Assembly: GCA_035504215.1 (NCBI GenBank)
Contig: DATJSI010000025.1
Span: 1-62,049, forward strand
Length of the DNA: 62,049 bases
Origin: Mycobacteriales bacterium
GTDB lineage: Bacteria; Actinomycetota; Actinomycetes; JAFAQI01
Direction: 5' to 3'
Shown here: positions 1-62,049 of the stretch, in pieces
Layout of the letters: every line of letters begins with the position of its first letter
Numbering within the stretch: position 1 is the first letter of the stretch
Notes under the pieces: generated by a model
What the model was told of the DNA's origin: nothing
The model's database searches: none
The model's input: only the letters and a program-made list of their open reading frames with translations
Program-made: the position numbers and the translations under genes

Positions 1-1155
<1,155 letters not shown>

Positions 1156-1431
1156 TCTGTCGATGAGCCGGCGGCGACTCGCAAGGAGTCGATCCGGTCA
1201 CCAGCATCGAAGGAGATCGGTTACGGCTACGGGGGTCCGAGCCGAACCGTCACCTGACGTTGATCAGACTTACAAACTTCGCTGTACGTCTGTCATCGCC
1301 AATCTTGCCCCGGTTTCAGGGGTCACCGAAGTGGCCCAAACCGGGCGTTTGGCGCTGACTTTTGGCACGCTGTTGAGTTCTCAAGGGACGGATGCGCACC
1401 GGTCGGGGTCTCTCGACCCGTCTCGGGGCAA
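1156..1431 (-). other. 16S rRNA leader
   Basis: Transcribed leader between the rRNA promoter and the 16S gene; it has no supported ORF. At 1361-1387 (minus strand) lies the element CTTGAGAACTCAACAGCGTG, which recurs in 16S leaders and spacers of actinobacteria and is linked there to processing or antitermination. I did not find a clean boxA. Nothing else in this stretch is recognisable. Confidence 0.65.
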
Positions 1432-1438
1432 CCGAGCC

Positions 1439-1467
1439 ACGCTATGTCAGCCCGCTCACCGTGTCAA
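1439..1467 (-). promoter_or_regulatory. rRNA operon promoter
   Basis: On the minus strand there is a perfect -35 TTGACA (1462-1467), a 17-bp spacer, and a -10 TAGCGT (1439-1444) of the TAGNNT form common in actinobacterial housekeeping promoters. Transcription should start near 1432, giving a leader of about 275 nt. The -35 lies only 18 bases past the tyrS stop, so no terminator separates the tyrS transcript from the rRNA promoter. Confidence 0.8.
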
Positions 1468-1484
1468 AGCAGAACGAGCGTGGG

Positions 1485-2762
1485 CTACGCGTGACTCCCG
1501 GGCGACGATACCCCGGCCACCGCGCGCTTCCCCCGCCGTACGACGAGGAACCCACCGGGCAGCAGGTCGGCCTGGTTCGGCACGTAGTCGGTCTCGCTGA
1601 CCTTGACGTTGTTGAGGTACGCGCCGCCCTGCTCGACCGTGCGGCGGGCCTCGGACCGGCTCCCGCACAAACCGGTCACCTCGAGCAGGTTCACGACATT
1701 CGGCATCGAGCCGTCAACCTCGTGCAGGCCGGCCTCGGCCAGCGCCGCCCGCAGCGTCGACGGATCGAGGTCGCGTAGCTCGCCCTGGCCGAACAGCGCC
1801 CGGCTCGCCGCCTGTGCCTTGGCGGTCTCCTCGGCGCCGTGCACCAGCGTCGTGACCTCCTCGGCCAGCCGACGGGCGGCCGTGCGAGCGGCCGGGCGTT
1901 GCGCCGTCTCCTGGTCGAGCGCCTCGATCTCCTCGTGCGGCAGGAAGGTGAAAAACCGCAGGTAACGACCGACATCGGCGTCGTCGACGTTCACCCAGTA
2001 CTGGTACATCGCATACGGCGAGGTCAGCTCGGGATCCAGCCACAGGCTGCCGCCCCCCGTCGACTTGCCGAACTTCTCGCCGGTCGCCGTCGTCACCAGC
2101 GGCCAGCTGAGCGCCGCGACGTTCGCGCCCTCCACCCGGCGGATCAGGTCGATGCCCGACGTGAGGTTCCCCCACTGGTCGCTGCCGCCGATCTGCAGCC
2201 GGCAGTCGTAACGACGGAACAGCTCGAGGTAGTCCATGGACTGCAGCAGCATGTAGCTGAACTCGGTGTAGCTGATCCCGCCGCTTTCGAGCCGGGCCTT
2301 CACCGACTCCTTGCCGAGCATGACGTTGACCGGGAAGTGCTTGCCGATGTCGCGCAGGAAGTCGATCACCGACAGCCCCGCGGTCCACTCGATGTTGTTG
2401 ACCAGCCGGCCCTTGCCCTCGCCGATGTCGATGAACCGGGCGATCTGGGCCTGGATCCGTTCGACGTTGTGCTCGACCTCGTCGACGGTCAGCAGGTTGC
2501 GCTCGCTCGACCGTCCGCCGGGGTCGCCGATGAACCCGGTGGCGCCACCGGCCAACCCGATCGGACGGTGCCCCGACCGCTCGAACCAGCGCAGCACGAT
2601 CAGGCCGATCAGGTTGCCGATGTGCAGGCTCGGCGCGCTCGGGTCGCAGCCGTAGTAGAGCGTGACCGGTCCGGCGCTGAGCTGCGCGCGAAGGGCGTCC
2701 GGGTCGGTGGAGTCGGCGATCAGCCCACGCCAGGCCAGCTCGTCGAGGACCTCGGCGCTCAC
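1485..2762 (-). CDS. tyrS: Tyrosyl-tRNA synthetase
   Basis: Class Ic aminoacyl-tRNA synthetase that charges tRNA-Tyr in the cytoplasm. The 425-aa length is normal for bacterial TyrRS. The HIGH-type motif is SLHIGN (residues 45-50), the substrate-binding block is IGGSDQWGN (about 191-199), and the KMSKS-type loop is KFGKS (230-234). The C-terminal ~70 residues form an S4 RNA-binding domain. The GTG start at 2762 directly follows the TAG of the upstream glycosylase gene and has AGAGGA as ribosome binding site, so translation is probably coupled. This is the last gene before the rRNA promoter. Confidence 0.97.
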   Translation of the reverse strand: MSAEVLDELAWRGLIADSTDPDALRAQLSAGPVTLYYGCDPSAPSLHIGNLIGLIVLRWFERSGHRPIGLAGGATGFIGDPGGRSSERNLLTVDEVEHNVERIQAQIARFIDIGEGKGRLVNNIEWTAGLSVIDFLRDIGKHFPVNVMLGKESVKARLESGGISYTEFSYMLLQSMDYLELFRRYDCRLQIGGSDQWGNLTSGIDLIRRVEGANVAALSWPLVTTATGEKFGKSTGGGSLWLDPELTSPYAMYQYWVNVDDADVGRYLRFFTFLPHEEIEALDQETAQRPAARTAARRLAEEVTTLVHGAEETAKAQAASRALFGQGELRDLDPSTLRAALAEAGLHEVDGSMPNVVNLLEVTGLCGSRSEARRTVEQGGAYLNNVKVSETDYVPNQADLLPGGFLVVRRGKRAVAGVSSPGSHA

Positions 2763-3410
2763 CTATTCATCCTCTCGCACGACAGCGGCCGCGCCCGGTC
2801 GGCGACGCGGCACATGAGCACGGTACGCCGACACCGAGCGCTCGCCGTCGATCCAGAACCGCCACGGCCGATCCGCCGCCGCCGCGATGCCGACCCGGGG
2901 GCCGCTGCGCACCGTCTCCGGATCCGGTGCGGAGCCGCGCAGAAGCCGCAGCTCCGACCCGGCGCAGGTGACATCGACGCCGTTCTGCGCGCGGTCGATC
3001 GCGAGCGCGAGCGTCAGCCGGGCCGGACCGCGGGCAAGGTCCCTGTCACCGGCGCCCGGACGTCGGGCGCGTGCGACGTCCAGGCCGGCGACGACCTCGC
3101 CGGCCCGCAGCAGCACCGCCGACGCCGTACCGACCGGCCCGCACACGACGTTGACGCAGAAGTGCATGCCGTAAGAGAAGTACACGTAAGCGTGTCCCGG
3201 CGCCCCGAACATCACCGCGTTGCGTGCGGTCGACCCGCGGTAGGCGTGCGACGCCGGATCATTCGCTCCGTCGTACGCCTCGACCTCAGTCAGCCGCACG
3301 CGGACGCCGGCGTGCTCGAGCACGCTGCCGAGCAGAGCCGGTGCCACCTCCAGGACCGGCCGGGCGTAGAAGCCGGCCGGCAGCAGCCGGCCGGACCCGC
3401 GTGCGGTCAT
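2763..3410 (-). CDS. 3-methyladenine (alkyladenine) DNA glycosylase, AAG family
   Basis: Base-excision repair enzyme that removes alkylated purines such as 3-methyladenine. The 215-aa product carries the AAG/MPG core: [18 protein letters not shown] (about residues 42-59, with the catalytic Glu-Ala-Tyr stretch), the hairpin [15 protein letters not shown], and [10 protein letters not shown] near the C-terminus. Length fits bacterial members. The ATG at 3410 lies 19 bases after the argH stop. Its place between argH and tyrS is a common actinobacterial arrangement; no functional link to arginine synthesis is implied. Confidence 0.93.
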
Positions 3411-3429
3411 CGTCCGCGGTCCGCAGCGA

Positions 3430-4844
<1,415 letters not shown>

Positions 4845-4848
<4 letters not shown>

Positions 4849-6050
4849 TCGCCCGCCACGCGCTTGTCCCGCGCGGCGGCCAACCTCGCCGGCATCCCCC
4901 ACAGCTCGACGAAGCCCTTCGCCAAGCGCTGGTCGAAGGTGTCCTCGGCGTCGTAGGTCGCCAGGCTGTACTCGTAGAGAGCCGCCTCGCTGCGCCGGCC
5001 GGTCACGACCGCACGGCCGCCGTGCAAGGTCATCCGAATGTCGCCCGAGACGTGGCGCGAGGCTTCCGCGACGAACGCGTCGAGTGCACGCTTGAGCGGT
5101 GAGAACCACAGGCCGTCGTACGCGAGCTCGGACCAGCGCTGCTCCACCGGCCGCTTGAACCGGGCCGTGTCCTTCTCCATGGTCAGGTCCTCGAGATGGC
5201 GATGTGCCTCGATCAGCGTGAGCGCACCGGGCGCCTCGTAGACCTCGCGGCTCTTGATGCCGACCAAACGGTCCTCGATCATGTCCAGCCGCCCGATCCC
5301 CTGCGCACCCGCGCGCTGGTTGAGCTCCTCGATCGCCGCCAGCATCGTGACCGGTCGGCCGTCGATCGCGGTCGGGACACCGTCGACGAAGCTGATCAGC
5401 ACCTCATCGGGCGCCCGCTGCACCGTCGGATCCTGCGTGTAGGAGTACACGTCCTCGATCGGAGCGTTCCACACGTCTTCTAGGAAGCCGGTCTCAACCG
5501 CGCGGCCCCAGACGTTCTGGTCGATCGAGTACGGCGACTTCTTCGTCACGTCGATCGGAAGACCGCGTTCCTCCGCGAACGCGATCGCCTTGTCGCGCGT
5601 CATTCCCGAGTCCCGCACCGGCGCGATCACCCGCAGCTCGGGCGCGAGCGCACCAACGCCGACCTCGAACCGCACCTGGTCGTTGCCCTTGCCGGTGCAA
5701 CCGTGGGCCACCACCGACGCGCCGTGCTTGTGCGCGGCCGCGACCAGATGCTTGACGATGACCGGCCGCGACAGCGCCGACACCAGCGGGTAGCGGTTCA
5801 TGTACAGCGCGTTCGCGCGCAGGGCCGGCAGGCAGAAGTCGTCGGCGAACTCTTCTCGCGCGTCGATGACCTCGGCCTCGACCGCACCGCAGGCAAGGGC
5901 GCGCTGCCTGATCACCTCGAGGTCCTCACCGCCCTGCCCGACGTCCGCTGCGACCGCGATCACCTCGGCTCCGGTCTCGGCGGCAATCCAGCCGATCGCC
6001 ACTGAGGTGTCGAGCCCGCCGGAATACGCGAGCACCACGCGTTCGGTCAT
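4845..6050 (-). CDS. argG: Argininosuccinate synthase
   Basis: ATP-dependent condensation of citrulline and aspartate to argininosuccinate. The 401-aa product begins [18 protein letters not shown], which holds the N-type PP-loop SGGLDTS that binds ATP, and continues with the [13 protein letters not shown] block and the [10 protein letters not shown] stretch typical of the family. I chose ATG 6050 over an upstream in-frame start because AGGAGC lies 9 bases before it and the family begins here. The stop overlaps argH by 4 bases. The gene follows argR after 34 bases. Confidence 0.97.
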
Positions 6051-6084
6051 CTCTGTACTGCTCCTGTCCTTTCGTTGGCGCCGC

Positions 6085-6594
6085 TCAGGCGCCGGCCATG
6101 TCACGCAACCGGGCCGCCACGCTCCGGCCGCCCTTCGGGTCCCTGGTCACCAGCAGGACCGTGTCGTCGCCGGCGACGGTCCCGATCACGTCGTCGAGGC
6201 CGGCGCGATCGATCGCCGACGCGAGCAGGTGCGCGCCGCCCGGCGGGGTCCGCACCACCACGAGGTTCGCGCTGGACTCGACCGACACGACCAACTCCGT
6301 CGCGAGTCTCGACACCCGACCTTCGCTCGCGTCCGCAAACGCGCGAAGCACCGGCCCGGGCGCCTCGTCGCCGACGGCGTAGACCGTGCCGATCCCCGGC
6401 CGGCGTACCTTGACCGCGCCCATCTCCTCCAGGTCGCGCGACAGCGTCGCCTGGGTGACCTCGACCTGGTCCGCAGCCAGCAGCTCCGCCAGCTGGCTCT
6501 GCGAGTGAACGGCTCCGGTCGTGATCAGCTCGGCGATCCGGGCCTGTCTCGCGGCCTTGCTGTGCAGCGCGGTCGTGGCCGGGCGCGACGTCAT
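6085..6594 (-). CDS. argR: Arginine repressor ArgR
   Basis: Arginine-responsive transcription regulator of the ArgR/AhrC family, 169 aa. Residues ~15-80 form the winged helix-turn-helix ([10 protein letters not shown] and [18 protein letters not shown]). The C-terminal half is the hexamerisation and arginine-binding domain, with the conserved Gly-Asp-Asp of [13 protein letters not shown]. It lies inside the arg operon between argF and argG, where it probably controls its own operon. Start ATG 6594 sits 5 bases past the argF stop; the longer reading frame upstream is argF in another frame. Confidence 0.95.
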
Positions 6595-6598
6595 CACC

Positions 6599-8756
<2,158 letters not shown>

Positions 8757-8760
<4 letters not shown>

Positions 8761-9635
8761 CCCGCACTCACCATCGTCCCGACCCCGGAGTCGGTCAGCA
8801 CCTCGAGCAGCAACGCATGGGCCACGCGTCCGTCGACGACGTGCGCGCTCGGCACCCCACCGTGCACCGCTCGCAGGCAGGCTTCCATCTTCGGCGCCAT
8901 CCCGTCGGCGAGCGTCGGCAGCTTCGCCTCGAGCTCGCTCGCGGTGAGCCGGCTCACCACCTCGTTGCTCGCCGGCCAGTCGACGTACAACCCTTCGACA
9001 TCGGTGAGGACAACCAGCTTCTCGGCGGCCAGCCCGACCGCGACGGCAGCCGCCGCAGTGTCCGCATTGACGTTGTAGACCTCGCCGTCCGCGCCCCGGC
9101 ACACGCTCGCCACCACGGGGATCCGGCCATCCGCCAGCAACCCTTCGACCAGACCGGCATCGACGTGCACCACGTCACCGACCAGACCGATGTCGATCTC
9201 CTCGCCGTCGACCGTTCCGGGACGGCGTTCGGCGGTCATCAGCCGGGCATCCTCGCCCGACAGCCCGACCGCGAACGCACCATGCGCGTTGATCAAGCCG
9301 ACGATCTCGCGCTGCACCTGTCCGACCAGCACCATCCGGACGACCGTCATCGTCTCCGGGGTCGTCACCCGCAAGCCGCCGGCGAAGGTCGACTCGATGC
9401 CGAGCCGGTCCAGGTGTGCATCGATCTGCGGGCCGCCGCCGTGCACGACGACCACACGGATGCCGGCGTAGCGCAGGAACACCACGTCCTCGGCGAACGC
9501 GATCCGCAGCGCCTCGTCGGTCATCGCATGACCGCCGTACTTCACGACAACCGTGCGGCCATGGAATCGCTCGAGCCACGGCAACGCCTCCACGAGCGCG
9601 GTCGCTCTCGCGGTGCTCTCGGTCAGCCGGCTCAT
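8757..9635 (-). CDS. argB: Acetylglutamate kinase
   Basis: Phosphorylates N-acetylglutamate. The 292-aa product of the amino-acid kinase fold shows [10 protein letters not shown] (phosphate-binding Lys and Gly-Gly loop, about residues 28-37), [11 protein letters not shown] (substrate loop) and [13 protein letters not shown]. The N-terminal helix before the kinase core resembles that of arginine-inhibited enzymes, so feedback inhibition by arginine is likely but inferred. It overlaps argJ upstream and argD downstream by 4 bases each. Confidence 0.96.
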
Positions 9636-10780
9636 GTCGAGTACGCCGAGTTCTCGTGCACGTAGGCCGCTGTGAGGTCGTTGCTCCACACCGTCGCGCT
9701 CGCTTCGCCGGAGCGCAGGTCCACGGTCAGGTCGATCCGCCGAGCGCTCAGGTCCACCTTCGCGACGTCCTCGCCCGGTGCGCTGTCGCGGCACACCCAC
9801 ACACCGTTGATGGCCGTGTCGAGGGCCAGTGCATCGAAGCGCGCGTCCGTCGTACCGACCGCTGCGAGGATCCGGCCCCAGTTCGGGTCCTCGCCGTGCA
9901 GCGCGCACTTGAGCAGGTTGCTCCGCGAGATCGCCCGGGCCACGGTGATGGCGTCGTCCTCGGTCGCGGCGCCTCGCACCTCGATCACGATGTCCTTCGT
10001 CGACCCTTCCGCGTCCGCAAGCATCTGGGCCGCGAGCTCGGCACAGGCAGCCGTCACGGCCACCGTCAGGTCATGCTCATCAGGCGTGACTCCCGACGCA
10101 CCACTGGCCAGCAGCAGAACGGTGTCGTTGGTCGACATGCAGCCGTCGGAGTCGACCCGGTCGAAGGTGAGCCGGGTCGCTTCGCGCAACGCCGCGTCGA
10201 GTGTTGACGGGTCGACAACCGCATCCGTCGTCAGCACGCAGAGCATCGTCGCGAGCGCAGGCGCGAGCATCGCCGCACCTTTGGCCATGCCGCCGACCTG
10301 CCAGCCGCCGCCGTCGATGACCACGTGCTTCGTGACCGTGTCGGTGGTGAGGATCGCGACCGCCGCGTCGTCGCCACCGGCGCGCGACAGCGCTGCAGCC
10401 GCTGCACCGACTCCTTCGATCAGGTTGGCGAGTGGTGGCGGCTCGCCGATCTTGCCGGTAGAGCAGACCGCGACCTCACCGGCGCCCACCCCGAGCGCGC
10501 CCGCCACCGACTCCGCGGTCGAGTGCGCGATCGCGAAACCCTCCGGGCCGGTGCACGCGTTGGCGTACTTGGCGTTCAGTACGACGGCCCGCAACCGCCC
10601 GTCGGCAAGCACCTGCTCGGACCACAGCACCGGCGCCGCTTTCACGCGGTTGGCGGTGAAGACGCCCGCGGCCGCATCGAGTGGCCCGTCGTTGACGACC
10701 AGGGCGAGGTCGAGCGCGTCCGCCTTGAGTCCGCAGGCCACCCCGGCCGCGCGGAAGCCGGCCGGCGTCGTGACGCTCAC
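9632..10780 (-). CDS. argJ: Bifunctional ornithine acetyltransferase / N-acetylglutamate synthase
   Basis: Transfers the acetyl group from acetylornithine to glutamate, which recycles acetyl in the pathway. The 382-aa precursor is expected to cut itself at ATML; Thr178 of [12 protein letters not shown] would become the nucleophile of the beta chain. [11 protein letters not shown] and [11 protein letters not shown] are further family blocks. The start is GTG 10780, overlapping the argC stop as GTGA; longer readings run into argC. Presence of argJ means a cyclic pathway, so argE should not be needed. Confidence 0.95.
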
Positions 10781-11805
10781 TGACCGATCCCGTTGACCGG
10801 CAGGCCGGTGGTCTCGTCGAAGCCGAGCGCGAGGTTCGCGTTCTGGATCGCCTGGCCGGCCGCACCCTTGCCCAGGTTGTCGAGCGCGACGATCACCACC
10901 GCGCGATTCGCGTCCTCGTCGACTCCGACCTGCAAGTGGGCGCTGTTGGACCCGGTCGTTGCGGCGGTACGTGGCCATTGGCCCTCGGGAAGCAGGTGCA
11001 CGAACGGCTCGTCGGCGTACCCGGCGAACGCGGACCTGATCTGCTCGGCGCCGGCATCCGGGCTGAGACTCGCGGTGCAGGTCGCGAGAATCCCGCGCGA
11101 CATCGGTACGAGCAATGGGGTGAACGAGAGCGACACCTCGCCACCGTCCAGCGCCTGCAGGGTCTGCCGCACCTCACCCAGATGCTGGTGGGCACCCGCG
11201 ACCTTGTACGCCGTGACGCCGCCGAGCACCTCACTGGCCAGCAGGTTGACCGCCGGTCCGCGTCCCGCACCGGTCGTGCCGCTGGCCGCCACGACGACCA
11301 GGTCGCTCGGCGCGACCAGTCCGGCTGCGAGCAAGGGCGCGTACGCCAGCGCGATCGCGGTCGCGTAGCACCCAGGGTTGGCGATCCGCCGCGCGCCGCT
11401 CAGCTGCTCGCGGGCGCCGGGCAGCTCGGCAAGCCCGTACGGCCAGGTGCCGGCATGGTCGCCCGGATACCACCGCTGCCAGTCCGCAGCGTCGGACAGA
11501 CGGAAGTCCGCACCGAGGTCGATGACGACGGCGTCCGGGTCCAGCCGGTCGACCAGCGCCGCGGATGCGCCGTGCGGCAGGGCGAGGAAAACCACCTCGG
11601 TGCCGCCGAGATCGGCGTCGTCGATGTCGGCGAGGGGCAGGTCGGCCAGCGTCGCGAGCTGCGGATGAACCGCTCCGACCGGCCGGCCCGCGTTGCCGGC
11701 CGCGACCAGAGTCGTGAGCTCGAGGGTCGGATGCAGGTCGAGCAGCCGGAGCAGCTCGCCGCCGGCATACCCGCTCGCACCAACAACCGCGGTCCGGACG
11801 CCCAT
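10777..11805 (-). CDS. argC: N-acetyl-gamma-glutamyl-phosphate reductase
   Basis: NADPH-dependent reduction of acetylglutamyl phosphate to the semialdehyde. The 342-aa product starts with a Rossmann motif GASGYAGGELLRLL (residues 9-22) and has the catalytic Cys146 in NPGCYATA. The shorter class (about 340 aa) fits. This is the first gene of the arg operon; the 54-base gap to pheT carries a possible promoter and ARG box. The stop overlaps argJ. Confidence 0.96.
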   Translation of the reverse strand: MGVRTAVVGASGYAGGELLRLLDLHPTLELTTLVAAGNAGRPVGAVHPQLATLADLPLADIDDADLGGTEVVFLALPHGASAALVDRLDPDAVVIDLGADFRLSDAADWQRWYPGDHAGTWPYGLAELPGAREQLSGARRIANPGCYATAIALAYAPLLAAGLVAPSDLVVVAASGTTGAGRGPAVNLLASEVLGGVTAYKVAGAHQHLGEVRQTLQALDGGEVSLSFTPLLVPMSRGILATCTASLSPDAGAEQIRSAFAGYADEPFVHLLPEGQWPRTAATTGSNSAHLQVGVDEDANRAVVIVALDNLGKGAAGQAIQNANLALGFDETTGLPVNGIGQ

Positions 11806-11819
11806 CTGCCCATGCTACC

Positions 11820-11850
11820 GCATGAACATTCGTCTAAGCGAGTAACTATA
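11820..11850 (-). promoter_or_regulatory. Possible arg operon promoter and ArgR operator
   Basis: Between pheT and argC the minus strand has a -10-like TATAGT (11845-11850) with no good -35. Just downstream (11820-11833) an imperfect dyad contains CGAATGTTCATG, which resembles half of an ARG box. The 54-base gap is the only sizeable break before argC, and argR is in the operon. The assignment is tentative: the dyad is short and departs from consensus. Confidence 0.4.
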
Positions 11851-11859
11851 CAGGTAGTC

Positions 11860-14316
11860 TCAGCGGAGCTCGGCTCCGTAGCGGCGGGCGGCTTCAGCGA
11901 CCGCGGCGTCGCGGACCGCACTCACCTCGGCGGCAGTGAGGGTGCGATCCGGCGCGCGCAGGCGCAGCGTGAAAGCCAGCGACTTGCGCCCGGCGCCGAC
12001 CTGGTCGCCCTCATAGACGTCGAAGAGCCGCAGGGCTTCGAGCAGCTCGCCGGCGCCATCGCGCAGCGCGCCCGCGACGTCCGCACTGGGAGTCTCGTCC
12101 GGCACGACGACCGCGATGTCGATCGTCGCCGGCGGGTAGGCCGACACCGCGGGGGCCGCGGCCAGCTCGGGCGCCGCGTCCACCAGGACGTCGAGCGAGA
12201 TCTCCATGGCACAGGTCCGCGGCGGAAGGTCGTTGGCCTCGACCACCCGCGGATGCAACTCGCCGGCATGCCCGAGCAGCACCTCGCCGACGTGTAGGGC
12301 GGCGCACCGACCGGGATGGAACGGCGCATGCCGGTCGGCGCTCACCCGCACCTCGATGCCCAGCGCATCCCCCAGCAGGACCGGCGCCGCGATCGCGTCG
12401 GCCCAGCTCGCGGCTCGCCCCGGTCCCCACCAACCGGTCCGCTCGCGGGCGCCGGTCAGCACCGCCGCCACCCGCCCGGGCTGCTCGGGCAGCGCAGCGT
12501 CGATCGCGGTGAGCTCGTCGTCGGAGGGACGCCGGCCCGCGGGAAGCGCCGGCGGCGTACCGAGGTCCGCGCCGCGGCGGAAGACCGGACCGGTCTCGAA
12601 CAGCGCGATATCGGTCAGGCCGCGTCCGACGTTGCGGGACACCGCCGCGAACAGGCCCGGCAACAGCGAGGTGCGAAGGAACGGCTCCTCGTCGGACACC
12701 GGGTTGGCGATCCGGACCGACGGACGGCGAGGGTCGTCCGGGTCCAGAAGCATGCGCTCGCTGATGCCGGCGTCCACGAACGGCGTCGTGAGGACCTCGA
12801 CGAAGCCCGCATCGGCCAGCGACCGGCCGATCCGGCGGCGCAGTCGCTGCGCCCGGGTCAGGCCGCGCCCGGCGGGCGCGGTCGGCACGAGCGACGGCAG
12901 CGCCGCGTAACCCTCGAGCCGGACCACCTCCTCGACCAGGTCGGAAGGAATCCGAAGGTCGGGGCGCCAGGACGGCGGCGTGACGGTGAGGGCGGGCCCG
13001 TCGACGTCGACCACGCAACCGACGTCGCGCAGCCGGCCGACCACGGCCTCGGCGGGGTACGGCACGCCGGCGACCGTGCCCGGCAGGTCGGCGCGGATCA
13101 CGATGGGTGCCCGCGGCTCGCGCAGGTCGAGGTCGGTTGACTCCGGCACGCCGGACCCGCCGCCGAGCTTCCCGACCAGGTCCAGCGCCGCCTGAGCCGC
13201 CGCCGCGCACAACCCGTCGTCCACCCCGCGTTCGAAGCGGCGAGACGCTTCGGAGCCCAACCGATGCCGACGCGAGGTGTAGGCGACGCGCACCGGGTCG
13301 AAGCTCGCGGCTTCCAGTACGACGTCGGTCGTGTCGTCCCGGATTTCGGTGGAGGCACCGCCCATCACACCGGCGAGCGCGATCGGCCCGCTGTCGTCGG
13401 CGATGACGAGGTCTTCCGGGTCGAGCACTCGGTCGATGTCATCGAGGGTCCGCAACGTCTCCCCCGGCGCCGCCCACCGGACCACGATCGGGCCCTGCAG
13501 GCGATCGCGGTCGAACGCGTGCAACGGCTGGCCGAGATCGAGCATCACGTAGTTGGTCACGTCGACCATCAACGAGATCGGCCGCATTCCCGCGAGCACC
13601 AGCCGCCGTGCGAGCCAGGCCGGGCTGGCGGCATCGCGACGCAACGCGGTGAGGCCGCGAGCGACGTACCGGCGACACCCGTCCGCTGCATCGATCCGCA
13701 CCGGGTACCCACTGCCGGGGGTCGCCGTGAGCGGAAGCTCCGCCGGGTCCCGGAAGTCCACGGCGTACGCCGTCGCGACCTCGCGGGCCACACCCCGAAC
13801 GGACAGGGCATAGCCGCGGTCCGGGTTGACGGCGATGTCGAGGACATCGTCACGAAGGCCGAGCGCCGCGACGACATCGGAGCCGAGCTCGAGCCCGGCA
13901 TCGAGCACGAGGATGCCGTCGTGGTCGTCGGAGATGCCGAGCTCCCGCCCCGAGCAGATCATGCCGTCCGACACGTGGCCGTAGGCCTTGCGAGCGGCGA
14001 TCTCGAACCCGCCCGGCAGCACCGCGGGCGGGCGGGCATACGCAACGAGGTCGCCCACGGCGAAGTTCGTCGCGCCGCAGATGACATGGCGTTCGTCAGC
14101 GCCGTCGGTGAGGCCGACCCAGCGGATCGGCTTCTTGTGCCCGGTCAGCTCCTCGATCGCCAGCACCCGGCCGACGACGACGTTGGCGATGTCGGACCCG
14201 ACCGCCTCGACCCGCTCGACCTGCAGGCCGGCCGCGGTCAGCCGGTTGGCGATGTCGCGTGGATCGACCGGATCGAGCTCGACGTGGTCGAGCAACCAGG
14301 AGACGGGAACCCGCAT
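11860..14316 (-). CDS. pheT: Phenylalanyl-tRNA synthetase beta subunit
   Basis: Large subunit of the (alpha-beta)2 PheRS that charges tRNA-Phe. The 818-aa product has the N-terminal tRNA-binding EMAP/OB-type domain (residues ~40-150), the B3/B4 editing domain with the RRDAASPAWLARRL helix and NYVMLDLGQPLHAFD, the B5 domain, a catalytic-like core, and a C-terminal ferredoxin-fold anticodon-binding domain (last ~95 residues, with DVYEGDQVGAGRKSLAFTL). Length is normal. It starts 4 bases after pheS ends. Confidence 0.97.
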   Translation of the reverse strand: MRVPVSWLLDHVELDPVDPRDIANRLTAAGLQVERVEAVGSDIANVVVGRVLAIEELTGHKKPIRWVGLTDGADERHVICGATNFAVGDLVAYARPPAVLPGGFEIAARKAYGHVSDGMICSGRELGISDDHDGILVLDAGLELGSDVVAALGLRDDVLDIAVNPDRGYALSVRGVAREVATAYAVDFRDPAELPLTATPGSGYPVRIDAADGCRRYVARGLTALRRDAASPAWLARRLVLAGMRPISLMVDVTNYVMLDLGQPLHAFDRDRLQGPIVVRWAAPGETLRTLDDIDRVLDPEDLVIADDSGPIALAGVMGGASTEIRDDTTDVVLEAASFDPVRVAYTSRRHRLGSEASRRFERGVDDGLCAAAAQAALDLVGKLGGGSGVPESTDLDLREPRAPIVIRADLPGTVAGVPYPAEAVVGRLRDVGCVVDVDGPALTVTPPSWRPDLRIPSDLVEEVVRLEGYAALPSLVPTAPAGRGLTRAQRLRRRIGRSLADAGFVEVLTTPFVDAGISERMLLDPDDPRRPSVRIANPVSDEEPFLRTSLLPGLFAAVSRNVGRGLTDIALFETGPVFRRGADLGTPPALPAGRRPSDDELTAIDAALPEQPGRVAAVLTGARERTGWWGPGRAASWADAIAAPVLLGDALGIEVRVSADRHAPFHPGRCAALHVGEVLLGHAGELHPRVVEANDLPPRTCAMEISLDVLVDAAPELAAAPAVSAYPPATIDIAVVVPDETPSADVAGALRDGAGELLEALRLFDVYEGDQVGAGRKSLAFTLRLRAPDRTLTAAEVSAVRDAAVAEAARRYGAELR

Positions 14317-14320
14317 GACC

Positions 14321-15430
14321 TCAGGCCTCCAGGCCCAGCGCGGTCGTCACGCGCACGTCACCTTCGACCAGGTCACGGATGTCAGCCAGGTCGTGCCGCG
14401 ACATCAGCGTGCGTTCGAGACCGATGCCGAAGGCGAAGCCGGTGTAACGATCCGGGTCGATCCCGGCCGATGCGAGGACGACGGGGTGCACCATGCCGCT
14501 GCCACCCCACTCGATCCAGCCCTCCGACCGGCAGGTGCGACAGAACGGAGCACCAGGATCGGTCGACGTGCCGTGGCACACCCAGCAGAGGAGGTCGACG
14601 TCGGCGGACGGTTCGGTGAACGGGTAATGGTCGGGGCGGATCCGCGTACGGACGCCCGAGCCGAACATCGACTCCGCGAACAGGTCGAGCGTGCCGCGCA
14701 GGTGGCCCATCGTGAGCCCTTCGTCGACCGCCAGCCCCTCGACCTGGTGAAAGACCGGGCTGTGGGTGGCGTCGAGCGTCTCCTGGCGGAACACCCGGCC
14801 GGGCGCGATCACGTAGCAGGGCACGCCGCGCTCCAGCAAGGCGCGGATCTGGACCGGCGAGGTGTGGGTGCGCAGGACCACGCCACTGCTGCGCGGCTCC
14901 ACCCAGAGCGTGTCCTGGGTCTCCCGGGCCGGATGGGCGGGCGGGATGTTGAGCGCGTCGAAGTTGAGCCACTCCGCCTCGACCTCGGGGCCTTCGGCGA
15001 CCTCCCATCCCATCCCGACGAAGATGTCGGCGACCCGCTCCTGGACGAGAGTCAGCGGATGCCGACCGCCCGGGGGGGTCGGGTCCAGCGGCAGAGTGAC
15101 ATCCACCCTCTCGGCGACGAGAACACGCTCGTCGCGCTCCCGCTCGAGCGCGGCTCGCCGCTCGTCGTACGCCGCGGTCAGGGCGGTCAGGGCTTCGTTG
15201 ACCCGCCGCCCCGCGTCGGCCCGGGCCTGGGGTGGCAGTGCGCCCAGCTCGCGACGGGCCAGTGCCACCGGCGAGCGGTTGCCGAGGTGCAGCGTGTGCG
15301 CCGCGGCCAGCGCACCGAGGTCCGCGGCCGCCGCGAACGCCGTGCGCCCGGACGCGACGGCGCCGGCGAGCTCGTCGTCCGACAGCGCCGCCACCTCCTT
15401 GGGGTCATAGCTGTCACTGGGTCCGGCCAT
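14321..15430 (-). CDS. pheS: Phenylalanyl-tRNA synthetase alpha subunit
   Basis: Catalytic subunit of PheRS, 369 aa. An N-terminal coiled-coil arm (~1-100) precedes the class II core: motif 2-like TSPVQIRALL...VFRQETLDATHSPVFHQVEG and motif 3 GFAFGIGLERTLMSRH. A Cys4 knob (CWVC and CRTC, about residues 285-310) is common in actinobacterial PheS. ATG 15430 has GCGAGGA 8 bases upstream. A TAGACT hexamer (15450-15455) could be a -10 for pheST but lacks a clear -35. Confidence 0.97.
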   Translation of the reverse strand: MAGPSDSYDPKEVAALSDDELAGAVASGRTAFAAAADLGALAAAHTLHLGNRSPVALARRELGALPPQARADAGRRVNEALTALTAAYDERRAALERERDERVLVAERVDVTLPLDPTPPGGRHPLTLVQERVADIFVGMGWEVAEGPEVEAEWLNFDALNIPPAHPARETQDTLWVEPRSSGVVLRTHTSPVQIRALLERGVPCYVIAPGRVFRQETLDATHSPVFHQVEGLAVDEGLTMGHLRGTLDLFAESMFGSGVRTRIRPDHYPFTEPSADVDLLCWVCHGTSTDPGAPFCRTCRSEGWIEWGGSGMVHPVVLASAGIDPDRYTGFAFGIGLERTLMSRHDLADIRDLVEGDVRVTTALGLEA

Positions 15431-15527
15431 GCGAAATCCTCGCTCGCGAAGTCTAGGGGGGTGCGCGCAGACCGCGCCGGGTCCGGTGCCGTCTGCGGTG
15501 GCGTGTCCGGGTGGCTTGCCCGCGAGG

Positions 15528-16583
15528 CTAGTTAAGGAACTCCGGCTGGCCCGCGGGCAGCCTAAATCGCACCGCCGCGCCGCCCGAGGCGGCCGCGCTG
15601 GCCGAGATGTCGCCGCCGTGGGCGTCGACGATGCCCTTCGCGATGAACAGGCCGAGACCGGTGCCGCCGCGGCGCGGGTCGTGCCAGAACTTGGTGAAGA
15701 TCCGGGGCATCGCCTCGACGGCGATGCCTTCGCCTTCGTCCACGACCTCCACCGCCACTCCGTCGTCAGCCGGTTCGATCGTGATGGTGACCGTGCCCGC
15801 ACCGTGGCGCAACGCGTTTTCGACGACGTTGCCGATCACCTGCGACACCTTGTCGCGATCGGCCCAGATCTCCGGCAGCGCGCTGCGGTCCCGTACGACG
15901 AACCGGCTCTCCGGCTCGCCAGCGGCGACCCGTCCGGCGACATCCCCGCGCACGATCTCCGGAAGGTCGACGACCTGCTTGCGCAGCTCGAGGTAGCCGG
16001 TTTCGATCCGCGACACGTCGAGCAGTTCGGTGATCAGCCGGCTCAACCGGTCGGCGTCGGAGCTCACGGTGTTCAGCATGTGCAGCTTCTGCTCGTCGGT
16101 GAACCGATCCCACTTCGCGAGCAGCGTCGCGGTGAAGCCTTTCACGCTGGTGAGCGGTGACCTCAGCTCGTGTGCCACCACGGTCACGAGCTCCGCGGCC
16201 GACCGCTCGCGGCGATCTCGGGCCGACGTGTCACGCAAACAGATCACGAACGACATGAGCCGGTGCCCCTCGTCGCGCAGGTAGGCGGCCGTGACGAGCA
16301 GATCCCGATCCGGGTGCCCTGGCCGGGTGAACGTCAGGAGCCGCTCCGGCTGGCGAACCCGCGTCGAGAGCCCGTCGAACGGCCGGGTGCAGGCCCACCA
16401 GTCGTGTCCCATGGGGTCGCAGAGCGGGATGACGTCCGTCAGCGGGTGACCGACGAGCTCGGCAGCCGGCCGGCCGAGAATGCGCTCGGCCGAAGGGTTG
16501 ACGCGTCGTACCGTGCCCGAGGGATCGCAGACGACGACGCCGTCCGGAAGCCCGTCGTAACCACCGTCGAGCTGATCCGGCAC
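15528..16583 (-). CDS. Soluble PAS-domain sensor histidine kinase
   Basis: 351-aa two-component kinase without membrane segments or signal peptide, so it senses a cytoplasmic cue. An N-terminal PAS domain (about 10-118) is followed by HisKA with phospho-acceptor His138 in VVAHELRSPLTSVKGF and by HATPase_c with N box NVVENALRHG (Asn256), G1 DEGEGI (282-287) and G2 TGLGLF. GTG 16583 is chosen because GAGGAG lies 7 bases upstream. No response regulator is adjacent, so it is an orphan; the GGDEF regulator at 25271 is far away. Ligand unknown. Confidence 0.9.
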   Translation of the reverse strand: MPDQLDGGYDGLPDGVVVCDPSGTVRRVNPSAERILGRPAAELVGHPLTDVIPLCDPMGHDWWACTRPFDGLSTRVRQPERLLTFTRPGHPDRDLLVTAAYLRDEGHRLMSFVICLRDTSARDRRERSAAELVTVVAHELRSPLTSVKGFTATLLAKWDRFTDEQKLHMLNTVSSDADRLSRLITELLDVSRIETGYLELRKQVVDLPEIVRGDVAGRVAAGEPESRFVVRDRSALPEIWADRDKVSQVIGNVVENALRHGAGTVTITIEPADDGVAVEVVDEGEGIAVEAMPRIFTKFWHDPRRGGTGLGLFIAKGIVDAHGGDISASAAASGGAAVRFRLPAGQPEFLN

Positions 16584-16606
16584 CGCAGCCTCCTCGAGCG
16601 GCGAGC

Positions 16607-17431
16607 CTACGGGAGCGCCCGCCGGCCGGCGTGCGCCGACGCGTAGAGGCAGACTGCCGCTGCGGTGGCGAGGTTCAGGCTCTCGGCCCGACCGTGAAGG
16701 GGAATCCGAACCACCCGGTCGGCGAGCCGGCGTACCTCGTCGGGTACGCCGCGCGCTTCCCCGCCGAAGACCCACGCGCAGGGCCCGGCCAGGCTGCCGT
16801 CGTCGATCAGGTCGTCGAGATCGGCGTCGCCGTCAGCCGCGGTCGCGAGGACGGTGACTCCGGCGCCGGCGGCGCAGGCAATCGCGGCGGCGGCGGGAAC
16901 GCCCGTGACGATCGGGAGGTGGAACACGCTGCCTGCGCTGGCGCGCACCGCCTTGCCGGACCAGACGTCGGTCGATCCCGCGGTGAGGACCACGCCGCCG
17001 GCGCCGGCTGCATCGGCGGTCCGCACCACCGTTCCGGCGTTCCCCGGATCGGCCACCTGGTCGAGAACCACCGTCAGCCGCGGGCGGGTCGCGTAAACCT
17101 CCCCGACCGAGACGACCGGGATCGCGACGACCGCCACGACCCCCTGCGGCGTCACGGTCTCCGCGAGCGCGTCGAGCACCCGCTCGGTGACCAGCCGCAC
17201 CGCAACCGGCCGGCCCGACGCATGAGACCCGAGGTCGGCAACCGCGGCCGCGCGGTCGGCGGTAACGAACAGCTCTTGGACCGCGTGGCCGGCGTCGATC
17301 GCCGCGGCCACTGCGTGCGGCCCTTCGACGAGGCAGGCCTGCGCTGCCAGCCGGCCCTTGCGCGTGCGCAACGCCCGTGCCGCGCGGACCCGCGCGTTGT
17401 GCAGCGAGTCGATCGCCGCCGGCTCGCGCAT
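16607..17431 (-). CDS. SpoU/TrmH-family RNA 2'-O-methyltransferase
   Basis: SPOUT-fold, SAM-dependent rRNA or tRNA ribose methyltransferase, 274 aa. The N-terminal ~95 residues form an RNA-binding substrate domain (LVEGPHAV). The C-terminal knot domain has motif 1 DQVADPGNAGTVVRTADAAG, motif 2 WVFGGEARGVP and motif 3 PLHGRAESLNLATAAAVCLY. The usual target for proteins next to rplT is 23S rRNA (TsnR or RlmB-like), but the exact nucleotide cannot be told. ATG 17431 starts 33 bases after rplT. Confidence 0.9.
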   Translation of the reverse strand: MREPAAIDSLHNARVRAARALRTRKGRLAAQACLVEGPHAVAAAIDAGHAVQELFVTADRAAAVADLGSHASGRPVAVRLVTERVLDALAETVTPQGVVAVVAIPVVSVGEVYATRPRLTVVLDQVADPGNAGTVVRTADAAGAGGVVLTAGSTDVWSGKAVRASAGSVFHLPIVTGVPAAAAIACAAGAGVTVLATAADGDADLDDLIDDGSLAGPCAWVFGGEARGVPDEVRRLADRVVRIPLHGRAESLNLATAAAVCLYASAHAGRRALP

Positions 17432-17463
17432 CGCCCGGCCCGAGCCGGGCGACTTTGCCGTTG

Positions 17464-17844
17464 TCAGGCCGCCGATTCGGAGCCGGCCGCGGCAAGCGCG
17501 GCGCGGGCCGCCTCTACCAATCCGACGAACGCCGCCTCGTCGGAGACGGCGAGCTCGGCGAGCTGCTTGCGGTCGACGTCGATCTCGGCCGCCTTGAGGC
17601 CCTGGATGAAGCGGTTGTAGGTCATGCCGTGCGCGCGGGCCGCCGCGTTGATCCGCTGGATCCACAGCGAGCGGAACTCGCCCTTGCGATCACGCCGGTC
17701 GCGGTAGGCGTAGTTCATCGAGTGGAGCATCTGCTCCTTGGCCTTGCGGTACAGCCGCGAACGCTGGCCTCGATAGCCACTCGCCCGCTCGAGGACGACT
17801 CGGCGCTTCTTGTGGGCGTTGACCGCCCGCTTCACGCGTGCCAC
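17464..17844 (-). CDS. rplT: 50S ribosomal protein L20
   Basis: Primary 23S rRNA-binding protein needed for early 50S assembly. The 126-aa product has the basic N-terminus [15 protein letters not shown], a long helical arm rich in Arg and Tyr, and the globular C-terminal half ([28 protein letters not shown]). Third gene of infC-rpmI-rplT. An Ala-rich tail of about 15 residues is added to the normal end. In other bacteria L20 or IF3 feed back on this operon. Confidence 0.98.
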
Positions 17845-17895
17845 GGGAATCTCTCCTTGCTGGTTGCCCCGGCCGAGCCGGAGGACGAGGAACGG

Positions 17896-18090
17896 TTAGC
17901 GACCGAGCAGCCGCTTGGCCTTCTTGACATCGGCCGGAGCGATCACGGCCTCGTTGGCCAGCCGACGGGTGAGCGTCGACGGCTTGCGCTCGAACTTGTG
18001 CTTGCGGCCCGCGCGGTCGTGCATGAGCTTGCCGCTTCCGGTCACCCGGTAGCTCTTCTTCGCGCCGCTATGGGTCTTCATCTTGGGCAT
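17896..18090 (-). CDS. rpmI: 50S ribosomal protein L35
   Basis: 64-aa basic ribosomal protein with the family start MPKMKTHSGAKKSYRVTGSG and the C-terminal KKAKRLLGR. ATG 18090 is chosen from this conserved start; a longer in-frame reading upstream is not supported. It lies between infC and rplT as in most bacteria. Confidence 0.98.
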   Translation of the reverse strand: MPKMKTHSGAKKSYRVTGSGKLMHDRAGRKHKFERKPSTLTRRLANEAVIAPADVKKAKRLLGR

Positions 18091-18166
18091 CGCTGCCGTT
18101 CTCCTCGTGGTCGCGTGCGGTGCTGTGCGGTCTGTCGGGTCGTGCGGGCGGTGCGGTCGTACGTCG

Positions 18167-18784
18167 TCAGGCGCTGGCCTGCGCAGGTGGCTGGTCTGCG
18201 GCCGCGGCCACCTCGGCATCCTTGGCGGCCCGCTCCTGCGCGGCCCGCCGGGCGCGCGCCGGTTGCGGCTGCTGACCTCGGTGCGGGGCCATGACCATGA
18301 TCATGTTGCGGCCGTCCTGTTTCGGCGCCGACTCGACATAGCCGAGCTCCTCGACATCGGCCGCGAGCCGCTGCAGCAACCTGAACCCGAGCTCGGGACG
18401 GGACTGCTCGCGCCCGCGGAACATGATCGTGATCTTGACCTTGTCACCGGCTTTGAGGAACCGCACCACGTGACCCTTCTTGGTCTCGTAGTCGTGCGGG
18501 TCGATCTTCGGCCGAAGCTTCATCTCCTTGATGACGGTGTGCGACTGGTTGCGCCGCGCCTCCCGCGCCTTCTGGGCGTTCTCGTACTTCCACTTGCCGT
18601 AGTCCATGAGCTTGGCCACCGGGGGCCTGGCTTCCGCCGCGACCTCGACCAGGTCGAGGTCTGCCTCCTGGGCCAGCCGGAGCGCATCGCCGATCGCGAC
18701 GATTCCGACCTGCTCTCCGTTCGGACCGACCAACCGCACCTCGGGGACGCGGATCCGGTCGTTGATACGGGGTTCGACGCTGAT
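18167..18784 (-). CDS. infC: Translation initiation factor IF-3 (apparent ATC start)
   Basis: Binds the 30S subunit, prevents premature 50S joining and checks the start codon. The 205-aa product has the N domain ([28 protein letters not shown]) and C domain ([30 protein letters not shown]). An Ala/Gln-rich tail of ~35 residues follows. Homology starts at ISVEPRIND; no ATG or GTG fits there, and a GGAGGT sits 3 bases before an ATC codon (18782-18784). Rare ATT/ATC starts on infC let IF3 repress itself in other bacteria, so I place the start there. Confidence 0.93.
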
Positions 18785-18853
18785 GGGACCTCCACTGTCT
18801 CGTTTGCCTTTGCCGCGTGCCGCGCGGCGCCAAACCTGCCCCAGGCACGGTAA

Positions 18854-18882
18854 AGGCCCCGCACGACACGCATGCGGGGCCT
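18854..18882 (-). promoter_or_regulatory. infC leader hairpin (attenuator-like)
   Basis: A 10-bp perfect stem (AGGCCCCGCA with TGCGGGGCCT, 9-base loop) lies 70 bases before the infC start on the minus strand and is followed by TTTACC. It looks like an intrinsic terminator with a short T run. Together with a perfect 16-bp palindrome at 18952-18967, it gives the ~250-nt gap before infC structure suited to attenuation. A TAGCCT hexamer near 19040 could be a -10. Mechanism inferred. Confidence 0.6.
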
Positions 18883-19042
18883 CGACGACAACGGCCGCTT
18901 CGACCACCGGCCGGGGCCGGTGCCGAGGCGACTGAGGACCCGTCGGGCGTTCCGGTGCCGGCACCGGATCGGCTCGCGCGGGTGGGAGTCGGGCTCCGCT
19001 TGCTCGACGAGCGGATGAGCGCTCGCCGGTCGCCCTGCCAGG

Positions 19043-19417
19043 CTACCAGCGAAGCCGCCCCTCGCGGATCTCCACGGTGTGCGGGATCGGGCCGGCGACG
19101 TCCAGGACGATCGCGGCACACCCTTCGTCCGCGGCGGCCTCGACCGCCTGCCGCCCGGTCATCGGGACCGGTCGCGCGCCGGGCCGCCAGGCGGCCAGGG
19201 CTGCCACCCCGGAGAAGACCGGCAGCGCGCGCCGGCCGTCCGCTCCGACCAGCGTGGGCACCGCCAGCTCGGCCGCGTGCCCGGCACCGTCCGATCCGGT
19301 GGCGACGACCGGCACCAGGACCCGGATGTCGAGCAGGATGGTCCGGATCGCCACCGGGTCACCGCCGGCCAGCGCCGCCACCAACGCCGGGTCGGGAGCA
19401 CCGAGGTCGTCGCTCAT
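19043..19417 (-). CDS. SseB N-terminal-domain protein
   Basis: 124-aa soluble protein matching the SseB N-terminal domain: residues ~38-80 (LVPVVATG... VPTLVGADGRRALPVFSGVAALAAW) carry the strand-loop-strand with the typical VFSG-ALAAW block. The C-terminal part has AIVLDVAGP. Function of such actinobacterial proteins is unknown. ATG 19417 overlaps the stop of the transporter-like gene as ATGA, so the two are probably coupled. It precedes the infC leader, which is a usual place for it in actinobacteria. Confidence 0.8.
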   Translation of the reverse strand: MSDDLGAPDPALVAALAGGDPVAIRTILLDIRVLVPVVATGSDGAGHAAELAVPTLVGADGRRALPVFSGVAALAAWRPGARPVPMTGRQAVEAAADEGCAAIVLDVAGPIPHTVEIREGRLRW

Positions 19418-20340
19418 CGGACGACCTCGGGTGCGACATCGCCGCTTCGGCCCAACCCGCTCAGCCAGACACCGACGACGGTCACGATCGCGCCGATCAC
19501 TGTCGTCGCCCGAAGGTGGGTCCCCGGCGACGGCCACACGGCATCGATGACCACCGCGCAGAGCAGCTGCCCCGACAGCGCGGCAAGGACGAAGCGGAGC
19601 ACGCCGAGCACGCGCACCGTCGTGGCCCCGGCGAAGACGTAGCACGCGCCGAGCGGACCGCCGAGGTACAACCACGGCGCGGCCGGCCACTCATGCAGCG
19701 ACAGCTCACCGGCAGCCGCGGTCACCACGACCAATCCGATTGCGCCGCCCAGGAAGGAGACGAACGACGCGACGACGACGTCGTGCGCCGCAAGCCGGAG
19801 CTGGCCGTTCGCCGCCTGCTGGACGGCTGAGGTCGCGCCGCCCAGAAAGATCACGAGGAACAGCAACGGCTTGAGCGACGCTGACCGGTCCCCGACCGCT
19901 CCGATCGTCACGGCAGCGATTACGACCGCGATCCCGGCCAGCCGCCACCGCGAGAGTGGGTGGCGGCCTCCCGGCCCGAGGCCGAGCTGGTCGCTGAACG
20001 CCGCACCCGCCGAGTTGCCCGCAACGATGCACACCGTGACGAGCGCTACCCCGATCTCCGGGACCCCGTGCGCGGTCGCCGCCACCGCCAGCGCACCGCC
20101 GAGACCACCGAACCACCACCACGGCTGCACGCGGGCGCGCAACAGCCGCCGGGCGCCCGCGGGCCGCACCGCGAGGATCGCTCCCGTCAGCACCAAGCCG
20201 ACGAGGAACGACGCCATCGCCGCTTCGAGCGCGGAATGCGTGCGGACCGCGAGGTCGCCGTTGATCCGCGACTGCACGCCGACCATCACACCGGCGACGA
20301 ACGCAGCCACCAGGGCGACGACGGTCTTGGGCGCCTGCAT
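19414..20340 (-). CDS. DMT-type membrane protein (YdcZ/DUF606-like)
   Basis: 308-aa integral membrane protein with about ten hydrophobic segments arranged as two similar halves (residues ~5-150 and ~155-300). Each half begins with a helix followed by the QSRINGDLA or QQAANGQLR stretch, the internal repeat expected for the two-fold DUF606 form of the drug/metabolite transporter superfamily. Substrate unknown. ATG 20340 is 15 bases after the hisG stop. Confidence 0.85.
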   Translation of the reverse strand: MQAPKTVVALVAAFVAGVMVGVQSRINGDLAVRTHSALEAAMASFLVGLVLTGAILAVRPAGARRLLRARVQPWWWFGGLGGALAVAATAHGVPEIGVALVTVCIVAGNSAGAAFSDQLGLGPGGRHPLSRWRLAGIAVVIAAVTIGAVGDRSASLKPLLFLVIFLGGATSAVQQAANGQLRLAAHDVVVASFVSFLGGAIGLVVVTAAAGELSLHEWPAAPWLYLGGPLGACYVFAGATTVRVLGVLRFVLAALSGQLLCAVVIDAVWPSPGTHLRATTVIGAIVTVVGVWLSGLGRSGDVAPEVVR

Positions 20341-20355
20341 CGCGAGGGGTGGTCG

Positions 20356-21231
20356 CTAGTCGACGATCTTCGAGATCGGCAGCTCGAGGATGTCGCGGGC
20401 ACCGGCCGCCTTCAACGCAGGGATCAGCCTGTTGACGCCCTGCTTAGCCACCACCGCCTCCACCGCACACAGGCCGTGCGCGGCGAGCGGCATCACGGTG
20501 GGCGACGCCATCGCCGGCAGCACCTCGACCACCGCGTCGAGATCGGCGTCCGCGACGTTGAGCTTCAGCAGCACCCGGCCGTGAGCGACCAGCGCGCCAC
20601 GGACCAGCAGCACGATGTCCTCCATCGCCGCCCGTCGCGCCGGGTCGGCGTACGACTCGCGGTTGGCGAGCAGCTCGGTGCGGCTGGTCAGCAGTGTCTC
20701 GATCACTTTCAGGCCCGCACGGCGCAGCGACGAGCCGGTCTCGGAGACGTCGACGACCGCATCGACGATGTCGGGAATCTTGGCCTCGGTCGCGCCGTGT
20801 GACGTGAACACCAGCGCGTCGACGCCGTGCTCCGTGCAGAACCGCTTGGTCAGCTCGGGGAGCTCGGTCGAGATGCGAACACCGGCCGGTAGGTCGCGGA
20901 CCGACTCCCACGGCGAGTCGCGAGGCACCGCGAGCACGACGCGTACGTCGGACGTGCCCGAGCGACCGCCGCCGATCTCACCCAGGCTGACGACGTCGGC
21001 ACCGGTCTCGGCGACCCAGTCGCGCCCGGAGATGCCCAGGTCGAAGATGCCCTGCTCGACGTAGGTCGGGATCTCCTGCGGCCGCAGGAAGCGCACCTTG
21101 GAGATCCGTGGGTCGTCGATGCGGGCGTGGTAGTCGCGATCACTGCCGCGGACCACGGTCAGGTCGGCCGCGTCGAACAGGTCCATGACCTGGGCTTCGA
21201 GGGATCCCTTCGGAAGCACGAGGGAGAGCAC
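20356..21231 (-). CDS. hisG: ATP phosphoribosyltransferase, long form
   Basis: First step of histidine synthesis: joins ATP and PRPP. The 291-aa product is the long form: two periplasmic-binding-like catalytic lobes (residues ~1-210, with LPKGSLE, GISGRDWV and the PRPP loop near SHGATEAKIPDIVD) plus a C-terminal ACT-like regulatory domain (~215-291) that should bind histidine. No HisZ is needed. GTG 21231 has AGGAAGG 7 bases upstream. hisE, which often precedes hisG in actinobacteria, is absent here. Confidence 0.96.
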   Translation of the reverse strand: MLSLVLPKGSLEAQVMDLFDAADLTVVRGSDRDYHARIDDPRISKVRFLRPQEIPTYVEQGIFDLGISGRDWVAETGADVVSLGEIGGGRSGTSDVRVVLAVPRDSPWESVRDLPAGVRISTELPELTKRFCTEHGVDALVFTSHGATEAKIPDIVDAVVDVSETGSSLRRAGLKVIETLLTSRTELLANRESYADPARRAAMEDIVLLVRGALVAHGRVLLKLNVADADLDAVVEVLPAMASPTVMPLAAHGLCAVEAVVAKQGVNRLIPALKAAGARDILELPISKIVD

Positions 21232-21282
21232 GGCGAGACCTTCCTGAGCGATCGGGCGGAGTCGGTCGGTGGCGGTCGCGCG

Positions 21283-21789
21283 TCAGTGCGCGTCCGCCTC
21301 CCGATGCGCCTCGCCGCGGCGCACCTTGCGCAAGAGCAGCGCGGTCTCGACCGCGGCCACGGCCGCCTCCCGTCCCTTGTCCTCACCCGAGTCGGGCAGG
21401 CCGCAACGCTGGCGGGCCTGCTCGACGGTGTCGCAGGTGAGCAGCCCGAACCCTACCGGCACGCCGGTCTCGATCGCGACTCGGGACAACCCGTCGGTCG
21501 CGGCCCGGCAGACGTACTCGAAATGTGGGGTCCCGCCCTTGATCACGACGCCCAACGCAACGACCGCGTCGTAACGCTGGGCTGCGAGCGCCTTGGCAAC
21601 GACCGGCAGCTCGAAGGCGCCGGCCACCCGGACGACCGCGACGTCCTCGATCCGGCAGCCCTTGAGCGCGCGCTCGGCGCCTTCCAGCAGGGCGTCGCTC
21701 AGCTCGTGGTGCCAGCGGGCCGCGACGACCGCGACCCTCAGCCCGTGTGCGTCGAGGTCGGCCTCGTCGGGCGCGCCGTGCTTGCTCAT
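21283..21789 (-). CDS. ribH: 6,7-dimethyl-8-ribityllumazine synthase
   Basis: Condenses the ribityl-uracil with dihydroxybutanone phosphate to give lumazine, the penultimate step to riboflavin. The 168-aa product shows VVAARWHHEL, VAGAFELP, ALGVVIKGGTPHFEYV with the catalytic His, and PVGFGLLTCDT. It follows ribBA after 9 bases and is the last gene of the rib operon before hisG. Confidence 0.97.
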   Translation of the reverse strand: MSKHGAPDEADLDAHGLRVAVVAARWHHELSDALLEGAERALKGCRIEDVAVVRVAGAFELPVVAKALAAQRYDAVVALGVVIKGGTPHFEYVCRAATDGLSRVAIETGVPVGFGLLTCDTVEQARQRCGLPDSGEDKGREAAVAAVETALLLRKVRRGEAHREADAH

Positions 21790-21798
21790 CGCCGCACC

Positions 21799-23211
21799 CT
21801 ATTCGGCGCCGATGCGGGCGTCATCGGGATCCGCGTCCCCGTCCAGGACGGGTACGGCGAACGGCGAGAGCGCGCGCGCCTCGGCCAGCCGCAACGCGCT
21901 GCGGACCGCCTCCGGCTCCAGCCGCGCCGCCCGCTCGACGACGGCCGCGGGCAGGCTGTCCGCGCTGGCCTCGGTCGCCTCGTCATCCACCGAGGCCGGC
22001 AGGTTCGGCAGGTCGTGACCCATGCGGTCGCGCTTGGTGGTGAGGTAGCGCAGGTTGTCCGGGGTCACCCGGACCGGGAGCGGGACCCGGCCGACGATCG
22101 AGAGGTCGTAGCCCTCGAGGCCGGCCCGTTTCGACGGGTTGTTGGTGAGCAGCCGCATCGAGCGGACCCCTAGGTCGGCGAGGATCTGCGCGCCGGTGCC
22201 GTAGTCGCGGGCGTCGGCCGGCAGGCCGAGCGAGGTGTTGGCGTCAACGGTGTCCTCGCCCTGGTCCTGCAGCTGGTAGGCCTGCAGTTTGTGCATCAGT
22301 CCGATTCCCCGGCCCTCATGGCCACGCACGTAGAGGACCACGCCTCGTCCCTCGGCGGCGACAGCAGCAAGCGCCGCATCAAGCTGCGGACCGCAGTCAC
22401 AGCGCCGGCTGCCGAACACGTCCCCGGTGAGGCACTCGGAGTGCACCCGGACGAGCACGTCCTGGCCGTCGCCGATCTCTCCGCGTACCAGCGCGATGTG
22501 GTCGAGGCCGTCGACCAGGCTGCGGTAGCCGACCGCGCGGAACTCCCCGTGCGCGGTCGGGATGCGCGCCTCGGCCACGCGCTCGATCTGCCGCTCGCTG
22601 CGTCTCCGGTACGCGATCAGGTCCGCGATCGAGATCAACGACAGCTCGTGTACGGCGGCGAACAGCTCGAGCTCGTCGAGGCGGGCCATGTCCTCGACGT
22701 CCTTCTCACTGACGATCTCGCAGAGCACGCCGGCCGGGCGCAGGCCGGCCAGCCGGCACAGGTCGACTGCGGCCTCGGTGTGCCCGGGGCGACGCAGGAC
22801 GCCGCCGTTCTTCGCACGCAGGGGCACGACATGCCCGGGTCGCGTGAAGTCGGCTGCGCTCGCCGTCGGATCGGCGAGCAGTCGCATCGTCAGTGAGCGG
22901 TCGTGTGCAGAGATGCCGGTGCTCGTTCCGTCGCGAGCATCCACCGAGACCGTGTACGCCGTACCTCTGCGGTCCTGGTTGGTGTGGTACATCGGCGGGA
23001 GCTCGAGCCGGTCGCAGTCGGCTTCGGTCAGCGGGACGCAGATGTAGCCCGACGTGTAGCGCACCATGAACGCCACGAGCTCGGGTGTCGCCATCTCCGC
23101 GGCGAAGATCAGGTCGCCTTCGTTCTCGCGATCGGCATCGTCAACGACGATGACCGGCTTGCCGGCCGCAATGTCGGCGATCGCTCGTTCGACCTCGCTG
23201 AATCCACTCAT
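21799..23211 (-). CDS. ribBA: Bifunctional 3,4-DHBP synthase / GTP cyclohydrolase II
   Basis: Makes both riboflavin precursors. The N-terminal RibB domain (residues ~1-205) has [16 protein letters not shown] and the acid loop near [10 protein letters not shown]. The C-terminal RibA domain (~208-400) has [18 protein letters not shown], in which the three Cys bind zinc, and GHEGRGIGL with the catalytic Arg. A ~60-residue acidic, Ala-rich tail extends past the RibA domain. ATG 23211 overlaps the ribE stop as ATGA. Total length 470 aa. Confidence 0.97.
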
Positions 23212-23822
23212 GGTGTCTGCGTCCCCTGGTCCGCCGCGCGGTTCGCGGCCAGCAACCTCTCGATGTGTTTTGCGAACAGGTCGACTTCGACATTGACCGC
23301 CGAGCCGACCTCGCGTTTGCCGAAGGTCGTGCGGCGCAGCGTCTCCGGGATCAGGCTGACCCGCACCGTGTCGTCCGCTATCCCGGCGACGGTGAGGCTG
23401 ACGCCGTCGAACGCGATCGACCCCTTCTCGACGACGTACCTCGACAGGCCGGCCGGAATCTCGATGTCGACGTCGTCCCAGTGCTCGGACGGGCAGCGCG
23501 CGACGACTCTGCCCACGCCGTCGACGTGGCCCTGCACGATGTGACCCCCGAGCCGGGTCGTGGGCGTCACTGCCTGCTCGAGGTTGACCGCGTCCCCCGG
23601 CGAGAGCTCACCGAGGGTCGAGCGCCGGAGCGTCTCGTTCATCACATCGGCGGTGAACTGTTCGCCGGGCTCACCCACCACCGTCAGGCAAACCCCGTTC
23701 ACCGCAACCGAGTCGCCCGCGTGCAGGCCGTCGAGCGAGGCTCCGATCGTGAGCCGCGCGGCGTCCGGCAGCCGTTCGAGCATGACGACCGCGCCGAGGG
23801 ATTCGACGATTCCCGTGAACAT
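23208..23822 (-). CDS. ribE: Riboflavin synthase, alpha chain
   Basis: Dismutates two lumazine molecules to riboflavin. The 204-aa product has two lumazine-binding barrels: [10 protein letters not shown] and [12 protein letters not shown] in the first, and [12 protein letters not shown] and [12 protein letters not shown] in the second. ATG 23822 shares one base with the ribD stop (TGATG), so translation is coupled. The stop overlaps ribBA. Confidence 0.97.
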
Positions 23823-24925
23823 CAGGCCTCCTCGCCTGCACCGATCCGAGCCACGATCTTGACGTCGTCGTCCAGGCGAACCACATCGTCGAGCTGCAGT
23901 CGCAGCGCAGCGTCGATCGACTCGCGGTCGAGCGGCGCGACGACGGGCGCACCAGCCCCGAGCAGCATGGGCGCGTGGTATCCGACCACCCGGTCGACCA
24001 GACCGCAGCGACCGAACGAGGCCGCGAGCCGCGCTCCACCCTCCAGCAGGACGCTGTGCACCTCGCGCGCGAACATCAACGAGACCAAGGCGACCGGATC
24101 CACGCCGTTGTCCGTGGCCGGGACAACGATGACCTCGGCGCCGCAGGCACGCAGTGCATCAAGCCGCTCGGTGGGTGCGGCGGCCGTCACCGCGATCACT
24201 GTCGGAGCCGACCGGTCAAGGATCCGCGCGGTCGACGGGGTGCGCGCCGCCGAGTCCGCTACCACGCGGACCGGCTGCCGGGTGGCCGGGTGGTCCCGCA
24301 CGGTGAGCGAAGGATCGTCCGCGAGCACGGTTCCCACCCCGACGAGTACGGCGTCGACCAGTGACCGCTCCCGGTGCGCGTCGGTGCGGGCGGCGGCACC
24401 GGTGATCCACCTGCTGGTTCCGTCGGCCGCGGCGGTACGTCCGTCGAGGGTGGCGGCGTACTTCCAGGTGATGTGCGGCCGGCCGCGCTCGACGCTGGTG
24501 AGCCACGGCTGCATCAGCGCACGCGCCGGTTCGGCAAGCAGGCCGGCGGTCACGTCGATGCCGCGCTCGCGGAGGATCGCTCCCCCGCCGCCGGCGGCCG
24601 GGCTCGGGTCCGGCGCCGCAAAGATCACCCTCGCGATGCCGGCCGCGAGCACGGCGTCCGTGCACGGCCCGGTCCGCCCGGTGTGCCGGCACGGCTCGAG
24701 GGTGACGACCAACGTGCCGCCGCGGGCGCGGGCTCCGGCGTCGGCCAGAGCGACCACCTCCGCGTGCCGGCCGCCCACCGGCTCGGTCGCACCGACGCCG
24801 ACCACATCACCGGACGGGCCGAGGACGACGGCACCGACTGCCGGGTTGGGGTTCGTCGTACCGAGGACCGACGCGGCGAGCGCGATCGCACGCTGCATCG
24901 CCGTGGTCTCGGCCGGGCCGGTCAT
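23822..24925 (-). CDS. ribD: Riboflavin biosynthesis deaminase/reductase RibD
   Basis: Bifunctional enzyme for the second and third steps of riboflavin synthesis. The N-terminal cytidine-deaminase-like domain (residues ~7-120) has the zinc ligands HAE (GGRHAEVVALADAG) and EPCRHTGRTGPC. The C-terminal HTP reductase domain (~150-360) has KYAATLDGR and LLEGGARLAASF. ATG 24925 is chosen because GGAGG lies 5 bases upstream and the family starts here; the longer reading lies in the riboswitch leader. First gene of the operon, 141 bases after the FMN riboswitch. Length 367 aa. Confidence 0.96.
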   Translation of the reverse strand: MTGPAETTAMQRAIALAASVLGTTNPNPAVGAVVLGPSGDVVGVGATEPVGGRHAEVVALADAGARARGGTLVVTLEPCRHTGRTGPCTDAVLAAGIARVIFAAPDPSPAAGGGGAILRERGIDVTAGLLAEPARALMQPWLTSVERGRPHITWKYAATLDGRTAAADGTSRWITGAAARTDAHRERSLVDAVLVGVGTVLADDPSLTVRDHPATRQPVRVVADSAARTPSTARILDRSAPTVIAVTAAAPTERLDALRACGAEVIVVPATDNGVDPVALVSLMFAREVHSVLLEGGARLAASFGRCGLVDRVVGYHAPMLLGAGAPVVAPLDRESIDAALRLQLDDVVRLDDDVKIVARIGAGEEA

Positions 24926-25065
24926 CTCGCCTCCGCTCTGCGTCGCGCGAACACGGTCCGCGTCGATCGGGAGCAGGAGGTTGGGCACGAACGGGTGTCG
25001 CCGCATCGCACGGATGCGAGGACCGGGCTGGCGATGGCACCGGCGCCGGTCGCGCGACCACCGCT
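24926..25065 (-). other. ribD leader after the riboswitch (expression platform)
   Basis: 140-nt leader between the FMN aptamer and ribD. It has a GC-rich dyad directly after P1 (around 25043-25066) and a 5-bp stem GCATC/GATGC near 25010. There is no T tract, so control at translation or through Rho is more likely than an intrinsic terminator. The SD GGAGG before ribD lies at about 24931-24935. The ORF extension through this stretch has no family support. Confidence 0.5.
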
Positions 25066-25218
25066 CGCGCGCTGCCTCTCATCCGGACTCTCACCGTCGG
25101 TCCTGGACTCACACCAGGTCCACCGGCCGATGGCGTCGGCCGGGTCGCGGACTGCGGACCCGCCGCAAGGCGGGCCGTTCACCGCCGGTTCGGGGTTTCA
25201 CCGATCCCGGAGCGCGCG
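25066..25218 (-). promoter_or_regulatory. FMN riboswitch (RFN element)
   Basis: On the minus strand the ordered RFN blocks are present: GATCGGTGAAACCCC, ACCGGCGGT, GGACCTGGTGTGAGTCCAGG, ACCGACGGTGAGAGTCCGGA and ATGAGAGGCAG. The closing P1 stem pairs 25211-25218 with 25066-25073 (8 bp). It lies upstream of ribD, as expected for FMN repression of riboflavin synthesis. A CACAAT hexamer near 25237 might be a -10 of a local promoter. Confidence 0.93.
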
Positions 25219-25270
25219 GGGCGTTCGCCTCCATTGTGCACCGGGAACCGGGCATCGGGATCCGGGACGG

Positions 25271-26218
25271 CTACGTGGGTTGCAGCTCCTCGCCATTGGC
25301 CCGCCGGTCGATGGCGACGATCGAGCCGGAGCGGCCCTTCGCCACCGCCTTCATCTCGTTCGCGACCGCGACGACATCGCGCCGGTCGGTGTAATGACGC
25401 CGTTCCGTGGTGGCGACGCCGATCGACACCGAGGTGATCGGGTAGTGCCGCTCGTGCCCCTGCCGATCGACGACGGCAAGGTAGCCACGCTCGACGTCGT
25501 CGGCTTCATGCAGGTCGAGCACCCCGTCGTCGAAGCGCTCGAGCGCTCCGAGGCACAACGGTTCTACTTGGTCGGGGGTGCACACCACGACGAAGTCGTC
25601 GCCGCCCACGTGACCGATGAAGGCGGGTGGTGGCGCGGTCTCGGCCGCGGAGAGCTTCAGGCAGGTCGCGAGCAGCTCGATGACCTCGTCGCCCCGCATC
25701 CAGCCGTACCGGTCGTTGAACGCCTTGAAGTTGTCGAGATCGACATGGCAGACCGCGAACCCTTCGTCACTCGCGGTACGCCGCTCGATCTCCTCGTTGA
25801 TCTGGTGGTTGCCGGGCAGGCCGGTCAGCGGCGAGACCGCGCGCATGTCTGCGTTGCGTCGCAGCGTCGAGCGAACCCTCGCGATCAGCTCGAGCGTGTC
25901 GAACGGCTTGACGAGATAGTCGTCCGCGCCCGCGCTCAACCCGCGCACCTTGTCGGACGAGAGGCTGGTGCCGGTCAGCATGATGACCGGAAGGTTCGCC
26001 GTTGCAGTGCTCGACCGCAGCTGGCGAACCAGCTCGATCCCGTCGATGGTCGGCATCATCACGTCGACCAGCGCAAGGTCCGGCAGCGCCGTCCCGATCA
26101 GCCGCAGGGCGCCGAGCCCGTCCCGTGCGACGACGACGTCGAAGCCCTCGGCGACCAGGTTGCGCTCGATGAAGTCGGCGACCGCGGCATCGTCGTCGAC
26201 GACGAGAACCGTGCTCAC
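25271..26218 (-). CDS. Response regulator with GGDEF-type domain
   Basis: 315-aa fusion of a receiver domain (residues 1-120: acidic pocket D8-D10, phospho-acceptor Asp52 in LVDVMMP, Lys in KPFDT) and a GGDEF-like cyclase domain (~135-300). The signature reads GGDDF instead of GGDEF or GGEEF, and there is no RxxD inhibitory site nine residues before it. Cyclase activity is therefore uncertain. GTG 26218 overlaps the rpe stop as GTGA; an ATG 15 bases earlier is also possible. The partner kinase is not adjacent. Confidence 0.88.
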
Positions 26219-26895
26219 GGTCCGCACCACCATGCCGAGCGGCCGGCTGCCTCGGCCCTTGCCCGCAGCCGCCGGACCGCTTCGGCCGGGTCATCCGTGC
26301 CGTACACCGCCGAGCCGGCGACGAACACGTCTGCGCCCGCCTCGGCACAACGCTCGATGGTGTCGTCGTCGATGCCGCCGTCCATCTGGATCCAGACCGA
26401 ATGTGCGCCGTCGCGTACCAGCTCGCGAGCGCGGCGAATCTTCGGGACCACCAGATCGAGAAACGCCTGACCACCGAAGCCCGGCTCGACCGACATGATG
26501 AGCACGGTGTCGATCTCCGGCAGCAGGTCGGCGTACGCCTCGATCGGGGTCGCCGGCTTCAGCCCGAGGCCGGCCCGGGCTCCGGCCGATCGCAGCGCCC
26601 GAGCCAGCCGCACCGGGGCATGTGCGGCCTCGGCATGGAACGTGACACTCCGCGCGCCCGCCTCGGCGTACGCCGTGGCCCAGCGGTCGGGGTCGTCGAT
26701 CATCAGGTGGCAGTCGAGCGGGAGCGGCGTGTGCTTCAGCAACGCCTCGACGACCGGAAGCCCGATCGTGAGGTTGGGCACGAAGTGGTTGTCCATCACG
26801 TCGACGTGGATCCAGTCCGCGTCGGAACCGATGACCGCGACCTCATCGGCGAGCCGGGCGAAGTCGGCCGAGAGGATGCTCGGCGCAATCTGCAT
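26215..26895 (-). CDS. rpe: Ribulose-phosphate 3-epimerase
   Basis: Interconverts ribulose 5-phosphate and xylulose 5-phosphate in the pentose phosphate pathway. The 226-aa TIM barrel begins [15 protein letters not shown] and has the metal and acid residues of [33 protein letters not shown] and QMDGGID. ATG 26895 is taken for the conserved start; the longer reading has no support. Ribulose 5-phosphate also feeds RibB of the nearby rib operon. The stop overlaps the response regulator start. Confidence 0.96.
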
Positions 26896-26933
26896 TCGGC
26901 CGCCTCGGGAGGTGCAGCTCGAAGCTGCGTAGG

Positions 26934-28298
26934 TCACGGGAGTTCGTCCAGTTTACGCCGCAACAGCGCGACGAACATGGCGTCTGTGCCATGCCGGTGC
27001 GGCCATAGCTGCAGCGTCCGGCCGACTCCCCCGGCGGGCAGCTCGGGAAACAGCGGGGGGACGTCGACGGCCTCGACATCGCCGCGGCCCGCGGTGACCG
27101 CCGCCACGACATCGGTGGTTTCGCGCCGGTGCGGCGAGCAGGTCACGTAGCCGACCAGTCCGCCCGGTCGCACGGCGTCGATCGCTCGCTCGAGCAGCGC
27201 TCGCTGGAGCGGGTGCAGACGTTCCACGTCCGCAGGCTGCCGGCGCCAGCGCACCTCGGGGCGGCGGCGAAGCGCGCCGAGCCCCGTGCACGGCGCGTCA
27301 ACCAGCACCCGGTCGAAACCGCCTTCCGGCCAGCCCGGCCGCGTGGCGTCGGCGACCACGACCCGGCCGCGCCCCGGGCCGAGCGCCTGCGCGGTCAGGC
27401 GGGCCCGGTGCGCTGAGCGGTCGACCGCCAGCAGGCGGCCGTCCGCCGGCAGCAGGCCGGCGAGCAGGCTCGCCTTGCCGCCGGGTCCCGCGCACGCGTC
27501 GAGCCAGCGCTCGTCGCCGCCCTCGAGCGGAGCGCGCGCGAGTGCCAGGGCGGCCAGCTGGCTGCCTTCGTCCTGGACCGCCGCCCGTCCGTCCCGCACC
27601 GCTGCGATGCCGGCCGGGTCACCGCCGGCGAGCCGGACCGCGTAGGGCGACCACGGCCCCGCGCTCGCCGCCGGGCCGGCCAGCCCGAGCAGCTCGGCAC
27701 GCTCGATCCGCCCGGGCCGGGCGACCAGGTGCGTCACCGGTCGCTCGTCGGTGAGGGCCCGGTCCAGCTCGCCGAGATCCCCGTCGAGCGCGTCGAGCAG
27801 CGCGGTCGCGATCCACTCCGGGTAGCCGCGCTCGAACCCGAGCCGCCCGACCGGATCCGCCGGCGCCAGCCGCTCGACCCAGCCCGCCCAGTCACGTTCG
27901 GCCACCCGCCGCAACACGGCATTGACCAGGCCGCTGGTGCGCGGACCGGCCAGCTCGCGGCCGAGCTCGACCGTCGTCGAGACGGCCGCGTGCGGCGGAA
28001 CCCGGGTGTGCAACAGCTGGTAGGCGCCGAGCCGTACGACGGCACGGACCGGCGGGTCGAGGTCGGCCGGCGGCCGTCGCGCGGCCACCGCGAGCACGGC
28101 GTCGAGGCTGCCCTGCCGGCGAAGGGTGCCGTAGGCGAGCTCGGTGGCAAATGCCGCTTCGGTGCCGCTGATCGAGCGCTCGCGCAAGATCCTCGGCAGC
28201 AGGAGGTTGGCGAACGCCTGGTCGCGGTCGACCGCGAGGACGACGTCCGCAGCAGCCCGGCGTGCTGGATCGGTGCTGCTCCGGGCCGCAGCGCTCAC
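26934..28298 (-). CDS. rsmB: 16S rRNA (cytosine-5) methyltransferase RsmB
   Basis: Methylates a cytosine of 16S rRNA (C967 in E. coli). The N-terminal ~140 residues form a NusB-like RNA-binding domain ([13 protein letters not shown]...). The C-terminal Rossmann methyltransferase domain has the SAM motif [28 protein letters not shown] with the release Cys, and [10 protein letters not shown] with the nucleophile Cys. GTG 28298 overlaps the fmt stop as GTGA. Length 454 aa is normal. Confidence 0.95.
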
Positions 28299-29224
28299 CC
28301 GAACCGCTCGCCCTCAGCCAGCCGCAAGCCGCGGGCCCAGTCCGCCGCGGCCATCGGGCCCCGGCCCTCCGGTCGAACCTCCTGGAGCCGGACCGGTCCG
28401 CTGCCCGTGCCCACCAACACCTCGTCGCGGCGGGCACTGAGCTCGCCCGGGCCGAGCCCGGCGTCCTCGCCGAGCGGCTCGACCGGGCCGAGCCGCAACC
28501 GGCGTCCGCGCAGCTGCGTCCAGGCTCCCGGCACCGGCGTGCACGCCCGCACCTGGCGGTCCACCGCAATCGCGGCAGCGCCCCACCCGACGCGCGCGTC
28601 GTCGGCCGTGATCTTCGGCGCCAGGCTGACGCCTTCCGCAGCCTGCGGCAGCGGAACAACAGTGCCGTCCTCGATGCCGTCCAGGGTGGCCACCAGAAGC
28701 GCTGCGCCGTCGGCCGCAAGCCGCGTCACGAGCTCTCCCGCGGTCTCCCTCGCTCCGATCTCGGTCGTCATGACGCCGTACACCGGGCCGGTGTCGAGCC
28801 CGGCCTCGAGCCGGAACGTCGTCGCGCCGGTGATGTCGTCGCCCGCGAGGATCGCGTGCTGGACCGGCGCCGCGCCCCGCCACGCCGGCAGCAGCGAGAA
28901 GTGCAGGTTGACCCACCCGGCGGCGGGTACGTCGAGCGCGGCCGGCGGCACGAGAGCGCCGTACGCGACGACCGGGCAGCAGTCCGGCGCGATCTCGCGC
29001 AGCCGGGCGAGGAACTCGGGCTCGGACGGCCGGACCGGACTCAGCACCTCGATCCCGGCGGCTCTGGCGCGCTGCTTGAGCGGGCTCTCGGACACGCCGT
29101 GGCCGCGGCCTGCACGCGCGTCGGGCCTGGTGACCACCGCCACCAGCTCGTGCCGCGGCGAGGCCAGCAACGCGTCGAAGGACGGCAGCGCCGCGGCCGG
29201 GGTACCGGCCAGCACCAGCCGCAT
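28295..29224 (-). CDS. fmt: Methionyl-tRNA formyltransferase
   Basis: Formylates initiator Met-tRNA using 10-formyl-THF. The 309-aa product has the N-terminal hydrolase fold with the signature [17 protein letters not shown] (Asn-His-Asp catalytic set, NLHFS just before) and a C-terminal OB-fold tRNA-binding domain (~205-309). ATG 29224. It sits directly after def, as in most bacteria, so formylation and deformylation are encoded together. Confidence 0.97.
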
Positions 29225-29237
29225 CAGGGTGCCGCCG

Positions 29238-29786
29238 CTACAGCGCGAGGCCGCTGGTGGCGTGCGGAGAAGCCTTGATCGCGGGCGGGGTCAGGCCCGA
29301 CCACTCCGCCTCACGGATCGCCCTCATCGCCGCCTTGCGCTGCTCGCGGTCCAGGCGGTCGATGAACAGGATGCCGTCGAGATGGTCGACCTCGTGCTGG
29401 ATGCAACGCGCCAGCAGGTCACTGCCGTCGACGGTCACCGGGTCACCGTGCATGTTCATTCCGGTCGCGACGACCCGCTGCTTGCGCTTGGTCGGGAACG
29501 ACAGCCCGGGAAAGGACAGGCAGCCTTCGTCGCCGTCCTGGTCCTCGTCGCCGACGACGCCGATCACGGGGTTGACGAGATGGCCGAGCTCGCCGTCGAC
29601 GTCGTAGGTGAACACCCGCAGACCCACCCCGATCTGCGGTGCCGCCAGCCCGACCCCGGGGGCGTCGATCATCGTGTCCGCGAGGTCCTTGACCAGCCCG
29701 CGCAGCTCCTTGTCGAAGGTCGTGACCGGCTCAGCAGGCGTGGTCAGCACCGGATCGCCGAACAGACGAATGGACTGAACCGCCAC
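29238..29786 (-). CDS. def: Peptide deformylase
   Basis: Metal-dependent removal of the N-formyl group from new proteins. The 182-aa product has all three motifs: [17 protein letters not shown] (metal Cys) and QHEVDHLDG (two metal His and catalytic Glu). GTG 29786 is preferred because AGGGAG lies about 8 bases upstream and homology begins at [12 protein letters not shown]; a longer reading from ATG 29837 would add 17 unconserved residues. Thirteen bases precede fmt. Confidence 0.96.
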
Positions 29787-29861
29787 AGCTGCACTCCCTG
29801 CTACCCGATCCGCGACCCGATCCGCACCGGCCTCCATGCTAGGTCGGCGGACCGCCCGCGC

Positions 29862-31877
29862 TCAGGCAAGGACCACCGGGTCGATCTCGACGCGAACCAC
29901 CCCCGGTGCCTTCCGGGCGCTTCGACCGGCTTGCGCCGCCTTGAGGGTGGCGGACAGCTGCGCACCGCTCCCGCGGGGCACCCGGACCAGCATCCGCTCC
30001 TCCGCCTCGCCGTCCGAGCCGGCGGTCGGGCGTAGCGCCGGGACCGGCCCGAACCGCTCGGCGCCAGGAGGCAAGTCGAGGGCCGACAACAGCTCGCTCA
30101 CCGCGGCCGGCACGCCGGTCAGCGCCGCCATCCGCGCGATCGGGGGCAGGTGCAGCGAGCGCCGGTCCTCGAGCTCGCGCTCCGCGTGCCATCTCGGCTG
30201 CCACCGCACGAGTGCCTGCACCGGCCGCAGCTCGCCGGGCGCGACGACCACGACGCGGCCACCCGCGGCAGCTCCCCGCACCAGCGCGGCCGCGCCCATC
30301 CAGCGGCGGACCGCCTCCTCGCCGGCCCGCAGGTCCGGCCGCGAGACGAGCAACCAACCGTCGAGCAGGACCGCTGCGGAGTACCCGCCAGGGGCAAGCG
30401 GCTCGGCGCCCGGGGTGGCAATCACCAGCGCGGGCCGCTCGTCCACGCGATCGAGCACGGTGCTGCCCCCCGAGGTCTTGACCGGCACGCCCGGAAAGGC
30501 CCGGCCCAGCTCCTCCGCCGTACGCCGCACCCCGACGACGACGGCGCGCAACGCCTCCCCGCCGCAGACCCGGCACGACCACGCGGTCGCGACGACGCCG
30601 CACCAGCGGCAGGCGGGCGCACGGTCGCCGGGCCCGAGGGTCAGCGGCCCGCCGCACGCCGTGCAACGCGCAGGGGTGCGGCACCGCTCGCAGGCCAGGC
30701 CGGGTAGGTAGCCGCGGCGCGGCACCTGGACGAGAACCGGACCATCCCGCAAGCCGTCCCGCGCCGCCCGCCAGGCGATGGTCGGCAGCCGGGCAGCGCG
30801 CGCCGCCGGATCGTCCGCCAGCTCGTCGTCAGTGCCCGTGGCGCGGATCGACGCAACGGCTCGCCGTCGCGCGCCGGCATCTGGCTCCAGGTAGGCCGCC
30901 CAGCCCGACTCGACCAGCTGCGCCGCCTCCGCGGTCACCGCGTGCCCGGCCAGGAGCAGCCCGGCGCCCACCCGGTGGGAGCGCAGGACGGCAACCTCGC
31001 GCACGTGGCAGTACGGCGCGCGCGGCTCCGCGTGCAGGTCGTCACCGTCGTCCCACACGATCACCAGGCCGAGCCGCTGCACCGGCGCCCACACGGCCGC
31101 CCGGGTGCCGACAACCGCGCGGGCGACCCCGCGGCTCACCGCAAGGAAGCGCCGATAGCGCTCGGCGGGACCGAGATCGGCGGTCAGGGACACCACGACC
31201 GCCGCGCCGAGCTCGGCGACGAGCGCGGCCTCGACTCGGGCGACGTCGCGCGCGTCGGGCACGACCACCAGCACTCCCCGACCACCGCGCACGGTCGCAC
31301 CGGCGGCGCGGGCGAGCTCGGCCGGCCAGTCACCCGGCAGGACCTCCCACACCCGCCGCGGCCGTCCGGCCGCGAGCTCGGCGATCAGCTGCTCGCCGCC
31401 CGGGTACCGATCGAGACCGGGGTGAGCCGCGGGCTGCGGCACGGCGGTCGTCGGGTCCGGGCGGCTAGCCCGCTCGGCGGTCGCGTGTCGCGGCGGGACG
31501 GCGAGCCGCAACACGTCAGCGAGCGTTCCTGCATAGCGGTCGGCGACCGCCCGCGCCAGCCCGGCGACGTCCGCGGTCAGGACCGGCTCGCTGCCGAGCA
31601 CGCGCTCGACGAAGGCCAGCTTGCCATCGTGGTCGGAGCGCTCGGCGCGTTCGAGCACGATGCCGTCGACCAGCTGGCCGGCAAAGCGGACCCGAAGCCG
31701 GACACCGGGCTGGGCCGCGTCGGCCTGCGCGGCGGTGAGCAGGTAGTCGAACGGGCGGTCGAGGTGGGCCAACGGGACATCGACCGCGACGCGCGCCACC
31801 GGAAGGGTGGCGGCCGGCTCGCGCGGCGTCCGGGCAGCCGACCGGCTTCCCTGACCGCGCCGGGTCGCGCTGGTCAC
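29862..31877 (-). CDS. priA: PriA-like primosomal protein without helicase motifs
   Basis: 671-aa PriA homologue for replication restart. The N-terminal 3'-end-binding domain is present (VAVDVPLAHLDRPFDYLL). The helicase core is degenerate: where a GKT Walker A should lie there is VWEVLPGDWPAELARAAG, and the DEEH box reads WDDGDD. The zinc cluster keeps its eight Cys (CERC, CTAC, CRWC, CRVC). Actinobacterial PriA proteins are known to lack helicase motifs, so it is probably a structural loader and not a broken gene. Reading frame is intact. Confidence 0.9.
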   Translation of the reverse strand: MTSATRRGQGSRSAARTPREPAATLPVARVAVDVPLAHLDRPFDYLLTAAQADAAQPGVRLRVRFAGQLVDGIVLERAERSDHDGKLAFVERVLGSEPVLTADVAGLARAVADRYAGTLADVLRLAVPPRHATAERASRPDPTTAVPQPAAHPGLDRYPGGEQLIAELAAGRPRRVWEVLPGDWPAELARAAGATVRGGRGVLVVVPDARDVARVEAALVAELGAAVVVSLTADLGPAERYRRFLAVSRGVARAVVGTRAAVWAPVQRLGLVIVWDDGDDLHAEPRAPYCHVREVAVLRSHRVGAGLLLAGHAVTAEAAQLVESGWAAYLEPDAGARRRAVASIRATGTDDELADDPAARAARLPTIAWRAARDGLRDGPVLVQVPRRGYLPGLACERCRTPARCTACGGPLTLGPGDRAPACRWCGVVATAWSCRVCGGEALRAVVVGVRRTAEELGRAFPGVPVKTSGGSTVLDRVDERPALVIATPGAEPLAPGGYSAAVLLDGWLLVSRPDLRAGEEAVRRWMGAAALVRGAAAGGRVVVVAPGELRPVQALVRWQPRWHAERELEDRRSLHLPPIARMAALTGVPAAVSELLSALDLPPGAERFGPVPALRPTAGSDGEAEERMLVRVPRGSGAQLSATLKAAQAGRSARKAPGVVRVEIDPVVLA

Positions 31878-31936
31878 GTCACAGGTCTAGCAGCGGGACC
31901 GGACGCCGGTGCACCACCGTCCCCAGCGGCGCGGGG

Positions 31937-33133
31937 TCAGAGCCCGGCGGCGGTCCGCAGGGCGTCGGTCCTGGTCGTGGCCTCCCAGGTGAAGTCCATG
32001 TCCGGCCGGCCGAAGTGTCCGTACGCCGCCGTCTGTGCGTAGATCGGCCGCAACAGGTCGAGGTCCCGGATGATCGCGGCCGGGCGCAGGTCGAACACCG
32101 ACAAGATGGCGTCCTGGATCTTCTGGTCCGGGACGACCCCGGTCCCGAAGGTGTCCACGAATGTGCCGACCGGACGGGCCTTGCCGATGGCGTACGCGAC
32201 CTGCACCTCGCAACGGCGGGCCAAGCCGGCCGCGACGACGTTCTTCGCGACCCAGCGCATGGCGTAGGCGCCCGAGCGGTCGACCTTGGACGGGTCCTTG
32301 CCCGAGAACGCGCCGCCGCCGTGGCGGGCCATCCCGCCGTAGGTGTCAACGATGATCTTGCGGCCGGTCAGCCCGGCGTCGCCCATCGGGCCGCCGATCT
32401 CGAACCGGCCGGTGGGGTTCACCAACAGTCGGTAGGCGGCGCAGTCGATGTCGAGCCCGTCCACCTCGGGCGCGACCACGTGCTCCTGGATGTCGGGTGC
32501 GAGCAGGGTGTCGATGTCGATGTCGGAGGCGTGCTGGCTCGACACGACCACGGTGTCCAGCCGGACCGGCCGGTCGTCGGAGTACTCGATCGTCACCTGG
32601 GTCTTGCCGTCCGGGCGCAGGTAGGGAACCAGCCCGCTCTTGCGGACGGCGGCCAGCCGGCGTGCCAGCCGGTGCGCCAGGGCGATCGGCAGCGGCATCA
32701 GCTCGGGGGTGTCGTCGCACGCGTAGCCGAACATCAGGCCCTGGTCGCCGGCGCCCTGGCGGTCCAGTGGGTCCGGGGTGTCCAGGCCCATGCGGTGTTC
32801 GTAGGCGTCGTCGACGCCCTGGGCGATGTCCTTGGACTGGCTGCCGATCGAGACGCTCACCCCGCAGGACTCGCCGTCGAAGCCCTTGCGTGAGGAGTCG
32901 TAGCCGATCCCGAGGATGGTCTCGCGCACGATGGCGGGGATGTCAACGTAGGTGTCGGTCTTGACCTCTCCCGCGATGTGGACCTGGCCGGTCGTGATCA
33001 GCGTCTCGACCGCGACCCGGCTGGACGGGTCGTCCTTGACCATCGCATCGAGGATCGCGTCGCTGATCTGGTCGGCGATCTTGTCCGGATGGCCCTCGGT
33101 CACCGACTCGGAGGTGAACAGCCGACCAGACAC
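31937..33133 (-). CDS. metK: S-adenosylmethionine synthetase
   Basis: Makes SAM from methionine and ATP. The 398-aa product has the N-terminal [20 protein letters not shown], the [12 protein letters not shown] hexapeptide region, and [16 protein letters not shown] with the phosphate-binding loop. GTG 33133 has AAGGGG about 8 bases upstream. I find no SAM riboswitch in the 56-base gap to the upstream acetyltransferase gene. Product SAM serves the two RNA methyltransferases of the window. Confidence 0.98.
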
Positions 33134-33189
33134 GCACAGTCCCCTTCGACTCGCCGGTCCCGGGCCGGTCCCGGCAGGCGCGGTCGAGT

Positions 33190-33783
33190 TTAGTGGCCGG
33201 TCCGGCGTACGTCGGAAACGGCCACCCGGGCACCCGGCCAGTCCTGCGCCAGGATCGCGTACATCGCGAGGTCGACGAACCCCTGCGGCAGCTCCTCGGC
33301 CTCGCGGCGGATGCCTTCCATCGTCATGCCGAGCCGCTCCGCAATCGCCCGGCTGCGCACATTGCCGGTCGCCGCGAGCAGCTCGACCCGGTGCATCCCG
33401 ATCTGCTCGAACGCCAGGTCGAACATCGCCGCGACCGTACGGGTCATCAACCCGCGGCCGACTGCGCCACTGGCGAGCCAGTACCCCACCTCCGCCGAGC
33501 GTCGCAGCGCATCGAGGCGCAAACCGACCAGCCCTCGGAACTCACCGTCCTCGCGAACAGTTGCGTGCAGGCCGGTGCCGGTCTGGTTGACGAGGTCCAG
33601 GGACTCCAGGAACCCGCGCTCGGTCTCGAGATCAACCGTCGCGTCCACCCACGGCAGCCACTCCCGCAACCGCTCGCGCTCGACGTCGATGACGGCGAAC
33701 GCCTCGTCGGCATCGCGTGCGCTCGTCGCGGTCAGGGTCACGCCGCCGTCCAGCTCGATCGGCAGCAGCGGGCGACCGGTCAC
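33190..33783 (-). CDS. GNAT acetyltransferase, RimJ/RimL type
   Basis: 197-aa acetyl-CoA-dependent N-acetyltransferase. The fold is seen from [20 protein letters not shown] (strand 4), the acetyl-CoA loop [16 protein letters not shown], and [22 protein letters not shown]. The best likeness is to RimJ/RimL-type enzymes that act on protein or amino-sugar amines; the substrate is not known. GTG 33783 overlaps the coaBC stop as GTGA, so it is coupled. It interrupts the usual coaBC-metK order. Confidence 0.85.
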
Positions 33784-35003
33784 TGCGCGAGCCGCGCGGC
33801 GACCAGGTCCCAGACCGCGTGGCCGAGCAGGTCCTTGCTGCCCATCGGCACGACGGTCGTGCTCCCGTCCGAGCCGAGGATGGTCGCGGCGTTGTCGTCG
33901 GCGTCGAACGTACGACGCTCTCCCACCTCGTTCACCACGATGTAGTCGCAGCCCTTCGCGGCCAGCTTGGCCCGGCCGTTCTCCAGCGCGTCATCGGTCT
34001 CGGCCGCGAACCCCACGACCACCTGGCCGGCGCGGCGCCGGTTGGCGGACAGCTCGGCCAGCACGTCGGCGGTTCGGGTCAGCACCACCGGCTCCGGGTC
34101 CGTATCGGTCTTCTTCAGCTTCGACGCCGAGCGCCGCACCGGCCGGAAGTCCGCCACCGCCGCCGCCATCACCACCGCGTCGGCCTGGCCGGCCGCCTCG
34201 AGGACGGCATCCCGAAGCTCTTCCGCGGTCCCCACCCTCACGACCTTCGCGCCGGCCGGGTCGGCGAGCGCGGTGTTCGCCGCAACGAGGGTGACTTCGG
34301 CGCCCCGCGCCACCGCGGTCCGCGCGAGGGCGTAACCCTGCCGCCCGCTGGAGCGGTTGCCGAGGAAACGCACCGGGTCGAGTGGCTCGCGGGTGCCGCC
34401 GGCCGATACGACGACGTGCCGGCCGCGCAGATCGGGCGACGTCACGCCGCGGGCGAGGACGATACGCGCAACCGCATAGATCTCATCCGGCTCCGGCAAC
34501 CGCCCGATCCCGCTGTCAGCGCCGGTTAACCGCCCCACCGCCGGCTCGAGCACGACGACGCCCCGCTCGCGCAGCAGCGCGACGTTCGCCCGGGTGGCGG
34601 CGTGCTCCCACATCTCGGTGTGCATGGCGGGCGCCACGACCACCGGGCAAGCAGCGGTGAGCAGCGTCGCGGTCAACAGGTCGTCGGCGCGACCGGCCGC
34701 CATCCGGGCCAGCAGGTCGGCGGTTGCCGGTGCGACGACGACCAGGTCGGCGCCGCGCCCGATCGCGACGTGCGGGACCTCGTGGACATCGCTCCACACC
34801 TCGGTCGTCACGGGGTTGCCGGACAACGCCGCCCAGGTCGGCGCGCCGACGAACCGCAGCGCCGAGCCGGTGGGGACGACGCGCACGTCATGGCCGCTCT
34901 CGGTGAACCGCCGGAGCAGCTCGCAGGCCTTGTAGGCGGCGATTCCGCCGCACACGCCGAGCACGACGCGCCGACCGGATCCCGCCGCCGGCTGCGGGCT
35001 CAT
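33780..35003 (-). CDS. coaBC: Bifunctional phosphopantothenoylcysteine decarboxylase/synthetase
   Basis: Two steps of coenzyme A synthesis. CoaC (residues ~1-185) is an FMN flavoprotein with GGIAAYKACELLRR, the catalytic His in VPHVAIGRGADLVVVAPAT, and PAMHTEMWEH. CoaB (~190-407) has SAGGTREPLDPVRFLGN and the CTP-binding Lys stretch KLKK. ATG 35003. It follows rpoZ after 19 bases, the usual gmk-rpoZ-coaBC order. Confidence 0.96.
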   Translation of the reverse strand: MSPQPAAGSGRRVVLGVCGGIAAYKACELLRRFTESGHDVRVVPTGSALRFVGAPTWAALSGNPVTTEVWSDVHEVPHVAIGRGADLVVVAPATADLLARMAAGRADDLLTATLLTAACPVVVAPAMHTEMWEHAATRANVALLRERGVVVLEPAVGRLTGADSGIGRLPEPDEIYAVARIVLARGVTSPDLRGRHVVVSAGGTREPLDPVRFLGNRSSGRQGYALARTAVARGAEVTLVAANTALADPAGAKVVRVGTAEELRDAVLEAAGQADAVVMAAAVADFRPVRRSASKLKKTDTDPEPVVLTRTADVLAELSANRRRAGQVVVGFAAETDDALENGRAKLAAKGCDYIVVNEVGERRTFDADDNAATILGSDGSTTVVPMGSKDLLGHAVWDLVAARLAQ

Positions 35004-35022
35004 CGATGCCCCGCGCGAGCGG

Positions 35023-35286
35023 TCAGGCCTCGACCTGCTCGAAGGTCAGCAGGTCCTCGTTGGCCTCGCGCAGTGCCACCGACAGCGGCTTCTCCTGCAC
35101 GTGCGCAGGAACGAGCGGGCCGACGTACTCGAGCAGACCCTCGCCGAGCTGGGAGTAGTAGGCGTTGATCTGGCGGGCCCGCTTCGCGGAGTAGATGACG
35201 AGCGCGTACTTGCTCTCGACCTTGTCGAGCAGCTCGTCGATCGGCGGGTTCGTAATGCCCTCGGGTCGCGCGGCAGTGCCGGACAC
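35023..35286 (-). CDS. rpoZ: RNA polymerase omega subunit
   Basis: Small subunit that helps fold and hold beta' in RNA polymerase. The 87-aa product has the omega core [20 protein letters not shown] and SAKRARQIN, then an actinobacterial extension around [18 protein letters not shown] 35286 is chosen because GAGAGG lies about 7 bases upstream; the ATG 51 bases earlier adds no conserved residues. Between gmk and coaBC, as usual. Confidence 0.95.
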
Positions 35287-35352
35287 GTGGCGCCTCTCAT
35301 CGTTCGGGGGATTCGCGCTCCAGGCTAGCAGTCGCAAGCGCGGCGACCCGGC

Positions 35353-35919
35353 TCATGAACCGGTCATGAGCTCCACGATCCGGTCCGCCGCGGCCTGCAC
35401 CGAGCGGGCGACCACCACCTCGTCGAACTCGTCCTCGGCGGCCAGCTCGACCCTGGCCTGGTCGAGCCGCCGGCTGATCACCTCGGGCGGCTCGGTGCCG
35501 CGCCCGCGCAGCCGCCGTTCCAGCTCTTCCCACGACGGCGGCTTGAGGAAGATCAGCAGCGCGTCCGGCACCAGTGCCCGGATCTGGCGAGCCCCCTGGA
35601 TCTCGATCTCGAGCAGGACGAGATCCCCGGCCGCGAGGTGCTCGTCGACCGGCGTCCGCGGCGTGCCGTAGAGGTTGCCGGCGTACACCGCGTGCTCGAG
35701 CAACTCTCCGCGCTCGACCAGGCGCGCGAACTGTTCGGGCGTCACGAAGTGATAGCTCGCGCCGTCGACCTCCCCCGGTCGGATCGGCCGGGTGGTCGCG
35801 CTGACCGAGTGCCAGATCCTCGGCTCGGTACGCCGAAGGTGCTCGACGACCGTGCTCTTGCCGACGCCGGCCGGACCGGACAGGACGGTGAGCCGGTTCG
35901 CAGCCGCGTCAGTTCCCAT
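35353..35919 (-). CDS. gmk: Guanylate kinase
   Basis: Phosphorylates GMP to GDP with ATP. The 188-aa product has the P-loop GPAGVGKS (15-22), [20 protein letters not shown] and the GMP site with [18 protein letters not shown] 35919 overlaps the end of mihF by 11 bases and has no clear Shine-Dalgarno, so translation probably relies on coupling to mihF; this is an inference. In other actinobacteria the same pair is adjacent. Confidence 0.95.
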
Positions 35920-36247
35920 TCGGGGCGGCGGACCCAGCCGAGAACTCGCGCTCGAGGGCGGCTCGCTGGTGGGCACCGAGCCCGCGGACCCGGCGGGTCG
36001 GTGAGATCCCGATCTTTTCCATGATCCGTGCCGCGCGAACCTTGCCCACGCCCGGCATCGACTCGAGCACGGCACTCACGCGCATCTTGCCGACCGCCTC
36101 GTCGGAGTCACCGGCGCGGAAGACATCGTCGAGGGTGGCGCCGGAGTGCTTGAGCCGCTCCCGCAGGTCGGCGCGCGCCTTGCGAGCGGCCGTTGCCTTT
36201 GCCAGCGCGGCGGCCCGTTGTTCGGGGGTCAGCGGCGGGAGGGCCAC
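35909..36247 (-). CDS. mihF: Integration host factor, actinobacterial type (mIHF)
   Basis: 112-aa nucleoid protein specific to actinobacteria, unrelated to IHF/HU in fold. The helix-two-turn-helix core is seen in [20 protein letters not shown] and [17 protein letters not shown]. The N-terminal ~45 residues form a basic long helix ([20 protein letters not shown]). GTG 36247 has GAGAGGTG about 8 bases upstream. A good promoter lies just upstream, inside the end of pyrF, so it can be made apart from the pyr operon. Confidence 0.95.
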
Positions 36248-36318
36248 GATGCGTTCACCTCTCCGTCAGGATCGGCCCCGAAAGCGAGCCGGGAGCCACT
36301 GCGCTCACAGTCGCGGCG

Positions 36319-36347
36319 AACCTAGCGAGCAGGGCGGGGTTAGGCAA
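36319..36347 (-). promoter_or_regulatory. mihF promoter
   Basis: On the minus strand a -35 TTGCCT (36342-36347), a 17-bp spacer and a -10 TAGGTT (36319-36324) stand upstream of mihF. The -35 overlaps the last codons of pyrF (stop at 36340). Transcription should start near 36312, giving a ~65-nt leader to the GTG. Confidence 0.6.
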
Positions 36348-37056
36348 CCTCGGCGGGCGCGAGCGTGGCAGCAATCGCCGCAGCCGCCTCACCAGGATCA
36401 TCAGCGCCGGTGATCGGGCGGCCGATCACCACGAGATCGGCACCATCCGCGAGCGCGGTCGCGGGTGTCGCGGTACGGGCCTGGTCGTTCGAGGCGACAC
36501 CTGCGGGGCGCACACCAGGGACGAGGAGCACGACCTCCGGCCCCAGCGCAGCGCGGACGGTCGCGACCTCGTGCGGCGAGCAGACGATGGCCCGTGCGCC
36601 GGCTCCGGCGGCCAGCCGGGCCAACCGGGCGACGGCGTCGACCGGCGGCCCGGCGAGGCCGATCTCGTCGAGCTGGCCGGCGGACAGTGAGGTGAGCACG
36701 GTGACCCCGGCGATCCGCGTGTCCGGCAGCGCCTCGGCGGCGGAGGCGATCATCGCCGGGCCGCCAGCGGCGTGGACGGTGAGGTACGTCGGAGCGAGCG
36801 GGGCCAGCGCGCGAGCGGCCCCGGCAACGGTCGCCGGGATGTCGTGCAGCTTGAGGTCGAGGAACAGCTCGCGTCCGGTTCCGTCCTGGATTGCGTGCAC
36901 CGCGCGAGCGCCGTGGGCGCTGAACAGCTCGAGGCCGACCTTGAGGCACCGAACGTGCGGCGCGACGGCGTGCGCCCATCGCAGCGCAGTGTCGAGGTCA
37001 GCGGTGTCCAACGCCACGGCGATCGGCGCGACCGCCGCCGCCGTGGGGTCGCTCAT
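36340..37056 (-). CDS. pyrF: Orotidine 5'-phosphate decarboxylase
   Basis: Last step of UMP synthesis. The 238-aa barrel has the catalytic Asp-Lys-Asp set in [13 protein letters not shown], the substrate Lys in CLKVGLELF, and VPGVRP and VIGRPI at the phosphate site. ATG 37056 shares one base with the pyrD stop (TGATG). The long reading upstream is pyrD in another frame. It ends the pyr operon proper. Confidence 0.97.
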
Positions 37057-38165
37057 CAGGCGTCCTCCGTCAGTCGCAGCGCCTCGTCCTCGTAGGTCGT
37101 GTCGTAGGTGTCCTCCGCAGGCGGGTCGGCGGCGGCACCCATCGGCTCCGGCGCCTCGGGGATCACCATGTCGGGCGGGCGGTGGCCGAGGCCGATCGCC
37201 TGGTCCAGCCGGGTCATCCCGCGCGCCGCGAGCACCTCCCGGAGCTCGCGCGAGACCCGCGCGGGTGCGCCGGGGTCGTGGAAGATCACCGTGCCCACCT
37301 GCACCGCGCTGGCCCCCGCCAGGATGAACTGGAGCGCGTCGAGGCCGGTGCGGATGCCGCCGATTCCGAACAGCGGCACCTCCGGAAGCGCCTCGTGCAC
37401 CTGCCAGACGCAGCGCAGCGCGAGCGGCCGGATCGCCGGCCCCGACAGGCCACCGGTGACGCCGGCGAGGGTCGGCCGGAGAGTCTGGGTGTCGATCTCC
37501 ATGCCCAGCGTCGTGTTGATCAGCGACAGGCCGGTCGCACCGGCATCGACGCACGCGCCGGCGATCTCGACGAGGTTCGTGACGTCGGGCGACAGCTTCG
37601 CGAAGACCGGAACCGCCGACGCCGTTGCCCGGCGGACGGCGCCGACCACGGAGGCGGCCGCGTGCGGGTCGCACGCGAACACCTGCCCGCGGTCTTCGAC
37701 GTTGGGACAGGAGATGTTGACCTCGATCATGGCCAGCGGCTTGCCGCGCAGCTTGCTCGCGAGCTTGCCGTAGTCCTCGATGCTCGAGCCGGCAATGGAG
37801 ACGACGACACGGACGCCGTGCTCCTCCAGCCACGCCAGGTCGCGATTGACGAAGACCTCGACCCCGGGCCCCTGCAGGCCGATCGAGTTGAGCATGCCGC
37901 TGGGGGTCTCCGCCATCCGCGGCGTCGGTCGCCCGGCCCGCGCAGTGAGCTGGATCGACTTGGTCACGACCCCGCCGATCGCGGTGAGGTCGTTGAACGG
38001 CGCGAGCTCGCGACCGGACGCCGCGCAGCCGGAGGCGGTGAACACGGGGTCGGGCACCGTGAGCGGACCGAGCGTCGTCGTCATGTCGACCGCCGCGTGC
38101 CGGGTGGGCTCGCCACCGCGGCGCAGGGTGATCCCCATCGGCCGGTCGCTCCTGTAGTCGGTCAT
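37056..38165 (-). CDS. pyrD: Dihydroorotate dehydrogenase, class 1B catalytic subunit
   Basis: FMN enzyme that oxidises dihydroorotate to orotate. The 369-aa product has [18 protein letters not shown], the catalytic Cys153 in VNISCPN (class 1 form), KLSPDV, and GIGGIRTG at the FMN phosphate. A Pro/Asp-rich tail of ~45 residues follows. Adjacent pyrK makes this the NAD-linked PyrDB-PyrK complex. Start: ATG 38165 overlaps pyrK as ATGA, but ATG 38138 has AGGAG about 10 bases upstream and is a real alternative. Confidence 0.95.
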
Positions 38166-39019
38166 TTCTGCCCCGCACCGACGGCGTCGTCAGGAACGGT
38201 GCCGAGCGCATCCCACCGGATCCGGTCGCCGGCGAAGACCGGCCCGTCGACGCAGGCCCGCATCATCCGGGTCTGGTCGTCGCTGCCGACCACGGGGAGC
38301 ACGCAGGTCATGCAGACACCGACGCCACAGGCCATCGACTCCTCGACGAGAAGCTGCGTCGGGATGCCGGCCCCGCCGTAGGCCGCGCCGGCGATCCGCT
38401 GCACCGCTTCGAGCATCGGCATCGGCCCGCAGGCATAGACCACGTCCGCATGCACGCGGTCGATCACCTCGGGAAGCACGTCGGAAACCTTGCCCTTCTC
38501 GCCGTACGAGCCGTCGTCGGTCGTGAAGGCGACGCTCGCGGCCATCCGCTTCGCATCCAGCGCGCCGAACATCCGGTCGCCGGTCGACGCGCCGAGCACC
38601 GCATCGATGCGACAGCCCCTCGTGCGCAGCGAGTCCGCGAGCATGAACAGCGGCGCCGAGCCGTAACCGCCGCCGACGAGCACGCAGTTGGCCGGCTCCC
38701 GCGGCAGCGCGAACGGCCGGCCGAGCGGCCCGACCACATCGATCGGGTCGTATGCCCGCTGGCGTGCGAGCCATCCCGTGCCCCTGCCGGTGACGGAGAA
38801 GATGAACTCCACCGTGCCGCCGTAAACGCCGGTCTCGCGCACCTGGTAGATCGAGAACGCGCGTCGCAAGAGGGTGCTGCCGTCGGGGCCGCCGACCGCG
38901 ACCGCGACGAACTGCCCGGGACGGGCGTTCTCGGCGATGCCGGAGGCGACGATCGTCATCGAGTAGTAGTCGCCGATCGGCTTGAGGCTCAGCACCTCAC
39001 CCTTGACCTGGACCGGCAT
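38162..39019 (-). CDS. pyrK: Dihydroorotate dehydrogenase electron transfer subunit
   Basis: FAD and [2Fe-2S] protein that passes electrons from PyrD to NAD. The 285-aa product has the FAD site RAFSIY (53-58), the NAD fold [11 protein letters not shown], and the cluster ligands C231, C236, C239 and C256. ATG 39019 has GAGGAG 9 bases upstream and shares one base with the carB stop. The stop overlaps pyrD, as expected for a one-to-one complex. Confidence 0.95.
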
Positions 39020-42000
39020 CAGCTTCCACTCCTCGGCTCGTCGGGCGCCGGCCGGCCGGCTCGGGCCGCGCTGATCACTGCATGATGTCGCTGCAGTGGC
39101 GCGACGCCAACCTCGCCCCCGCGCAGGGCCTCGATCCCCTGCACCGCGGCGCCCAGCGCCTGGATCGTCGTCAGACACGGTATGCCGCGCACCACGGCGG
39201 CGGTCCGGATCTCGTAGCCGTCCAGCCGAGGTCCCGAATTGCCGAACGGCGTGTTGACGATCAGGTCGACCTCGCCTGCCAGGATCAGGTCGACAACGTC
39301 CGGGTCGTCGTCCGAGCCCGGGTCCGAGACCTTGCGGACGATGGTCGCCCCCACCCCGTTGCGGCCCAGCACCTCGGCGGTTCCCTCGGTGGCGAGCACC
39401 TCGAAGCCGAGGTCCGCGAGCCGCTTGACCGGGAAGATCAGGTGCCGCTTGTCACGGTCGGCGACCGAGACGAACACCCGGCCCTTGGTGGGCAGCCCGC
39501 CGTACGCCGCCTCTTGTGACTTCGCGAACGCGGTGCCGAAGCCGGCGTCGACACCCATGACCTCTCCGGTCGACTTCATCTCGGGGCCGAGCACGGTGTC
39601 GACGCCACGGAAGCGGTTCCACGGGAGCACTGCCTCCTTAACGCAGATCGGCGCGTCCAGCGGCAGGTCGGCGCCGTCGCCCGCGGGCAGCACCCCTTCG
39701 GCCCGGAGCTCCGCGATCGTCGCGCCCAGCATCACCCGCGCGGCGGCCTTGGCGAGCGGCACCGCGGTCGCCTTGGCGACGAACGGCACCGTGCGGCTGG
39801 CCCGCGGGTTTGCCTCCAGCACGTAGAGGACATCGCCGGTCAGCGCGAACTGCACGTTCAGCAGCCCGCGGACGCCGACCCCGCGGGCGATCGCCTCGGT
39901 CGCCTCGCGGATGCGCGTGACATCGGACCGGCCGAGGGTGATCGGCGGGAGCGCGCACGCCGAGTCGCCGGAATGGATCCCGGCCTCTTCGATGTGCTCC
40001 ATGACCCCGCCGAGGAACAGCTCGTCCCCGTCGAACAGCGCGTCGACGTCCACCTCGATCGCGTCGTCGAGGAACCGGTCGACGAGCACCGGATGCTCGG
40101 GGCTGACCTCGGTGGCGCGGTCGATGTAGGACCGCAGCGTGTCGTCGTCGTACACGATCTCCATGCCCCGCCCGCCGAGGACGTACGACGGCCGGACCAG
40201 CACCGGGTAACCGATCCGCTCGGCGATCGCCTTCGCCTCGTCGTAGGACCGCGCCGTCCCGTGCTTCGGCGCGACCAGTCCGGCATCGGCAAGGACCTGG
40301 CCGAACGCGCCGCGTTCCTCAGCCAGATGGATCGCCTCCGGCGGCGTGCCGACGATGGGGACGCCGGCATCCTTCAACCGCTGCGCGAGACCGAGCGGCG
40401 TCTGCCCACCGAGCTGCACCACGACGCCGGCCACCTGGCCGGAGCGCTGCTCGGCCGCGACGACCTCGAGCACGTCCTCCGCCGTCAGCGGCTCGAAGTA
40501 CAGCCGGTCGGACGTGTCGTAGTCGGTGGACACAGTCTCGGGGTTGCAGTTGACCATCACGGTGTCGAAGCCGGCGTCGTGCAACGCATAGCACGCGTGC
40601 ACGCACGAGTAGTCGAACTCGACGCCCTGTCCGATCCGGTTGGGACCGCTGCCGAGGATCAGAACCTTGGGCCGGTCGCTCGGCTCGACCTCGTCCTCTT
40701 CGTCGTACGACGAGTAGTGGTACGGCGTCCGGGCTTCGAACTCAGCGGCGCACGTGTCCACCGTCTTGAAGACCGGCCGCACCCCGAGCGCGTGACGCAA
40801 GCGCCGGACGTCGTCCTCACCGATGTCTGCGCGGATGCCGGCGATCTGCAGGTCGGAGAAGCCGTGCCGCTTCGCGTGGCGCAACAGCTCGGCATCCAGC
40901 TGACTCGCGCGACGGACGTCGTCGGCAACGTCACTGAGCAGAACCAGCTGGTCGAGGAACCACGGGTCGATGCCGGTCCGGCGGTGCAGCTCGTCGACGG
41001 CCGCGCCGGCGCGAACTGCTTGCACGACTGCCTGCAAACGCCGATCGTGCGGTCGCGCCGCGCGCGGCATCAGCTCGTCGCGCACGCCGACCGGCGACCC
41101 GAAGTCGAGCTCCGCACCCTTGGCCTCGAGCGACCGTGCCGCCTTCTGCAGCGCTTCGGGAAAGCTGCGACCCAACGCCATGACCTCGCCCACGCTCTTC
41201 ATGTGCGTGGTCAGCGTCGTGTCCGCACCCGGGAACTTCTCGAACGCGAACCGCGGAATCTTGACGACGACGTAGTCGAGGCTCGGCTCGAAGCTCGCGG
41301 GCGTCTGCTCGGTGATGTCGTTGGGGATCTCGTCGAGGGTGTAGCCGAGCGCGAGCTTCGCCGCGATCTTCGCGATCGGGAAGCCGGTCGCCTTGCTGGC
41401 GAGCGCACTCGACCGGGAGACCCGTGGGTTCATCTCGATGACGACCTGGCGGCCGGTACGCGGGTCGACCGCGAACTGGATGTTGGACCCGCCGGTCTCG
41501 ACGCCGACGGCGCGAATGACGGCGAACGCAGTGTCCCGCATCCGCTGGTACTCGCGGTCGGTCAACGTCATCGCGGGGGCGACCGTGATGCTGTCGCCGG
41601 TGTGCACGCCCATCGGGTCGAGGTTCTCGATCGAGCACACGACGACGCAGTTGTCCTTGCGGTCACGCATGACCTCGAGCTCGAACTCCTTCCAGCCGAG
41701 GACGCTCTCCTCGACGAGGACTTCGTGCACCGGGCTCGCGTCGAGACCGACCGCGACCATCGCGCGCAGCTCGGTCTCGTCGTGTGCGAACCCGGAACCG
41801 GCTCCCCCGAGGGTGAACGACGGCCGCAACACGACCGGGTACCCGAGATCGGCCGCGACGCCGACCGCGTCGCCGATCGAGCGCACGAGCGTGCTGCGCG
41901 CGTGGTCGGCATCGATGGACCGGCACACCTCTTTGAACCGCTCGCGGTCCTCACCGGCATGGATCGCGTCGATCGACGCCCCGAGCAGCTCGACGCCGTA

Positions 42001-42330
42001 GCGTTCGAGCACGCCGCGCTTGTGCAGCGCGACGGTGACGTTCAGCGCGGTCTGTCCGCCGAGAGTCGCGAGCAACCCGTCCGGCCGCTCCTGGGCGATG
42101 ACCTTCTCGACGAACTCCGGCGTGATCGGCTCGACGTACGTCGCGTCGGCGAACTCGGGGTCGGTCATGATCGTCGCCGGGTTCGAGTTGATCAGGCTCA
42201 CCCGCAGACCCTCGGCGCGCAGCACCCGGCAGGCCTGCGTCCCCGAGTAGTCGAACTCGCAGGCCTGCCCGATGACGATCGGACCCGAACCGATCACCAA
42301 CACGCTGGACAGGTCGGTACGCCGCGGCAT
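39019..42330 (-). CDS. carB: Carbamoyl-phosphate synthase, large subunit
   Basis: Makes carbamoyl phosphate from bicarbonate, ammonia and two ATP, for both the pyrimidine and arginine pathways. The 1103-aa product has two ATP-grasp halves (residues ~1-400 and ~555-935), each opening with a GSGP block ([21 protein letters not shown] and [20 protein letters not shown]), an oligomerisation domain between, and a C-terminal MGS-like allosteric domain (~940-1075). Starts one base into the carA stop (TGATG). Single copy here with no arginine-specific twin in view. Confidence 0.98.
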
Positions 42331-43433
42331 CAGGCGCCGGCCATCAGGTCGACGAAGCCGGCGAACAGATCGGTCGCGTCATGGGGGCCGGGTGCCGCCT
42401 CCGGGTGGTACTGCACCGAGAACGCGGGCACGTCCAGGCAGCGAATCCCTTCCACCACACCGTCGTTGAGATCGACGTGGCTGACCTCGACCCGGCCGAA
42501 CTCGGTGTCCACCGGACCGTCGGTCGGCGCGGCTACGGCGAAGCCGTGGTTGTGACTCGTGATCGCGATCCTCCCGGTGGCGCGGTCCTGGACCGGCTGG
42601 TTGACCCCGCGGTGGCCGAACAGCAGCTTGTAGGTGCCGAAGCCGAGCGCCCGACCGAGCACCTGGTTGCCGAAGCAGATGCCGAACACCGGCTTCACGC
42701 CGAGTACGCCGCGCATCGCGGCGACCGGTCCGTCGGCGGTCGCCGGGTCGCCGGGTCCGTTGGAGAAGAAGACACCGTCCGGGTCGACCGCCAGCAGCTC
42801 GGCTGCGGTCGATGACGTCGGCAGCACGTGCACGTCGCAGCCCAGCCGCGCGAGGTAGCGCGGCGTCGACGCCTTGATCCCGAGGTCGACGGCCGCAACC
42901 GTGAAGCGCCGGGTGCCGACCGCGGGGACGACGTACGGCCGTGCCGTGGTGACCTCACCGGCGAGGTCGGCGCCGGCCATGCCCGGACTGGCGAGGACGC
43001 GCTCGAGCAGTGAGTCCGGATCGGTGGCGGCGCTGCTGACGCCCACGCGCATCGCACCGCGCTCGCGCAGGTGCCTGGTCAGCGCACGGGTGTCGATGCC
43101 GCTGATGCCGACGACACCGCTCGCGGCTAGTTCGTCGTCGAGCGTGCGCCGGGCGCGCCAGCTGCTCGCCACCCGCGCCGGGTCACGGACCACGTAGCCG
43201 GAGACCCAGATCCGCCGGGACTCCGGGTCGTCGTCGTTGACTCCGGTGTTGCCGATGTGCGGCGCGGTCTGGACCACGACCTGGCGGTGGAACGACGGAT
43301 CGGTCAGCGTCTCCTGGTAACCGGTCATGCCGGTCGTGAAGACCGCCTCGCCGAAGGTCTCGCCGCGCGCGCCGTAGGCCTGGCCGCGAAAGGTCCGGCC
43401 GTCCTCGAGGACCAGGATGGCGGGCTCAGTCAT
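42330..43433 (-). CDS. carA: Carbamoyl-phosphate synthase, small subunit
   Basis: Glutaminase subunit that supplies ammonia to CarB. The 367-aa product has the N-terminal CPSase domain ([28 protein letters not shown]) and a class I amidotransferase with nucleophile Cys in [14 protein letters not shown] and His/Glu in [11 protein letters not shown]. Asn replaces the more common His after the nucleophile block, which is usual in some actinobacteria. ATG 43433 overlaps the small membrane protein gene by 8 bases. Confidence 0.97.
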
Positions 43434-43578
43434 CGTCGCCGTCCCGACCGTGCCGAACCCGCTGGACGACGATCCAGGCGGCGAAGCTCACGAAGATGAC
43501 CGCAGCGATCACGGCGACCACCCACCCGCCCCAGAACGGGTGCGGGTCGACGAGAACGGTCTTGGTCGCGAGCAACAT
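43426..43578 (-). CDS. Small single-span membrane protein of the pyr operon
   Basis: 50-aa ORF between pyrC and carA. It starts [18 protein letters not shown], has one hydrophobic helix (residues ~19-38, with [17 protein letters not shown]), and ends in a basic-then-acidic tail ([11 protein letters not shown]). The start ATG 43578 lies 12 bases after the pyrC stop, with GGTGGAG directly before it, and the stop overlaps carA. Similar short membrane ORFs occur at this place in other actinobacteria. Function unknown. Confidence 0.75.
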
Positions 43579-43590
43579 CTCCACCAACCG

Positions 43591-44865
43591 TCATACCGAC
43601 TTGCCGTCGAGCACTGTCGGCCGGCCCCTCAAGAAAGTCGCGACCACCCGCACCGGCAGCTCGCGTCCGGCGTACGGCGTGTTGCGGCTGCGGCTGGCCG
43701 ATGTCGTGGGGTCGACCGTCCACCGCGCCTGCGGGTCGACCACAACGAGGTTCGCCGCGGTCCCGGGCTGCAGCGGTTGACCGTGCCCGGCCAGCCGGCC
43801 GATCCGAGCCGGCCGGACGCTCATCCGGTCGGCGACGCCGGCCCAGTCGAGCCGGCCCGTCTCGACCATGCTCGCGGCCACCACCGACAGCGCGGTCTCC
43901 AGCCCGGTCATGCCGAAGGCGGCCGCCGACCACTCGCTTTCCTTGTCCTCCAACGCGTGCGGAGCATGGTCGGTCGCGACCGCGTCGATCGTGCCGTCGG
44001 CGAGGCCGTCGCGCAGCGCCGCCACGTCCGCAGCCGTGCGCAGCGGAGGGTTCACCTTGAAGACCGGGTCGTAGCTCTGGACGAGGTCGTCGGTGAGCAG
44101 GAGATGGTGCGGCGTGACCTCGGCGGTGACGTTCCAGCCCTTCGCCTTCGCCCAGCGGACCAGCTCCACCGAACCCGCCGTCGACACATGGCAGAAGTGC
44201 ACCCGCGAGCCGACGTGCGCGGCCAGCAGGCAGTCCCGGGCGATGATCGCCTCCTCGGCCACCGCCGGCCACCCGGCCAGCCCGAGAACGCCGGACCAGT
44301 CGCCCTCGTTCATCTGCGCTCCCTCGGTGAGGCGCGGCTCCTGCGCGTGCTGTGCGATCACGCCGTCGAACGCCTTGACGTACTCGAGCGCGCGGCGCAT
44401 GAGCAGCGGGTCATGGACACAATGTCCGTCGTCGGAGAACACCCGCACCCGCGCGGCCGACTCGGCCATCGCGCCCAGCTCGGCCAGCCGTTCCCCCGCG
44501 ATCCCCACGGTGACCGCGCCGACGGGACGGACGTCGCAGTGCCCGGCGGCTTCGCCCAGCCGCCAGACCTGCTCGACGACCCCGGCGACATCGGCGACCG
44601 GCTCGGTGTTGGCCATCGCGTGCACCGCGGTGAAGCCGCCGAGCGCGGCGGCTCTGGTGCCGGTCTCGACCGTCTCCGCATCCTCGCGGCCGGGTTCGCG
44701 CAGGTGGGTGTGCAGGTCGACCAGGCCCGGCAGCGCGATCAGCCCGTCGGCGTCGATGACCTGTGCGTGCACCGGCCGCTCGTCCACCAGCCGGCCGTCG
44801 TCGACGTACAGGTCAACCGGCTCGCCGCCGACCGGCCGAACCCCTTCGATCACCCAGGCGCTCAT
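43591..44865 (-). CDS. pyrC: Dihydroorotase
   Basis: Zinc amidohydrolase that closes carbamoyl aspartate to dihydroorotate. The 424-aa product is class [16 protein letters not shown] with the first metal His pair, [30 protein letters not shown], and [12 protein letters not shown] with the catalytic Asp. ATG 44865 overlaps the pyrB stop as ATGA; the longer reading runs into pyrB. Confidence 0.96.
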
Positions 44866-45815
44866 GCCGCGCTCCCTTCGCCGGGCGCCACGTCGAAGCC
44901 GGTCTGGCCGGCCAGCAAGAGGTACAGCACGGCCATCCGCACGGACACCCCGTTGGCAACCTGCTCGACAATGGTCGAGCGCACGCTGTCCGCGACCTCG
45001 GCCGCGATCTCCACTCCGCGGTTCATCGGGCCCGGGTGCATGACGATCGCGGCGTCCGGCAACGCGGCCATCCGCTGAGCGTCGAGCCCGTAGCGGCGGG
45101 AGTACTCCCTCGTCGTCGGGAAGAAGCCCCCGTGCATCCGCTCGTGCTGCACCCGCAGCATCATCACGACGTCCGCCTTGGGCAGCACCGAGTCGAGGTC
45201 GTAGGACACCGCGCACGGCCAGCTGGGCACCCCGACGGGGAGCAACGTGGGCGGAGCAACGAGGGTGACGTCGGCGCCCAGCGTCGAGAGCAACAGCACG
45301 TTGCTGCGGGCAACCCGCGAGTGCAGCACGTCGCCGACGATGACGACGTTGAGCCCTTCGAGCCGGCCGGTCCGCCGGCGCATGGTGTAGCTGTCGAGCA
45401 GCGCCTGGGTCGGATGCTCGTGGGTGCCGTCGCCGGCGTTCAGGACGCTGCCTCGCACCCAGTGCGCGAGCCGGTGCGGTGCGCCGCTTGCCGGGTGCCG
45501 GATCACGACGGCGTCGGTGCCCATGGCTTCGAGGGTGAGCGCGGTGTCCTTCAGCGACTCACCTTTGCTGACGCTCGAGCCCTTCGCCGCGAAGTTGATG
45601 ACATCGGCGGACAGCCGCTTCGCCGCCACCTCGAAGGACGTCCGAGTCCGCGTCGAGTCCTCGAAGAACAGGTTGACCACCGTCCGGCCCCGCAAGGTCG
45701 GCAGCTTCTTGATGCTGCGACCCGCAAGCGCGGTGTCCATCTCGGCCGCCGTGTCGAGGACGAGCAGCGCGTCGTCGCGCGAGAGATCTCCGGCCGAGAG
45801 CAGGTGGCGGTTCAT
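44862..45815 (-). CDS. pyrB: Aspartate carbamoyltransferase, catalytic subunit
   Basis: Forms carbamoyl aspartate. The 317-aa product has the carbamoyl-phosphate loop [16 protein letters not shown] (53-68), [14 protein letters not shown] and [12 protein letters not shown]. No pyrI regulatory subunit is next to it. ATG 45815 overlaps the pyrR stop as ATGA. The protein is the paralogue of ArgF in the same window. Confidence 0.97.
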
Positions 45816-46447
45816 CGCTGGCCTCCCTTGCTGGTCGCTGACGAGTCGGCGCCGCCCTCCGCAACAGTGACCACGACCTCGTCCTGGCCGTCGTGCTCGG
45901 CCACCCGCACCTGCACCTTCTCGGCGAGGGAGGTCGGCAGGTTCTTCCCGACGTAGTCCGCCCGGATGGGCAGCTCCCGGTGGCCGCGGTCGACGAGTAC
46001 GGCGAGCTGCACCGCCCGCGGCCGGCCGAGGTCTGACAGCGCGTCCAGCGCCGCCCGGATCGTCCGCCCGGAGAACAGGACGTCGTCGACCAGCACGACG
46101 GTCTTGCCGTCGACTCCTTCGGCGGGGATCTCGGTCAGCTCCAGCGCGCGGACGCCACGCAGCCGGAGGTCGTCGCGGTACATGGTGGTGTCGAGCGCGC
46201 CGTACGGAACCGGAGCTTCGATCGTGGCGATCTGCTCGGCGATCCGGCGCGCGAGCGGCACCCCGCGCGTGGGGATACCGAGGATGACGAGGTCGCGCGC
46301 GCCGTGGTTGCGCTCGACGACCTCATGGGCGATCCGGGTCAGGGCGCGGCCGACATCGGTCGCGTCGAGGATGGATCGGGAGAGAGTGGGCGAAGCGGCA
46401 CCGGCACCGAGCTCCGGGCCGGTCGGGCTCCCCTGGGCAGCCGTCAT
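45812..46447 (-). CDS. pyrR: Pyrimidine operon regulator PyrR / uracil phosphoribosyltransferase
   Basis: RNA-binding regulator of pyr genes that senses UMP, with weak uracil phosphoribosyltransferase activity. The 211-aa product has the type I PRTase fold: [30 protein letters not shown], and the PRPP loop [19 protein letters not shown]. ~20 unconserved N-terminal and ~15 C-terminal residues flank the core. ATG 46447 has AAGGAGG 7 bases upstream. First gene of the operon; its own leader carries a PyrR-type binding loop. Confidence 0.96.
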
Positions 46448-46454
46448 TGCGGCA

Positions 46455-46485
46455 CCTCCTTCTCCGCCTCACGGGACGGGGTTAA
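46455..46485 (-). promoter_or_regulatory. PyrR-binding leader hairpin overlapping the SD
   Basis: The minus strand reads CCCCGTCCCGTGAGGCGG and then the SD AAGGAGG (46455-46461). TCCCGTGAGGC (46467-46477 region) fits the PyrR loop consensus TCCNGNGAGGC. Since it lies next to the SD of pyrR, binding by PyrR with UMP should block translation, as shown for mycobacterial pyr leaders. No antiterminator or terminator pair is seen. Confidence 0.7.
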
Positions 46486-46510
46486 AGGACGGCAGGTCTT
46501 GCTGCGGGCG

Positions 46511-46540
46511 AGGCTAGCAGCGAGCGCCACCGGTTTTTCA
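46511..46540 (-). promoter_or_regulatory. pyr operon promoter (candidate)
   Basis: On the minus strand a TGAAAA (46535-46540), an 18-bp spacer and a TAGCCT (46511-46516) stand upstream of pyrR. Start would be near 46504, giving a leader of about 57 nt that includes the PyrR loop. The -35 is weak; the -10 fits the TAGNNT form. Confidence 0.45.
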
Positions 46541-46581
46541 CCGGCCGCGCCGGACGACGCGAGAACGCTTCGCCGCCGACC

Positions 46582-47859
46582 TCAGCGCTGCAGCACGGGC
46601 TCGGCGGAGCCGAGGCGCGGCGTCTCTGCAGCGGCTCGAGGGCCGGGACCGGTCGGCGCCGTCGACCGGAACGCCACCTGGAGAACCACGGCGAGCCAGC
46701 CGAGCACGGCGAGGGCGTGAACCGTCGCCGCGAGCACGCCGGCTCTGGTGTCGAAGTACAACCACCAGAACCCGAACGGATAGAGCAGCTGAGTGCTCGC
46801 CGCGAGCACGACGGTCGCAACGGCGAGCCGGCGCCGGTCGCGTCCGACCAGCGCTGGTGCGTCGACGACTATGGCCGTGACGGCGCAAGCCCACACGACG
46901 TACTGCGGTGAGAGCACCTTGGATCCCACGAGGACGACGGCGACACCCGCGAGCGCTGCCGACTCGAGAGCTACCCGCCGGTGACGGTCCCGCCACACGG
47001 CGACCGTGAGCGCGACGACGCCGATCGCAAGCCCCAACCCGAGCAACGACGCCCATCCCCTGACCGGAACCTCGATCCCGCCGTGGCCGGGCAACGGCCG
47101 GGTCGCCGCGCCGAAGTAGTGCGCGACGAGCACCGGCCAGGCCCAGACCGACTCGACCTCCAGACCGCGCGCGCCCTGGTAGTGCAGCATCCACCACAGG
47201 CCGGATCCGCCGCCCCAGGCGAGGACCGGCAGGGTCACCGCGGCGACTACGCCGAGCGACCAGCCCGCCACCTTGCGACGGCCCTCCCCGGGCAGCAGCC
47301 GCCACAGCACAACCAGTAGGAGAACCGGCCAAAGCTTGAGCAGCGTGGCAGCGCCGACACAGCAGCCGGCGGCCCGCCAGTGCCGTTCCCGGACCGCAAC
47401 CAGGAAGCCGACCAGAGCGGCGGCGACGAAGACGTCCAGCCGGAGCCACATGACCGGACCCAGCAGGACAGGGACGGCCACCCACAACCAGCTGCCGAGG
47501 CCGACTCGGTGCAACCGCCAAAGACCCCGTGCGACCAGGGCGTCGGCGACCAGGGCCAGCGCGACGAACTCGGCCTCGAACCACCCCGCCGTCTTTGCCG
47601 GTAGCAGCATGACCGCAAGGACACCCGGCGGATACTCGACGTTGAACCCGTGCCAGGGCAGCGCTCCGGCGTAGAGCTGCTGCGCCCAGCTGTGGTACTC
47701 GGCGACATCGCGACTCACCACCACGGCGTGGCCGACCCACGGGTAGCCGCACCAGCCGGCGAGCACCGCAATGCCGGCAGCCCGGACCACCAGCCAGGCA
47801 GCGGCCAGCTGCCGGCCGCGCCGGTCGGAGCGCGGACGCGGGCCGGGAGGGGTGGTCAC
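46582..47859 (-). CDS. Polytopic GT87-type (DUF2029) glycosyltransferase-like protein
   Basis: 425-aa protein with about ten hydrophobic helices. After the first helix comes the loop with DVAEYHSWAQQLYAGALPW and FNVEYPPGVLAVMLLP, where the acidic residue and YPP match the GT87 pattern of polyprenyl-phosphate-mannose-dependent mannosyltransferases. The tail has a short Arg/Pro-rich cytoplasmic end. GTG 47859 is a best guess, as no strong SD is seen. It lies between nusB and pyrR; substrate unknown, likely cell envelope glycan. Confidence 0.75.
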   Translation of the reverse strand: MTTPPGPRPRSDRRGRQLAAAWLVVRAAGIAVLAGWCGYPWVGHAVVVSRDVAEYHSWAQQLYAGALPWHGFNVEYPPGVLAVMLLPAKTAGWFEAEFVALALVADALVARGLWRLHRVGLGSWLWVAVPVLLGPVMWLRLDVFVAAALVGFLVAVRERHWRAAGCCVGAATLLKLWPVLLLVVLWRLLPGEGRRKVAGWSLGVVAAVTLPVLAWGGGSGLWWMLHYQGARGLEVESVWAWPVLVAHYFGAATRPLPGHGGIEVPVRGWASLLGLGLAIGVVALTVAVWRDRHRRVALESAALAGVAVVLVGSKVLSPQYVVWACAVTAIVVDAPALVGRDRRRLAVATVVLAASTQLLYPFGFWWLYFDTRAGVLAATVHALAVLGWLAVVLQVAFRSTAPTGPGPRAAAETPRLGSAEPVLQR

Positions 47860-47977
47860 CTTCTGAGCATCGACGGCCCAACTACCCGCTTGAGGCAGCG
47901 GACGGCGCGCGCCGGCGGGTCGGCGAAGCCGAGGCGATGAAGTCGGGCAGAACCGAAGGAATCGGACAGTGTCGGTC

Positions 47978-48382
47978 TTAGGCCGGAACGCCGTCCCGCA
48001 GCACTCGCGACAGGACCCCGTTGACCAACCCGGGCGAGGCGTCGGTGGACAGCGACTTCGCCAGCTCGACCGCCTCGTCGATCGCGACGGCGTCAGGAAC
48101 CTCGGCGGACCAGAGCAGCTCGTAGAGAGCAAGGCGCAGCACGGCCCGGTCGACCGGTGGCATCCGGTCGAGCGTCCAGTCCTCGACGTAGGACGCCAAC
48201 ACCTCGTCGATCCGCTCGCGGTGCGCGACGACCCCCTCGACCAGCTCTCGGGAGTAGGCCGGGACGGGCGGGTCCGCACGTCCCACCCAGGCCGCCAACG
48301 TCGCCAGCGGGTCGGTCTCGCGGACATCGGCCTCGAACAGCACGTCGACGGCCCGCTTGCGTGCCTTGCTCCGAGCCGCCAT
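47978..48382 (-). CDS. nusB: Transcription antitermination factor NusB
   Basis: RNA-binding helix-bundle protein of the rRNA antitermination complex (binds boxA with S10). The 134-aa product has KARKRAVDVLFEAD at the N-terminus, RMPPVDRAVLRLALYELL and IDEAVELAKSLSTDASPGLVNGVL cut into its usual helices. ATG 48382 is 9 bases past the efp stop. NusB could act on the rRNA operon at the left edge. Confidence 0.97.
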   Translation of the reverse strand: MAARSKARKRAVDVLFEADVRETDPLATLAAWVGRADPPVPAYSRELVEGVVAHRERIDEVLASYVEDWTLDRMPPVDRAVLRLALYELLWSAEVPDAVAIDEAVELAKSLSTDASPGLVNGVLSRVLRDGVPA

Positions 48383-48391
48383 CTGCGACGG

Positions 48392-48955
48392 TCAGCTGGA
48401 CACGCGGGAGATGTACCGCCCGTCGCGGGTGTCGACCTTCACCCGCTCGCCCTGCGTGACGAAGAGAGGGACCTGCACGGTCACGCCGGTCTCGAGCGTC
48501 GCGGGCTTCGTCCCGCCGGTCGAACGGTCGCCCTGCATGCCGGGTTCGGTGTAAGTGACGAGCAACTCGACCGACGCGGGAAGCTCGACGTACAGCACGG
48601 TGTCCTCGTGCATCGCAACGGTCGCGTTGGTGTTCTCTAGCAGGTAGTCCTTCGCGTCGCCCACCGCCGAGTCCGGGACGTGGATCTGGTCGTAGGTCTC
48701 CGCATCCATGAAGACGTAGTCCGTGCCGTCCTGGTACAGGTAGGTCATCTCGCGCTTGTCGACGGTCGCGACGTCGACCTTCACGCCGGCGTTGAAGGTC
48801 CGGTCCACGACCTGACCGGTGAGGACGTTCTTCAGCTTGCTGCGGACGAACGCGCCACCCTTGCCGGGCTTGACGTGCTGGAAGTCGACCACGTTCCACA
48901 GCACGCCGTCGAGGTCGAGCGTCATGCCGTTCTTCAGGTCGTTGGTGGTTGCCAC
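48392..48955 (-). CDS. efp: Elongation factor P
   Basis: Relieves ribosome stalling at polyproline. The 187-aa product has three beta domains; the tip loop is [17 protein letters not shown] with Lys32 at the tip, the residue that other bacteria modify. Domain III ends [19 protein letters not shown] 48955 is used; the nearest SD (CAGGAG) is about 14 bases upstream, rather far. The stop is 9 bases before nusB. Confidence 0.97.
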
Positions 48956-49030
48956 GGCGGAACACAGACTCCTGAGAGGGATGGGCCTTCATCCTACGGG
49001 CCGCGCGCCCGGACCCGTCCCGCTCGAAGC

Positions 49031-50215
49031 TCAGGCCGGTACGGCGACCGCGGCGCTTCCGAGTGCGGGATCAGGGAGTTGCGGCACCGGTTCGCGGTTC
49101 GGGCGAAGGACGGCCACCGCCACGACGAGGAACCACAACAACCGGATCGGGCCCTCCCATGACGGGAGGACCTTCGGCACTCCGAACTCCACGATCGTGG
49201 TGAGTCCCGTCCATACCGGCAGCCGCCGGCCGGAGGACGCGTCCCACACCATCGCTCCGACGATCGGACCGAGCCCGTAGTACAGCCAGGCCTGCGGATC
49301 GGTGACGACCCGGAAGCCGAAGCCGACCAGCGGGATCGCCATCCACCGGCGTTGCCGGGCGGCGAGGATCGAGAGCGCGATGCCGCCGATGAACTGGACC
49401 GGCCGGACCCATCGCGGTGCGTCGCCGAGCCCCATTCCCAGCAAGTGCATGGTCGAGCCTGCTACGACGGGGAACTGGAAGCTGCTCAGCGCGTGTACGG
49501 TCTGCGGGTCGCCGATGACGAACGGCGCCCAGCACAGGCCGGCCGTGATGATCGCCACGAGCGTCGCCCGCGCACGATCCTCGCGTGGCAGCCCGAGCAC
49601 AACGGGTGCGGCGACGATCGCCCAAGGCTTGGACGCGATCGCGATCCCGAGGACGAGGCCGGCGAGCCACCATCGCCGCCCACGGGCGATGATCGCCATC
49701 GCGGTCAGCGTGCCGGTGATCGCCATGACGTCGTCGAGGTGCGCCCATCGGGCGGCCTCGGCGGCCCAGATCGGCAGGATGACCAGCCCGGAAAGCAACA
49801 CGACCGAGGCCGCATTCGCCCCGAACCCCGTCGGCTCGGCGCCGCCCACCAGGTGCAGCCGGCGGGCGATCTGCTCGCCGCACCGCAGGCACCACAGACC
49901 CGCCAGCGTCATGAGGGCGGTCATCAGCAGGTCGACGACCGAGGGCGGCAGCCATTGAAGTGCGGCCACGAGCACGATCGGTGGAGGGCCGATCTGGATC
50001 TGCGGGTTGTGTGCGTAAAGCCCGAGCGCCCCCGTGTCGTAGTGCGCGTTGAGATGGATCAGCGTGCGGGCGCTGAACTCGAAGAACGCCCAGTCGGTGA
50101 GGACGCCCTTCGGCCGGGTGAGATAGGCGACCACGAATGCTCCGGCGCCCCAGCCGAAGAGCACGGCGTACCGGTGGCGCTGGGCAGCATGGGCGAGCCG
50201 GCGCAGTGCGTCCAC
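49031..50215 (-). CDS. Polytopic membrane protein, GT-C glycosyltransferase-like
   Basis: 394-aa protein with about nine hydrophobic helices. The first loop after helix 1 contains TDWAFFEFSARTLIHL and GLYAHNPQIQIGPPP, in the place of the acidic active-site loop of GT-C enzymes, and an Arg-rich internal loop follows (ARGRRWWLAG). The match is weaker than for the 46582 protein, so enzyme activity is not certain. GTG 50215, no clear SD. It stands between pepP and efp, which are usually adjacent. Confidence 0.6.
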   Translation of the reverse strand: MDALRRLAHAAQRHRYAVLFGWGAGAFVVAYLTRPKGVLTDWAFFEFSARTLIHLNAHYDTGALGLYAHNPQIQIGPPPIVLVAALQWLPPSVVDLLMTALMTLAGLWCLRCGEQIARRLHLVGGAEPTGFGANAASVVLLSGLVILPIWAAEAARWAHLDDVMAITGTLTAMAIIARGRRWWLAGLVLGIAIASKPWAIVAAPVVLGLPREDRARATLVAIITAGLCWAPFVIGDPQTVHALSSFQFPVVAGSTMHLLGMGLGDAPRWVRPVQFIGGIALSILAARQRRWMAIPLVGFGFRVVTDPQAWLYYGLGPIVGAMVWDASSGRRLPVWTGLTTIVEFGVPKVLPSWEGPIRLLWFLVVAVAVLRPNREPVPQLPDPALGSAAVAVPA

Positions 50216-50265
50216 CTAGGAAATGTCGAACCGAAGCCGTCCTCGCTTGAGCCGAACGGGTGGTC

Positions 50266-51339
50266 TCAGCACTCCAGCAACGAACGGTCGGAGGCGGTCA
50301 GCGAGCGTGGCGCAGCGCCGTCGATCACGATGCTGTCCTCGATCCGGACGCCCCCGCGGCCGGGCAGGTAGATGCCGGGCTCGATGGTGACCGCCGTTCG
50401 GTCGACAAGCGGGGTGTCGTGCGAGCTCGCGGACAGGAACGGCAGCTCGTGAACCTCGAGCCCTACGCCGTGCCCCAGCCCGTGCGCGGCGTGGCTGCCG
50501 GCCGCCTCGATGCCCGACCGGGCGAGGCCGTCAAGCTCGCGCGGGCTCGCCCCTGCCACCGCTGCGGCACGGCACTCGGCCTGGATCGCCTGCACCGATG
50601 CGTGCAGCTCGCGCTGCCAGTCGGCCGCCGGCCCGACCACGACCGTGCGCGTCATGTCGGCGTGATAGCCGCCGCTGCGAGCGCCGAAGTCGAGCTTGAC
50701 GAGATCACCCGCCTCGAGCGCCCGGTCGGTGGGCCGGTGATGCGGGATCGCGCTGTGCGATCCGAACGCCACGATCGTGTCGAAGGCGAGGCCGTCCGCG
50801 CCGTTCTCGCGCATGCAGCCGTGGAGGAACCAGGCGATCTCGCGCTCGGTCACCCCGGGGCGCAACCGGCCGAGCACGGCAGCGAAGGCCGCATCAGTGA
50901 TTGCGCAGGCTCGTTGCAGGTGCTCGATCTCGGCCTCGTCCTTGACCGCTCGTAGGCGCTCGACCACCGACTCGGTCTCGACCAGGTCGAGCCGGCCGTC
51001 GGCTGCGGCGCGGAACTGCTCCGCTTCGGCGAGGGTGACCGCCGATCGTTCGATGCCGAGCCGGTGCGCACCGTCCGCAGCCGCGCGGCCGACCAGCGCC
51101 GCAGCACTCGAGCGCGCATCCACGCACTCCAGGTCGGGGACCTCCTCCGCCGCCTGCGTCAGGTAGCGGCCGTCGGTCGCAAACGTCGCGGAGCCGTCCG
51201 GGCGGACCAGTAGCGCGGCGTTCGACCCGGTGAAGCCGGTGAGGTAGCGGACGTTGACGACCAGGCTCACCAGCAACGCGTCCACGTCGTCGGGAAGTGC
51301 GGCACCCGCCGCGGAACGCCGATCGGCATACGACGTCAT
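50266..51339 (-). CDS. Xaa-Pro aminopeptidase (M24)
   Basis: Dinuclear-metal peptidase that removes residues before proline. The 357-aa product has the N-terminal creatinase-like domain (~1-125) and the pita-bread domain with metal ligands in VKLDFGA (Asp), YHADMTRT (Asp), HGLGHGVGLEVHE (His), TIEPGIYL (Glu) and RIEDSI (Glu). ATG 51339 is 1 base before the aroQ stop region. It often neighbours efp, which also concerns proline. Confidence 0.92.
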   Translation of the reverse strand: MTSYADRRSAAGAALPDDVDALLVSLVVNVRYLTGFTGSNAALLVRPDGSATFATDGRYLTQAAEEVPDLECVDARSSAAALVGRAAADGAHRLGIERSAVTLAEAEQFRAAADGRLDLVETESVVERLRAVKDEAEIEHLQRACAITDAAFAAVLGRLRPGVTEREIAWFLHGCMRENGADGLAFDTIVAFGSHSAIPHHRPTDRALEAGDLVKLDFGARSGGYHADMTRTVVVGPAADWQRELHASVQAIQAECRAAAVAGASPRELDGLARSGIEAAGSHAAHGLGHGVGLEVHELPFLSASSHDTPLVDRTAVTIEPGIYLPGRGGVRIEDSIVIDGAAPRSLTASDRSLLEC

Positions 51340-51340
51340 G

Positions 51341-51769
51341 TCAGATCCTCGTCGCGATGGCCAGCAACGCCAGCCGGTAGGAGTCGAGCCCGAAACCGGC
51401 GACCAGACCGAGCGCCAGCCCGGCGGTGAACGAGGTATGGCGGAACTCCTCGCGAGCGAGCGGGTTCGACAGATGCACTTCCACGAACGGCACCGTCAAG
51501 GCGGCCGCCGCGTCACGAACGGCAACGCTGGTGTGCGTCCACGCGCCGGGGTTCAGGATCAGTCCGGCCGCGTCCGCGCCGTGCAGCCAGTCGAGGTACG
51601 TCGACTCGTCATCGGTTTGCCGAACGTCCACCTCGATGCCGAGAGCTCCGGCCGCCTCGACACACGTCGTCACGAGGTCGTCGTACGTCGCGGTTCCGTA
51701 AATCGCGGGTTCGCGCGATCCGAGCTGGGCGATGTTCGGCCCGTTGAGAACCAGCACACGCGTGGTCAT
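51341..51769 (-). CDS. aroQ: 3-dehydroquinate dehydratase, type II
   Basis: Third step of the shikimate pathway. The 142-aa product has VLNGPNIAQLGSREPAIYG with the catalytic Tyr, ILNPGAWTHTSVAVRDA with Asn, and FVEVHLSN. Loop NIAQLG replaces the more usual NLxLLG; the catalytic residues stay. ATG 51769 overlaps the aroB stop as ATGA. Confidence 0.95.
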   Translation of the reverse strand: MTTRVLVLNGPNIAQLGSREPAIYGTATYDDLVTTCVEAAGALGIEVDVRQTDDESTYLDWLHGADAAGLILNPGAWTHTSVAVRDAAAALTVPFVEVHLSNPLAREEFRHTSFTAGLALGLVAGFGLDSYRLALLAIATRI

Positions 51770-52836
51770 GCGGCCACCTCCGAGTATGCCGCAGCCACCA
51801 GCGCGGGCTCCGGATCTTCAAGGATGCCAGGCGATCCGAGACCGTCGAGCACGACGAACCGCTGATGGTCACCGCGCGCCTTCTTGTCGATCCGCATCGC
51901 CGCGGTGAGCTCGGCCAGCGCGTCGGGACGATAGCTGACCGGCAGCCCGAGTGCCCTCAACACGGTGGCGTGCCGGGTCGCCGTTGCCTCGTCGAGCCGG
52001 CCGGACAACCGCCCGAGCGCTGCGGCGAAGACCAGGCCGATCGACACGGCGTGCCCGTGCGGGATGCGGAATCCTTCGACCTGTTCGATCGCGTGGCCCA
52101 ATGTGTGCCCGTAGTTGAGAAACTCTCTCGGTCCCGACTCGCGAAGGTCCTTCGACACGACCGCGGCCTTCACGACGATCGACCGCTCGACCAGCTCGCG
52201 GGCACTCGGACCGCGCGGGCTGGTCGCTGCGGCCGGATCGCGATCGATCAGGTCGAGGATCGCAGGATCCGCGATGAAGCCGGTCTTCACGACTTCCGCC
52301 ATCCCGTTGACCCATTGCGCATCGGGCAGGGTCGCAAGCAGATCCAGGTCGACGAGAACGCCGGCCGGTGCGTGAAATGCCCCTACCAGGTTCTTTCCGG
52401 CGGCGATGTTGATCGCGGTCTTGCCACCGATGGCCGCGTCGACCATGCCCAGCAACGTGGTCGGCACGTGCACGACGCGAATGCCGCGCAGCCAGGTCGC
52501 GGCGGCAAAGCCGGCCGCGTCGGTCGTTGCACCGCCGCCCACCGCCACCAATGCATCGGATCTCGTCATGCGCAGTGCAGCCAGCTCTACCCACAACGTC
52601 TCGACACTGGCGACGGACTTGGCCGCCTCGCCGGCCGCGATGTCGAGGCGTTCGACGCGGTGGCCCGCGGCGTGCAACGCCGCGACCAGGCCGGCGATCC
52701 GGTCGCGCACCGTCGGGTCGACGACGATCGCGACCGTCGTCGCGCCCGACACCAGAGCGGGGAGCTCCGATGCGAGCCCATGCCCGACGACGACGTCGTA
52801 CGGCGTTGCCCCACCGACCGGGACGACGGTGCTCAC
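51766..52836 (-). CDS. aroB: 3-dehydroquinate synthase
   Basis: NAD and zinc enzyme that makes dehydroquinate. The 356-aa product has VAVGGGATTDAAGFAAATWLRG, VPTTLLGMVDAAIGGKTAIN, and the zinc ligands in EVVKTG, NYGHTLGHAIE and PHGHAVSIG. GTG 52836 overlaps the aroK stop as GTGA; longer readings belong to aroK. Confidence 0.96.
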   Translation of the reverse strand: MSTVVPVGGATPYDVVVGHGLASELPALVSGATTVAIVVDPTVRDRIAGLVAALHAAGHRVERLDIAAGEAAKSVASVETLWVELAALRMTRSDALVAVGGGATTDAAGFAAATWLRGIRVVHVPTTLLGMVDAAIGGKTAINIAAGKNLVGAFHAPAGVLVDLDLLATLPDAQWVNGMAEVVKTGFIADPAILDLIDRDPAAATSPRGPSARELVERSIVVKAAVVSKDLRESGPREFLNYGHTLGHAIEQVEGFRIPHGHAVSIGLVFAAALGRLSGRLDEATATRHATVLRALGLPVSYRPDALAELTAAMRIDKKARGDHQRFVVLDGLGSPGILEDPEPALVAAAYSEVAA

Positions 52837-53330
52837 AGCGCGGCCTCTACCTCGGAAGCGACCTCGTCCGGTGTGCGGCCGTCGGTCCGGATGGTTGCAC
52901 TCGCGACCTCGGCGTACCACGGCCGGCGTTCCTCGAGCATCGACCGCAGCTGCGACCGCAGGTTGCCGATCAACAGCGGCCGGTCTCGGTTCAACCCGAT
53001 CCGTGCGACCGCATCCGTCAGCCCGACGTCGAGGAACACGACCCGCTCGCCCTTGAGCAACGCCCGGGTCTCCGGGTCGACGACTGCGCCGCCCCCGACG
53101 GCAAGAACGCCCGCGTGCTCGGCAACCGCCCGTTTCACCGCGGTTCGCTCGAGCTCGCGAAACACCGGCTCGCCGCGCTCCACGAACAGGTCCGCGATCG
53201 GCATGCTCGCCGCTGCCTCCACATCGGCATCGGTGTCGCGGAACTCTGCGCCACGTCGCTCCGCGACCAGCCGACCGACGGTTGACTTGCCGGCGCCGGG
53301 CGGTCCGACCAGGACGACCAACGGCGTCAC
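52833..53330 (-). CDS. aroK: Shikimate kinase
   Basis: Phosphorylates shikimate. The 165-aa product has the Walker [10 protein letters not shown] (9-17), DTDADVEA (shikimate-binding Asp), FRELERTAV, and AVGGGAVV. The lid holds NRDRPLL. GTG 53330 overlaps the aroC stop as GTGA. Order aroC-aroK-aroB-aroQ is the common actinobacterial one. Confidence 0.96.
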
Positions 53331-54502
53331 CGCACGACCAGTGCGTCGAGGTAGGCCGCGTGGTTGCGCCGGGTCTCCTCGGTCGAGTCGCCACCGAACT
53401 TCTCGAGCGCGGCGTCGGCGAGCACGAGCGCGACCATCGCCTCTGCGACGACGCCCGATGCGGGCACCGCGCAGACGTCGGAGCGCTGGTTGATCGCCTT
53501 CGCGGGCTCGCCGGTGCGCACGTCGACGGTGTCGAGCGCCCGCGGCACGGTGGAGATCGGCTTCATCGCGGCCCGCACCCGCAGCACCTCGCCTGTGCTC
53601 ATGCCACCCTCGGTGCCACCGGAGCGACCCGTGCGCCGGTGCAGCCCGTCCGCGGTCTGCTCGATCTCGTCATGCGCGCGGCTGCCCCGGCTGGCCGCGG
53701 TCGCGAAACCGTCGCCCACCTCCACACCTTTGATCGCCTGGATGCCCATCAAGGCACCGGCCAGCCGCGAGTCCAGCCGGCGGTCCCAGTGGGTGTGGCT
53801 GCCGAGTCCCGGCGGCAGCCCGTGGACGACCACCTCGACCACCCCGCCCAGGGTGTCGGCATCGGCGCGGGCGGCATCGATCTCGGCCACCATCGCGGCG
53901 CTCGCGTTCGCGTCGAAGCAGCGCACGGGATCTGCGTCGATGCGGTCCCGGTCACCGGGCGTAGGCACGGCTGCAGGCGCGGTCACACTGCCGATCGCGA
54001 CGACGTGGCTGAGCACCGTGACCCCCAGCGCTTGCTCCAGGAATGCCTTCGCGACCGCGCCGATCGCGACCCTCGCCGCGGTCTCTCGCGCGCTCGCTCG
54101 CTCGAGCACCGGCCGGGCGTCGTCGAAGCCGTACTTCTGCATGCCGACCAGGTCTGCGTGCCCGGGTCGCGGGCGGGTGAGCGGTGCGGCGCGGGCCAAC
54201 CCTTCGAGCTCGGCCGGGTCGACCGGGTCGGCCGACATCACGGCCTCCCACTTCGGCCACTCGGTGTTGCGCACGAGTACGGCGATCGGCGAGCCGAGCG
54301 TCTGCCCATGCCGCACGCCGCCGAGGATCTCTACCGCGTCCTGCTCGAACGACATCCGCGCGCCCCGCCCGTAGCCGGCCCGCCTGCGCCCGAGCTCGTC
54401 GGCCAGGTCGGCGGTGCTGACCCGGGTGCCGGCCGGGAGCCCGTCAAGGACGGCGACCAGCGCCGGCCCGTGCGACTCCCCTGCCGTCAGCCACCGCAAC
54501 AC
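53327..54502 (-). CDS. aroC: Chorismate synthase
   Basis: FMN enzyme that makes chorismate. The 391-aa product has the N-terminal [52 protein letters not shown] and [15 protein letters not shown] 54502 starts the family sequence ([11 protein letters not shown]) but no SD is seen before it, so the start is a bit uncertain. A terminator hairpin lies 50 bases upstream and marks the first gene of the aro run. Confidence 0.96.
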
Positions 54503-54552
54503 CCGTCCATTCTGCCGGTCCGGTGATCACGGCGACCGATCGCGACATGCAA

Positions 54553-54585
54553 CGACCCCGCCACGGGATGGCCGCGGCGGGGTCG
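54553..54585 (-). terminator. Terminator after the pil genes
   Basis: A 10-bp perfect stem (54553-54562 with 54576-54585, CGACCCCGCC/GGCGGGGTCG, 13-base loop) lies 14 bases past the stop of the last pil gene. The T run after it on the minus strand is weak (TTGCATGT), as in many actinobacterial terminators. It separates the pil operon from aroC. Confidence 0.75.
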
Positions 54586-54598
54586 AAGCAAACGGGGA

Positions 54599-55324
54599 TC
54601 ACGCAGCGTGGGCGACACCTGTGGTGAGGACGAACGGGGCGGCGTCACCGATCTGCACGGTTGCCTCGCCGTTCTGGACCGAGATCAGCGCGAAGATCTT
54701 GTCGAAGACCGTGCCCTGGTCGCTGCTCGGACCCGGCGCCTGGACGGTGTACTCGCGGAACTTGTGGTGGGCATAGCCGACCTTGAACTTCGCGGTCTGA
54801 CCCTTGGTCCCGGTCAGCTCGATCCAGAGCGGGCCACCGGCAGCCTTGGTGCCGCCACCCGAGTGGGACGACGACGGGTTGGGGCTCGGCGAGGTGCCGC
54901 TCGAGGGGGTCGACGACGGGCTGCTCGCCGGCACCGTGGACTGCGACACGGGCGAGCCGCCGGTGTCGACCGGTGCGGTGATCAGCGGGATGAACGGGTC
55001 GCGTGCGGCGGGGTGCTTGTTGACCTTCGGCAGCGTCGTCGTACCGCCCTTGTGGGTCTTGCCGGTCGAGGACGGCTGCGACGAGGCCTGTGCCGAGACG
55101 GTCGCGTGGGGAACGACCGCGGCGGTCGGCGTGGAGGAGCCGCCCTTGTGCAGGAGCAGGAAGGCTGCCGCGGCAAGCACGATGACACCCGCCGCACCAC
55201 CGAGGATCAGCAGCCGACGCCGGTTGCCGCCCTCAGGACCGTCACCGTCCGGCTGCACCGGAAGCATCCCGACGCCTTCGTCGGTTGCCGCGCCGGCCGG
55301 GGGCATCGTTGTGGACTCAGTCAT
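54599..55324 (-). CDS. PilP-like membrane-anchored protein of the pilus operon
   Basis: 241-aa protein with a cytoplasmic N-terminus (1-37), one transmembrane helix (38-58, after GNRRR), and an exported part. RDPFIPLI (108-115) resembles the RDPF block of PilP-type pilus alignment proteins. A Ser/Pro/Thr-rich linker (~120-160) leads to a beta-rich domain (~165-235). It is the last gene after pilM, pilN and pilO, the place of pilP. No secretin is expected in a monoderm, so a PilQ link is unlikely. Assignment by position and motif only. Confidence 0.6.
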   Translation of the reverse strand: MTESTTMPPAGAATDEGVGMLPVQPDGDGPEGGNRRRLLILGGAAGVIVLAAAAFLLLHKGGSSTPTAAVVPHATVSAQASSQPSSTGKTHKGGTTTLPKVNKHPAARDPFIPLITAPVDTGGSPVSQSTVPASSPSSTPSSGTSPSPNPSSSHSGGGTKAAGGPLWIELTGTKGQTAKFKVGYAHHKFREYTVQAPGPSSDQGTVFDKIFALISVQNGEATVQIGDAAPFVLTTGVAHAA

Positions 55325-55336
55325 GGCGCCCTGCTC

Positions 55337-56152
55337 CTAGCTCGCCGGGGCCGAGGAGGCCCCAGTGGTTGATGGCGTGGTCGCGGTCGACGTGGCCGGG
55401 GTGGACGTGCCCGGAGCCGGCGTGGTGGTCGCGCTCGGCGTCGTGGTCGGAGCCGGTGCCGTCGCGGTCGTCGGCGTGGTCGTCGTCGACGTGCCGGCGG
55501 GCGGCGAGTAGAAGACGTACGCCGACAGCGTTCCGCCGATGGCGTTGGGCGGCAGCACGTCGGTGCTCGGCGTCGCCGGCAGCGCGCAGCTGACCGACCC
55601 GCTCGAGCCGGCCACCGCCGGGTCCGGGCAGAGCGACCAGTTGGTCACCAGCGTGGACCGGCGTAGCTTCTCCAGCGCCTGGAAGAACGACTCGACGTTC
55701 GGGAACGTGCCGGTGATGGCCAGCGAGACCGGCAGCTGGACCAGCTGGTTCGCCGTGCTCGTCGCCGGCGCGAGGCTCGTGGTGCCACCGCTCGTCGTGG
55801 ATGTACCGGACACCACCGTCGGTGCTCCAGGCGTGATGGAGACCAGGTCGACGCCGGCGCCCGCCGCCGCCGCGGACAGCTGGCGGATGAGCATCGGCTC
55901 GGAGGCGTTCGGCGGCACTTCGCTGGCGAACTTCTGCAGAGCTGCCTGTTGCTGCGGGAGCTGGCGCTGCTCGCTCTCCAGAGAGGCGATCTGCGACTGC
56001 AGGACCGCGTTGGAGGACTGCTGAGTCGCCGCCTGCGACTTGAGGGTCGAGACCTTCGAGTTCTGCGGCTTCACCAGCAGGAACCAGCCCACGACGAGGA
56101 CGGCGAGCACAGCGATCGCTGTGAACACAGTCCATTGGCGCGTCTTGGTCAT
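55337..56152 (-). CDS. pilO: Type IV pilus assembly protein PilO-like
   Basis: 271-aa bitopic protein of the pilus alignment complex. A short cytoplasmic start is followed by a helix (~9-27), a coiled coil rich in Gln (30-75, with LQSQIASLESEQRQLPQQQ), and a ferredoxin-like domain (to ~215, with LPVSLAITGTFPNVESFFQALEKL). The last ~50 residues are Thr/Pro/Ser/Ala repeats, unusual for PilO. ATG 56152 is 1 base after pilN ends. It should pair with PilN. Confidence 0.85.
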   Translation of the reverse strand: MTKTRQWTVFTAIAVLAVLVVGWFLLVKPQNSKVSTLKSQAATQQSSNAVLQSQIASLESEQRQLPQQQAALQKFASEVPPNASEPMLIRQLSAAAAGAGVDLVSITPGAPTVVSGTSTTSGGTTSLAPATSTANQLVQLPVSLAITGTFPNVESFFQALEKLRRSTLVTNWSLCPDPAVAGSSGSVSCALPATPSTDVLPPNAIGGTLSAYVFYSPPAGTSTTTTPTTATAPAPTTTPSATTTPAPGTSTPATSTATTPSTTGASSAPAS

Positions 56153-56153
56153 G

Positions 56154-56840
56154 TCAGCTGCCCGCCTTCTGGACGAATCGGTTTGAGTAGGCCTTGGTCG
56201 TGAGGTTGGCGCTGCTGCCGAAGGTCACGATGGGACGGGTTCCGATCACACCCTCGACCGACGAGGTGAAGACCGGCTGCGAGAACGAGTTCTCCTTGGC
56301 GATCGAGTCGAGCCAAGCCGCGACGTCGTCGTGCTTGAAGCCGACGCCGGAGAACGAGATCGTCCCGATCGTGTTGGTGGCGGCACCAGGCAGCGTCGTG
56401 GTCGAGCTCGAGTTCGGCTCGCCGACGCCAACGGTGTTCTCGTTCGCAGCGACCGCGGTCAGCCACACGTTGCTCGGCACCCGCAGCGACAGGTCGTTCA
56501 GCACGGACGACCACAGCACCTGCTGGCCCATCGCCTCCTGGAGCACACCCTGCTTGGCCTGCACCTGGGCGAAGGTCGCCTTGACATTGGCGAGGCTGTT
56601 CAGCTTGCCCTGCAGGCTGGTCTGCTGAGCCTGGGCCGCACTGACCTCGGCCTGCGCCGATGAGATGCCGCCGCGTGCGTGGACGAACAGCGCCCCGACG
56701 ATGACGAACGACGCGAGGACGGCGGCGCCCATCGCGAGCTGCAGCCGGCGGAACCGCTCTGCCTCCGCGATCTCCGGCGGCATGAGGTTGACGCGCGGCA
56801 TCGCCGCAACGCCGGTCGCCAGCTCGGTCTGCGTGGTCAC
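56154..56840 (-). CDS. pilN: Type IV pilus assembly protein PilN-like
   Basis: 228-aa bitopic protein. The cytoplasmic N-terminus holds the NLMPPEIAEAERFRR block (18-32) that binds PilM in known systems, then a helix (~36-55), a coiled coil (~60-100), and an exported ferredoxin-like domain with GVGFKHDDVAAWLDSI. GTG 56840 overlaps the pilM stop as GTGA. Confidence 0.88.
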   Translation of the reverse strand: MTTQTELATGVAAMPRVNLMPPEIAEAERFRRLQLAMGAAVLASFVIVGALFVHARGGISSAQAEVSAAQAQQTSLQGKLNSLANVKATFAQVQAKQGVLQEAMGQQVLWSSVLNDLSLRVPSNVWLTAVAANENTVGVGEPNSSSTTTLPGAATNTIGTISFSGVGFKHDDVAAWLDSIAKENSFSQPVFTSSVEGVIGTRPIVTFGSSANLTTKAYSNRFVQKAGS

Positions 56841-57916
56841 GACGCCACCCCCAGGGCGAGCCCGACCGGCACTGCGATCTGCGGCTCGACGTAGCTCAGT
56901 TGCTCATCGGTGAGTCCGGTCTTGCCGATGGTCAGCGCCGCGGTAGCGGCGCCCGGCTCGACCGGGAGACGGGTTGCGGCGGCGAGCCGCTGACCCAGAC
57001 CGGTGAGGCGGGCGCCTCCACCGGAAAGCACGATTCGCTGCAGCGGCACCGACGATGGCTGCGCGAGGTAGTAGTCGAGCGATCCGCGGATCTCCTCGAC
57101 GAAGCTGCCGGCAGAGGCCTCGATGACCCGCGCGGCCGGGTGGTCGCTGACCGCCTCGCCGCGAACCGGAGACATCCCCACCTGCTGCTTGACGCCGATC
57201 GCCTGGTCGAACGGAACGCCCAGCCGCTCGCTCACGGCCTCGGTGACGTTGTCGCCGCCCATCAGCAGGATGCGCACGAAGCGCGGGTTGCCGTTCTCGT
57301 GGATGACGATGTTGGTGACCTTGGCGCCGACGTCGATCAAGGCCTCGGTGCCGGCCTGCGACCCGGGCGCACCGCCGATCTCGTCGACCCGGCCCAGGGC
57401 CCGCAGCACCGCGAACGGCGTGAGGTCGACCTGGGTGGCGCGCAGCCCGGCCCGCTTCACCGACTCGAGGGCGGTGAGCACCATGTCCCGGGCGGCGGCG
57501 ACGACGAGCACCCGCAGCATGCGGTTGCCGCCCTCGGCCATGATCTCCGAGATCGGGTGGAAGTCGAGGATGGCCTGCTCGATCGGGATCGGCAGGAAGT
57601 CCTGGACCTGCAGGGGCAACGACTTGCGCAGCTCGTCCGGCTGCATCCAGGGGAGATCGACCTGCCGGACGATCACCTTCTGGTTCGCCACCCCGAGCAC
57701 CACGGACTTCGACGAGAACTTCGCCGTCGACCACAGGTGCTTGATGGCGTCGGCCACGACCTGGGGGTCGATGACCTCACCGTCACGGACGGCTCCTTGC
57801 GGGAGCGCCACCTGGCCGAATCGCTGAAGCGTCGCCGGTCCCTTGCCGAACGCGAGTTCGGCGGCCCGGACACCGGAGGTTCCGATGTCGAGACCGACCG
57901 CAGTTCGTCCTGCCAC
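56837..57916 (-). CDS. pilM: Type IV pilus actin-like protein PilM
   Basis: 359-aa cytoplasmic actin-fold ATP-binding protein that ties PilN/O to the motor. It has phosphate 1 AVGLDIGTSGVRAAEL (7-22), phosphate 2 LIDVGAKVTNIVI, adenosine LSGGGARLTGLG, and the SHS2-type insert near LPLQVQDFLPIPIEQA. GTG 57916 has GGGAGGA upstream. Start of pilMNOP; a 137-base gap precedes it. Confidence 0.93.
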   Translation of the reverse strand: MAGRTAVGLDIGTSGVRAAELAFGKGPATLQRFGQVALPQGAVRDGEVIDPQVVADAIKHLWSTAKFSSKSVVLGVANQKVIVRQVDLPWMQPDELRKSLPLQVQDFLPIPIEQAILDFHPISEIMAEGGNRMLRVLVVAAARDMVLTALESVKRAGLRATQVDLTPFAVLRALGRVDEIGGAPGSQAGTEALIDVGAKVTNIVIHENGNPRFVRILLMGGDNVTEAVSERLGVPFDQAIGVKQQVGMSPVRGEAVSDHPAARVIEASAGSFVEEIRGSLDYYLAQPSSVPLQRIVLSGGGARLTGLGQRLAAATRLPVEPGAATAALTIGKTGLTDEQLSYVEPQIAVPVGLALGVAS

Positions 57917-58053
57917 TGGATCGTCCTCCCGTACGAGAGCAACTCAGAACGCTGAGCCGTCTGGTTGCCTGTCCAAGGGAGTAGGTCGGTATGGTCACGC
58001 CCCTTCTTGAGCAGACGGAGGCTGCGAATTGGTCCGGTCGGGCTAGGGCCTGG
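57917..58053 (-). other. Gap between pilD and pilM
   Basis: 137 bases between pilD and pilM. It contains a small 5-bp stem CTCAG/CTGAG near 57940-57955 and the SD of pilM. I looked for a c-di-GMP-type (GEMM) aptamer and saw none. No ORF is supported. Confidence 0.4.
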
Positions 58054-58839
58054 TCACGATCCCGAAGTAATACGGGTATAAGCGTGCGCAAGGGGATGGC
58101 CGGCATAGATCCCCACCAAAAGGCCGATCAGCATGAATGGCCCGAAGGGAACCCGGCTCTTGCGCCCACCCCCGCGCATCCCCACCACTACGACGATGCT
58201 GACGACCGCACCGATCACGAATGCGGCAAATGCCCCGACCAGCAGCTGGCCCCACCCGAGCCATCCGAGGTACATCCCGACCACGCCGGACAGCTTGACG
58301 TCCCCTAAGCCCATTCCGGCCGGATAGACGAGCCATACGAGCCCGTAGAAGCCGGCCAGGGCGGCCATGCCCAGCAACGCCCGCACGTAGGCGTGTGGCG
58401 CGTTGTCGGCCCACGCCGCGGCACCGAGCAGCGCTAGGCCGATCGGGTACGACGGCAGCGTGAGCGCGTCCGGGAGCCGCAGCAGGTCGAGGTCGATCAT
58501 CGTGAGCGCCACCCCGACCGCGGCCAGGTAGAGGTACGCCGGCAGGTCGGCGTGAATCCCGAAGTGCAGGCCGAAGGCGACGAACAGTGCGGCGGTCGCG
58601 AGCTCGACCAGCGGGTAGCGAACCGAGATCCGTGCGCCACAGCTGCGGCAGCGCCCGCGCAGGATCACCCAGGACACGACCGGGATGTTGTCCCGATGCT
58701 CGATCGGCGCATCGCACTGCGGGCAGTGCGATGCCGGGTGCGCCACCGACTCCTTGCGCGGCACCCGCCAGATGACGACATTGAGGAACGAGCCGATCGC
58801 CAGCCCGAGCAGCCCGATGATGACGAGCAGGCCGGCCAC
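58054..58839 (-). CDS. pilD: Type IV prepilin peptidase (A24), with N-methylase domain
   Basis: 261-aa membrane protease that cuts and N-methylates prepilins. The N-terminal domain has the Cys4 set C39, C42, C64, C67, and the GSFLNVVIWRVPR start. Six to eight helices follow, with catalytic Asp in TMIDLDLLRLPD (D116 or D118) and Asp180 in GLGDVKL. GTG 58839, weak SD. It lies just before pilM and after the pilin genes, so one locus holds substrates and processing enzyme. Confidence 0.93.
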   Translation of the reverse strand: MAGLLVIIGLLGLAIGSFLNVVIWRVPRKESVAHPASHCPQCDAPIEHRDNIPVVSWVILRGRCRSCGARISVRYPLVELATAALFVAFGLHFGIHADLPAYLYLAAVGVALTMIDLDLLRLPDALTLPSYPIGLALLGAAAWADNAPHAYVRALLGMAALAGFYGLVWLVYPAGMGLGDVKLSGVVGMYLGWLGWGQLLVGAFAAFVIGAVVSIVVVVGMRGGGRKSRVPFGPFMLIGLLVGIYAGHPLAHAYTRITSGS

Positions 58840-58874
58840 GGGAGAGCAGGCTATCGGTCAGTGCAGCCGCTACC

Positions 58875-58900
58875 AGTGGGCTCGCGACCGCGAGCCCACT
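58875..58900 (-). terminator. Terminator between pilin genes and pilD
   Basis: Perfect inverted repeat: the first 12 bases AGTGGGCTCGCG pair with the last 12, CGCGAGCCCACT (11-bp stem, 4-base loop). It lies 6 bases past the stop of the lectin-like pilin on the minus strand. There is no T run, which is common in actinobacterial terminators. It could also act on a plus-strand transcript. Confidence 0.75.
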
Positions 58901-58906
58901 CGGTGA

Positions 58907-60679
58907 TCAGCCGCCCGAGCTGTTTTCCTGGATGCTGCTGAGCCCCGCTGCCGGGTTCGTCGGCGGCGCGTTCCACTTGAGCAACAGGTAGTTCTTCGTC
59001 GCCGACGCGGCAGACGGGATGTTGCTCCCGTCGCAGGACGTGACCACGATCTGCGCCCAGCCCACTGATGTCTGCGACGGGTCGGGCGCCATGCAGTAGC
59101 CGTCCGCCTTGTTGATCAGCAGGTAGGAGTTGGCGTAGGTGTTCGCGACGCCGGTGGGATCCCAGAGCTCGTTGTCAGGAGGCGTGCCGGTCGGGCACTG
59201 GACGCCGTAGACCAAGCCGTTCAGCGTGCCGGGTGAGACCAGGCAGTCCTTCACGGACGACGACGGACTCGACGGGATGCACCCGCCCGCACCCGCCGCG
59301 CAGTTCGTGTAGAAGATGCCGTACGACCCGGACACCGTCTGGAAGTGCCAGATCTGGTTCCATGTCAGGGTGGTGGAGTCCGGCGCCTGCTTGCACGGGT
59401 AGGCGATCAGCTTGTTGCTGAAGTTCTGCCCGTTGACGTCCAGGCAGTTGCCGAACAGCGCGTAGTTGGCGAACTGCTGGGTCGGCGAGCCCGGGACGCC
59501 GGTCGTGTTGCTGCCCGACTTGCCGGCACCGACCTGCGGGTCGGGATACCAGGCGGTCAGGTCCTGCGACGACCCGCTGCAGGTCACCAGGCTCAGCGCC
59601 GCACCGGCAACGGCGGCCGATGAGGTCGTCACGCCGGCGCCCTCGAGGCAGCCGCCGGGGTCCGGCGACGTGCTGCCGCCGACCTTGCCGTCGTTGATGT
59701 CAGGTGCTTCGAGCTGGCCGTTGTCGTTGTAGGCGAACTCCTGCTCCTGCTGGGTCTGGTTGGCGTACGGGTACGTCGTGCCGGACCCACTTGTGGCGCA
59801 GGTCTCAAGCTTCGGTGTCCCGGCGTGACCGTACGTGCTGGTCACGTTCTGGATGCAGAGATCCAGGGTCGTGTCACCGCCGTAGAACAGCGTGAGGTCG
59901 CCGCGGTACTGCCAGGTCTGCTGCGGGGTGCCGAGCGCGAGGCAGGGCTCCATCGTCGGAATAGTGCCGGCGCTGGGCTCCGCGGAGCCCGCATCGAGGC
60001 ACATCTGGTCCTGGCCGCCGCTGTTGTACTCGGCCATCCGGCCGCCGACGGTGTTGGTGTTGGTGGCGTTGAACTCGTACACCGCGTGCAACGTCCGGTC
60101 ACCCTCTGCGGTGCCGCTGTAGCCGGGCAGCTGCCCGCTGAGGCCGTAGGACTGGATGAACGCGTAGGTCGGCACGTACTTCACGATGCCGGCCTTGCAC
60201 GGGATCGCGTTCGACGACCACCAGCTGGTCGTCGAGTCGGTCTCGTGCGAGGTCGGGTCGGTCTGGAAGTACGTGATCACCGCACGGTAGGTCGCGGTCT
60301 CGCTCGACGGCGTGATCTGCTCGACGGTCCCGGTGATCTGGTCGCCGGCAACGGTCACCGTCTGTGCCGGGCTGCCCACGGTCAGCGTCACGCCGCCGGA
60401 GTCGCTCGGGTCCGTACAGGGCAGCTTGGTGAGGTCACCGCCACCGTTCGTCGAGGTGTTGCGCAGCTGGCCGAGCGCGGCCTGCATGCCGGCCTGGGCG
60501 GCGTCCACCGTCCGCACCTGCTTCTGTGCAAGCGTCGTCGGTCCGACCTGGTTGATCATGATGTTGGCCACCGCGACGCTTACCACCGCGATGATGAGGA
60601 TCAGGAACAACGTGAAGATCAGCGCGAAGCCGCCGTCGTCGTTCTGACGGCTGCGCACGATCCGGATCAATCGGTTCAT
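58907..60679 (-). CDS. Large pilin-like protein with QxW (ricin-B-like) lectin motifs
   Basis: 590-aa protein. A prepilin-like N-terminus has NDDGGFALIFTLFLILII; cleavage would follow Gly17, giving Phe at +1, but position +5 is Phe22 instead of Glu. A PilX-like stalk (~30-80) follows. From ~225 to 550 there are Cys-rich repeats of the form CLD...PC...QxW: QTW at 254-256, QIW at 442-444, with CIQNV, CLEGAG and CLDVNG blocks. These suggest beta-trefoil R-type lectin units. ATG 60679 overlaps the PilW-like stop as ATGA. Sugar binding is inferred. Confidence 0.75.
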   Translation of the reverse strand: MNRLIRIVRSRQNDDGGFALIFTLFLILIIAVVSVAVANIMINQVGPTTLAQKQVRTVDAAQAGMQAALGQLRNTSTNGGGDLTKLPCTDPSDSGGVTLTVGSPAQTVTVAGDQITGTVEQITPSSETATYRAVITYFQTDPTSHETDSTTSWWSSNAIPCKAGIVKYVPTYAFIQSYGLSGQLPGYSGTAEGDRTLHAVYEFNATNTNTVGGRMAEYNSGGQDQMCLDAGSAEPSAGTIPTMEPCLALGTPQQTWQYRGDLTLFYGGDTTLDLCIQNVTSTYGHAGTPKLETCATSGSGTTYPYANQTQQEQEFAYNDNGQLEAPDINDGKVGGSTSPDPGGCLEGAGVTTSSAAVAGAALSLVTCSGSSQDLTAWYPDPQVGAGKSGSNTTGVPGSPTQQFANYALFGNCLDVNGQNFSNKLIAYPCKQAPDSTTLTWNQIWHFQTVSGSYGIFYTNCAAGAGGCIPSSPSSSVKDCLVSPGTLNGLVYGVQCPTGTPPDNELWDPTGVANTYANSYLLINKADGYCMAPDPSQTSVGWAQIVVTSCDGSNIPSAASATKNYLLLKWNAPPTNPAAGLSSIQENSSGG

Positions 60680-61296
60680 GGACGACCAACCTGGGTGCAT
60701 GTTGCGGTGGTGGGTGCGGTGTCTGACGTCGAGTTGATCGCAGTCAGGGTGACCTGGCTGTTCGAGCTCGTGGAGGGCGCGCCGCTGGTCGCCGTGAATG
60801 TCACGGTCAGCTCTTCTTTTGCGTCCGCCGACGATGTCGGCGAGATCGAGAAGACCGGGGTCGAGCCGACCTGGCTGATGCCGATCGCGGCGGTCGACCA
60901 GTTGGTCGCCGTCACGGTGCCAGTGCCGGTCAACGGGGGCTGCCAGGTCCGCCATTGCAACTTGCCGCCGGCCGAGACCCAGCGCCACTGAGTGCAGGTC
61001 TGCTGCTGACCGGTGTTGCCGGTCTGGAACTCGAAGTAGAAGTTCCCGTCCGTGCCGGTGCCGGGCGCGGTGATCGCATTGGCGTACCGCGCCGAGTGGT
61101 CCAGCAGCGTGATCACCTTGCGGGCGGCGGACATGTCGTTGCTCTGACCGTTCTGCCGCCGGCTCTCGCGCATCATGTTGACGATCGCCGTCGTGATGAT
61201 CGCCATGATCATCGTGAAGATGATCATCACCACCAGCAGCTCGATGAGGGACGTGCCCTCATCAGAGCGCTGGATCCGGTCTCGTAGTCGACGCAT
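60676..61296 (-). CDS. Type IV prepilin (PilW-like minor pilin)
   Basis: 206-aa prepilin with a 14-residue basic leader, cleavage after Gly14 in DEGTSLIELLVVMIIF (Thr at +1, Glu at +5), a hydrophobic helix (~17-41), and a globular part (~60-200) with paired Cys. Position +1 is Thr and not Phe, which PilD can accept in other species. It lies between the IPT protein and the lectin-like pilin, overlapping the latter by 4 bases. Confidence 0.85.
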   Translation of the reverse strand: MRRLRDRIQRSDEGTSLIELLVVMIIFTMIMAIITTAIVNMMRESRRQNGQSNDMSAARKVITLLDHSARYANAITAPGTGTDGNFYFEFQTGNTGQQQTCTQWRWVSAGGKLQWRTWQPPLTGTGTVTATNWSTAAIGISQVGSTPVFSISPTSSADAKEELTVTFTATSGAPSTSSNSQVTLTAINSTSDTAPTTATCTQVGRP

Positions 61297-61298
61297 CG

Positions 61299-62049
61299 CT
61301 AGCTCGCCGTCATCGTCTTGGAGTAGGCGTTACTGACGCCGCCGTCGGGGTTGGTGACCGTGATGACCACCGTCACGCTCCCTGAGGTCGGTGTGGCGAG
61401 CGCCTTGGCGCTGAAGCTCAACGACGTCGAGCTCGTGACGGTCGTCGCGGAGATGCTCGTCATCGACGTCCCGTTCTCGGTGATCGTGACCGTCGCGCCG
61501 CTCACGAAGCCGGTGCCGGTCAACGTGTAGGTCGTCGACGAGTTGTGCTTGACGGTCGCCGGCGTCACCGCCGTGATCGTCGGTGCCGCGTCAACCGTCA
61601 GCCCGATGGATGCCGATCCGCCGTCGGGGTTGGTCACCGTGATGGTGTCGGTGCCCGTGGCGGTCGCGTTGAAGTTGTTCAGCACGATCGAGGTCGAGGT
61701 GATCGTGCCGACCGTCCAGGTGCCGTTGCTCGCCGCGACGGTCAGGCCCGACTGGAAGCCGGTGCCGACCAGCGTGATGGTCTTCGCCTGGCCCTTGACG
61801 ACCGGCGAACCCGTGATCGACGTGAGGGTCGGCTTGGGGGTGATGGTGATCGAGTAGCTGGACACGCCCCCGTCGGGGTTGGTCACGGTCAGCAGGTCCG
61901 GACCGGTCGACGTGGGCAGGAAGTTGTTCAGGGTGATCGACGTCGAGGTCACCGTGCCCAAGGTGAACGTGCCGTTCGCGGCCGCCACGGACAGGCCGGT
62001 CTGGAAGCCGGTGCCGGTCAGTGTCTCCGTGTGGGACACGCTGACGAGC
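61299..62049 (-). CDS. IPT/TIG-repeat protein of the pilus locus (partial, 5' end missing)
   Basis: C-terminal 249 residues of a longer protein that runs off the right edge. Three IPT/TIG Ig-like units are seen, each with LTGTGF or LVGTGF near its start and VTNPDGG near its end. No cell-wall sorting signal or anchor is seen at the C-terminus (KTMTAS). The stop TAG is 2 bases before the PilW-like ATG, so it is co-transcribed. If its missing start has a prepilin leader it would be a pilus tip protein; otherwise a secreted adhesin. Confidence 0.75.
   Translation of the reverse strand, partial: LVSVSHTETLTGTGFQTGLSVAAANGTFTLGTVTSTSITLNNFLPTSTGPDLLTVTNPDGGVSSYSITITPKPTLTSITGSPVVKGQAKTITLVGTGFQSGLTVAASNGTWTVGTITSTSIVLNNFNATATGTDTITVTNPDGGSASIGLTVDAAPTITAVTPATVKHNSSTTYTLTGTGFVSGATVTITENGTSMTSISATTVTSSTSLSFSAKALATPTSGSVTVVITVTNPDGGVSNAYSKTMTAS
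61342..61883 (-). repeat. Tandem IPT repeat units (DNA level)
   Basis: The 14-mer CCGTCGGGGTTGGT (plus strand) recurs at 61342-61355, 61621-61634 and 61870-61883, spaced 279 and 249 bases (93 and 83 codons). Each copy encodes the end of VTNPDGG. The repeats mark domain duplication within the IPT gene, and further copies are likely beyond the window. Confidence 0.8.

What the first reader, a model, noticed from the sequence alone, without database searches (positions are those of the whole stretch)
58907..60679. Pilin-like protein fused to a large QxW lectin-like domain
Seen: a prepilin-type N-terminus (GGFALIF, hydrophobic helix) joined to ~500 residues with repeated CLD/PC/QxW units. QxW Cys-rich units are the mark of ricin-B-type beta-trefoils. 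A pilus subunit that carries glycan-binding domains would be an adhesin displayed on the pilus. The +5 Glu is absent, as in GspK/PilX-type tip subunits, which suggests a tip place. Function is inference.
Basis: partly seen in the sequence, partly recalled or inferred. Interest (0 to 1): 0.75.

Follow-up and report, generated by a model that had tools for sequence, protein, structure and literature searches.

The report
Pilus-tip pilin carrying two lectin domains
An actinobacterium encodes a pilus-tip-type subunit whose outer part is two sugar-binding (ricin-B-type) domains; the same gene, nearly always beside two other pilus-subunit genes, recurs in many actinobacteria, some of which carry several such sets for a single pilus machine, which hints at exchangeable sugar-gripping pilus tips.

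Summary
Window 58907-60679 (-) is a 590-residue ORF: a charged leader ending in Gly17, a long hydrophobic helix with no Glu at +5, a pilin-like beta module, and two complete ricin-B beta-trefoils (six Cys-paired repeats). Pfam Ricin_B_lectin matches at 2.4e-10, and in all 53 relatives tested. AlphaFold2 predicts a 58-residue N-terminal helix and two trefoils (VIA Z 16-17 to CBM13 and R-type lectins); the pilin module's best matches are minor pilins of tip complexes.

The gene ends a three-pilin set (V with Ig/TIG stalk, W, X-lectin) within a type IV pilus operon (pilD-M-N-O downstream; pilB-T-C-A on a probably adjoining contig). Orthologues occur in about 70 named actinobacterial loci, mostly with the V/W partners. 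One lectin site (D414, aromatic 427, K430, N441, Q/H442) is almost invariant.

Most likely it caps the pilus tip and binds glycans. It works like S. sanguinis PilC, but with a different lectin fold on a GspK/PilX-like pilin. The most interesting aspect: some genomes have one PilM but up to seven unlinked lectin-pilin genes, most with their own V/W partners. Binding, pilus location and tip exchange are not shown experimentally.

The parts
58907..60679 (-). X-lectin: modular minor pilin with two ricin-B beta-trefoils (590 aa)
60629..60679 (-). Residues 1-17: charged leader ending in Gly17, predicted to be removed by PilD; mature protein would start FALIF, no Glu5
   Evidence: sequence, family N-termini; cleavage inferred
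60059..60628 (-). Residues 18-207: pilin module, long helix plus beta-sheet
   Evidence: best VIA rows are minor pilins, Z 6.1-7.2
59534..60058 (-). Residues 208-382: beta-trefoil 1 (repeats 1-3), nearest CBM13 of Streptomyces lividans xylanase
   Evidence: Z about 16.5; Pfam stretch 223-310
58964..59503 (-). Residues 393-572: beta-trefoil 2 (repeats 4-6)
   Evidence: Z about 17
59348..59446 (-). Residues 412-444: repeat 4, the almost invariant predicted glycan site (D414, Y427, K430, N441, Q442, W444)
   Evidence: function inferred
60676..61296 (-). W: 206-aa prepilin with Glu5 (GTSLIEL); its stop codon overlaps the start codon of the lectin gene
61299..62048 (-). V (3' part): TIG/Ig-repeat end of a modular pilin, cut by the contig end; its probable 5' part is at the end of own-genome contig C142
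   Evidence: the intact gene order is seen in G002 (locus L014)
58054..58839 (-). pilD, prepilin peptidase
   Evidence: Pfam A24_N_bact 1.5e-36 and Peptidase_A24 2.7e-10
56837..57916 (-). pilM
   Evidence: Pfam PilM_2 1.4e-44
56154..56840 (-). pilN
   Evidence: Pfam PilN 5.8e-8
55337..56152 (-). pilO
   Evidence: Pfam PilO 2.7e-11

Best explanation
The protein is a modular minor pilin of a type IV pilus. PilD cuts after Gly17. The long helix enters the pilus together with its gene neighbours V (Ig/TIG stalk) and W, forming the tip complex from which the pilus starts. Lacking Glu5, this subunit takes the capping place held by GspK/PilX-type pilins elsewhere. Its two ricin-B beta-trefoils face outwards and bind glycans, chiefly through the conserved site in repeat 4, so that the pilus becomes a sugar-specific adhesive tip. 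Shown here: the gene, its operon, the family, predicted folds and the conserved site. Inferred: cleavage, tip position, glycan binding and adhesion.
For: Ricin_B_lectin in the window protein and all 53 relatives. Two trefoils in the predicted structure. Long N-terminal helix, no Glu5 across the family. The pilin module resembles S. sanguinis PilA and XcpV/GspI-type pilins, with weak GspK and PilX_N profile matches. PilV-type neighbour in 72 and PilW-type in 63 of 77 loci, pilD/pilM in 42. Glu5 is present in V and W but absent in X. The 2-alpha site is almost invariant. Precedents: lectin pilin PilC at the tip of S. sanguinis pili, and the K subunit without Glu5 capping HIJK complexes.
Against: No experiment. 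The pilin module has no Foldseek match at E <= 0.001, and its Z values of 6-7 are modest. GspK/PilX_N matches are weak and N-terminal only. The canonical N_methyl motif is not matched. Some paralogues have no V or W neighbour. The natural ligand is unknown.
Confidence: 0.75

Rival explanations
1. The trefoils bind the cell's own wall polysaccharide or matrix, holding the tip complex or helping the pilus cross the thick monoderm wall, rather than foreign surfaces.
For: The family is found only in monoderm actinobacteria in these searches, and trefoil 1 is nearest to a polysaccharide-binding CBM13.
Against: Assembly help needs no second lectin and no multiplication of unlinked copies. The precedent PilC binds host glycans.
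Confidence: 0.12
2. The trefoils no longer bind sugars; they are structural or protein-binding modules shielding the tip.
For: Repeats 3, 5 and 6 have lost the Asp of the sugar site in most members, and repeat 2 keeps it in only about half.
Against: Repeat 4 keeps Asp and Asn in 53 of 53 and Q/H in 53 of 53, with an aromatic residue at 427; repeat 1 keeps Asp in 45 and Gln in 51 of 53.
Confidence: 0.08
3. It is a membrane-anchored cell-surface lectin that is co-transcribed with pil genes but not built into pili.
For: The N-terminal helix could serve as a plain transmembrane anchor; the canonical N_methyl profile does not match.
Against: The leader ends in a small residue, mostly Gly, followed by a non-charged hydrophobic stretch in all relatives inspected. 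A pilin-type beta module follows the helix. Partners are prepilins even at unlinked loci.
Confidence: 0.05

Closest known systems
PilC, with PilA and PilB, of Streptococcus sanguinis type 4 pili (PMC9934059, PMC8179133)
   Same: Modular minor pilin of a monoderm with a C-terminal lectin module; part of a three-pilin set; predicted at the tip; replaces the non-pilin adhesin PilY1.
   Different: PilC carries a concanavalin A-like lectin and has Glu5. Here there are two ricin-B trefoils on a pilin without Glu5, and the partner V has an Ig-like stalk instead of vWA.
GspK/XcpX and PilK/PilX-type capping minor pilins (HIJK tip complex)
   Same: No Glu5; last of the minor-pilin genes; weak GspK and PilX_N profile matches at the N-terminus; bulky C-terminal addition.
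   Different: GspK has an alpha-domain inserted in the pilin sheet (PMC8179133); here trefoils follow the pilin module. The module's best structural matches were I-type pilins (XcpV, PilA), not K.
R-type lectins and CBM13 (Ricin_B_lectin, PF00652), e.g. the Streptomyces lividans xylanase CBM13 (1knl/1knm)
   Same: Beta-trefoil with three Cys-paired repeats and QxW-like ends; Z about 16-17.
   Different: Two trefoils fused to a pilin, with degenerate repeats and one strongly kept site.
Zoospore type IV pili of Actinoplanes missouriensis (Kimura et al. 2019, as cited in PMC8325347)
   Same: A genus in which this family is common; those pili are needed for zoospore adhesion.
   Different: No lectin pilin is described in the texts I could read; the 2019 paper was not held, and A. 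missouriensis itself was not tested.

Membership tests
Capping minor pilin (GspK/PilX type) | Class III signal: charged leader, small residue, hydrophobic helix | tested here: met
   Sequence of the window protein and of the relatives; helix 16-73. Actual cleavage not testable.
Capping minor pilin (GspK/PilX type) | No Glu at +5 | tested here: met
   Phe at +5; no Glu5 in the N-termini listed
Capping minor pilin (GspK/PilX type) | Match to the family profile (GspK NF037980 or PilX_N PF14341) | tested here: inconclusive
   GspK 13 of 53, best 3.8e-5, window 0.013, below cut-off; PilX_N 4 of 53, best 0.002
Capping minor pilin (GspK/PilX type) | Pilin fold of the N-terminal module | tested here: inconclusive
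   Best four VIA rows are minor pilins (S. sanguinis PilA, XcpV twice, pseudopilus model), Z 6.1-7.2; no significant Foldseek match; GspK not listed, not excluded
Capping minor pilin (GspK/PilX type) | Encoded last in a minor-pilin set within a type IV filament operon | tested here: met
   Order V-W-X followed by pilD-M-N-O, or preceded by the whole machine
Canonical type IV pilin (N_methyl, PF07963/IPR012902) | Match to the N_methyl motif GFxxxE | tested here: not met
   No match; so it is not filed as a canonical pilin
R-type lectin (Ricin_B_lectin / CBM13) | Profile match over the curated cut-off | tested here: met
   41.1 bits against cut-off 29; all 53 relatives match at E <= 0.01
R-type lectin (Ricin_B_lectin / CBM13) | Beta-trefoil fold | tested here: met
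   Predicted model, Z 16-17 for each trefoil
R-type lectin (Ricin_B_lectin / CBM13) | Carbohydrate binding | not testable with these tools
   Site residues conserved in repeat 4
Modular pilin (Pelicic) | Pilin module joined to a domain not specific to pili | tested here: met
   the definition in PMC8179133 was used with the canonical prepilin motif, which is not matched here
Modular pilin (Pelicic) | Present in the filament and serving a pilus function | not testable with these tools
   Needs pilus preparations and mutants

The most novel reading that the evidence does not exclude
Some actinobacterial type IV pili have exchangeable tips: one assembly machine serves several unlinked three-pilin cassettes (V, W, X-lectin), each presenting a different pair of beta-trefoil lectins, so that a cell or zoospore can choose or mix what its pili grip.
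Probability: 0.35. Interest if true: 0.8.

Novelty: new variant of a known kind. Interest (0 to 1): 0.6.

Why it matters
How monoderm bacteria without PilY1 give their type IV pili a specific grip is worked out in one model, S. sanguinis. This family offers a second solution with a different lectin fold, spread over many cultured actinobacteria, including the genus Actinoplanes, whose zoospore pili are known to mediate adhesion (PMC8325347). Glycan binding can be tested directly on purified trefoils. The one-machine, many-tips arrangement, if real, makes exchange of pilus tips testable by removing single cassettes.

Tried and rejected
A first scan of named genomes with the single sequence found nothing; the alignment found 71 loci. 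No relatives on plasmids. A search of the own genome with the ricin profile hit only this gene, and the full protein found one copy, so the many-cassette case does not apply to the window's own genome at that sensitivity. The pilin module gave no Foldseek match at E <= 0.001; GspK was not among the VIA rows, which does not exclude it. A first FliA motif (TCAA/G...GCCG) gave nothing specific. The published consensus TAAA-N-GCCGATAA gave an enrichment upstream of V in other lineages but no site before the pil genes of the window's genome. The 2019 Actinoplanes pili paper was not held. Text searches for pilins with ricin-type or trefoil domains found no description. A plain membrane lectin was considered and rated low (see rivals).

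Full report
What is there. The ORF at 58907-60679 on the minus strand encodes 590 residues. The window is a whole contig (G000:C25) of a 3.47 Mb draft genome in 150 contigs. The protein starts with a 17-residue charged leader ending in Gly-Gly, followed by FALIFTLFLILIIAVVSVAVANIMINQV; +5 is Phe. Pfam finds Ricin_B_lectin at 2.4e-10, above its cut-off, and nothing else.

Operon. Directly upstream lies a 206-aa prepilin with Glu5 (GTSLIEL), whose stop codon overlaps the lectin gene's start codon. Before it is the end of a protein with a TIG domain that runs off the contig. A prepilin start with GFSMVEM and Ig-like sequence sits at the end of contig C142, behind pilB, pilT, pilC and three pilA-like genes. 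That the two contigs join is inference, but a same-family genome (G002) carries the intact order: pilA-like, V with Ig-like repeats, W, lectin pilin, pilD, pilM, pilN, pilO (locus L014). Downstream in the window are pilD, pilM, pilN and pilO by Pfam. The V protein of L014 matches the NCBIfam PilV profile at 9e-8, below its cut-off.

A family. Among relatives, two of eleven same-family genomes carry a full-length orthologue, with scattered members elsewhere in the class: 14 of 394 class genomes at E <= 1e-10, one of which (G041) matches only towards the N-terminus. In the phylum draw only the own genome and two N-terminal matches appeared. A profile scan of named genomes returned 71 loci: Actinoplanes, Paractinoplanes, Dactylosporangium, Virgisporangium, Planobispora, Planomonospora, Spirillospora, Demequina, Cellulomonas, Microbacterium, Frankiales MAGs and others. 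Most cover nearly the whole length, and all 53 tested match Ricin_B_lectin. In 77 loci a PilV-type match is present in 72 and a PilW-type match in 63; 42 also show pilD and pilM, and about 34 pilB, pilT and pilC, within the fetched stretch. In the N-termini inspected, a leader ending in a small residue, mostly Gly, and no Glu at +5 were constant.

Structure. AlphaFold2 on 53 sequences gave mean pLDDT 82.4, pTM 0.64: helix 16-73, pilin-like strands 97-202, then two beta-trefoils at about 208-382 and 393-572. VIA-align gives Z 16-17; trefoil 1 is nearest the CBM13 of Streptomyces xylanases, trefoil 2 nearest a galactanase module and a designed trefoil. Foldseek lists double-trefoil lectin chains first, at high rmsd because the two trefoils are placed differently. 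Folded alone, the pilin module reached pLDDT 87.2. Its best four VIA rows are S. sanguinis PilA, two XcpV structures and the XcpGHIJK pseudopilus model, Z 6.1-7.2; the next rows are 5.2 and then 3.9 or lower. These Z values are modest, so the pilin fold is supported, not proven. GspK (13 of 53, best 3.8e-5) and PilX_N (4 of 53) profiles match weakly.

Binding site. Each of the six repeats has a Cys pair; those of repeats 1, 2, 4, 5 and 6 are in 53 of 53 sequences. In repeat 4 the residues expected of an R-type lectin site are essentially invariant: D414, W/Y427, K430, N441 and Q/H442. In eleven further paralogues D414, K430, N441 and Q/H442 are kept and 427 is aromatic. Repeat 1 keeps Asp in 45 and Gln in 51 of 53; the other repeats keep the Asp in half or fewer. 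One, perhaps two, glycan sites are therefore predicted. That these positions equal the sugar contacts of known R-type lectins rests on general knowledge of that family; no sugar complex was superposed.

Mechanism. In HIJK-type tip complexes the capping subunit lacks Glu5 and filament assembly starts from this complex; S. sanguinis presents lectin and vWA modules on minor pilins at the tip (PMC9934059; PMC10191384; PMC8179133). The gene order V-W-X, Glu5 in V and W but not in X, and the bulky C-terminal lectin all fit a capping tip adhesin. Cleavage, tip position and binding are inferred.

Several tips, one machine. In 25 genomes searched, copies ranged from one to three, with seven in Spirilliplanes yamanashiensis. 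Six of these genomes, searched with the window's PilM, each gave one match. In four of the six all lectin genes lie on contigs other than that of pilM. In three of those four the machine operon pilB-T-C-A-D-M-(N)-O has no V or W match; in Spirilliplanes it has a short V and a W but no lectin pilin. Of 11 paralogue loci, 9 have a V- or W-type prepilin beside the lectin gene, against 2 such patterns in 446 kb of other flank; two Spirilliplanes copies stand alone. This suggests, but does not show, exchangeable tips. The window's own genome has a single copy.

Regulation elsewhere. A WhiG/FliA-type promoter pattern (TAAA-N14-16-GCCGATAA, up to two mismatches; consensus from PMC8325347) lies within 450 bp before the V prepilin in 13 of 59 loci, against 20 of 749 control gene starts; Fisher P is 8e-8, or 0.009 when related loci are collapsed by hand to six. 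The V start was set at the prepilin motif and control starts at predicted ORF starts, and related sequences are not independent, so this is a lead only. None was found before the pil genes of the window's genome. The same paper reports that Actinoplanes missouriensis zoospore pili serve adhesion and that such sigma factors drive its pil genes.

Novelty. Modular pilins, and lectin pilins among them, are known. The 2021 survey counted 264 architectures but required the canonical prepilin motif, which the window protein does not match, so this family was probably missed (inference; its dataset was not read). I found no description of a trefoil-bearing pilin in the searchable literature, which leaves out most subscription papers. 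I rate it a new variant of a known kind.

Noticed in passing
61299-62048, and the end of own-genome contig C142 (L033); L062, L016, L018, L072, L080, L092, L096: The upstream V prepilin is itself modular: a Glu5 pilin followed by hundreds of residues of TIG/Ig-like repeats that differ between lineages; in the extra paralogue cassettes V is short (about 190 aa).
   Followed up: partly
L163-L169 (Spirilliplanes yamanashiensis), L170-L173, L066, L078: Lectin-pilin genes multiplied and scattered over the genome (seven in Spirilliplanes; tandem copies in Actinoplanes italicus and A. philippinensis) while PilM is single in the six genomes tested.
   Followed up: partly
L085 6864-6890 and upstream of V in 12 other loci: WhiG/FliA-type promoter patterns before the V-W-X set in some Actinoplanes-like and Planobispora-like genomes, one of them a perfect match (L085).
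   Followed up: partly
53327-54502; L016, L064, L072, L076, L080: Shikimate genes (aroC, then aroK/aroB/aroQ in the window) follow the pil operon, and aroC sits behind pilO or pilN in several distant relatives.
   Followed up: no
54599-55324: A 241-aa protein after pilO with one apparent membrane span and a Ser/Thr/Pro-rich stretch has no clear Pfam family; its place fits an unrecognised pilus assembly protein.
   Followed up: no
L007, L061 (G041, G647): Other actinobacteria have pilins with a related N-terminus but a different, non-lectin C-terminal part, so the capping pilin may carry other modules elsewhere.
   Followed up: no

What the first reader, a model, noticed from the sequence alone, without database searches (positions are those of the whole stretch)
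61299..62049. IPT/TIG-repeat protein encoded in the pilin operon
Three Ig-like IPT units precede, in the same transcription unit, two pilin-like genes. Such repeats often act as surface stalks. Its start is outside the window, and no anchor is seen at the C-terminus, so it may itself be attached through the pilus. Together with the lectin-like pilin this may be a tip-adhesin set.
Basis: partly seen in the sequence, partly recalled or inferred. Interest (0 to 1): 0.6.

Follow-up and report, generated by a model that had tools for sequence, protein, structure and literature searches.

The report
Pilus subunit carrying seven Ig-like repeats
The cut-off gene at the window's edge is the tail of a large type IV pilus subunit carrying about seven Ig-like (IPT/TIG) repeats, encoded next to a lectin-bearing subunit; it is probably part of a sticky pilus tip in an actinobacterium and is a new example of the already known "modular pilins".

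Summary
The window is one whole contig (C25) of a draft Frankiales-like genome, and the gene runs off its end. The missing 5' part lies at the end of contig C142. The two ends share 4 bases, join in frame and keep the 83-residue repeat period exactly. The inferred protein has 840 residues: a prepilin leader (PDEG|FSMVE), a PilV/GspI-like pilin module, then seven IPT/TIG units. Only three of these lie in the window, and the first of those is cut. Two related MAGs carry the gene uncut (680 and 570 aa; 5 and 4 units) among the same pilin genes. So the protein needs no C-terminal anchor, because it is itself a pilin. The third pilin, with a ricin lectin, lacks Glu5, like the GspK/PilX tip cap. Across Actinomycetes-class genomes the same slot holds large pilins with other modules (Big_9, He_PIG, PKD) or none. 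Best reading: a modular minor pilin in a tip complex, with the TIG stack acting as stalk or adhesive arm. Filament membership is a strong inference. Tip position and adhesion are untested. Modular pilins are known (Raynaud 2021), so this is a new member of a known kind.

The parts
61299..62048 (-). 3' part (249 codons plus stop) of the TIG modular pilin gene; the 5' part lies on contig C142 (L006:6450-8225)
   Evidence: contig ends at 62049; in-frame join with a 4-base overlap to C142
61833..62048 (-). TIG unit 5 of 7 (72 of its 83 residues in the window)
   Evidence: unit spans the contig junction with the exact 83-residue period
61584..61832 (-). TIG unit 6 of 7
   Evidence: 111.7 bits to the unit model; NF058597
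61302..61583 (-). TIG unit 7 of 7, C-terminal, no anchor after it
   Evidence: PF01833 23.7 bits (cut-off 20.9)
60676..61296 (-). second minor pilin (206 aa), DEG|TSLIELLVVM leader with Glu5; GspJ/PilW-like by position
   Evidence: N_methyl 20.8 bits, just under cut-off 21.2; the G013 counterpart hits GspJ weakly (25.3 bits, cut-off 64.85)
58907..60679 (-). third minor pilin (590 aa) with ricin-type lectin domain; leader DGG|FALIF without Glu5; GspK/PilX-like cap by position
   Evidence: PF00652 40.9 bits (cut-off 29; scanned as 58907-60688); start set by ATGA overlap; for Glu5 loss in counterparts
58054..58839 (-). prepilin peptidase PilD
   Evidence: A24_N_bact 124.8 bits, Peptidase_A24 41 bits
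56837..57916 (-). PilM
   Evidence: PilM_2 152.9 bits
56154..56840 (-). PilN
   Evidence: PilN 33.1 bits
55337..56152 (-). PilO
   Evidence: PilO 44.2 bits
54599..55324 (-). membrane protein with Ser/Thr/Pro linker and ARDPFIPL motif; PilP-like by position, no family match
   Evidence: sequence; no PilP family; inference only

Best explanation
The gene encodes a modular minor type IV pilin. The prepilin is held in the membrane by a class III leader, cut by PilD (encoded three genes downstream) between Gly and Phe, and inserted into the pilus through its N-terminal alpha-1 helix, Glu5 being present. Its pilin module is PilV/GspI-like. Seven tandem IPT/TIG units grafted on its C-terminus project from the filament as a stalk or adhesive arm. 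It most likely sits with the next two pilins in a tip complex: a GspJ/PilW-like subunit and a Glu5-less GspK/PilX-like cap that carries a ricin-type lectin. The lectin would bind glycans, and the TIG stack would give reach, or bind surfaces itself. Shown here: repeats, leader, conserved gene order, uncut homologues and Glu5 loss in the cap. Inferred: processing, assembly, tip position and adhesion. The stated confidence is for the modular-pilin claim; the tip-adhesin role alone I would put near 0.6.
For: The own genome has TIG matches of this kind only at the facing ends of C25 and C142, with contig lengths 62049 and 58224. The ends share GCTC, join in frame, and GxGF motifs fall at 343, 436, 520 | 603, 686, 769. 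C142 carries pilB, pilT, pilC and three pilA-like genes before it. The leader matches N_methyl at 27.2 bits (cut-off 21.2) and PilV TIGR02523 at 27.8 bits, below its cut-off 52.2. Uncut homologues with the same neighbours are found in G002 (680 aa) and G010 (570 aa). G013 has the same order with five Big_9 units, and its third pilin has a ricin lectin too. The third pilin lacks Glu5 in the window, G002, G013 and seven further class members, and one of those hits PilX_N weakly. In S. [quoted passage not shown]
Against: The full gene is not on one contig in this genome, so the junction is inferred. PilV, GspJ and GspK matches are all below the curated cut-offs. AlphaFold models were poor (mean pLDDT 40 and 28), so neither the pilin fold nor the TIG fold is confirmed structurally. 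Some minor pilins lie along the shaft rather than at the tip (PMC10191384). Nothing here shows ligand binding.
Confidence: 0.8

Rival explanations
1. Same modular pilin, but spread along the filament shaft (like PilV or PilX of Neisseria), with the TIG stack acting only as a spacer or as shaft decoration rather than as part of a tip adhesin.
For: System-specific minor pilins can be distributed along filaments (PMC10191384). The TIG pilin keeps Glu5, so it can sit anywhere in the helix. The Ig-like module of S. sanguinis PilC has no clear function (PMC9934059).
Against: A 600-residue arm is more easily placed at a tip. The gene order PilV-like, J-like, K-like, and a neighbour without Glu5, match tip-complex operons.
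Confidence: 0.15
2. An independent secreted or wall-bound TIG protein that only happens to lie beside the pilin genes.
For: In the window alone no start or export signal is visible.
Against: Partner contig and two uncut homologues all start with a class III prepilin leader, and the neighbours are conserved.
Confidence: 0.02
3. C142 and C25 carry two different TIG pilins, or the gap hides further whole repeats, so the length of 840 aa is wrong although both are pilin parts.
For: Only 4 bases overlap; a gap of a whole number of repeats would also keep the phase. No 16-mer or longer is shared.
Against: No other TIG place of this kind in the genome; one PilB/PilT pair in a pil cluster, on C142; order pilA - TIG pilin - second pilin identical in relatives.
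Confidence: 0.12

Closest known systems
Modular type IV pilins, e.g. PilB and PilC of Streptococcus sanguinis (PMC8179133, PMC9934059)
   Same: N-terminal prepilin module with bulky C-terminal modules; monoderm host; PilC has an Ig-like module and a lectin; proposed three-pilin tip complex.
   Different: Here the Ig-like stack (7 TIG units) and the lectin (ricin type, not ConA-like) sit on two different pilins; TIG is not named as a module in the main text of the 2021 survey.
Actinomycete large pilins with He_PIG (PF05345) or PF13620 modules catalogued in the same survey (Actinoplanes proteins in its Fig. 8)
   Same: Those two Pfam modules are found here in large pilins of class members that match the same pilin-module profile.
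   Different: Repeat family differs: IPT/TIG (NF058597) in this family-level group. That the Actinoplanes proteins sit in the same operon slot was not checked.
PilV/PilW/PilX and GspI/GspJ/GspK tip minor pilins
   Same: Gene order and, for the third, absence of Glu5; weak profile matches.
   Different: All matches are under the curated cut-offs; both outer subunits carry grafted modules.
PilC/PilY1 tip adhesin of diderm T4aP
   Same: Would do a similar job: present binding modules at the tip.
   Different: PilY1 is not a pilin; no PF05567 match was found here, but the control search also found none, so absence is not shown.

Membership tests
Modular type IV pilin | N-terminal class III prepilin leader with Glu5 and hydrophobic alpha-1 | tested here: met
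   PDEG|FSMVEMMVALLIIAIVSAA; N_methyl 27.2 bits over cut-off 21.2
Modular type IV pilin | Extra domain not specific to pili grafted C-terminal to the pilin module | tested here: met
   Seven TIG units after residue 235; G023 counterpart is the pilin module alone, 218 aa
Modular type IV pilin | Pilin fold of the N-terminal module | tested here: inconclusive
   AlphaFold2 on the G002 homologue gives a long helix then strands but pLDDT about 40
Modular type IV pilin | Assembled into pili | not testable with these tools
   needs pilus preparation
IPT/TIG repeat protein | Match to TIG/IPT family models | tested here: met
   PF01833 over cut-off in the window part, G002 and G010; NF058597 over cut-off
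PilV / GspI minor pilin | Match to TIGR02523 or TIGR01707 at the curated cut-off | tested here: not met
   27.8 bits vs 52.2; 14.7 vs 44.35
GspK / PilX tip cap (third pilin) | No Glu5 after the cleavage site | tested here: met
   FALIF in the window; Glu5 absent also in G002, G013 and seven other class loci
GspK / PilX tip cap (third pilin) | Match to the family model at cut-off | tested here: not met
   GspK 12.7 bits vs 130; PilX_N 19.9 vs 25.5 in G045 only

The most novel reading that the evidence does not exclude
Actinomycete type IV pili share a two-armed tip: a PilV/I-like pilin with an exchangeable stack of Ig-like repeats (TIG, Big_9, He_PIG, PKD) and a Glu5-less K-like pilin with its own module (ricin lectin here), doing the job of PilY1 and varied between lineages by module swap and repeat number.
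Probability: 0.45. Interest if true: 0.5.

Novelty: new member of a known kind. Interest (0 to 1): 0.35.

Why it matters
It extends modular pilins to an IPT/TIG stack and pairs it with a lectin-bearing pilin in one operon, in a little-studied group of actinobacteria. The conserved slot with exchangeable modules gives a direct way to ask how pilus tips gain new binding targets and how repeat number sets reach.

Tried and rejected
Independent secreted TIG protein: rejected, because the prepilin leader was found on C142 and in two uncut homologues. PDB sequence search with the pilin module and with the TIG part: no hits. AlphaFold2 on the G002 TIG pilin and the window lectin pilin: confidence too low, so no fold search was run. 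The scan of genome contigs gave only two relatives. The PilY1 search is uninformative because no control rang. The held papers include none with both 'TIG domain' and 'type IV pilin'. The supplementary dataset of the 2021 survey could not be read, so whether TIG is among its 264 architectures is unknown. The promoter and terminator scan gave nothing above chance.

Full report
What is there. The window is the whole of contig C25 (62049 bases) of a draft genome of 3.47 Mb in 150 contigs. Its nearest named relatives found here are Frankiales/Frankiaceae MAGs. At the end of the window an open frame on the minus strand, 61299-62048, runs off the contig. It contains three IPT/TIG-like units, supported by Pfam TIG and by NCBIfam NF058597.

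The missing start. A search of the own genome with this part found other places only at the end of contig C142 (58224 bases), in a frame that also runs off its contig. The last four bases of C142 (GCTC) equal the first four of the window's minus strand. Joined there, the frame stays open, giving 840 residues, and the GxGF motifs keep their spacing across the junction (520 to 603, then 686 and 769: 83 each). Exact phase argues against a gap of arbitrary size; a gap of whole repeats cannot be excluded.

Anatomy. The protein begins with a basic leader and PDEG|FSMVEMMVALLIIAIVSAASVAFF, a class III prepilin signal with Glu5 (N_methyl 27.2 bits, cut-off 21.2). Residues about 32-225 form a pilin module that resembles PilV weakly (27.8 bits, cut-off 52.2). 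Seven units follow from residue 235. Each scores 72-112 bits against a model built from the units themselves, while shuffled repeat sequence reaches at most 1.3. The protein ends directly after unit 7, with no anchor. It needs none if it is a pilin.

Independent confirmation. Two relatives carry the gene uncut: G002 (680 aa, 5 units) and G010 (570 aa, 4 units), 54-55% identical over the pilin module. In G002 the order is pilA-like, TIG pilin, 207-aa pilin, ricin-lectin pilin, with 4-base ATGA overlaps between the last three. In the window the spacing is 2 bases and then a 4-base overlap. In G013, from another family of the class, the same order is kept, but the large pilin carries five Big_9 units instead of TIG, and the third pilin again has a ricin lectin.

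Wider survey. A profile of the pilin module found a match in 50 of 297 genomes of the class at E <= 1e-10, most in open frames of 450-750 aa. Some profile members came from these genomes, so their scores are circular; the single-sequence search (G013 3e-21, G023 1e-29) is not. Modules found by Pfam in 21 of these proteins include Big_9, He_PIG, PKD, TIG, BiPBP_C and CarboxypepD_reg. G023 has the pilin module alone. In the window, G002, G013 and seven further class loci, the third pilin lacks Glu5, the mark of the GspK-type tip cap (PMC9934059).

The machine. The pilus cluster is split between the two contigs: pilB, pilT, pilC and three pilA-like genes on C142, and PilD, PilM, PilN, PilO on the window. 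Two further prepilin-like genes lie elsewhere, on C62 and C44.

How it probably works. The TIG pilin is cleaved by PilD and enters the filament by its N-terminal helix; it probably forms a tip complex with the two pilins that follow, as proposed for PilABC of S. sanguinis. The lectin on the cap would bind glycans, and the TIG stack would extend or bind. Processing, assembly, place and binding are inferences.

Known or new. Modular pilins with 264 architectures were described in 2021 (PMC8179133), including PF05345 and PF13620 pilins, with Actinoplanes among the examples. The TIG stack is a new example in that class as far as the main text shows; the supplement was not readable. Interest is moderate: a correct and useful reading of a cut gene, not a new kind of system.

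Noticed in passing
window 1-1153 (-): Partial 16S rRNA gene cut by the other contig end (Rfam RF00177, 1175.7 bits); could place the organism precisely.
   Followed up: no
window 25065-25219 (-): FMN riboswitch (RF00050, 72.1 bits).
   Followed up: no
window 58876-58899: Perfect inverted repeat GTGGGCTCGCG-GT-CGCGAGCCCAC between the lectin pilin stop and the PilD start, without a T run; perhaps an attenuator or RNA processing site (sequence).
   Followed up: no
window 54599-55324 (-): Membrane protein after PilO with an ARDPFIPL motif, PilP-like by position though the host is presumably monoderm; no family match to PilP.
   Followed up: partly
L006:4659-6432: Three pilA-like genes in a row (leaders with GFTLIELLVVIIIIG or GFSMIELLVVIIIIG) before the TIG pilin; relatives show one to three.
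   Followed up: no
G000:C62:35244-35321 and C44:44259-44333 (L090, L091): Two further prepilin-like genes outside the pilus cluster; three more secretion-type ATPases on C125, C107 and C32, perhaps Tad systems.
   Followed up: no
L040:4967-5620 (-): G023 counterpart of the large pilin has no module and ends in a Ser-Pro repeat tail.
   Followed up: partly
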